Source: Bacteroidales bacterium (GTDB taxonomy: Bacteria; Bacteroidota; Bacteroidia; Bacteroidales; VadinHA17). From it: 36,383 nucleotides of DNA. This document shows, one piece after another, positions 1 to 36,383 of this stretch (the stretch's first letter is position 1; each line of letters begins with the position of its first letter). The stretch is taken from contig JAOZPG010000005.1 of assembly GCA_029932855.1 (NCBI GenBank), forward strand, positions 109,005 through 145,387, given 5' to 3'. The notes under the pieces were generated by a model that worked only from the letters and a program-made list of their open reading frames with translations, was not told where the DNA came from and did no database searches. A program made the position numbers and the translations under genes.

Positions 1-114
1 TATTGAGTATTGTGTTTTATCTGGTAAGTCCTGAATATTGAGTATTGTGTTTTATCTGGTAAGTCCTGAATATTGAGTATTGTGTTTTATTTGTTGAATC
101 CTGAATATTGAGTC
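1..114. repeat. 35-base tandem repeat, three full copies plus a partial one
   Basis: Units at 1-35, 36-70 and 71-105 each begin TATTGAGTATTGTGTTTTAT. The first two are identical; the third differs at a few bases near its end, and a fourth copy starts at 106 and decays after about nine bases. There are no spacers, so this is not a CRISPR array. It lies directly 3' of the SRPBCC gene that ends at 130 and may continue beyond the left edge. Confidence 0.9.
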
Positions 115-129
115 TTAAGTATTAAATGT

Positions 130-645
130 CTAGTCTTCAGTTTCCATCAGAGATTTTAACTGTTTCAGATCTTTTTCAAAATCATGTCTTAGCCAGGGCT
201 TAATAAAAAAAAGTGCAGACCTGCTCAGCAATGATTCTCCCGTAAATGTTGATGATATTAACAGGCTTGAATCGTCTTTCTCAATAAACTTCATATCTAT
301 CAATACTTCCATATTTGGTGGGTGTGCAACGAATGATATTTCCCTGTTATTCTTAAAGTGGGTAATTTCAACCATAAAATTAGTCCTCCTGCCCATTAGT
401 TTATAAGTAACAATAAATTGATTACCCATTCCATCCTTTATCAGGTTACCTATCATCTCTGCCTTTTCAAAATCATCAAGCCACAGCTTTAAATGCCCCG
501 GAAATATCAGGTATAAAAAAACCTTTGACGAGGGCTTATCTATACTGATCTCATTTTTAAAACTTATGGAATTACTTATCATTCCTGGCAGCAGGTATCC
601 TGCCATAAGTAAAATAATTATATATACCGATCTGTGAATTTTCAT
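130..645 (-). CDS. Membrane-anchored SRPBCC-family protein (downstream copy)
   Basis: This 171-residue protein has an N-terminal hydrophobic segment (about residues 7-24) followed by a small soluble domain. The domain opens with an I-D-K-P-S-(S/A)-K-V-F strand-helix pattern (about residues 35-43) typical of the SRPBCC/polyketide cyclase helix-grip fold, which usually binds hydrophobic ligands. It resembles its upstream neighbour in length, layout and the shared 'TxTGxxLLSRS' segment near residue 135, so the two look like a tandem duplication. Its ATG overlaps the upstream stop as ATGA, implying translational coupling. The ligand is unknown. The hydrophobic segment lacks an obvious signal peptidase site, so I favour inner-membrane anchoring with a periplasmic domain, which is inference. 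Confidence 0.7.
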   Translation of the reverse strand: MKIHRSVYIIILLMAGYLLPGMISNSISFKNEISIDKPSSKVFLYLIFPGHLKLWLDDFEKAEMIGNLIKDGMGNQFIVTYKLMGRRTNFMVEITHFKNNREISFVAHPPNMEVLIDMKFIEKDDSSLLISSTFTGESLLSRSALFFIKPWLRHDFEKDLKQLKSLMETED

Positions 646-1154
646 TCTTCAAGCATTCTTTTCAGTCCTTCAAAATTCATTACAATATGCTTCTTAATAA
701 GTGGTCTGGTAAAGCTTAGTAATGATCTTGACAGCAGCCCTGTGCCAGTCACCTTTGTATGTACATCCAGACTGCATACTTCATTCTCTTCAGTAAATTC
801 AATATCCATATCCATAATCATATGACCAAAATCAAAGCTCAGGCCAAGGTCTTTTTTCCAGTTAAAAGAAGTAACTTCTTCAAGTATAACCATTTCCCTT
901 TTTCCCATCTTCAATGTCAGGAGGTATCTCGATCCGGGTCCGTTCAAAAACCCATCCAGGGCTTCAAGCTTTTCAAAACCATAAACCCATTCATCCATTT
1001 TCATGGGATTCATCATTGAAAAATATACAAGCTTTACAGGTTTATCAATTTGTAGCCTGTACTCAAACTCAACATGCCTGTTAAATAATCCGGTAAGCAG
1101 GAATGATGAAATAAGAATAATAATTATCCCTGCTATGTATTTTGTTTTTTTCAT
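642..1154 (-). CDS. Membrane-anchored SRPBCC-family protein (upstream copy)
   Basis: A protein of 170 residues when read from the ATG at 1154; an earlier in-frame ATG at 1169 would add five residues. I prefer 1154 because it gives the same MK-start plus hydrophobic segment and the same length as the downstream paralogue. After the membrane segment (about residues 6-24) comes the SRPBCC pattern I-D-K-P-V-K-L-V-Y, then alternating strands, and near the end the 'TGTGLLSRS' segment shared with its neighbour. A strong Bacteroidota promoter sits about 60 bases upstream. The pair seems to be its own two-gene unit separate from aroE. Function beyond a lipid- or hydrophobe-binding fold cannot be read from sequence. 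Confidence 0.68.
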   Translation of the reverse strand: MKKTKYIAGIIIILISSFLLTGLFNRHVEFEYRLQIDKPVKLVYFSMMNPMKMDEWVYGFEKLEALDGFLNGPGSRYLLTLKMGKREMVILEEVTSFNWKKDLGLSFDFGHMIMDMDIEFTEENEVCSLDVHTKVTGTGLLSRSLLSFTRPLIKKHIVMNFEGLKRMLEE

Positions 1155-1211
1155 ATAAATAAAAATCAAGAAACCGGCATTCAGGATAAGAATAGTCGCT
1201 TAGGATTTATT

Positions 1212-1242
1212 CAAAAATAGCTTAAATAATTAAACCTTCAAA
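1212..1242 (-). promoter_or_regulatory. Bacteroidota -33/-7 promoter for the SRPBCC pair
   Basis: On the minus strand TTTG (1239-1242), exactly 19 bases, then TATTTTTG (1212-1219). This matches the Bacteroidota housekeeping consensus TTTG-N19-TAnnTTTG at every defined position. The expected start of transcription is near 1205, leaving a leader of roughly 50 bases. Confidence 0.7.
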
Positions 1243-1244
1243 AC

Positions 1245-2012
1245 CTATAAGTCATTCCATATATCCCATGCTTTTTCAGCCTGATACTTCAGCATTTGTA
1301 AACCATTTATAACTATTGCACCCCTCGCTTCGCCATTTTTAAGAAATAGGGTCTTTTCAGGATTATATACCAGGTCGAAAAGCAGGTGTTGACTGCCAAG
1401 TAATTCATAGGGAATATCAGGTAATTCATCTACTTTGGGAAACATACCCAATGGAGTTGTGTTTACGATAAGACCGGCAGATGCAATAATTTCCGGGCTA
1501 ATCTCCTCATAGGAAATATATTCTGCTCCCCTTTTAGTCCTGGAAACCACAATGCAAGAAATACCCATCTTCTTTAAGCTGTAAAGGACAGCCTTTGAGG
1601 CTCCCCCACTGCCAAGTATCAATGCTTTACTTATCTTTGAACTATCATAATTCTCAAGCAGCGATCGCGTAAAACCGTAAGTATCTGTATTATAACCTTT
1701 AAGCCTGTATTCATTTCCCCCCCGAAGTATCTTAACAGCATTTACTGCTCCAATCTCTCTGGCTTCACCAGATATCTCATCAAGCAGGGATATAACAGAT
1801 TCCTTGTGAGGGATAGTAACACTAAATCCGAGTAAATTATCATGGGATTTAATCAAGGGTCTTAATTCCCTGATATCTGAAAGTGGAAAATTAAGGAAAT
1901 ATGAATTTTTTGAACCATCCTTTTTGAATTTCGACAGGAAATAATCTCTTGAAAATGAATGGCCAAGAGGGAATCCAATCAGTCCGTATAATTTGATCTC
2001 AGTTTCTTTCAC
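1245..2012 (-). CDS. aroE: Shikimate dehydrogenase
   Basis: AroE reduces 3-dehydroshikimate to shikimate with NADPH in aromatic amino acid synthesis. The 255-residue protein carries the N-terminal substrate-binding signature GFPLGHSFS (13-21), the catalytic lysine in VTIPHK (K70), the catalytic aspartate in YNTDTYG (D110), a Rossmann nucleotide loop GSGGASK (134-140), the NTTPLGM segment (184-190), and a C-terminal NGLQMLKYQ helix that closes over substrate. Length is slightly below E. coli AroE (272) but all landmark motifs are present. It lies 94 bases downstream of the DUF368 gene on the same strand, so it is probably the last gene of the TPR-DUF368-aroE transcript. Confidence 0.95.
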   Translation of the reverse strand: MKETEIKLYGLIGFPLGHSFSRDYFLSKFKKDGSKNSYFLNFPLSDIRELRPLIKSHDNLLGFSVTIPHKESVISLLDEISGEAREIGAVNAVKILRGGNEYRLKGYNTDTYGFTRSLLENYDSSKISKALILGSGGASKAVLYSLKKMGISCIVVSRTKRGAEYISYEEISPEIIASAGLIVNTTPLGMFPKVDELPDIPYELLGSQHLLFDLVYNPEKTLFLKNGEARGAIVINGLQMLKYQAEKAWDIWNDL

Positions 2013-2106
2013 AAGCCTGAACTTTTATAATCCTGTTGTTACAAACTGCTTAATGCCTCCGCTACCGGCTATTCAGTCCGCTTATATAATAAAGCAATAA
2101 AAACTT

Positions 2107-3036
2107 TTATTTAGTCTTTAAAGCTATCTTTTCAAGCAGCCCAATGCTAAGAATACCGGCAAGCATCAGGGCAACTGCTATAAGAACCTCTGTACTGAAA
2201 TTGTCCGGCATATATCTTTCATATGCCTGTATCACCATACTGCCGTCCTTCTTTAGTAATATCTCCCCAACACTGTTTGTCTTATATACTGTCTCCTTCC
2301 ACGGCCATAAGGTTGCAAGAGAACCCAGTATAAAACCGGTAAGCAGCGATAATGTCTGGTCCTTATATTTTTTCAGTATCCATGAAAGAACATGTGAAAA
2401 TGCAATAAGTCCGAATACAGCACCAATTACAACAGGTAACAATATCTTCATATCCATATTATTTACCGCCTCTATAAATACAAGCTCGTAATTACCCATA
2501 AGAATAAGAACAAATGAACCCGACAATCCGGGAAGTATCATGCTGCAAACAGCAACTATGCCGCAGAGAAACAGGTAGAAGACGTGATCATTCGGTGAGG
2601 CAGGTGACAGGTAGGTTATAACTACGGCAGCGAGGCTACCACCAATAAAGGAAATTACTACAGGCAGGGATAGCCTGTTTATTGTTTTTCCTACAAAATA
2701 TACAGAGGCCAGTATAAGTCCGAAAAAATACGACCACACATATACCGGGTAATTACAAAAGAGAAAATCAAATATTTTGGCAAAGCTTATTATACTGATG
2801 AATACCCCGGCAAAAACACTTAAGAGAAAATACAGATTTATATGCTCTGAAAAGCTTTTGAACCGTCCTTTAAAAAGAAATGCAATTGCAGTGGCATCAA
2901 TGGATTTCAGGGAATTTATAAGTTTCTCAAAAATACCGGAAATAAGGGCTATCGTTCCGCCTGACACTCCCGGTATAACATTTGCCGCTCCTATAGCTAT
3001 TCCCTTCAAAAATAAAACAAGGTAATTCTTGATCAT
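2107..3036 (-). CDS. DUF368 family membrane protein, probable undecaprenyl phosphate translocase
   Basis: A 309-residue polytopic membrane protein of about eight to ten hydrophobic segments. It has the DUF368 hallmark GAANVIPGVSGGTIALISG near the N terminus (16-34) and a second related motif ILPGLSGSFVLILMG (167-181). The two glycine-proline motifs imply an inverted internal duplication with re-entrant loops. Members of DUF368 (PopT) have been shown in other bacteria to recycle undecaprenyl phosphate across the inner membrane for peptidoglycan and surface polymer synthesis; assignment here is by family. The start codon overlaps the stop of the upstream TPR gene as ATGA, so the two are translationally coupled. 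Confidence 0.85.
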   Translation of the reverse strand: MIKNYLVLFLKGIAIGAANVIPGVSGGTIALISGIFEKLINSLKSIDATAIAFLFKGRFKSFSEHINLYFLLSVFAGVFISIISFAKIFDFLFCNYPVYVWSYFFGLILASVYFVGKTINRLSLPVVISFIGGSLAAVVITYLSPASPNDHVFYLFLCGIVAVCSMILPGLSGSFVLILMGNYELVFIEAVNNMDMKILLPVVIGAVFGLIAFSHVLSWILKKYKDQTLSLLTGFILGSLATLWPWKETVYKTNSVGEILLKKDGSMVIQAYERYMPDNFSTEVLIAVALMLAGILSIGLLEKIALKTK

Positions 3037-4457
3037 GGTGAGCTATTTTCTGCATAGTAACGATCAACCAGCGACTGCACCTCCTTCGAAGAATAAATCT
3101 TCTTTTCAGTTTTAAAGACTTCAATATGCAGATCATAGTCAAGTATCAGTCCCTGCTCAACATGGTATAACCCTTTTTCAATTGAAAGTGATTTAAGCAG
3201 TAATATTCCAAGCTTATAATGAAACAGTGCATTCCCGGCAACAAAATCAAAAGATCTGCTTAAACTCTCTATTGCCTCCTTCTCCCTGCCCATACTAATA
3301 AGTATGTTTACCTGCTCAAGCCAGAACTCTTGACTGAAGGGGTCAATCTCTACTGCCTTATCAATGGCATTCAGTGCACTCTCATTTCTCTTTTCTATCT
3401 GGAATGACCTGGAAAGGGCATACCAGAATTCTGCATTTTCCTTATCCAGGCTTATGGCCTTCCTTATATGCTTTCTGCTATCCTTTATCTTTCCCTTTTT
3501 CATCAGCAGTAATCCCATGCCATAAAAAGCTTCGGCTGAATCAGGGTCCATCTTCCTGGCTTCTTTTAGACAATCTTCCGCTTTACCAAACTCCCCCATT
3601 TCTTCGTAACTCTCAGCCATATACAACAGGGCTTCAATGTTATCATCACCGATTTCCAGTAATTCCTTATATATCTCAACTGCATCTTCATACCTTCTTG
3701 AGAGGAATAAAATATTTGCCTTGTTAAACAGGGCAAGCTCATTTTCCTCATTTATGGCCAACACAAAATCAAAGGCATCCAGTGCATCAAAATATTTCTC
3801 CATGCTGCTTAATACCACAGCTAAGCCATACCAGCCTGCTTCGGAATATGGCTGCTTATCAAGGAACGTTCTGAAATACTGCTCAGATTTTTCAAGTTCC
3901 CCTGATTTCTCATAGCAAAAAGCAATCTCCATAAGCAATCCCGGCCGGCTACTATTCAGTTTGTAGGCTGTTTTCAGGTATTTAATCGCATCCTTAAACC
4001 TGTTCCTGCCCTGCAGATCCATCCCTATCTGGCTTGCAATATCCGACTTGTCTTCCGGCTCCAGTGACAATGCCTTATTGTAGTTCTCAATTGATTGCTT
4101 GTGCTTCCCCTTCATACTATATACTGTTCCCAGTAAAAAGAAAACCTCATAATTGGTATTCTCAATAAATGAAAGTCTCTTTAAAATCTCAAGTGATTGA
4201 TTCAGCTTGCCTCTGTCAATCAGAACCTGTGCTTCCCTGAGCTTAATAGCCATTGAAGAAGGATGCTGACCAAGGCCAATCTTCACAGCCTCAATAGCAC
4301 TTCCCAGACTGTGCCTGCCAAGATAATAGTCAATTATATCTTCAAACTCATGAACATCAAAATACAGAAGGGTCTTCTCCTTTTTCATGCTTTCATACCT
4401 CTGCACCCTCTGCTTTGTCTCGTTGTCAGGCTGAAAATTATTTTCCTCTGCTCTCAT
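3033..4457 (-). CDS. Tetratricopeptide repeat protein
   Basis: A 474-residue protein made almost entirely of TPR helices, about ten to twelve units, with many A/L-x-x-Y-x-x-A/G patterns and aspartate-proline turns such as LEPEDK, MDPDSAEAFYGMG, IDPFSQEFW. There is no signal peptide or membrane segment, so it should be a cytoplasmic protein-protein interaction scaffold. It is first in a unit with the DUF368 translocase, whose ATG overlaps its stop codon. This suggests a link to envelope polymer synthesis, but no partner can be named. The ATG at 4457 is the first one that gives a charged, helical N terminus. Confidence 0.85.
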   Translation of the reverse strand: MRAEENNFQPDNETKQRVQRYESMKKEKTLLYFDVHEFEDIIDYYLGRHSLGSAIEAVKIGLGQHPSSMAIKLREAQVLIDRGKLNQSLEILKRLSFIENTNYEVFFLLGTVYSMKGKHKQSIENYNKALSLEPEDKSDIASQIGMDLQGRNRFKDAIKYLKTAYKLNSSRPGLLMEIAFCYEKSGELEKSEQYFRTFLDKQPYSEAGWYGLAVVLSSMEKYFDALDAFDFVLAINEENELALFNKANILFLSRRYEDAVEIYKELLEIGDDNIEALLYMAESYEEMGEFGKAEDCLKEARKMDPDSAEAFYGMGLLLMKKGKIKDSRKHIRKAISLDKENAEFWYALSRSFQIEKRNESALNAIDKAVEIDPFSQEFWLEQVNILISMGREKEAIESLSRSFDFVAGNALFHYKLGILLLKSLSIEKGLYHVEQGLILDYDLHIEVFKTEKKIYSSKEVQSLVDRYYAENSSP

Positions 4458-4467
4458 CCTCAGTTAA

Positions 4468-4498
4468 TTTGAAGGCGTAAAAATATGAATTATTTAAG
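4468..4498 (+). promoter_or_regulatory. Possible plus-strand promoter in the TPR-folD spacer
   Basis: TTTG at 4468-4471, a 19-base spacer, then TATTTAAG at 4491-4498. This matches TTTG-N19-TAnnTTTG except at two positions of the -7 box. No coding gene follows on this strand before a strong terminator at 4667-4700, so it would drive a short non-coding transcript. Confidence 0.4.
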
Positions 4499-4504
4499 AA
4501 AATG

Positions 4505-4700
4505 GAACTATACTGCAAGCATAGATTATAAACAATTTTTAATTCCCCCGGCTTTTTTTTAAAAAAATCCGGGACCACGCAACCAATCTGTAATCTTATT
4601 CATCTATGAGTTGAAATCAAGCATACCCGTTTACCCATCATAGATCAACTCTGTTAAAGAGTTGACAAAGCCAGGAGTCTTATCTGCCTGGCTTTTTTTT
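4505..4700 (+). ncRNA. Candidate small non-coding RNA, about 190 nt
   Basis: The 241-base spacer between two minus-strand genes contains a complete plus-strand transcription unit: the promoter at 4468-4498, a near-palindrome CCCGG..CCGGG enclosing a T8/A7 run (4548-4575), a 7-bp helix between 4603-4609 and 4638-4644, an 8-bp hairpin 4645-4652/4658-4665, and an intrinsic terminator 4667-4700. The two inner helices and the terminator would stack end to end. An alternative 7-bp pairing of 4608-4614 with 4645-4651 would break both inner helices, a switch-like arrangement. There is no open reading frame of note. I do not recognise the family; the length is near that of 6S RNA but I see no closing stem typical of it. 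Evidence is structural only. Confidence 0.35.
4667..4700 (+). terminator. Intrinsic terminator, plus orientation
   Basis: A 9-bp stem AAAGCCAGG (4667-4675) / CCTGGCTTT (4687-4695) with an 11-base loop is followed by a run of eight T from 4693 to 4700. The U-run exists only in the plus direction. Read on the minus strand the hairpin is followed by CTTTGTCAA, a poor tract, so it would serve folD only weakly. Confidence 0.75.
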
Positions 4701-5583
4701 ATTTATATATCTCTCTTTTTGAAGCAAGAAGGGTATTCCTGAGCAGTGAAACTATGGTCATCGGACCAACACCGCCCGGAACAGGTGTTATAAAACTGCA
4801 TTTAGGGGCCACTTCATCGAATTTAACATCCCCAAGCAGCTTCCATCCCGATTTTGTCTTGTCCGATCTTATCCTGCTAATGCCAACATCAATAACAACA
4901 GCTCCTTCCTTAACCATATCGGCCCTGAGGAATTCAGCCCTGCCCAGTGCAGCAATAATTATGTCTGCCTGCCCTGTTACTTCCTTAAGATTTGGAGTAC
5001 GGCTGTGACAAAGGGTGACGGTAGCATTTCCAAAATCATTTTTTTGGCTTAATAGTATGCTCATGGGTTTTCCAACAATATTGCTGCGACCGATAACCAC
5101 ACATGATTTGCCGGATGTTTCTATATTATATCTTTTCAACAGCTCCAGTATTCCTGCCGGGGTGGCTGATACAAATGCAGGCAGGCCAATAACCATCCTT
5201 CCCACATTCACAGGATGAAAGCCGTCCACATCTTTCTCAGGCTTTATAGCTTCAATTATTTTTTGTTCATTGATATGAGCAGGCAATGGCAACTGAACTA
5301 TAAGTCCGTCTATACCGGGATCATTATTTACAGCCTCAACCTTTTCAAGCAGATCAGCCTCGGTAATATCATCTTCCAGCCTTAGCACAGTTGAATTAAA
5401 ACCTACCTGGCTGCATGATTTTTCCTTACTGGCTACATAAGTCTCACTGGCACCATCATGGCCAACCAGTATTGCGGCCAGATGTGGTGTCTTAGCCCCC
5501 TCCTTCACCAATTGTTTTACTTCTTCTGCAATCTCTTCCTTAATTGCAGCCGATGTAGCTTTTCCGTCAATTAATTCATACAT
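4699..5583 (-). CDS. folD: Bifunctional methylenetetrahydrofolate dehydrogenase/cyclohydrolase
   Basis: FolD interconverts 5,10-methylene- and 10-formyl-tetrahydrofolate, supplying one-carbon units for purines and formyl-Met. The 294-residue protein has the active-site YVASK (Y49, catalytic K53), the QLPLP loop (97-101), [10 protein letters not shown] (117-126), the nucleotide-binding [11 protein letters not shown] (163-173), and the C-terminal [10 protein letters not shown] (267-276), all family hallmarks at the expected places. It follows ffh by 48 bases on the same strand, a gene order common in Bacteroidota, and probably shares its transcript. The stop codon abuts the T-run of the opposite-strand terminator. 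Confidence 0.97.
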
Positions 5584-5631
5584 AAGACTCTGTGTTTATC
5601 ATTTTCAATCATCGCCTGAATATCCATTATC

Positions 5632-6978
5632 TTATCTTCCCATTCCCGGAAGGCCTCCACCCGACATCATTCTTGCCATATTCCTCCCTTTCTTCCCCGA
5701 CATCATCTTCATAAGCTTCCTTGTCTCATCGAACTGCTTTATAAGCTGGTTCACCTCCTGCACATTTGTTCCACTGCCTGTGGCTATCCTCTTTTTTCGT
5801 GAACCATTCATTATTACAGGATTAGTACGCTCCTCCAGGGTCATAGACCTGATTATGGCCTCAATGCCCTTAAAAGCATCATCATCCATGTCCATATTCC
5901 TTAGTGCCTTTCCCATTCCCGGTATCATGGATGCCAGGTCTTTTATATTTCCCATCTTTTTTATCTGCTGTATCTGGGCAAGGAAATCATCAAAATTAAA
6001 CTGGTTCTTTGCAATTTTCTTCTGCAGTTTCCTGGCTTCCTCCACATCTATATGCTCCTGGGCCTTCTCCACCAGAGATACCACATCACCCATACCAAGA
6101 ATACGGTCAGCCATCCTGTTGGGGTAAAAAACATCAAGAGCATCCATCTTCTCTCCTGCACTCATAAACTTGATAGGCTTATCCACCACAGAACGGATAG
6201 AAAGGGCTGCCCCTCCACGTGTATCACCATCCAGCTTTGTAAGAACCACTCCCTCAAAATCAAGCCTGTCGTTAAATTCCTTTGCTGTATTAACAGCATC
6301 CTGTCCGGTCATGGAATCTACAACAAAAAGGGTTTCCTGAGGATTGACTTCTTTCTTTATCAATGCTATCTCGTTCATCATCTCCTCATCAATCGCAAGT
6401 CGGCCGGCAGTATCAATTATCACAGCATCAAAGCCTTCCCTCCTGGCATGCCTGACAGCTGATTTGGCAATCTTAACGGGGTTCTTATTGTCTTCTTCGG
6501 TATAAACGGATACAGAAAGCTGCTCACCCAACACTTTTAACTGTTCTATGGCTGCAGGCCTGTAAACATCACAGGCAACAAGCAAGGGATTCTTGCTTCT
6601 TTTTGATTTCAGCAAGCCTGCCAGCTTGCCTGCAAAAGTTGTTTTTCCCGAACCCTGAAGGCCGGCTATCAGCAAGACTGCCGGATTAGCCTTAATATCA
6701 ATATCAACAGCCTCTCCCCCCATAAGACCGGCCAGCTCATCATGAACAATCTTCACCATCATCTGGCCCGGCTTAACTGATGATATCACATCCTGTCCAA
6801 GAGCTATTTCCTTAACCTTATCGGTAAAAGATTTAGCAATCTTATAATTCACGTCTGCATCCAGCAAAGCCCTCCTTACCTCTTTAAGGGTTTCTGCAAT
6901 ATTTATTTCTGTTATTCTTCCCTGCCCCTTCAGGAGCTTAAAGGAATGATCCAGCCTGTCACTTAAATTCTCAAACAT
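5632..6978 (-). CDS. ffh: Signal recognition particle protein Ffh
   Basis: The SRP GTPase that binds signal sequences on ribosomes and hands the complex to FtsY at the membrane. The 448-residue protein has an N-domain four-helix bundle (about 1-90), a G domain with the P-loop GLQGSGKTT (106-114), DTAGR (189-193) and TKLDGD (247-252), and a C-terminal methionine-rich M domain (about 300-448) with SMIPGMGK, the RNA-binding [12 protein letters not shown] helix-turn-helix and a closing run of Met and Gly. Length is normal. A TATTTTTG -7 box lies just upstream, so it is likely transcribed from its own promoter with folD behind it. Confidence 0.97.
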
Positions 6979-7000
6979 TATTTTATGATTTCCGTTTCTG

Positions 7001-7028
7001 CAAAAATATTAACAATTAACTATAGCAA
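7001..7028 (-). promoter_or_regulatory. Probable promoter of ffh-folD
   Basis: On the minus strand a perfect -7 box TATTTTTG (7001-7008) is preceded by TTG at 7026-7028 with a 17-base spacer. The spacing is shorter than the usual 19-21 bases, so the -33 assignment is uncertain. The predicted leader would be about 15 bases. Confidence 0.4.
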
Positions 7029-7059
7029 TACTGAATAATATTAAAAAGCCGGTAACAAA

Positions 7060-8874
7060 TCACATCCTGTCAGGAACCTCTATTCCCAGTAGTCCCATGC
7101 CTGTATTTATTACCCTGCCGGTCAGTTCCGACAGCCTCAACCTGAATTTCCTTTGTAGCTCATCCTTCTCTCCAAGTATGGTATGATCGTGGTAGAACTG
7201 GTTATATTCCTTAACCAGCTCGTAACAATAATTTGCAATTAAAGCGGGACTAAACTGCAGGCCTGCTTCACTTACCACCTCCCTGAAGTTCAAAAGTATC
7301 TTTACCAGTTCCTTTTCTTTATCCAGCAAAGCAACAGGTTCACCATATCCTGATCCTGCTTCCGCTTCCCAGCTTAATCCCTGCTCCCTGGCTTTGCGCA
7401 GTACCGATTTTATCCGGGCATGAGTATATTGTATAAAGGGACCCGTGTTACCGTTAAAATCAACCGACTCCCGTGGATTGAAAGTCATATTTTTCCTGGG
7501 GTCAATCTTAAGTATAAAATATTTAAGAGCCCCCATGCCTATCTGTGTATATATCTTTTTCTTTTCCTGGTCAGTATAGCCATCCAGCTTACCCAGCTCT
7601 TCCGACATATCACGGGCGGTCTTTATCATCTCATCCATCAGGTCATCGGCATCCACAACTGTTCCCTCCCTCGATTTCATTTTACCCTCGGGCAGCTCCA
7701 CCATGCCATATGACAAATGGTACAACTTGTCAGACCAATCAAAACCCATCTTTTTCAAAACAATTTTAAGTACCTGAAAATGATAGTTCTGTTCATTACC
7801 CACCACGTAAATATGACTCTCAAAACCATTATTATCCTCATAGCGCTGCACAGCAGTACCAAGATCCTGTGTCATATAAACGGCCGTCCCGTCAGCCCTG
7901 AGCAAAAGCTTTTCATCCAGTCCTTCATCCCTGAGGTCAACCCATACCGACCCATTCTCTTTTGTAAACAACACCTTCTCTTTCAAAGCTTTCTCAACCA
8001 GCTCCCTGCCATGTTTATATGTTTCAGACTCGTAGTATATCTTATCAAAATCCACCCCCAGCCTCCTGTAGGTCTCATCAAAACCCTTATAAACCCATGA
8101 GTTCATTTTCTCCCATAAGTTAAGCACTTCAGGCTTCCCTGCCTCCCAGTCCTTAAGCATCTGCTGTGCCTCTGCCATCAGTGGGGCCTTTTTTCCTGCC
8201 TCCTCCTCACTCATCCCTTGTTCAAGCATCCCTGCCACCTGCTTTTTAAACTCTTTATCAAACCTCACGTAATAATTCCCCACCAGCAGGTCACCTTTCA
8301 TACCGGCAGAGTCAGGAGTCTCTCCATTAGCCCATTTCTGCCAGGCAAGCATTGACTTACAAATATGAATACCCCTGTCGTTAACAATATTTGTCTTAAC
8401 CACATTATGGCCGTTGGCCTTAAGAATGCTGGCCACAGAATATCCAATAAGATTGTTTCTTATATGGCCCAAATGTAAAGGCTTATTTGTATTTGGTGAA
8501 GAATATTCAACCAGATAAGGAAGCTCATCCCCTGCCGCAGCCTGAAAACCATAATCTTCCCTACTGAATATTTTCTCAAAACTGTCCTTCCAGAAAGCAC
8601 CGGTCAACTCAAGGTTTAAAAAACCTTTTACCACATTATAAGAGTTAATAAAGCTGCAATCCTTCTGCAACTGTTCCCCAATGGCTTCGGCTGTCTGTTC
8701 GGGACTTTTCCCGGCCAGCCGTGTAAGCGGAAAAACCACCAGCGTGTAATCTCCTTTAAAATCCTTCCTTGTAGGCTGTATCTGTAATTGCTTCTCAGCA
8801 GGCAGCTCCCCAAATAATTCCTTGCAAGCCTTTCCTGCCTTTTCGGCTAATATTGCTTCAATCTTCAACTCCAT
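7060..8874 (-). CDS. argS: Arginyl-tRNA synthetase
   Basis: A class I aminoacyl-tRNA synthetase charging tRNA-Arg. The 604-residue protein has the N-terminal Arg-tRNA synthetase additional domain (about 1-110), the HIGH-type motif HLGH (134-137) within SSPNTNKPLHLGH, a KMSKS-equivalent KMKSR (398-402), and a C-terminal anticodon-binding DALR-type helical domain finishing TGMGLLGIEVPDRM, a very typical ArgS ending. The KMKSR variant is seen in several ArgS lineages. The ATG at 8874 follows a TATCTTTG -7 box about 34 bases upstream, so the gene has its own promoter in the 205-base spacer after tex. Confidence 0.97.
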   Translation of the reverse strand: MELKIEAILAEKAGKACKELFGELPAEKQLQIQPTRKDFKGDYTLVVFPLTRLAGKSPEQTAEAIGEQLQKDCSFINSYNVVKGFLNLELTGAFWKDSFEKIFSREDYGFQAAAGDELPYLVEYSSPNTNKPLHLGHIRNNLIGYSVASILKANGHNVVKTNIVNDRGIHICKSMLAWQKWANGETPDSAGMKGDLLVGNYYVRFDKEFKKQVAGMLEQGMSEEEAGKKAPLMAEAQQMLKDWEAGKPEVLNLWEKMNSWVYKGFDETYRRLGVDFDKIYYESETYKHGRELVEKALKEKVLFTKENGSVWVDLRDEGLDEKLLLRADGTAVYMTQDLGTAVQRYEDNNGFESHIYVVGNEQNYHFQVLKIVLKKMGFDWSDKLYHLSYGMVELPEGKMKSREGTVVDADDLMDEMIKTARDMSEELGKLDGYTDQEKKKIYTQIGMGALKYFILKIDPRKNMTFNPRESVDFNGNTGPFIQYTHARIKSVLRKAREQGLSWEAEAGSGYGEPVALLDKEKELVKILLNFREVVSEAGLQFSPALIANYCYELVKEYNQFYHDHTILGEKDELQRKFRLRLSELTGRVINTGMGLLGIEVPDRM

Positions 8875-8907
8875 TCTCTCTTTAATAACTATTTATTGAT
8901 CAGGCTG

Positions 8908-8915
8908 CAAAGATA
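8908..8915 (-). promoter_or_regulatory. -7 promoter box for argS
   Basis: TATCTTTG on the minus strand matches TAnnTTTG perfectly. A TTTG at 8940-8943 lies 24 bases further upstream, which is longer than usual, so only the -7 element is called with confidence. Confidence 0.45.
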
Positions 8916-8964
8916 ACATTCATAAGGATAATATCAGAACAAATATAGCTCCAACTTAAAATAT

Positions 8965-8999
8965 TCATGGCACAAGGATGTGCCTGGCCGTATCCATGA
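8965..8999 (-). terminator. Hairpin downstream of tex, possible weak terminator
   Basis: A compact hairpin GGCACA-TCCT-TGTGCC (8969-8984, minus strand) is nested with an outer inverted repeat TCATGG/CCATGA (8965-8970 and 8994-8999). The only following T-rich stretch on the minus strand is ATGAATATTTT, so termination would be inefficient. It could equally be a structured element. Confidence 0.3.
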
Positions 9000-9079
9000 T
9001 CACTAATTATTGAGAAGTCCAATTCTGTTTGTATTTTGTTGTTCTTGAAGAGTTTTATTGCTTGTGCAAATACCATGTA

Positions 9080-11218
9080 TTAGCTGTTTTCCACCCCTTT
9101 CATTGAAAGCTGTATCCTTTTCCTGGGAACATCCACCTCCAGGACACGGACTTTCACATGCTGATGTATCTTAACTACATCATTGGGGTCAGATATATAG
9201 CGGTCAGCCAGTTGTGATATATGAACCAGCCCGTCCTGTTTAACCCCCACATCAACAAAAGCCCCGAATTTTGTGATATTTGTAACAATTCCCGGCAGCT
9301 CCATTCCGGGTTTCATATCCTCCATTGAATATACATCCTGTGAGAATTCAAATACTTCTATCTGCTCACGGGGGTCCCTTCCTGGTTTTTCAAGCTCGGA
9401 CTGTATATCTTTTAACGTAGGCAGGCCTGTATTTCCATCAATATATTTATTTAAGTTAATTTGCCCTGCAAGTGATTCATTGTTTACAAGTTGGCCCAGA
9501 TCAACGTTAAGGTCGGCAGCCATACGCTTCACTATATGATAACTCTCAGGATGAACGGCAGAATTATCAAGAGGATTCTCAGCTCCTTCTATCCTCAGGA
9601 AACCTGCACACTGCTCAAAGGCCTTATCTCCCATACGGGGAACTTTTTTCAGCTCTTTCCTTGAATTAAAACCACCTGTCTCACTGCGATGATCCACTAT
9701 ATTCTGTGCAAGTACAGGTCCCAGTCCCGATACATAACTTAAAAGCTGTTTACTGGCAGTGTTCAGGTTAACACCAACCTGGTTAACACAACTTTCCACA
9801 ATCTCATCCAGACTCTTTTTAAGGCTGCCCTGGTCAACATCATGCTGGTACTGACCCACACCTATGCTCTTGGGATCTATCTTCACCAGCTCGGCAAGTG
9901 GATCCATTAACCTGCGTCCGATTGAAACTGCCCCCCTTACCGTTACATCATAGTCGGGAAACTCCTCCCTTGCGATCTTTGATGCAGAATATATTGAAGC
10001 ACCCGATTCATTTACAACATATACCTCTATCTCCTTTGCAAAACGCATCTTCTTTATAAAACGCTCCGTCTCCCTGCTGGCCGTTCCGTTTCCAATGGCA
10101 ATTGCTTCAATATTATACTGCTGTACAAGAGCAGACACTTTACGGGATGACCCGGCATGGTCTTTTTGTGGCGGATGAGGGTATATCGTAGCATTGTGCA
10201 GCAGGCTCCCATATTCATCAAGGCATACCAGTTTACAACCCGACCTGAATCCAGGGTCCAGTGCCAGTACACGTTTTTGTCCCAGTGGAGATGCCAGAAG
10301 CAGCTGCCTGAGGTTATCTGCAAACACCTTTATTGCCTCCTGGTCTGCTTTTCCTTTATAAAGAGCTTTATATTCATTCTCTATGGAAGGTTGCATCAGC
10401 CTTTTATATGAATCCTCTAGTGACCGGGCAACCTGCTGTCCGGTATCATAAGGGTTCTTTACAAATCTGTCAGCCAATGCATCCAGCACCCTTTCGGTAT
10501 CAGGTTCAAGACTTATCTTAAGAAAACCTTCCTGCTCACCGCGCCTCATAGCCAGTATCCTGTGTCCCGGACATTTTCTCAGGGCTTCGCTGAAATCAAA
10601 ATAGTCCCTGAACTTGATCCCATCCTCTTCTTTGCCTTTTACAAGCTTCGAATATATCACTGCCCCCCTGTCAAAATAGTAACGTATGATCTTCCTTGCC
10701 CCCTGGTTCTCATTTATCCATTCAGCGATAATGTCCCTTGCTCCCTGCAGGGCATCCTCCACTGTTTCCACTTCTTCATTAATAAACTTTAAAGCAAGCT
10801 TTTCCAAAAGCATCTCCTCCTGCTTCATAACTATCTTTGCCAATGGTTCAAGACCCCTGTCCTTTGCTACCGTAGCCCTGGTTTTTCTTTTGTGCTTATA
10901 AGGAAGATAAATATCCTCCAGCTCAACCGGGTCAAGACATTCCTCTATCTGCTTCTTCAGTTCAGAACTCAGCTTTCCCTGTTCCTCAATTGTCTTTAGT
11001 ATATGCTCCTTGCGTTTCTGCAGTTCCTTCAGTTTATTCAGCTCATCTCTTATATTTGTTATCTGCACCTCATCAAGGCTCCCCGTCTGCTCCTTGCGAT
11101 AACGGCTAATAAATGGAACAGTCGCCCCTTTTTCAAGTAAGTCTATGGTATTTCTCACCTGCCTGGGACTTACATCCACTCTCCGGGCTATAAGCTCCTC
11201 AAAAACAATCATATTCAA
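9080..11218 (-). CDS. tex: Tex-family S1 RNA-binding transcription accessory protein
   Basis: A 712-residue protein with the full Tex layout: N-terminal helix-turn-helix region beginning with FEELIARRVDVSPRQV, a central YqgF/RuvX-like nuclease fold opening RVLALDPGFRSG (about 325-430), tandem helix-hairpin-helix modules (GLGPVLAQNIVDHR, KKVPRMGDKAFEQCAGF; about 490-570), and a C-terminal S1 domain (about 640-706) with KFGAFVDVGVKQDGLVHIS. Tex proteins bind nucleic acids and influence transcription and stress tolerance; the exact role is unsettled in the family. It is a single gene flanked by non-coding spacers of 73 and 205 bases. Confidence 0.93.
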   Translation of the reverse strand: MNMIVFEELIARRVDVSPRQVRNTIDLLEKGATVPFISRYRKEQTGSLDEVQITNIRDELNKLKELQKRKEHILKTIEEQGKLSSELKKQIEECLDPVELEDIYLPYKHKRKTRATVAKDRGLEPLAKIVMKQEEMLLEKLALKFINEEVETVEDALQGARDIIAEWINENQGARKIIRYYFDRGAVIYSKLVKGKEEDGIKFRDYFDFSEALRKCPGHRILAMRRGEQEGFLKISLEPDTERVLDALADRFVKNPYDTGQQVARSLEDSYKRLMQPSIENEYKALYKGKADQEAIKVFADNLRQLLLASPLGQKRVLALDPGFRSGCKLVCLDEYGSLLHNATIYPHPPQKDHAGSSRKVSALVQQYNIEAIAIGNGTASRETERFIKKMRFAKEIEVYVVNESGASIYSASKIAREEFPDYDVTVRGAVSIGRRLMDPLAELVKIDPKSIGVGQYQHDVDQGSLKKSLDEIVESCVNQVGVNLNTASKQLLSYVSGLGPVLAQNIVDHRSETGGFNSRKELKKVPRMGDKAFEQCAGFLRIEGAENPLDNSAVHPESYHIVKRMAADLNVDLGQLVNNESLAGQINLNKYIDGNTGLPTLKDIQSELEKPGRDPREQIEVFEFSQDVYSMEDMKPGMELPGIVTNITKFGAFVDVGVKQDGLVHISQLADRYISDPNDVVKIHQHVKVRVLEVDVPRKRIQLSMKGVENS

Positions 11219-11291
11219 AAAATTATAGAAACCAACCTTTAGAAATCAACATTCACAGGCTATGAAAACCTAAAGCTAACAACAAACCGGT

Positions 11292-12182
11292 CTAAAGACT
11301 GCATAAATAGCTCAGTTTATATAACTGCAGGATAAAAATACGGGGTTTATCCGAAAGAAGCTTTCCAACCATATTCCTGCGACAGGCCTTAAAAAGCAAT
11401 CTCAGTAAGTAATTTAATCCGAATGCGGCAAGCAGGCGGTATGTTCTGAGCAGCTTTACGTCCCTGTCAAAAGATTTTTTATTTTCTACAAGCTGTCTAA
11501 TATATTTAAGGTTCTCAACTCCTTTCCTGGTCTTATTTAAGAAAGTCCTTGCGCTATCCAGACTACTATGAACCAGCATATTATCAATATGAAGCACAGA
11601 TATCCCCGCCTCTTTAAGCCTGTATCCAAACAGGGTATCCTCGTGACCGTAGCTTTTTATTCTTTCATCAAAACCAATAGAACTAAACAGCTCTTTTGAA
11701 ATCATAAAATTAAAGCTTATAAAAGAGCGGTATGGAGATATGTTTCTCTCTTTTGCAGTCTTCATTTCGCGGGTCCTTCCATATTTCCATCTTAACAAAT
11801 GATCAGTCTTTGCCGGAGCTATATCAGAGAAGGCCATCCCCCCGATTATCACATCCGCCTTACCTGCCGATTCAAGGTAATTTCGGATAAATAAGGGCTC
11901 CTGCAGCTCTGCATTTGAGTCTATAAACAAAAGCCATTTGTATTTAGCCGAGCTGCCCAGGAAGTTCCTGTTGGCCGACCTGCCCAGCCTCTGTTTGTGC
12001 ATAAAGACCTTAACATACTTAAGCTTTTCAAGCTCCCCGTACTGCTTCCTGAAGAGCTCGTCAGAAAGATCATCCCCAATTATTATCTCGAAATCTATAG
12101 ACTCTTCTCCTGCCTGCTCACCAAGCTTTTCAACAAGGCTTTTTATATTACGATTATAATTTGGTATTAAAATTGACAGCAT
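11292..12182 (-). CDS. Family 2 glycosyltransferase
   Basis: A 296-residue GT-A type glycosyltransferase. It opens directly with the nucleotide-sugar fold MLSILIPNYNR, has an early acidic IIGDD (35-39), a DxD-like LFIDSN motif (D88) for metal/nucleotide binding, and a GHED motif (179-182) at the place of the catalytic base in GT2 enzymes. The C-terminal 60 residues are basic and hydrophobic (YRLLAAFGLNYLLRLLF), suggesting peripheral attachment to the inner membrane. It stands alone rather than in a polysaccharide cluster, so donor and acceptor cannot be predicted. It is divergent from the TlpA-like gene across a 74-base spacer. Confidence 0.85.
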   Translation of the reverse strand: MLSILIPNYNRNIKSLVEKLGEQAGEESIDFEIIIGDDLSDELFRKQYGELEKLKYVKVFMHKQRLGRSANRNFLGSSAKYKWLLFIDSNAELQEPLFIRNYLESAGKADVIIGGMAFSDIAPAKTDHLLRWKYGRTREMKTAKERNISPYRSFISFNFMISKELFSSIGFDERIKSYGHEDTLFGYRLKEAGISVLHIDNMLVHSSLDSARTFLNKTRKGVENLKYIRQLVENKKSFDRDVKLLRTYRLLAAFGLNYLLRLLFKACRRNMVGKLLSDKPRIFILQLYKLSYLCSL

Positions 12183-12202
12183 TTATATCAGGAAGGTTTT
12201 GG

Positions 12203-12234
12203 TTTCAGTTTATCAAAATAACAAAGTATCTTTG
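12203..12234 (+). promoter_or_regulatory. Promoter of the TlpA-like gene
   Basis: A perfect -7 box TATCTTTG (12227-12234) with TTTC at 12203-12206, 20 bases upstream, as -33. Expected transcription start is near 12240, which makes the ATG at 12257 the right start and excludes the upstream in-frame ATG at 12161. The -7 box lies inside the palindrome ACAAAGTATCTTTGT (12221-12235). Confidence 0.55.
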
Positions 12235-12256
12235 TGCTTTCCTAATTGAAAGACCA

Positions 12257-13669
12257 ATGAAAATGTATAAGTTATTACTAAATCTCCTCCTTGGGATAAT
12301 AATTTCAGGATCAGTTTACGGGCAATCTCACCATATTGAAATAAATATAAAAGGAATGGCCGACAGTAGTTTCATACTGGCCTATCATTATGGAAACAAG
12401 CAATTTATTTACGACAGCCTTGTTGCCGACCGGAAAGCTGTTGTTAGCCTGGAAGGTGAAGAGGCTATCCCCCAGGGAGTGTACCTTTTCGTGCTTCCCT
12501 CAGGTAATTATTTTGAGTTCTTAATAGGCGATGACCAGGAGTTCTCTATCTCAGCAGACCCGGAAGACCTTATGTCTTCACTTAAGTTCAAAGGCTCTGA
12601 TGATAACACTGCTTTTCTTGAGTACCAGAGCTTTATCCGGAAGGCGGGTGAGAGCAACATGCATATACAATCAAGGATAAACAGCCTTGATAAAGAAAAC
12701 GACTCCATAAAGATATACCAGGACATGCTGGAAGCCAGTCTGGAGAATATTGAAAGCTTCAAACAGGACCTTTACAAAGATCATCCCGGAAGTTTTGTAA
12801 GCGACCTCATAATGGCAATGTCTCCCCCCGAAGTCCCTGAATTTGATGTTCCTGCAAACACAGACAAGCCCGACTCAGTAAAAATGGCAATGAGTTATGC
12901 CTTTTACAGGGATCATTTTTTCGATGGATTTAATTTTGCAAACGGGGCACTTATACGCAGCCCTGTATATCAAAATAAGCTAAGTACATATTTTAACAGG
13001 ATACTGATACAATATCCCGATTCAATTATACCCCAGCTACACAAGATAGTTGATAAGTCCAGGGCAAATGATGATATGTTTCAATATACGGTAGTGTTCG
13101 TGCTTAATAATGCCATTGAAAGCAAGATAATGGGTATGGACGCAGTATTTGTTGATGTTGCCGAATCCTATTACCTTTCAGGAGAGGCTGACTGGGTTGA
13201 CTCTGCCTACCTTGAAAAGATTAAGGAAAGAGTGAATAAAACCAGGCCCAACCTTATAGGTGCAAAAGCCAAAGATCTGAAAATGGAAAGCATCAGCGGA
13301 GAGTGGGTGTCCCTGCATGAGACAGATGCCGAATATATTGTTTTATATTTCTGGGAACCCAACTGCGGACATTGTAAAAAAGCAAGTCCAATACTCTACG
13401 ATATATATACAAAATACAAGGACAGGGGGCTAAAAGTATTTGCCGTTGAAACACAGGCTGAACGTGAAGAATGGGAGAACTATGTTGAGAAGAACGGCCT
13501 CGACTGGATAAATGCATGGGATCCCCACCAGCTTAGCTATTTCAGGTTTTACTACGATATTATTGCCACCCCCACCATCTACCTGCTTGACAGGAACAAA
13601 ACCATCATTGCCAAAAGGATAGATGTTGAACAGCTTGAAAAGATGTTGGAGCAGATAATGGCTGACTAA
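12257..13669 (+). CDS. TlpA-like thioredoxin-fold protein with DUF4369-type N domain
   Basis: Read from 12257 the protein has 470 residues; a longer in-frame reading from 12161 would begin before the promoter and inside the divergent gene. It starts with a signal peptide (about 1-22, ending SGSVYGQ), then a beta-rich region resembling DUF4369 (about 23-120), a helical middle, and a C-terminal thioredoxin fold (about 330-470) with the redox pair WEPNCGHC (C370, C373) and the cis-proline segment ATPTIYLLD. Such proteins are periplasmic thiol-disulfide reductases in Bacteroidota. It is monocistronic and converges on the btu operon. The redox partner is unknown. Confidence 0.85.
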   Translation: MKMYKLLLNLLLGIIISGSVYGQSHHIEINIKGMADSSFILAYHYGNKQFIYDSLVADRKAVVSLEGEEAIPQGVYLFVLPSGNYFEFLIGDDQEFSISADPEDLMSSLKFKGSDDNTAFLEYQSFIRKAGESNMHIQSRINSLDKENDSIKIYQDMLEASLENIESFKQDLYKDHPGSFVSDLIMAMSPPEVPEFDVPANTDKPDSVKMAMSYAFYRDHFFDGFNFANGALIRSPVYQNKLSTYFNRILIQYPDSIIPQLHKIVDKSRANDDMFQYTVVFVLNNAIESKIMGMDAVFVDVAESYYLSGEADWVDSAYLEKIKERVNKTRPNLIGAKAKDLKMESISGEWVSLHETDAEYIVLYFWEPNCGHCKKASPILYDIYTKYKDRGLKVFAVETQAEREEWENYVEKNGLDWINAWDPHQLSYFRFYYDIIATPTIYLLDRNKTIIAKRIDVEQLEKMLEQIMAD

Positions 13670-13723
13670 GAAAAGCCTTTATCGTCTGCATTGGCAAACA
13701 CATATAGTTGCTACCGGGTGGTA

Positions 13724-14524
13724 TTACATACCCGTAACAAACTGCTTCCTGCCCTTATCGAAACTAAGAGTGCTGCCAGGGAATAATGAATTAAAGGCAT
13801 TATTCTCTATAAGGGCTTCGGGAGAATCATCAATAATGCCGGTTTCTGTCATCAGCCACAGCTTATCAACCTGGTCGATAACCATATTCAGGTCGTGGGT
13901 TGAAAAGATAACAGTTTTGCCCTGAGCGGCAAGGTCTTTTAGAAGGCGGATGACTTCATATTTATTGGGAAGGTCGAGAAATGCAGTTGGTTCATCCAGG
14001 ATCAACAGTTCTGTATCCTGGGCAAGGGCCCGGGCTATCATTGCTCTTTGTCTTTCACCATCTGACACTTCTGCAAGCATTTTATCCCTAAGGTCTGTAA
14101 GTCCTACCTTTTCAAGCGAGGAATCTATAAGCTCCCTGTCCTCCCTCCTGACCTTTCCTATCCAGTTGGTATATGGAAAGCGACCCAGGCTAACCAGCTC
14201 GTATACACTTAGATTACCTGTGCTTAAAGCTTCAGTGGATACAAAAGCAGTCTGCATTGCAAAATCGCGGCGGGTATAATTCTCAATATCCCTGTTTGCA
14301 AGAAGGATAGTACCTGACAACTGTGGTTGGAGGCGCATCAATGTACGTAGCAAAGTACTCTTACCCGAACCGTTCCTGCCAATAAGAGCTATTAACTTAC
14401 CCCGGCCGGCCGCCAGGGATATATCTTTTATCAGGGAGATATTTTTCCTTCCTGAAGCTTTCTTAAAACCGATCTCCAGTCCCACTGTTTTTAATAATAT
14501 GTTTCCTGCTTCTTTTTCCACCAC
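13724..14524 (-). CDS. btuD: Cobalamin ABC transporter ATP-binding protein
   Basis: This 266-residue ABC ATPase powers the BtuCD-F importer. It has Walker A GRNGSGKST (49-57), the signature VSDGERQR (153-160, a SDGE variant of the usual SGGQ), Walker B LLILDEPT (173-180) and the H-loop histidine H210. By sequence alone this subfamily serves B12, heme or ferric siderophores; its place at the end of an operon headed by a cobalamin riboswitch and btuB argues for B12. A 78-base spacer containing an imperfect duplication separates it from btuC. It converges on the TlpA-like gene, with the last codons inside an imperfect CGGGT/ACCCG hairpin that has no U-run. Confidence 0.88.
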   Translation of the reverse strand: MVEKEAGNILLKTVGLEIGFKKASGRKNISLIKDISLAAGRGKLIALIGRNGSGKSTLLRTLMRLQPQLSGTILLANRDIENYTRRDFAMQTAFVSTEALSTGNLSVYELVSLGRFPYTNWIGKVRREDRELIDSSLEKVGLTDLRDKMLAEVSDGERQRAMIARALAQDTELLILDEPTAFLDLPNKYEVIRLLKDLAAQGKTVIFSTHDLNMVIDQVDKLWLMTETGIIDDSPEALIENNAFNSLFPGSTLSFDKGRKQFVTGM

Positions 14525-14557
14525 TTATTTACCGGTTTTCTCCAGTTAGTTTTTTTG

Positions 14558-14614
14558 TGTTATCCTTTTCCTATTGAGTTATCACTGTTATGTTATCCCT
14601 TTCTATTGAGTTAT
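14558..14614. repeat. Imperfect duplication of about 24 bases in the btuC-btuD spacer
   Basis: TGTTATCC..TATTGAGTTAT occurs at 14558-14582 and again at 14591-14614 with a few differences. The second copy includes the stop codon of btuC (CTA at 14603-14605 on the plus strand), so the spacer may have grown by duplication of the gene end. Confidence 0.75.
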
Positions 14615-15649
14615 TCTTTTCTTTTTTAATATTATCCAGATTATCACGGGAATCCCCAGAAGGGCAGTAACCGAGTTTATGGGAAGTATCTTATCCGAAC
14701 CGGGAAGCTGTGATATTATATCGCTTATAAGCATTAATCCTGAACCGATAAGAATAGACCCCGGAAGCAGGAATGCATGATTGGATGTTCTTAACAACAT
14801 CCTGCCAATATGGGGCACGACTATACCGACAAAACCAATTGGTCCGCAAAAGGCAGTAACACTACCTGCAAGGATACTGGTACTTAAAAATACCAGGGCC
14901 CTGGCCGATTTTATATTTACACCCAGTGTGCTGGCATAATCCTCTCCAAGCAGGAAAGCATTTAAGAGTTTTACAGATGCTCCCGAGATAAGCATTCCAG
15001 CCAGAATAGCTAACAATAATATCCTTAACTGGTGCATGGTAATGTTCCCCAGGCTGCCCATTGACCAGACAATAAATGATTTAAGCAACGATTCATTGCT
15101 GAAATACTGCATCACTCCCACCAGGGCGGTGGCAATAGCTCCAAATAGTATCCCCAGTATCAATATTGTCATTATATCTTTTATCCTTACAGATACTGCA
15201 AAGATGAGAAGCAGTATCAATGCCGAACCAACACTGGCAGCTATCACCAGGGGCCAGTCGCCAAGACTGCTTGCCGAAGCACTTAGAAGCAATGGAGAAA
15301 AGCCCATTACAAGTATGGCAACACCAAGGCTGGCACCCGAACTGATACCAAGTACATAGGGACCGGCAAGGGGATTACGGAAGACTGTTTGCATCTGCAG
15401 GCCGCTTACAGAAAGGGCCATGCCTGCCAGCAAAGCAGTTAAAGCACGTGGGACCCTGAAGCTAAAGATTATTACCTCCCACTCATGACTTGAAGAGGAT
15501 CCTCCGGCAAGTATCTTCAGGCTTTCACCAAATGGAATATTTACCGACCCTATAAACACATCCAGCAGGAACAACAGCAATACCAGCAATGCCATTATAA
15601 AAAGAGGCAGGAACCTGTATCCCTGACTTGTGTTTATTGTTTTGACCAT
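14603..15649 (-). CDS. btuC: Cobalamin ABC transporter permease (FecCD family)
   Basis: A 348-residue polytopic membrane protein of the FecCD/BtuC family, expected to have about ten membrane helices and to form the homodimeric translocation channel for corrinoids. Recognisable landmarks are the N-terminal helix (FIMALLVLLLFLLDVFIG), the segment NPLAGPYVLGISSGASLG, the SFIVWSMGSLG segment, and GFVGIVVPHIGR, the conserved cytoplasmic loop that couples to the ATPase. Its start overlaps the end of btuF by 16 bases, showing tight coupling. Substrate assignment rests on operon context. Confidence 0.9.
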   Translation of the reverse strand: MVKTINTSQGYRFLPLFIMALLVLLLFLLDVFIGSVNIPFGESLKILAGGSSSSHEWEVIIFSFRVPRALTALLAGMALSVSGLQMQTVFRNPLAGPYVLGISSGASLGVAILVMGFSPLLLSASASSLGDWPLVIAASVGSALILLLIFAVSVRIKDIMTILILGILFGAIATALVGVMQYFSNESLLKSFIVWSMGSLGNITMHQLRILLLAILAGMLISGASVKLLNAFLLGEDYASTLGVNIKSARALVFLSTSILAGSVTAFCGPIGFVGIVVPHIGRMLLRTSNHAFLLPGSILIGSGLMLISDIISQLPGSDKILPINSVTALLGIPVIIWIILKKKRITQ

Positions 15650-16827
15650 AACTTTTTATAATAAACCATAGCAGTATCTTTCAATACCCCCGGGTGAAAT
15701 ATATTAACCAGGTCTTTTAATACCTGCTGAGGACTGGTAACTCCCGACTCCCAGAAATCATTTCCTCCGCCCTCTCCCATTCTTTTATTGTTATTATACA
15801 CTTTTGAATTAATCACAGGAGAAAAATGACTGAACCGGCTGTCATTATTTAAAATATCATCTATGCTGCCGGCAGTCCCCGGGTTAATCCATATATCTGT
15901 CCCTGCAGCCTTCTTATAAACACTCTCTATATCCATAGGCACGGCTTTCGACGATTCAAGGCTGTCCCATATATAAATCCCTCCGGCATCCCTGATGAAA
16001 TTTGCAAGAACAGTATTGCCGGGTGAAACATACCATACATCCTTCCACGGAAGACCTTCCATAACCAGGGGCCTGTTTGCGCTAAAAGCAGCTGTTTGCC
16101 TGATCTTTTCATATTCCCCGGCTATTGAGTCGAAATAAGCGGCCGCCTCCTCCTCCATATCATAAAAAGCTGCAACAAATTTTATCCATTCAAGCTTTCC
16201 CAAAGGGGTTTTTTCCAGGTAATCGCCGTTCATAATAACCGGTATATCCAGGTCTGATATCTTGTTAATAAATGCAGTTATCTCACTTTCAATGCCATAC
16301 ATCATTACTATATCGGGCTTCTGCAGTACCAGCAACTCGAGGTTCATGGACTGCTCATATCCGACATCAATTATTTCTCCCCTTTTCATAGCCTCGATCA
16401 CATGTTTATTATTTACCAGTCCTGAACCTGAAATACCTACAATGCTTTCAGTACAGCCCAGGCTCTCCAGGAAGGCAATATGCGTGGTTGATGTGCAAAC
16501 CGTACGCTTAACAGGAGTTTTAATAAATACATGTTCTTTTAAAAGAGATTTATCAATAGCAGAAATGTCGGCGGCAAGCAAATAACTGTAACTAATACCA
16601 CTGGCTCCCTGCCATGGATCATAAACCTCAACCAACTTGTACCCGGGATATTTCTTTATAGAAAAGCCACTGGCATACCTGTTCTCCATAAACTCAGCCT
16701 TTGCACCATATTTGGATAGGGATCCATTGTTTCCGGCTTCGTAATTCCTGCCTTCATTCTTGCAGGATACTATCAGAATGAAAACAATTATAAGTCCAAA
16801 ATACTGAAAAAAACGAGTCCTGTTCAT
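15634..16827 (-). CDS. btuF: Cobalamin-binding lipoprotein of the ABC transporter
   Basis: A 397-residue substrate-binding protein. The N terminus is a lipoprotein signal with lipobox IVSC (C22) followed by KNEGRN, not the strongly acidic pattern of surface-exported lipoproteins, which fits a periplasm-facing anchor. The fold is the two-lobed TroA/BtuF type, with landmarks VKRTVCTSTTHIAFLESLG (start of the first lobe), VGISGSGLVNN, and KPDIVMMYG. In Bacteroidota this family is annotated as BtuF-like or iron-siderophore binding; the riboswitch context favours B12. Its ATG shares a base with the protease stop (TAATG) and its own end overlaps btuC. Confidence 0.87.
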   Translation of the reverse strand: MNRTRFFQYFGLIIVFILIVSCKNEGRNYEAGNNGSLSKYGAKAEFMENRYASGFSIKKYPGYKLVEVYDPWQGASGISYSYLLAADISAIDKSLLKEHVFIKTPVKRTVCTSTTHIAFLESLGCTESIVGISGSGLVNNKHVIEAMKRGEIIDVGYEQSMNLELLVLQKPDIVMMYGIESEITAFINKISDLDIPVIMNGDYLEKTPLGKLEWIKFVAAFYDMEEEAAAYFDSIAGEYEKIRQTAAFSANRPLVMEGLPWKDVWYVSPGNTVLANFIRDAGGIYIWDSLESSKAVPMDIESVYKKAAGTDIWINPGTAGSIDDILNNDSRFSHFSPVINSKVYNNNKRMGEGGGNDFWESGVTSPQQVLKDLVNIFHPGVLKDTAMVYYKKLWSKQ

Positions 16828-19079
16828 TAGTCTGTTAATGATATTTTTCCAGATAAAACAAAGCTGTCAGATCTTATCTTCAGTATATAAAAGCCGGCAG
16901 GCAGATATGAGACATCAATACTGAGACGCTCATTTTGTCCGTAAAACTTCCTTTTATATACCAGTCCGCCGCTTATGTTTACAATCTCAGCTTCCAGATA
17001 TGATGAATATTCAAATGGAATGTCAATCTGTATATTCCCCCGGCCGGGATTGGGGAAAATCTTTAAAGCAGCAACCGGCTTCTTTTCCTGTGTATCCTCT
17101 ATTCCCAGTACAGGCATTCCGCCACAGAGATCAGCACTGATTGCCAGTGAGATATTCATTGTCTCCCCCTCTGTATGATCATCAAAACCATACCATCTGT
17201 CTGTATAAAACATGGCAGTGTTTAAACCAGTGCTCCCCCTTGGTTCCGATTGCATCAATGAGAACATATCGGTCAATGGTCCCGGTGCTGCATTATCATA
17301 GGATATTTCATAACCTGTCCAGAAATTACCACTAACACTTATTATTGTATCGAAGTATAAAGTATAATCGCTTGAATCCTTGAAAGAACTGAGATAAACC
17401 TTTTTTCCCGCTATCTCATCCAGCGGTTCAGTCTCCCCTGTCCACACCTTAAAGACCACAGAATCAGCCCCGCTGTTATACTCCACATCCCCTGTTTTAT
17501 AATACAGGCAAATCAGGTTCTTTTCTCCCGAATTATATATTTTCTCTGCATATTTGCTTAGCCTTATACTGTTATGACCTGTCCATAAGCCATCTCCGGG
17601 CACACCCTCTGTAAACTCTTTCAGTATCAGCTGTTCACCTGCACTTATATTTCCGTTAGTATCACATGATACCGTGTCATAAGGATCAAAGCCGGAAATT
17701 GAGCTGATACCTGAAGCGTCGGGATCCAGCCAGGCTTTTAACTGCTCATCAGCTGCCGGATAATTAGTCCATGATTCCGATAACTTTTGAAAATAATCAT
17801 TAACTGAATTTGAACAATTTGCCTCTCCCCCAACCAGGCTACCAACAAGCAGGTGATCCTGGTCAAAAAGAGGGGCTCCCGATGAGCCCTCCTCAGTTGT
17901 ACCCATATCCCAACGCAGTATGCGCCAGAACACATTATTATCATAATCATATCCTGTAAGTGTACCTGTTTCAGGAGGGTCATTATCAACAGATATCTTC
18001 TTGATATCCCCCTGGGGATGGTGAATGCTAACTGTACTGCCGGGCGTATTACCCGATATGTCCCAGCCGGCATAATAAGGCCTGTAATTCATTGGAGGCA
18101 GCCTGCTTAAGCTCACAAGTGAGAAATCTATATTTTCATTTACAGCCAGCAGGTCTGCACCTGATACCGACTGGCTTACATATCCGTCTATAAGTCCGAC
18201 ACAATAAGGACTTTCATAATTAAATACAGATACAGCTGAGTTTGCCTGGTCCTGGTTATCAATACAATGGCAGGCAGATATTAAATAAGGTATCCTGTCC
18301 TCCCTGGCATTATTTACCAGCACACCGCTGCAAAAGCCCCAGGCAGGACCTGGCTGATGATCGGCATAATAGATATAGAGCCTTACAACCGACCTTTTTT
18401 CTTTTTGCCAGTCAGCACCCTCGTCGCAGTTTATGTTTACATTACAATATCCCGATGTTCCATACCTGCCGTCTTTTAATTCATCTGTCCCAAAAATATC
18501 TCTAATACCATGGCCCACCTGGCCGATATTCAGTTTGGAACGGTTTATGGCCCCATCTGGAAAGTAACATTCTACAATCACCTTATCTCCGGGTACAGGC
18601 TGAACGGCAAGCAGTCCCGATTCCTTGTTATTCTCCCTGCTAAAAGCCCCGAGTATAAATTCCCTGCCGGGAGAGTAAATAAACAACCTGGCACTGCCTG
18701 ATAATTCAAATGAATCGAACAGGAGGCTTAAAGAGCTGGCTCCCTTGCTTTCAATAACTGCTTCCCACAGCAATCCTCCTCCTTTCAGCTGTGTCAGCCG
18801 GCCCGAATTAAAAGGATTTATATCAACGGCTATTGAGCTGGCATATATATAGGGCCTGTTCTTGCCAGCAAGTTCTATCTCCCCGGCAGCAACCTGTTTG
18901 GACAATAATTCCACGGGAAGACTGAGCTCAACTGCCTTAATATCAGTCAAAGATCCCGGTTCACCCCTTGGCAGGCCGCCACTGCTGACCTGAGCATATG
19001 AGATGGCAGGAAAAAACACAAGCAATACTCCTGAAAGCAGGCAGGAGAATATCTGTTTACATAAATATCGAACTTTCAT
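16827..19079 (-). CDS. Secreted lysyl-endopeptidase-like serine protease with T9SS sorting domain
   Basis: A 750-residue protein with a signal peptide (1-30, ending ISYAQ), a beta-rich propeptide-like region (about 40-200), a trypsin-fold domain (about 205-455) and a C-terminal T9SS type A sorting domain (about 670-750; LKIFPNPGRGNI at its start, GFYILKI near the end). The catalytic triad is visible as H271 (ISACHC), D318 (NIDFSL) and S400 (GSSGAP). The opening SGYCNVNINC, the FCSGVLVNN strand, IHHPQGD and the spacing match the lysyl endopeptidase (Achromobacter protease I) group of family S1. It should be exported across the outer membrane and attached or released. It lies between btuG and btuF, with its stop overlapping the btuF ATG as TAATG. 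Lysine specificity is not proven. Confidence 0.85.
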   Translation of the reverse strand: MKVRYLCKQIFSCLLSGVLLVFFPAISYAQVSSGGLPRGEPGSLTDIKAVELSLPVELLSKQVAAGEIELAGKNRPYIYASSIAVDINPFNSGRLTQLKGGGLLWEAVIESKGASSLSLLFDSFELSGSARLFIYSPGREFILGAFSRENNKESGLLAVQPVPGDKVIVECYFPDGAINRSKLNIGQVGHGIRDIFGTDELKDGRYGTSGYCNVNINCDEGADWQKEKRSVVRLYIYYADHQPGPAWGFCSGVLVNNAREDRIPYLISACHCIDNQDQANSAVSVFNYESPYCVGLIDGYVSQSVSGADLLAVNENIDFSLVSLSRLPPMNYRPYYAGWDISGNTPGSTVSIHHPQGDIKKISVDNDPPETGTLTGYDYDNNVFWRILRWDMGTTEEGSSGAPLFDQDHLLVGSLVGGEANCSNSVNDYFQKLSESWTNYPAADEQLKAWLDPDASGISSISGFDPYDTVSCDTNGNISAGEQLILKEFTEGVPGDGLWTGHNSIRLSKYAEKIYNSGEKNLICLYYKTGDVEYNSGADSVVFKVWTGETEPLDEIAGKKVYLSSFKDSSDYTLYFDTIISVSGNFWTGYEISYDNAAPGPLTDMFSLMQSEPRGSTGLNTAMFYTDRWYGFDDHTEGETMNISLAISADLCGGMPVLGIEDTQEKKPVAALKIFPNPGRGNIQIDIPFEYSSYLEAEIVNISGGLVYKRKFYGQNERLSIDVSYLPAGFYILKIRSDSFVLSGKISLTD

Positions 19080-19091
19080 ATTATAAATTCT

Positions 19092-19244
19092 TTAGCTTGT
19101 TACTCCTGCTTCCGGCAAAATGTTTCATATTAGCTCGTTAATTCTGCTTCCTCCCAGATATTTCATAAAGGAAAGATAATTCAATTTTTGCTTATTGTTC
19201 ATCTCAGTTAGCCTGAGTTTGTTTGTTCATCTTAGTTAGCCTGA
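19092..19244. repeat. Two imperfect direct duplications in the btuG-protease spacer
   Basis: The 179-base spacer has a 38-base period pair starting TTAGC at 19092 and 19130, sharing the pattern TTAGC.CGTTA..CTGCTTCC and ending TTTCAT. A second pair, GTTCATCTCAGTTAGCCTGA at 19197-19216 and 19225-19244, differs at one base. No TAnnTTTG promoter box is visible on the minus strand here, so the protease is probably read from the btu promoter. Confidence 0.75.
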
Positions 19245-19258
19245 TATCCTGATCTGAA

Positions 19259-20329
19259 TTAATTAAATACCGCTGCATTGGGACCTATTCCTGCTTCGAT
19301 AGAGTTAAGCTGCCTGCCGTTGTCATCAAAAACAAGTATCGTGGCATTTGCATCATATTTATTTGGCATAACATATATATCACCACTTACAGGATCCACA
19401 TCCACTGCATTGAAATTTCCTGAAATCAATGCTTCTGCAGGCAGGTGCTGATCATTAACATTCATCTTGTAGATATTCCCTTCATTCAGGTAATAAAGCG
19501 TTGAGCCATCGGGACTTATTGCAAGCCTGTTTGGATTATATGTAGCCAGGCCGGAAATTATCTCGTAACTGGCTGCCACACTATAACTATCCCTGTCAAC
19601 AGAAACAAGCCTGGGGTATTTGTCTATTGTGGCATTCCAGTTTTCATCAAAAGTATTTTCTCCCCTGCAGAAAACCCATATCTTACCATCCTTATCCTCA
19701 ACAAGGTCTGTTGCTCCGGCACCAACCACAACACTTGCTATTACTTCATCATTATCCGGGTCTATAATGCTTATGGTACTGTCTTTATCCCATCCCCCGC
19801 TATTGGCTACAAACACTTTGCTTCCCGACATAATAAGCTTTTCCGGTCCCTTGCCAACGGCAATCCTCTTTACACTGTTAATTAAAAGGCTTGAGAGGTC
19901 TATCAGATAAACAAATCCCTCTGTGGCTCCATTAGTGATATAAGCTTTATTATCCGACACAGCAAGCATATACCTTGGATAATCCAGTCCCCGCATGGTG
20001 CCAACAGATTTGAAAGTTTCCATATCAACGACCTCAATCTTTTGTGAGTTATTAACCACTATAAAACCCATATCCCCAATAACCGAAAAGGACTGCACAA
20101 CATCCCCCAGGCTTCTCATCTCATTTGCCGTCTGAAACAAATGATTCTCTACTGTCAAATTCTTCTTATCATAATATGTAATAGAGCCATTATTATTGCC
20201 ATATGCCCCTTCGTTAACTATAAACACCCCATGAGTAAAACCTGTATCATTATTATTCTCTTCCTTGCTGCAGGAATAAAATACAAAAAATACAGCTGCC
20301 ATAAAAAATAATTTCGCTATTGATTTCAT
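19259..20329 (-). CDS. btuG: Surface cobalamin-binding beta-propeller lipoprotein (BtuG-like)
   Basis: A 356-residue lipoprotein: signal peptide with lipobox FYSC (C20) followed by the acidic SKEENNND, which resembles the Bacteroidota lipoprotein export signal for cell-surface display. The rest is a YncE/DUF5074-type seven-bladed propeller, starting GVFIVNEGAYGNNNGSITYYD and with blade phrases such as KVFVANSGGWDKDSTISIID and GKIWVFCRG. In Bacteroides thetaiotaomicron BtuG is a beta-propeller lipoprotein that captures B12 at very high affinity and sits on BtuB. Position immediately after btuB (62-base gap) supports the same role here. Ligand binding is inferred from family and context. Confidence 0.87.
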   Translation of the reverse strand: MKSIAKLFFMAAVFFVFYSCSKEENNNDTGFTHGVFIVNEGAYGNNNGSITYYDKKNLTVENHLFQTANEMRSLGDVVQSFSVIGDMGFIVVNNSQKIEVVDMETFKSVGTMRGLDYPRYMLAVSDNKAYITNGATEGFVYLIDLSSLLINSVKRIAVGKGPEKLIMSGSKVFVANSGGWDKDSTISIIDPDNDEVIASVVVGAGATDLVEDKDGKIWVFCRGENTFDENWNATIDKYPRLVSVDRDSYSVAASYEIISGLATYNPNRLAISPDGSTLYYLNEGNIYKMNVNDQHLPAEALISGNFNAVDVDPVSGDIYVMPNKYDANATILVFDDNGRQLNSIEAGIGPNAAVFN

Positions 20330-20391
20330 GTCATTTTTTTATTAGTTAGTAATTCTGCCGATTATTATACTTGTTCATTTTATTTATTCAT

Positions 20392-22437
20392 TTATTTACC
20401 ATCCATAGCAGCTGTCCCCATTATCAATGTCAGGCCCAGCATATACGAACGCCCGGGAACAGGGTATGCCCTGATCACCTGGTAGTCTGCGTTTGTGAGA
20501 TTATTTATCCTGAATTGCAATATGGATCCCACCAGGTTATCATCAAATGTATAGCCTATAGAAGCATTCATAACAAAGTAAGGATCAAGGCTGTAAAACA
20601 TATCATTATCACTCGTGCTATACCTCCTGGAACTCACAGCCGACCCCAGGTGCATGAACATACCATTAAGAGAGATCTCTGCAGTGCCACGTGCAGTATG
20701 CTTTGGTATATATCTCAACTGATAATCCTGGAAATCAGCTTCATCCGTATTTCCTGCAGTAGCTATTGTCATAGTATAGCCAAGTGAAAGCTCAAGCCTG
20801 GCCCGTCCTGCTTTAACTCCCGTTTCCAATGACGATTCCATGCCCCTGGCCCACACTTTTTTGTAGTTTACAGGTATCCAGTATGAAAGATCGGGTATCC
20901 ATTGTATCTGGTTGTTAACCATGTTTGTGAACAGGTGAATATCCATGTTGACAAAGCTGTTAAGCGAATTCTTCATTTCCATATTTATGCCTGTGCCTAT
21001 ATCTGCTCCCCAGCCTTGTTCAGGCTTGAGACCAGGGTTGCCTCCGGGTTTCCAGTATTTATCATTTAGTCCGGGAAGACGGTATTTCGAAGCCACATGT
21101 GCCCTTATCCATGCTGCATCACCGGGAAAGCTGTATTTAAAGGAAAAAGAATACAGCGGAGGAGGCCTTTCAAAAGAATTGAAATGCATTCTTAAGGAAG
21201 CGGCAATATCTATACAGGCCTTTTTATACCTTGCAGCAGCAATTATATTGGCTCTGTACTCTTTTACTGCTGTGCCATACGACTTAACATCAGCTCCTAA
21301 AAGGCTGTAATTAGCTCCCATATCTATACTCAGACCTGAAGCATAAAAATACCTGTAATTGGCATCCAGGCTAAACCTTTTCGACCTGATCTCTGAATCT
21401 ATAAGATAATTATCCTCAATACCGGGACTCTTGTCAAGGTAACGGAGGTAGTCGCTAACATAGGCCGACCTGATCTCCATGCTTGATCTCTGCTTCAGTT
21501 TCTTCCATTTTACGAAAATCTTTAGGCTACTGTCTGTCTGCTCCTGCAGGCTTTCCTTATAGGAACCAAGCAGTGCGGGAATTTCTTTCCTTTTTAGCTG
21601 TAACCAGCTTCCCAGCTGTAAATAATTATTGCCCCCAAGCCTGAGATTAATATCCTGCAACAGTCCAAAGCTTGTGAGGCTGTTATTATCCATCCTCAGG
21701 TGGGGAGATCCGGTTTTCTCATTATCCGTATAAGGAAAATCATTCTCTGAATCCCTCATATATGAAGCCAGCATATAGCTTAGATTATCAGTCCCCAGCT
21801 TAATTTTTAATCCGGCACTATTATTAGAAAAACTGGCTGTCTCAATATTTGTAAGCACAGATACTCCCTTCTGCCAGCTTGACTTATTACCTATATTCAC
21901 CACCCCTCCAAAAGCAGCATCACCATAGATGCTTCCCGAACCCCCGTAGATGACAGATATATCATCAAAAAGAAATACAGGTATCACAGATAAGTCTGCA
22001 ATACCTGTTGTAGGTGAGTTCAGGATAAATCCATTCCAGTTAAGCTGGGTATGTGAGGATGATGTACCTCTCATAGAGATGGTAGAAAGAGAGCCTGGAC
22101 TTCCATAAGAATTAATTGTCAGCGGCATACTTTTATCAAGAAGCTCTCCGATGCTCAGGGAAAAGTTCCTGCTTATCATGGCCTTCCTGATCTTAACAGT
22201 TCTGAACAATTCCGAGTAAAACTGCTTCCTGTCCTGTCTTAATTCAACTTCCTCTATATAAAGAGAATCGATATCAGGATATAAGTCCGGGCTATTACTA
22301 TTCAGTGCCGGCAGGGACAAATGCCCATGCAGGGTCATAAATAAAGCTACATCCGGAAAGGCATAAGAAGGAACTGAGGCTGCAAAAAGAGCCGGCATCA
22401 ACAATAAATAAAACCTTATTTGATAAAATAGTTTCAT
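20392..22437 (-). CDS. btuB: TonB-dependent cobalamin receptor
   Basis: A 681-residue outer-membrane receptor, first gene after a cobalamin riboswitch. It has a signal peptide (about 1-26, ending PSYAF), a possible TonB-box-like LYIEEVEL (59-66), a plug domain (about 80-185) with SPGSLSTISMRGTSSSH and YGGSGSIYGDAAFGGVVNI, and a 22-strand barrel to the end. There is no carboxypeptidase-like SusC-type N-terminal domain, consistent with a BtuB-type rather than SusC-type receptor. The last strand SYMLGLTLIMG is followed by a short unusual tail, TAAMDGK, instead of the usual terminal aromatic residue. The ATG lies only 24 bases after the B12 box. Confidence 0.92.
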   Translation of the reverse strand: MKLFYQIRFYLLLMPALFAASVPSYAFPDVALFMTLHGHLSLPALNSNSPDLYPDIDSLYIEEVELRQDRKQFYSELFRTVKIRKAMISRNFSLSIGELLDKSMPLTINSYGSPGSLSTISMRGTSSSHTQLNWNGFILNSPTTGIADLSVIPVFLFDDISVIYGGSGSIYGDAAFGGVVNIGNKSSWQKGVSVLTNIETASFSNNSAGLKIKLGTDNLSYMLASYMRDSENDFPYTDNEKTGSPHLRMDNNSLTSFGLLQDINLRLGGNNYLQLGSWLQLKRKEIPALLGSYKESLQEQTDSSLKIFVKWKKLKQRSSMEIRSAYVSDYLRYLDKSPGIEDNYLIDSEIRSKRFSLDANYRYFYASGLSIDMGANYSLLGADVKSYGTAVKEYRANIIAAARYKKACIDIAASLRMHFNSFERPPPLYSFSFKYSFPGDAAWIRAHVASKYRLPGLNDKYWKPGGNPGLKPEQGWGADIGTGINMEMKNSLNSFVNMDIHLFTNMVNNQIQWIPDLSYWIPVNYKKVWARGMESSLETGVKAGRARLELSLGYTMTIATAGNTDEADFQDYQLRYIPKHTARGTAEISLNGMFMHLGSAVSSRRYSTSDNDMFYSLDPYFVMNASIGYTFDDNLVGSILQFRINNLTNADYQVIRAYPVPGRSYMLGLTLIMGTAAMDGK

Positions 22438-22459
22438 GTTTTACCCGAACATATTTATA

Positions 22460-22636
22460 GTGGCAGGTCTTCTGACTTTCCCTCCTTAGATCACCTTCCC
22501 GGTTTTAACCAGTGGCAGATAATATCTAAGGCTTAACGGGATCACAGCAGCGGGTACTGTCCAGGAATATTCAAATAAATGAGGCACCTGGTTCCCTTTT
22601 AATTAACCCGGATGAAGTTCCGGGTCAACACCACCT
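22460..22636 (-). promoter_or_regulatory. Cobalamin riboswitch controlling btuB
   Basis: On the minus strand the conserved elements occur in order: GGGAACCAGGTG (22585-22596), GCTGCTGTGATCCCG (22537-22551), GCCACTG (22510-22516), and the B12 box AGTCAGAAGACCTGCC (22462-22477). A further 7-bp hairpin ACCCGGA/TCCGGGT (22606-22625) lies at the 5' end. These are the diagnostic sequences of the class I cobalamin (AdoCbl-type) riboswitch. The btuB ATG at 22437 follows the B12 box by 24 bases and no terminator hairpin fits between them, so control is probably at translation start: bound cobalamin would hide the start region and shut off uptake. Confidence 0.95.
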
Positions 22637-22641
22637 GATGA

Positions 22642-22673
22642 CAAACCTACATAAAGTTATCTATTAAAACAAT
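22642..22673 (-). promoter_or_regulatory. Promoter of the B12 uptake operon
   Basis: On the minus strand ATTG (22670-22673), 20 bases, then a perfect -7 box TAGGTTTG (22642-22649). Predicted transcription start, near 22636, coincides with the 5' boundary of the riboswitch. A second weaker -7-like TAACTTTA lies just upstream. Confidence 0.5.
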
Positions 22674-22739
22674 AGTGAGTCTTATTAAAAATATTCCGGT
22701 AGGACTTAAGTTGTGTGATTGTTTTATTAGTTTTATTAG

Positions 22740-24782
<2,043 letters not shown>

Positions 24783-24876
24783 CCGGCGGACAGACAAATT
24801 GACCTTGTTAATTAAGTGTCAATACTTTTAAGGACTTTCAGCTATTTATTAAATTCAATTTTCTTAAACTTGTAAA

Positions 24877-25449
24877 ATGGAAATTTTTCCGAATCTAAGG
24901 ACAAAGGTCAGCAGACTGGCTGTAAAGAGAATTCAAAAAAACAGAAAGCGCAATAAAAAAGTATTTAACCTTTCCACTGCAAGGTCTATAGGTATAATCT
25001 TTGATGGTACAGATCTTAAGAATTTTGACGGAACATTTAGTTTTTACAGATCATTGAAAGAAAAAGGCTTTCAGCTTTCTGTCCTTGCTTATGTAAATGC
25101 AAAAAATATTCCGGATAAGTATCTTTTTAAAGAAAACCTGAGTTTTCTTACTACAAATGAAGTTAACTGGTATTATAAACCCAAATCCAAAGCAGCACAG
25201 GTTTTCTTTGATAAGCAATTTGACATATTGATCAACCTTGATATGAATAATATAAAAGCCATAAGCTTTATATCCACGATATCACTGGCCAGGTTTAAGG
25301 TAGGCAGATATTCTGCTGAAAACAAGTTTAGCGATATGTCAATAAAGCTTGACCGGGAACCCACCCTGGAGTTTTTTATTCAACAGGTAATGCATTACCT
25401 GGAGCTGATAAACAGGCCAGATCTCAGACCTAAGTTTGAAAATGTATAA
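24877..25449 (+). CDS. DUF6913 family protein
   Basis: A 190-residue protein I recognise as the Bacteroidota family DUF6913, of unknown function. The N terminus is very basic (KVSRLAVKRIQKNRKRNKK), followed by an alpha/beta domain with SIGIIFDGTD, an FYRSLKEKGF helix, a QFDILINLD strand and a C-terminal helix FFIQQVMHYLELI. There is no signal peptide or membrane segment, so it is likely cytoplasmic, and the basic start could contact nucleic acid or membrane. It follows ligA on the same strand and ends 10 bases from the stop of the convergent secA. Nothing in the sequence reveals a catalytic site. Confidence 0.8.
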   Translation: MEIFPNLRTKVSRLAVKRIQKNRKRNKKVFNLSTARSIGIIFDGTDLKNFDGTFSFYRSLKEKGFQLSVLAYVNAKNIPDKYLFKENLSFLTTNEVNWYYKPKSKAAQVFFDKQFDILINLDMNNIKAISFISTISLARFKVGRYSAENKFSDMSIKLDREPTLEFFIQQVMHYLELINRPDLRPKFENV

Positions 25450-25459
25450 ATTCTAAATT

Positions 25460-28400
25460 TTACTTTGAAGCTGGGAGCTGGTCAATACTTCCGGCGCCAG
25501 GACGTCCGTGGCAGTGTTTGTATTTCTTTCCGCTGCCACAGGGACAGGGATCATTTCGTCCGACTTTCTTTTCTATTCTTACCGGCTGGGCCTTCTGCTT
25601 CTCCTGCTTTTCTCCCCCTGTTGAGGAACCTCCCCCGTAAGAAGGTACTTCTGTCTTGGATGTTCTCAAATTACTTGTATCCAAACTTCTCCTCTCCCTC
25701 AATTCCTTAACCTCCGACGGGTTCTCAACAGGTATCTGTCCCTTCATAAGTGTAGCTATTACCTCCTTGTTTACCCTGCTTATAACACCGGTAAACAGCT
25801 CAAATGATTCAAACTTATATATCAATAAGGGATCTTTCTGCTCATAGCTTGCCGATTGCACTGCCTGCTTCAGATCATCGAGCTCACGCAGGTGTTCCTT
25901 CCATGCTTCGTCGATTGTGGCCAGTATCACAGTCTTTTCATACGATTTAACAAGCTCACGGCCTTCTGTACGGGCAGCTTTCTCAAGGTTGGTTATCACC
26001 TGGAATACCCTCACCCCATCGGTAACAGGCACCACGATATTCTCATAAACATGCGACTGGCGCTTATAAACATCCTTAATAACAGGATAAGCCTGCTTAG
26101 AAATAGATTCTTCTTTTCTCCTGTAAGTATCAAGAACCAGTTCGTTAATGCTTTTGGATATGGCTGAGGGATTTAAACTCATGAATTCTTTTTCATCCAT
26201 TGGAGGTTCAACAGAAAAGGTACGCAGAAGCTCCATAGTGAATCCTTCATAATCACCTTCAGAATGGTATAGCTCTGCAAGGTTCTCTGAAACATCATAC
26301 ATCATATTGGCAATATCCACGCTAAGCCTTTCCCCATAGAGGGCATGTTTCCGCTTTTTATATATCACCTCACGCTGGGAGTTCATCACATCATCATATT
26401 CCAGCAGTCGCTTTCTTATCCCGAAGTTATTTTCCTCAACCTTCTTCTGTGCCCTTTCAATAGACTTTGTAATAAGAGAATGTTGTATCACCTCTCCCTC
26501 CTTAAGTCCCATCCTGTCCATCAGGCCGGCAATTCTTTCAGTACCGAAAAGACGCATTAGGTCATCCTCCAGCGAAACAAAAAACTGCGAGGAACCGGGA
26601 TCACCCTGGCGCCCTGCCCTACCCCTCAGCTGCCTGTCAACACGCCTCGACTCATGCCTCTCAGTGCCAATAATTGCCAGTCCCCCTGCCTCTTTAACTT
26701 CATCAGTAAGCTTAATATCTGTTCCCCGCCCTGCCATATTGGTGGCAATGGTAACCTGCCCGCTTCTTCCTGCTTCTGCAACAATATCTGCTTCCCTCTG
26801 GTGCAGCTTGGCATTCAAGACATTATGCTTAACCCCTTTCATCTTTAACATACGGCTCAGAAGTTCAGATACCTCAACAGATGTAGTACCCACAAGTGAA
26901 GGCCTTCCCTCCCTGCTGAGTGTTACTATTTCATCAATTACAGCCAGGTATTTCTCACGCCTGGTTTTATATACCAGGTCCTCCCTGTCATCCCTTATTA
27001 TCGGTACATTTGTAGGAATAACAACCACATCCAGCTTATATATGTCCCATAACTCCCCTGCCTCTGTCTCAGCTGTACCTGTCATCCCCGACAGCTTTTC
27101 ATACATCCTGAAATAATTCTGGAGAGTAATGGTAGCAAAGGTCTGGGTAGCTGCCTCTACCTTAACATTCTCCTTGGCCTCAATAGCCTGGTGCAGCCCG
27201 TCGGAATACCTCCTGCCCTCCATTATACGGCCTGTCTGTTCATCAACTATCTTTACCTTATTATCTATAACAACATACTCTACATCCTTTTCAAACAAAG
27301 TATAGGCCTTAAAGAGCTGGTTCATGGTATGAACCCTTTCCGATTTCACCGCATAATCCTGCAATATCTTATCCTTTGCCAATAATTTCTCCTTATCATC
27401 CTTAACAGATTTCTCAAGCTCGGCTATCTGCTCACCCACATCAGGGAGAACATAAAAACTTGCATCTTCAGATGATGTGGTAACCTTGTCAATGCCCTTA
27501 TCTGTAAGCTCGATAGTGTTCTGCTGTTCATCAATAATAAAATACAGCTCATCGGTAACCTTATACATCTCCTTACTATTGTTCTGCATGTAGAAGTTCT
27601 CGGTCTTATGCATAAGTGTTTTCATTCCCTCTTCGCTAAGAAATTTGATGATAGCGTTATTTTTCGGAAGGCCTTTATGAGCACGCAGGAGTAGCAGTCC
27701 ACCCTTGTCCTGGTTACCGGCTGATATTTCTCTTTTTGCTTCCGCCAGTATCTGGGTTACCAGTTTCTTTTGTTCATTAAATAATGTAAGCACCTTAGGC
27801 TTAAGCACATCAAAATACTGGTTATCTGCCTGTTTTGTTGGTCCTGAAATAATCAGGGGAGTACGGGCATCATCTACCAGTACGGAGTCAACTTCATCAA
27901 CTATGGCATAATTATGTTTGCGCTGTACCAGGTCGTTGGGATTGATAGCCATATTGTCCCTCAGGTAATCAAATCCAAATTCATTATTCGTACCAAAACT
28001 GATATCGGCATTATATGCTTTTCTCCTGGCTTCAGAATTGGGCTGATGCTTATCAATACAATCCACTGAGAGTCCGTGGAACTCATATATCGGGCCCATC
28101 CATTCTGCGTCACGCTTGGCAAGATAATCGTTTACTGTAACCACATGTACTCCCCTGCCACCCAGTGCATTCAGAAATACAGGTAATGTGGCAACCAGGG
28201 TTTTACCCTCACCTGTAGCCATCTCTGCAATCCTCCCCTTGTGCAAAACCACACCACCTATCAGCTGAACATCATAATGAATCATATCCCAGGTTACCCT
28301 GTTTCCCCCTGCAAGCCATGAATTCTTATATATTGCCTTTCCCGATTTTATCTCAATATGTTCATGGAAGGCTGCCAGCTCCTTATCAAAATCGTTTGCA

Positions 28401-28798
28401 GTAACTTCCAGTTCCTCGTTCTCCTTGAACCTTCTTGCAGTATCCTTTATTACTGCAAAAGCCCTGGGTAATACCTCGTCCAGTACATCATGCAGCTTAT
28501 TGGTAATGGTTTTTTCAAGTTTATCAATATTTTGATATATCTTTTCTTTATCCTTTATATCCACCTCATCGGACTCTGCAAGCTCCTTCAGTCTTTTAAG
28601 CTCATCTTCATCCTTGCCTATCCTTTCTCCTATGATCTCTCTAATATCTGCTGTCTGCTGTCTGAGTTCATCATTAGACAAGGTCTGCAGCTTACTGTAT
28701 TCCTCTTTTATCTGTTCAACTATAGGAGAAATCTCCTTTATGTCCCTGTCAGATTTATTCCCAAATATCTTTCTGGTAATGCCGTCTATCAATCCCAT
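25460..28798 (-). CDS. secA: Preprotein translocase ATPase SecA
   Basis: The motor that drives unfolded preproteins through SecYEG. The 1112-residue protein is longer than E. coli SecA (901) because of insertions around residues 330-520, normal for Bacteroidota. It has Walker A MATGEGKT (193-200), DEVD box (301-304) in [20 protein letters not shown], the second NBD with [12 protein letters not shown] and [12 protein letters not shown], the helical scaffold with [17 protein letters not shown], and a C-terminal SEC-C zinc motif [16 protein letters not shown]. It exports the signal-peptide proteins seen elsewhere in the window, including the T9SS cargo. It probably has its own promoter in the divergent spacer. 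Confidence 0.97.
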
Positions 28799-28873
28799 TA
28801 TTATTCTATTCCTTTCAATATTTTGTTATACAGGATAAAATCCTGCATTTTAATATGCTCTTTTAATTGCATG

Positions 28874-28881
28874 CAAAGTTA
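28874..28881 (-). promoter_or_regulatory. -7 promoter box for secA
   Basis: TAACTTTG on the minus strand matches TAnnTTTG perfectly; no good TTTG is found at the expected distance. The leader would be about 70 bases. Confidence 0.4.
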
Positions 28882-28947
28882 GTTTTTTTAAGCCAATTTC
28901 AGGATTATTTATCGTATTATTCCGTCATACCAGGCATAGGTTGAATT

Positions 28948-28980
28948 TTGACAAGGATAATCCCAACAACATATTTTTCC
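28948..28980 (+). promoter_or_regulatory. Candidate promoter of the Asp-box protein gene
   Basis: TTTG (28948-28951), 21 bases, then TATTTTTC (28973-28980), one mismatch from TAnnTTTG. The predicted leader is about 65 bases. Confidence 0.35.
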
Positions 28981-29049
28981 ATACTGTTTTTGTATATTTA
29001 CACAGGGATATCTGCTTTTTTTATATATTTCTGATTGGGTAAAAAATAA

Positions 29050-32000
29050 TTGGATGCAATGAATAAGAGTTTGCTCTTGCCTTTCTTAAGAAGGCTAATA
29101 ATAATATTGTTTATTCTGGTAACCTACAGGACTGCTTATTCTCAGCCATGGCTAAAAGTTTCAGTCAGTGAAATACCTCATCAGGATAATATTAAAACCA
29201 GGGATCAGCTGCAAAAACTCCAGGAATCATTTAATCTTTACTGGAAAAACAGAAACGATAAAAAAAGCAATGGATATAAACCGTTTAAAAGATGGGAATG
29301 GCTGATTGAGTCGCGCTTAACCGAAGGCGAGGATCGCAACCAGATACTTTGGAATGAATTCAACAGTCCCCAGGCTAAGTCAGTTGCAGGAGACTGGATA
29401 CAAATAGGTCCCAAAACAACACCTGTATCAATAGGCAGCAATGCAAAAGTCGGATCCGGAAGAATAGATTGCATTGAGTTTCATCCAACTGACCCTGATA
29501 TATTCTGGATAGGATCACCTACAGGAGGATTATGGAAAACTACAGACGGAGGAGATTCGTGGGAATCACTTACAGATGATCTTCCTGTAATAGGAATATC
29601 GGATATAGCCGTTAATCCTAAGGATCCCGATATAATTTATATTGCCACCGGTGACAGGGATGCGGGAGAGTTATACTCCACGGGTGTCCTTATGACTACA
29701 GACGGGGGACAAAACTGGTCGCAGACCGCCCTTGCCTATGATCCTGAGAATAGTGAGTATCATTATGTTTACCGCCTGTTGATACGGCCGGACCGGCCGG
29801 ACACAATTATTGCCGGAACAAATAAGGGTATCTATATTATCAGTAATAATGGCAGCCTGCTAAATTCAGGAACACTTACAGACGGGCGATTCAAGGATAT
29901 GGAATTTCACCCTTCTAATCCCGATATAATATATGCATCAAGTTATAACTGGGGTTATTCTTATGTATATAAATCTACGGATGGAGGCAAATCATTTACA
30001 AACATTTTTAGTTCCGTTAATACCGAACATGATATACGCAGGATTGAACTTGCTGTATGTCTGTCAAGCCCGGACATTGTTTATGCCTTATGTGCAGACA
30101 TAAACGATTCAAAGTATCAGGGCCTTTATTATTCCCTGAATTCAGGAGAAGACTGGTCAGCAGTTGGCAATAACTCCTTAAACCTCCTCGGGCGATCCTC
30201 CAGCGGGAATGATGATGTCGGCCAGGGATGGTATGACCTGGCCCTGTCAGTATCCCCGTGGAATCCATACGAGATATATGTGGGAGGCATAAACATATGG
30301 AAATCAACAAATATGGGAGACAGCTGGTCTCTGGCATCTTGGGGAAACAATACTGCCGGCAACTACGTGCATGTCGATCAGCATATACTTGAATATCACC
30401 CAATCACCAAAGAATTATTCTCAGGCAATGACGGGGGCATTTATAAAAGTCCGAATAAAGGATCAAGCTGGACTGACCTGAGTTCCGACCTTGAGATATT
30501 GCAGATCTACAGGATAGGCCAGTCTGCAAACCATGATGATAAAGTATTGATGGGCAGCCAGGATAATTCATCTATATTAGCAAGTTCAGATTCGTTCAGC
30601 GTTGTACTGGGAGGTGATGGCATGGAATGTATTATTGACCCTTCAAACAGCAATATTCTCTATGCATCCTCACAATACGGGCATCTTAATATCTCATATG
30701 ACGGAGGCTACAATTTTGAGTCTATACAACCAGACCATGATGATGAGGGTGCGTGGCTAACACCATATATCATGCATCCCGAACAAAATAATGTTCTGTA
30801 TGCAGGATATAATAAACTATACAGGACAGGTGACAGGGGGAAGCACTGGACAAAGCTGAGATCTACCCTGGCTTCCGATAAGAAATACCGCAACATCGCC
30901 ATTGCCCCGTCTGATGATTATGTTATTGCAAGCTCTTATGAGAAAAATATCTGGATATCCGGTAACCGGGGGGACACATGGACTGACATCTCTGAAGGAC
31001 TGCCTCTTGTCCCTGGTGTCATAACAGCTATTGCCTTTGACGAGTTTAACCATAGAAAGCTATGGATCAGTATCTCTAATTTTTCAAAGAATAATAAAAT
31101 CTATTTTTCTGAAAACGCTGGTGAGACATGGACAAACTACTCTTCAGGACTACCAAATGTGCCGGTAAACTGTTTAATTATTGAAAAAGGAAGCAAGTCT
31201 GCTCTTTATGCAGGAACCGACCTTGGAGTGTATTACAGGAACAGGGACATGGACAGCTGGATAAACTTCAGCAGCGGGCTTCCTTCAGTAATTGTAAATG
31301 AACTTGAGATATTCTACCCCTCTGCAAAGATAAGGGCTGGAACATATGGCAGGGGCTTATGGGAAAGTGATCTCTATACTTCTGTCCTTTCTGTACCAGA
31401 TGCTGAATTCAGTGCCAGCAGACAAGAGGCATGTATAGAAGGAAATATTCAAGTTATAAGTCAGTCAGGGCCCGGTGATGCAGACAGCCTGAAGTGGATA
31501 CTTAGTGATACACTAAGCACTGTTTTTTCTGCAAATATGGATACTGCAACTATCAATTATGCCACTGTTGGTTACAAGGATGTAGGCCTTATAATGTTTA
31601 AAGATGGCCAATCAGATACCTTGATAAGACCATATTTTATTAAGATAGTAAAACTTGAAGATATTTCCCTGATCACTGATATTGAAGCATATGGCGGGTA
31701 CTTATGGAAAGGTGACAGTGTAAATATTGAAGCCAGGAACGGTGATAATTTTATCTGGACCCCTGAGCTGGGAATGAACACATACGAGGGAAGTAAGGTC
31801 AGGGCCGGGGCGGACTCCAGCATTAACTACCATGTTTCATCAACAGACGGGATATGTCAGAGCCAGGCAGATATCTTCCTTGAAGTCCACATGAATGACT
31901 CAATAAAATACGCTATGGAGCTGGATTATACCGAGAACGGTCCTTTTATAAATTACAGCGCTTCAGTAGAGGAAAATGAGCCCCACCCCCCACTTTCAGG

Positions 32001-32634
32001 CTGTAACACCCAGACCGACTGGTGTGATGAGTTTGGAAATGGTGAAAACGTACTTGCCAATACTGTATGGTTCAGTTTTATGGCTCCTGGTTCAGGGATA
32101 GTGTCTCTGGATACCCGCGGCTTTGACAACCAGATAGCAGTTTATGATGCCGAAAGTGCGGAAGATATTCTTTCAGAAAACCACGAGCTACTGGCAGCAA
32201 ATGACGACTATTATGGGAGTGATATGGATTATGCTGCATCAATAAGAAAGATAGAAAATCTTATTAGTGGGAAAAAATACTGGGTACAACTAGACGGAAG
32301 CGGTGGAAACCAGGAAGGCAGCTTTTATATTACTCTCAGGGACTATGCACTTGCAAAATCCACAATTGAAGCTGATGAAATAATACCGGGACTGGGAATA
32401 TATCCCAATCCCAGCCATGGCGACTTCAGCCTGCAACTCAGTTCGCTTACCAGCGGTAAAGGCATTATTGAAATATATAGTCTCAACGGACAGGCCGTTT
32501 ACTCAAAAACAATTGAGTTCCTGCCGGGAAGCCTGGAAATAAGTCTGAATACTAATATAAATACCAGCGGTATCTATATTATAAAATTTCAGACTAACAA
32601 GCAATCAGTTGTACAAAAACTAATTATTGACTGA
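29050..32634 (+). CDS. Secreted Asp-box (BNR/sortilin-like) beta-propeller protein with T9SS sorting domain
   Basis: A 1194-residue exported protein. A second ATG at 29059 would give a more typical signal peptide (KSLLLPFLRRLIIILF.., cleaved near AYSQ). Residues about 130-780 carry roughly eleven Asp-box turns of S/T-x-D-x-G-x-x-W type, for example KTTDGGDSW, MTTDGGQNW, KSTDGGKSF, RTGDRGKHW, ISGNRGDTW, SENAGETW, which fold as sortilin-like propellers. Then follow Ig/PKD-like regions (about 790-980), a pre-peptidase C-terminal-like jelly-roll domain with NTVWFSFMAPGSG (about 1000-1105) and a T9SS type A domain (about 1115-1194; YPNPSHGDF, GIYIIKF). Such proteins are often annotated as glycosyl hydrolases, but I see no catalytic motif, so adhesion or ligand binding is as likely. 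Confidence 0.85.
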   Translation: MDAMNKSLLLPFLRRLIIILFILVTYRTAYSQPWLKVSVSEIPHQDNIKTRDQLQKLQESFNLYWKNRNDKKSNGYKPFKRWEWLIESRLTEGEDRNQILWNEFNSPQAKSVAGDWIQIGPKTTPVSIGSNAKVGSGRIDCIEFHPTDPDIFWIGSPTGGLWKTTDGGDSWESLTDDLPVIGISDIAVNPKDPDIIYIATGDRDAGELYSTGVLMTTDGGQNWSQTALAYDPENSEYHYVYRLLIRPDRPDTIIAGTNKGIYIISNNGSLLNSGTLTDGRFKDMEFHPSNPDIIYASSYNWGYSYVYKSTDGGKSFTNIFSSVNTEHDIRRIELAVCLSSPDIVYALCADINDSKYQGLYYSLNSGEDWSAVGNNSLNLLGRSSSGNDDVGQGWYDLALSVSPWNPYEIYVGGINIWKSTNMGDSWSLASWGNNTAGNYVHVDQHILEYHPITKELFSGNDGGIYKSPNKGSSWTDLSSDLEILQIYRIGQSANHDDKVLMGSQDNSSILASSDSFSVVLGGDGMECIIDPSNSNILYASSQYGHLNISYDGGYNFESIQPDHDDEGAWLTPYIMHPEQNNVLYAGYNKLYRTGDRGKHWTKLRSTLASDKKYRNIAIAPSDDYVIASSYEKNIWISGNRGDTWTDISEGLPLVPGVITAIAFDEFNHRKLWISISNFSKNNKIYFSENAGETWTNYSSGLPNVPVNCLIIEKGSKSALYAGTDLGVYYRNRDMDSWINFSSGLPSVIVNELEIFYPSAKIRAGTYGRGLWESDLYTSVLSVPDAEFSASRQEACIEGNIQVISQSGPGDADSLKWILSDTLSTVFSANMDTATINYATVGYKDVGLIMFKDGQSDTLIRPYFIKIVKLEDISLITDIEAYGGYLWKGDSVNIEARNGDNFIWTPELGMNTYEGSKVRAGADSSINYHVSSTDGICQSQADIFLEVHMNDSIKYAMELDYTENGPFINYSASVEENEPHPPLSGCNTQTDWCDEFGNGENVLANTVWFSFMAPGSGIVSLDTRGFDNQIAVYDAESAEDILSENHELLAANDDYYGSDMDYAASIRKIENLISGKKYWVQLDGSGGNQEGSFYITLRDYALAKSTIEADEIIPGLGIYPNPSHGDFSLQLSSLTSGKGIIEIYSLNGQAVYSKTIEFLPGSLEISLNTNINTSGIYIIKFQTNKQSVVQKLIID

Positions 32635-32660
32635 TAAAAGCTAAGCTTTTTAATATTTTT
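32635..32660 (+). terminator. Weak AT-rich hairpin after the Asp-box gene
   Basis: AAAAGCT-A-AGCTTTT directly follows the TGA stop and is followed by TAATATTTTT. The stem is short and AU-rich, so termination would be partial at best. Confidence 0.3.
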
Positions 32661-32666
32661 ACAATA

Positions 32667-32703
32667 ATTAATGCAGCGATATCGATATTGCTGCGTCATT
32701 AAT
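32667..32703. promoter_or_regulatory. Near-perfect palindrome upstream of the sigma factor gene
   Basis: The core GCAGCGATAT/CGATATTGCTGC (32673-32694) is a 22-base palindrome with one mismatched pair. It is flanked by ATTAAT at 32667-32672 and 32698-32703. It ends seven bases before the ATG of the ECF sigma factor. It lacks a T-run, so it is not a terminator; it could be an operator or an mRNA hairpin affecting translation start. Confidence 0.55.
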
Positions 32704-32710
32704 GTGAACA

Positions 32711-33259
32711 ATGAACAAACAAGAACAGGGATTTACTAACCTAAACCAGGATCTTATTGACGGCTGCATTGCAGGGGATCAGAAATCCCAGTTCCTGATA
32801 TACAGGCAGTATTACCTGAGCATGTATAACACAAGCCTCATGATAGTAAAAGATGAAGCTGAGGCAGAAGACATTATGCAGGAGTCATTCCTGGCAGCAT
32901 TTGAAAAGATAGCTACTTACCAGGGCAAAGTAAGTTTTGGATCATGGCTGAAGCGGATTGTTGTTAACAGGTCATTGGATGCCCTGAGAAAGAAAAAACC
33001 AGAACTAACAGACATACTTGAGCAGGAGACAGTTGAAGAGGAAATAATTGATGAAGAAAAACAGGAATATCAAATCAGGCAGATCAGGAAGGCCATGGAA
33101 TCACTATCCGACGGCTACAGGCTGGTGCTTTCGCTATACCTCTTCGAAGGATACGACCACAGGGAGATTGCCGGAATACTGAATATTGCCGAATCCAGCT
33201 CACGCTCACAATATGCCAGAGCAAGGATAAAACTACAGAAGATATTAAAAAATGGATGA
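32711..33259 (+). CDS. ECF-type RNA polymerase sigma factor
   Basis: A 182-residue sigma-70 family protein with only regions 2 and 4. Region 2 (about 26-95) includes the core-binding and -10 recognition helices, IVKDEAEAEDIMQESFLAAFEKI and FGSWLKRIVVNRSLDALRKKK. A short acidic linker (100-120, rich in Glu) is followed by region 4 (about 125-180) with the helix-turn-helix LFEGYDHREIAGILNIAESSSRSQYARARIKL. No SusC/SusD pair is near, so it is not of the polysaccharide-locus type. The next gene overlaps it by eight bases and encodes a one-pass membrane protein, the usual position of an anti-sigma factor. The signal is unknown. Confidence 0.93.
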   Translation: MNKQEQGFTNLNQDLIDGCIAGDQKSQFLIYRQYYLSMYNTSLMIVKDEAEAEDIMQESFLAAFEKIATYQGKVSFGSWLKRIVVNRSLDALRKKKPELTDILEQETVEEEIIDEEKQEYQIRQIRKAMESLSDGYRLVLSLYLFEGYDHREIAGILNIAESSSRSQYARARIKLQKILKNG

Positions 33260-33809
33260 TCTGGAAAAATACATCAGGGAGAACAGCAGCAAGTTCCAGT
33301 TTGAACCGGCAGAAGGACATTTTGACCGCTTCAAATCAAAACTGAAAAAAACCGGAGCAAGAAGCAGGACTGTAAGTCTGTTTACCGGACTACTAAAAGC
33401 TGCTGCAGTAGCAGTACTTTTGGTTATCTCTTCTTTATGGACCTTCGAAAAGATCGCAAACAGAAATATGTCGGAGGGCCTTTCACTGGGAGATATATCA
33501 CCCGAATACCATGAAGTTGAAGAATATTATATTCACCAGGTCAGTTCAACCTGCAGACAAATGAAGCAAACCGACATGTTTAGCGATGAGAAGCAGCAAA
33601 ATATGGTACTTCAGGAATTATCTGATATGGATTCAATATATAACTGCCTTAAGAAAGACCTCAAAACAAATCCCGACGATGAGAGGATAATAAATGCAAT
33701 GATAGGGCATTACCAGATGAAACTGGAAATAATGAACAATATACTGGGACAATTACATGAAATAAACGAGAACTATAAACATACAAACCATGAAAACAAC
33801 GAAATTTAA
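33252..33809 (+). CDS. One-pass membrane protein, probable anti-sigma factor
   Basis: A 185-residue protein I cannot assign to a named family. The N-terminal 40 residues are cytoplasmic-looking and charged (DDLEKYIRENSSKFQFEPAEGHFDRFKSKLKK), the kind of short segment seen in Bacteroidota anti-sigma-like proteins. One membrane helix follows (about 45-65, LLKAAAVAVLLVISSLWTF). The remaining 120 residues are helical and acidic and would be periplasmic. It overlaps the sigma gene by eight bases and the next gene by twenty, so the three are made together. Sequestering the sigma factor is inferred from position and topology; no ASD or zinc-finger motif is present. Confidence 0.65.
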   Translation: MDDLEKYIRENSSKFQFEPAEGHFDRFKSKLKKTGARSRTVSLFTGLLKAAAVAVLLVISSLWTFEKIANRNMSEGLSLGDISPEYHEVEEYYIHQVSSTCRQMKQTDMFSDEKQQNMVLQELSDMDSIYNCLKKDLKTNPDDERIINAMIGHYQMKLEIMNNILGQLHEINENYKHTNHENNEI

Positions 33810-34866
33810 AGCCCTCTTTAGCCTGTTGCTGCTTTCAGCTTTTGCTGTTTCGGCACTCGGGGAAGAAGTGACAAAAAAGTTAAAACATGAATTTACAATA
33901 GACAACACGTCTGTTCTTGTGCTACAGAACAAATATGGCAGGATAGATGTGCAGAACTGGAATGAAAACAAAGCCGTAATTGAAGTGGAAATTTTGGTTA
34001 AGCATCCTGATAGAGATAGGGCACAAAAGCTTATTGAATACATTGATGTTGATTTCTCCACTTCCGGAAGCCAGTGTAAGGCAGTTACCATTATTGATGA
34101 TAAGTTCAACAAACTTAAAGGCAATAACTGGGGTAATGGTAAAAAGTTCAGTATTAATTATACTGTAAAGATTCCTGAATACCTTAACCTGGATCTGCAT
34201 AATAAATATGGTGATGTATTTATAGATAAACTGACAGGACATGCAAACATAAATGTCAAATATGGCAACCTCCAGGCAAATAGCATCTCCAGAGGCAACA
34301 TCAAGCCCCTGTCATCCTTAACATTAGGCTATGGCAAAGCAGAAATTGAAGAACTTGCCTGGATGAAGGTTGATATCAAGTATTCAAAGCTTTACCTGGA
34401 TAAGGGCAAGGCCCTGGTGCTGCAAAGTAAGTATTCAAAACTCTATATTGGGGAGGTAAGCTCTATCGTTGCAGAATCGAAGTATGATAATTATGAAATA
34501 AATAAAATACAAAACTTTGTAATTAATGGCGCATACTCAGACTACAGCATTGATTATCTTGGCAAGAAACTCTTACTGGATACAAAATATTCGGGAACCA
34601 CTATTGAGAAAATACCAGCAAGTTTCGAACTTATTAAGATCACAAATAGCTATGGGGGAATAAAACTGGGAATTGCTGACGATGCATCCTACAGGCTTAA
34701 TGGAGAGTCAAAGTATTCAAGTATCACTTATCCCCAGAGTAGCAGGATGAGTCGCATAGAGAAATCAAACTATTCCACTTATGAAGGGATTGTAGGGAAT
34801 TCCTCAGATCCGGAAGCAAGCGTTAGCATCACCACAAGTTATGGTGGAGTAAGATTAAATCTGTAA
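33790..34866 (+). CDS. Exported repeat protein, DUF4097-like beta-helix
   Basis: A 358-residue protein with a signal peptide (about 1-24, ending SALGEE). The N-terminal third contains the DUF4097-like opening VLVLQNKYGRIDVQNWNEN. From residue 130 on the chain is a ladder of short units, each with a (K/S/A)-Y-(S/G/D) motif; tyrosines fall at 181, 198, 215, 232 and 249, exactly 17 apart, then 267, 288, 309, 328 and 351. This indicates a right-handed beta-helix with stacked tyrosines. It should reside in the periplasm or outer envelope. It overlaps the putative anti-sigma gene by twenty bases, so it is either the output or a signal-sensing partner of the system. Confidence 0.75.
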   Translation: MKTTKFKALFSLLLLSAFAVSALGEEVTKKLKHEFTIDNTSVLVLQNKYGRIDVQNWNENKAVIEVEILVKHPDRDRAQKLIEYIDVDFSTSGSQCKAVTIIDDKFNKLKGNNWGNGKKFSINYTVKIPEYLNLDLHNKYGDVFIDKLTGHANINVKYGNLQANSISRGNIKPLSSLTLGYGKAEIEELAWMKVDIKYSKLYLDKGKALVLQSKYSKLYIGEVSSIVAESKYDNYEINKIQNFVINGAYSDYSIDYLGKKLLLDTKYSGTTIEKIPASFELIKITNSYGGIKLGIADDASYRLNGESKYSSITYPQSSRMSRIEKSNYSTYEGIVGNSSDPEASVSITTSYGGVRLNL

Positions 34867-35027
34867 TCAAATATTAAATTTACAACTTCTAATATAGGAT
34901 TCCAACAAAAACCGGTAAGCGGAAACTGCGGAGATTCAAGATGCAAGTGCAACTTTTTGGTTAAAACTATTTAAAAATACACTTCCAGGTGATCTAAAGT
35001 CAAATTTTTTCCTTCTGCTGGCAAAGC

Positions 35028-36383
35028 TTATTGTCTGATCTTCAAAATACGGGCTTTGAAATTAAGCTTGTCACTCTCCACCGATAGGATATATAATCCT
35101 ACAGGAAGGTCAGCGACAGGCAGATTCAGAACATATCCGGCCCCTACCCTGCCCGGCTGCCATGATTTTTGCACGCTTCCGTCCATGGCGATCAGGCGGA
35201 TCTGCACATCCCCGCCGGCCGCCATATCAAACTTCAGATACAGAAGGTCTTTTACAGGGTTGGGAAAAACAATAATACCCTGAGGAATAAGAGGATTCTC
35301 AAGGACTGTAATATTCTTTACGCTAAGCGCAATGCTTTCCTCTCCAACTACCAACGATATTTCATAGTTTTGATTCTCCTGATCAAACAGCAGACTGTCA
35401 TTAGCACTATCCATTGGCAATCCCTTATAGTCTGCATAAACACTGTAATGGCCTGCCGCGATACTGTCAATGTAAAAATATCCGAGGGAATCTGTCAAAA
35501 CATAAGCAATAACTTTTTCTTTGTTGTTGAGCAGATAAATGCACACATCCGGAACAGGCATCCCTGTTTCCGCTGCTTTTCCCTGACGCACCTGTAATGT
35601 AACGTTGCCTTTTCCCCCATCCGTTGACATGCTCCCCTCCATACTGTTTGTGCCTTGCAAGGCATCTGTTTTCTCCACAAGAATTTCCAGCCCGCTGATA
35701 TTCTGACCGACATTCAGCCGGGTGGCTTCGGAAAAAAATATGGTATTGCCCAGATATACCGGAGCATAATCAGGATAAAATGCAATATCCGGCATAACAC
35801 GAAGGGTAACTTCCCCTTGTGGCACCCCGACCAGAGAAAAATGATTCGTCCCGTCCAGTGAATAAATAAAACTTACGGAAGGAATACCATTTGCATTGAT
35901 CGAATAAACATACACTTCAGCCCTGGTTAAAGGCTGCATATCAAAGGTATAAACATCACCGGTAACATTATAGGTCGGTGCCACGATGAATGATTGTTCG
36001 GGAGCAAAGGGAGAACCCCGGAGGGAGTTATCTATGGATTGAACACTCCAGAAGATGGTATCTCCGACCGTTAACCCATTGATCTTCCAGGAAAGATTCT
36101 GCCCCACGTTCCCCTCATTCACCACTTTCCGGAACCCTGTGGCAGGATCCGCCATGGATGACATGATCTCTGATCCACCCGGGGTAGTACCGATTCTAAG
36201 GTTATAGCTCAATCCTTCCTGTGCCGTCTCCTGATCATGACCGTAACTCCACATAAACACCGTGGAATCGGACGCCGGATCGTAATATTCATGAAGATAT
36301 GCAGGAGGATCGGGATCATGGTTGGGAATTGTGTTTCTATGATGATAGAGCTTACAACCATATTGATACTCCTGTAAATCAGG
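35028..36383 (-). CDS. T9SS cargo protein, C-terminal part (5' end outside the window)
   Basis: The reading frame is open to the right edge: upstream of the GTG at 36260 it continues in frame with residues such as GCKLYHHRNTIPNHDPDPP, so the gene is cut off. The first visible part, with GTTPGGSEIMSSMADP, NVGQNLSWKINGL and FWSVQSIDNSLRGSPFAPE, matches the fibronectin-like module that follows FG-GAP/VCBS repeats in Bacteroidota secreted proteins. Next come carboxypeptidase-regulatory-like modules (DVYTFDMQPLTRAEVYV, KVIAYVLTDSLGYFYIDSIAAG). It ends in a T9SS type A sorting domain (IIVFPNPVKDLLYLKF, LPVGLYILSV). FG-GAP repeats upstream are expected but not seen. It looks richer in G+C than neighbouring genes. 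The preceding 161-base spacer holds nothing I recognise. Confidence 0.8.
   Translation of the reverse strand, partial: PDLQEYQYGCKLYHHRNTIPNHDPDPPAYLHEYYDPASDSTVFMWSYGHDQETAQEGLSYNLRIGTTPGGSEIMSSMADPATGFRKVVNEGNVGQNLSWKINGLTVGDTIFWSVQSIDNSLRGSPFAPEQSFIVAPTYNVTGDVYTFDMQPLTRAEVYVYSINANGIPSVSFIYSLDGTNHFSLVGVPQGEVTLRVMPDIAFYPDYAPVYLGNTIFFSEATRLNVGQNISGLEILVEKTDALQGTNSMEGSMSTDGGKGNVTLQVRQGKAAETGMPVPDVCIYLLNNKEKVIAYVLTDSLGYFYIDSIAAGHYSVYADYKGLPMDSANDSLLFDQENQNYEISLVVGEESIALSVKNITVLENPLIPQGIIVFPNPVKDLLYLKFDMAAGGDVQIRLIAMDGSVQKSWQPGRVGAGYVLNLPVADLPVGLYILSVESDKLNFKARILKIRQ

Follow-up and report, generated by a model that had tools for sequence, protein, structure and literature searches.

Judged from sequence comparison, the gene for a predicted exported serine protease of a Bacteroidales bacterium is a genuine and conserved part of an operon for B12 scavenging. 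The operon occupies part of the window, i.e., the whole stretch of 36,383 nucleotides that was analysed, and all its features are on the minus strand. It is headed by a cobalamin riboswitch aptamer (RF00174; 22445..22649), which scored 89.8 bits (gathering score, 31.5) and whose 3' end, as read at the junction, lies 7 nt from the ATG of the first gene. This gene (20392..22437) encodes a btuB-like TonB-dependent receptor of 681 aa (PF00593, PF07715), with TIGR01779 (TonB-B12) as its best NCBIfam match at 101.9 bits, below the cut-off of 599.7. It is followed by a btuG-like DUF5074 protein of 356 aa (19259..20329; PF16819, 108.6 bits, above the cut-off) with an N terminus that appears lipobox-like by eye. 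Propellers of family PF16819 are listed beside B12 genes in the available text of PMC13398666. After a gap of 179 bp (19080..19258), which contains a 38-bp tandem duplication (19092-19167), comes the lysyl-endopeptidase-like serine protease of 750 aa (16827..19079; Trypsin_2 and Por_Secre_tail). Downstream are genes for a btuF-like periplasmic-binding protein (15634..16827), a btuC-like permease of the FecCD family (14603..15649) and a btuD-like ABC ATPase (13724..14524). All three have Pfam family matches; in NCBIfam, the first has none, while the top matches of the permease and the ATPase, BtuC and FecE, respectively, are below cut-off. The Rfam and domain searches thus bear out the sequence-only reading, which had placed the protease between btuG and btuF in a riboswitch-headed unit. 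The junctions it had described were also found: the protease stop and the btuF start share one base (TAATG), and btuF and btuC overlap by 16 bases.

Membership of the protease gene in the operon is strongly supported by sequence, and its co-expression with the btu genes is deduced from spacing and conservation. Among relatives, the gap between btuG and the protease has a median of 51 bp (n=31 places; largest 535 bp) and that between the protease and btuF a median of 1 bp (n=35 places; largest 302 bp), with 23 of these 35 junctions overlapping or at most 5 bp apart. These mostly short gaps and the linkage in 40 of 98 other sampled genomes agree with the co-operon claim made earlier from the window. 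The accompanying observation that no promoter box is visible upstream of the protease was examined as well. Neither an exact TTTG-N19-23-TANNTTTG pattern, which we take to be the promoter consensus, nor a minus-strand sigma-70-like site is present in 19080-19258, but the former pattern is a weak test, as it is likewise missing ahead of the riboswitch.

The sequence-only reading was to be given up if no relative carried the protease at this place. This is not the case, as it was found beside btuG or btuF or behind a cobalamin riboswitch in the 40 genomes mentioned, i.e., in 35 of 58 other genomes of the family, covering 11 of 15 genera, and in 5 of 40 genomes from outside it, representing five other families. 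Linkage was defined by a distance of up to 600 bp to an upstream btuG or of up to 400 bp to a downstream btuF; G025, with a riboswitch and a DUF4465 gene upstream, was added. These counts are lower bounds: gene maps were drawn for 65 protease ORFs from 56 sampled genomes, with neighbours matched to window proteins only, and for the other places of the 106 the check was confined to the presence of a riboswitch on their contig. The complete order btuB-btuG-protease-btuF-btuC-btuD was present on a single contig in 23 genomes, and both btuG and btuF flank the protease at 26 places. On the protease tree, linkage clusters, requiring 6 changes where shuffling gives a mean of 22.9, on a topology obtained by a quick method and with several long branches. 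The short L097 was left out of the alignment, and the short L037 and L119, which has no triad, out of the tree. The protease gene is under purifying selection comparable to that on the transporter genes, with dN/dS values of 0.06-0.19 over seven pairs, one with saturated dS, which are within the range of the neighbouring genes.

A cobalamin riboswitch is present on the same contig at 27 of 106 protease places, and at all 27 it is upstream, on the same strand and at most 10 kb from the protease. Not included in this count are rows of the host's own genome, a riboswitch scoring below threshold (G073) and two surplus fragments of a single G085 gene. Among the 40 linked genomes, no riboswitch was seen upstream in 13; in 10 of these the contig stops first, while in G016 (L046), G065 (L064) and G072 (L061) the upstream sequence is present and a riboswitch was not found in it. 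In G003 and G025 of genus g2, the order is riboswitch-DUF4465-protease; in the former, btuFCD comes next, so that the protease lies between DUF4465 and btuFCD, and in the latter the contig end falls within the protease. In G016, of the same genus, protease-btuFCD and btuB-btuG are on separate contigs. DUF4465 proteins bind B12, according to the available part of PMC13398666. The wider protease family is present in at least 113 of 296 genomes of the class. In this class sample, six protease places among the matches listed are within 10 kb of a riboswitch (G237, G261, G318, G325, G276 and G386). They were not counted, since the gene maps show none of them in a same-strand btu operon; in G237 and G261, two opposite-strand genes separate the riboswitch from the protease.

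Some genomes break the pattern. No protease match was found in any of the 13 genomes of genus g8, where eight loci have a btuB...btuFCD operon in front of the same thioredoxin gene without the protease. Since these operons stand without it, the protease would be dispensable for uptake. Conversely, in G010, G028, G033 and G036, the protease adjoins that thioredoxin gene and btuFCD is not adjacent; no riboswitch was found at L040 (G010) and L089 (G033). The g8 operons and these four genomes argue against a strict requirement. A candidate protease remnant in G005 (L100, 9123-9542) shows just 33% identity over 40 residues, in the N terminus.

The protease consists of a signal-peptide-like N terminus, hydrophobic and ending in AISYAQ as judged by eye, a propeptide to ~K202, a catalytic domain (~207-469), a middle domain (~464-672) and a T9SS type A tail (674-746). 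The tail, in line with the T9SS export proposed earlier, matches TIGR04183 (33.4 bits; cut-off 23) and PF18962 (42.5; cut-off 27), and the T9SS component searched for, SprA, is encoded in the host genome (TIGR04189, 2765.5 bits). Among solved structures, lysyl endopeptidase 4nsy is its best match (E 2.7e-29), and H271, D318 and S400 align with the catalytic triad of that enzyme, as expected for the intact serine protease that had been proposed. The triad His and Asp are kept in all 41 linked rows, including that of the window, and the Ser in all 40 with a letter at that position. D428 aligns to D225 of Achromobacter protease I (API), presumably the S1-pocket aspartate giving lysine specificity; it is found in all 40 linked rows that have a residue at this position and, among the 27 unlinked rows outside the cluster, in 20. 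Cysteines occupy the API disulfide positions (C212, C218, C250, C272, C293 and C422), each conserved in 33 to 41 of 41 linked rows, and in API we take these six to pair as three disulfides. Position 202 holds K or R in 36 of the 37 linked copies, and the contrast with unlinked copies is weak here, as a gap falls on it in 20 of the 27 such rows outside the cluster. The catalytic domain, triad, S1 aspartate, disulfide cysteines and an N-terminal extension before the mature domain are thus common to this protein and API (4nsy, 1arb). Unlike API, it has a T9SS tail, an extra middle domain and a location in a B12 operon, and the API His210 position is V, T, S, N or R in the linked copies.

For the middle domain, hits to eight Pfam families were each confined to a single one of the 23 members, none of them better than E 0.0037, and a search of PDB chains gave no match. 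No corrinoid-binding domain was recognized in the protease in Pfam and PDB chain searches. An AlphaFold model built from the window protein in alignment with a single relative (L035) was discarded (mean pLDDT 30.7, pTM 0.21). Apart from Trypsin_2, no peptidase family matched in Pfam at E 0.01, and the protein is therefore neither a C25 (gingipain) nor an M16 (Fus) protease. Gingipains are C25 cysteine proteases with a different fold. The host genome encodes a single protease of this family (search at E 0.001). A plasmid search gave three records with protease matches of 29-32% identity, and a PHROGs search gave none.

What could such a protease do in a B12 operon? We give an even chance to the reading that B12 controls the protease, an exported lysyl endopeptidase, and that its task is to free cobamides from proteins outside the cell. 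When cobamides are scarce, the riboswitch would leave the operon on, and B12 would presumably repress the protease gene together with it. The signal peptide would take the protease across the inner membrane and the T9SS across the outer one, and it would be activated by a cut at the conserved Lys202, probably made by itself. At or near the cell surface, its likely site of action, it may cleave cobamide-carrying proteins after lysine, candidate substrates being cobamide enzymes from dead cells and B12 carriers of neighbours or hosts. Freed corrinoid would then be taken up by BtuG and BtuB and imported by BtuFCD. This job fits the predicted anatomy of the locus. In its favour are also the conserved place in the operon, the upstream riboswitches, the kept catalytic and specificity residues, the sorting tail, and a host genome that has SprA and MetH and in which MetE and CbiC were not found. 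Counting against it are the deviating genomes described above, i.e., those of genus g8, the four with the protease but no adjacent btuFCD and the three linked ones where no riboswitch was found, and the outcome of the search for a corrinoid-binding domain, none being recognized. Moreover, BtuG can strip intrinsic factor of its B12 unaided by a protease, according to the available text of PMC6143338.

Alternatively, the protease may answer a shortage of methionine, which low B12 would entail with MetH and without MetE, by providing peptides from which amino acids can be drawn. The presence of MetH in the host genome, where MetE was not found, suits this idea, and so does the commonness of the family in the class, with riboswitch-near places outside btu operons (see above), which makes a general digestive role natural. 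We consider it unlikely, as the protease adjoins btu genes in the linked maps, where neighbours were compared with window proteins only, and lies between DUF4465 and btuFCD in G003, while a lysine-specific endopeptidase alone should yield little free methionine. CbiC, of corrin synthesis, which was also not found in the host genome, was dropped as a predictor: found in 2 of 99 genomes and in none within the family, it cannot discriminate.

It is also conceivable, but quite unlikely, that the protease processes or sheds the surface proteins of its own locus (BtuG, BtuB, DUF4465), e.g., to release B12-loaded carriers or in receptor turnover. Membership of the same operon, a probable location on the same side of the cell and the tight spacing to btuF agree with this. 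However, the g8 operon runs without the protease, the g2 protease lies outside the btuB-btuG unit, and the solved structures closest to it are those of secreted lysyl endopeptidases. A general secreted protease that entered the operon by chance, and was kept since co-transcription is harmless, would explain the absence of a match in g8, the four genomes that keep the protease without adjacent btuFCD and the three linked genomes where no riboswitch was found. Such a passenger is less probable still, given that btu genes adjoin the protease in 11 genera of the family and five further families, and given its association with btuFCD where btuB-btuG is elsewhere, the purifying selection in the range of transporter genes and the clustering of the link on the tree.

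The sequence-only reading knew of no described role for a secreted protease in B12 loci, and a literature search likewise retrieved no report of a protease in such a locus. In the available text of PMC6143338 and PMC12751083, "protease" denotes only a laboratory reagent or assay, and the word is absent from that of PMC10404256. As far as these texts go, the btu loci of Bacteroides thetaiotaomicron (BtuB/BtuG/BtuFCD with BtuH, BtuJ, BtuK and BtuL) share with the present one a cobalamin riboswitch, a TonB-dependent receptor, BtuG, a periplasmic-binding protein, a permease, an ATPase and extra surface genes; the extra proteins are mostly lipoproteins there, whereas here one is a serine protease with a T9SS tail. 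Fus and other protease-associated import systems, in the available text of PMC6793856 and PMC6071955, also combine a protease gene with a TonB-dependent receptor for a protein-bound nutrient, but Fus is an M16 protease acting on the imported protein and not a Trypsin_2 serine protease; the main text of PMC6793856, as available, mentions neither B12, cobalamin nor serine protease. In Porphyromonas gingivalis, gingipains and HmuY/HmuR, i.e., proteases, a cofactor-binding lipoprotein and a receptor, take a tetrapyrrole from protein, in that case haem rather than B12 (PMC3040768, available part). By analogy, the freeing of cobamides may be dedicated piracy by a B12-controlled surface lysyl endopeptidase, matching, for a vitamin, the release of haem by gingipains and HmuY, with targets including the very tight B12 carriers of neighbours or hosts; we put this forward tentatively, at somewhat less than an even chance. 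If true, tight B12 carriers, which are unusable by free-vitamin uptake alone, would become a source.

B12 uptake is usually studied with the free vitamin. Much of the corrinoid in the environment is generally regarded as bound to proteins. If B12 operons have a conserved protease, certain Bacteroidota would break down cobamide proteins to obtain the cofactor. That some genera have the protease at one place and others lack it there offers a natural comparison, and a single gene conserved in the family may provide a handle on protein-bound cobamide as a usable pool.

The protease gene (16827-19079) lies in a minus-strand unit consisting, in order, of a cobalamin riboswitch, a gene for a TonB-dependent receptor (btuB), one for a DUF5074 (BtuG-type) protein, the gene for the 750-residue exported serine protease itself, btuF, btuC and btuD. 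Since the riboswitch aptamer ends 7 nt before the ATG of the receptor gene, it likely controls the start of btuB translation; if so, we infer that the protease would be controlled via the shared transcript. The stop codon of the protease gene shares one base with the btuF start, and 179 bp separate the protease gene from btuG. This gap contains a 38-bp tandem duplication (19092-19167) with a second short direct repeat adjoining, and the duplication may be one reason why the gap exceeds the median of the relatives (51 bp, range 3 to 535). Downstream of btuD, a thioredoxin-like gene (DUF4369/AhpC-TSA) and a glycosyltransferase gene (11292-13669) are found at a position that is kept in many relatives, even in those without the protease or without btu genes.

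The sequence-only reading assigned the protease to a B12 uptake operon, and its position between btu genes or under a cobalamin riboswitch does indeed recur in relatives. Linkage (btuG at most 600 bp upstream or btuF at most 400 bp downstream, plus G025, where a riboswitch and a DUF4465 gene lie upstream) was found in 40 of 98 other genomes. With the own genome included, 72 of 99 genomes contain a protease relative (E 1e-15), and 92 contain a cobalamin riboswitch. Within the family, 35 of 58 genomes and 11 of 15 genera (own genus included) are linked, and all 23 genomes with the six genes in order on a single contig belong to it. Outside the family, linkage is found in five of 40 genomes, one each from five other families: protease-btuF-btuC-btuD in G065, btuB-btuG-protease-btuF in G064, and btuB-btuG-protease in G072, G080 and G096. 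The contigs of G072 and G096 stop near the protease gene, which in G080 is followed by the thioredoxin gene.

On the gene maps, the protease follows btuG within 600 bp in 31 places, precedes btuF within 400 bp in 35 and is flanked by both in 26. The gap to btuF has a median of 1 bp (range -124 to 302), and 23 of the 35 junctions overlap or are at most 5 bp apart. A riboswitch is present on the same contig for 27 of the 106 protease places counted outside the own genome (27 genomes), always upstream, on the same strand and within 10 kb. It was seen in 27 of the 40 linked genomes; in ten, the contig ends before its place, and in G016, G065 and G072 none was found in the upstream sequence present.

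Genus g2 has a split operon. The order in G003 is riboswitch-DUF4465-protease-btuF-btuC-btuD; G025 begins in the same way, up to the point within the protease gene where its contig stops. In G016, protease-btuFCD and riboswitch-btuB-btuG are on separate contigs, and no riboswitch was found on the former; G030 gave no protease match. DUF4465 is described as a B12-binding family in a passage of PMC13398666. Thus, the protease is tied to B12 genes rather than to any single neighbor. In two mapped loci (L094, 3657-5393; L088, 4807-6552), two extra genes lie between riboswitch and btuB, encoding a DUF4465 protein and a T9SS protein (324/333 aa) that is recognized solely by its sorting tail and is a candidate B12-locus surface protein.

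On a tree of 70 rows, the linked/unlinked label changes six times, vs. a mean of 22.9 after shuffling, with none of 500 shuffles as low, although near-copies among the rows favor such clustering. Unlinked paralogues in G015, G032, G042 and G064 are separate from the linked copies of the same genomes, and second copies in G028, G033 and G034 likewise stand apart. One linked copy (G080) is placed among unlinked ones, and the deep forks are weakly supported. The dN/dS of the protease is 0.06-0.19 (seven pairs, with dS saturated in one, G032-G057), within the range of the neighboring genes.

There are, however, B12 loci without the protease and proteases without btuFCD. None of the 13 genomes of genus g8 gave a protease match. 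Riboswitch loci were mapped for 12 of them, and in eight, the btuB...btuF-btuC-btuD operon occupies the same position, ahead of the same thioredoxin gene, but has no protease; four of these eight also have no recognized btuG. The loci of the other four genomes are cut, different or unclear. In the g8 loci L104, L122, L123 and L125, btuF directly follows btuB, with no recognized btuG. Conversely, in G010, G028, G033 and G036, the protease lies next to the thioredoxin gene with btuFCD absent beside it. No riboswitch was found at the loci of G010 (L040) and G033 (L089), even at E up to 1, and in G028 and G036 the contig breaks off just ahead of the protease gene. Members of the protease family are common in the class sample (113 of 296 genomes, counting the own), and, among the matches listed, none of six places near a riboswitch is within a btu operon. 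The link to B12 genes therefore seems to characterize this family and some of its relatives rather than the protease family.

Pfam recognizes a Trypsin_2 domain and a T9SS tail, and the nearest solved proteins are lysyl endopeptidases. The alignment gives H271, D318 and S400 as the catalytic triad and matches D428 to the aspartate that confers lysine specificity on Achromobacter protease I (API). All six positions of the API disulfides are Cys; His210 of API is not retained in the alignment of linked copies. A Lys-Asp pair directly precedes the mature start, and position 202 is K or R in 36 of the 37 linked rows that are not gapped at this position, which suggests self-activation at lysine. 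Lys-Asp occurs in only one of the unlinked rows outside the cluster (27 rows), but the contrast is weak because 20 of the 27 are gapped at 202. The domain at residues about 464-672 (17064-17690) is conserved, its P, Y, G, N, A, F and W columns being invariant (WTGHN-type motif), and gave neither a family-wide match in Pfam nor any match in the PDB. The enzyme is the sole protease of its family found in its own genome; the other four matches there are confined to the sorting tail.

The own genome encodes SprA and MetH and gave no match for MetE or CbiC. As CbiC gave no match in any of the 59 sampled family genomes, these should depend on outside corrinoid. This lack is shared irrespective of whether a genome has the protease and is, therefore, not discriminating. 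A second MetH-like N-terminal stretch (G000:C33:155745-156611; model positions 3-320) contains one in-frame TGA. When cobamide is scarce, the operon would stay on, and the protease would be exported via the T9SS, activated, and cleave cobamide-holding proteins, after which the cofactor would be captured by BtuG and BtuB and imported through BtuFCD. Of this scheme, the anatomy is established, the remainder being a proposal. The closest mechanistic parallels are gingipains with HmuY (PMC3040768) and protease-associated import (PMC6793856), but the proteases concerned are unrelated to that of the B12 locus.

The literature search turned up no account of a protease within a B12 uptake locus. In PMC6143338 and PMC12751083, the word protease always denotes a reagent or assay; PMC13374852 mentions it for the degradation of added BtuG and in one reference, and the main texts of PMC8941943, PMC10404256 and PMC13398666 contain neither protease nor peptidase. 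In Flavobacterium psychrophilum, according to a passage of PMC9723704 that names no protease, a TonB-dependent transporter gene is preceded by a cobalamin riboswitch. As far as the literature searched goes, a protease in B12 loci is previously undescribed. Its biochemical job is a well-posed hypothesis, and the protease itself is a real, conserved component of B12 loci in this Bacteroidota family.
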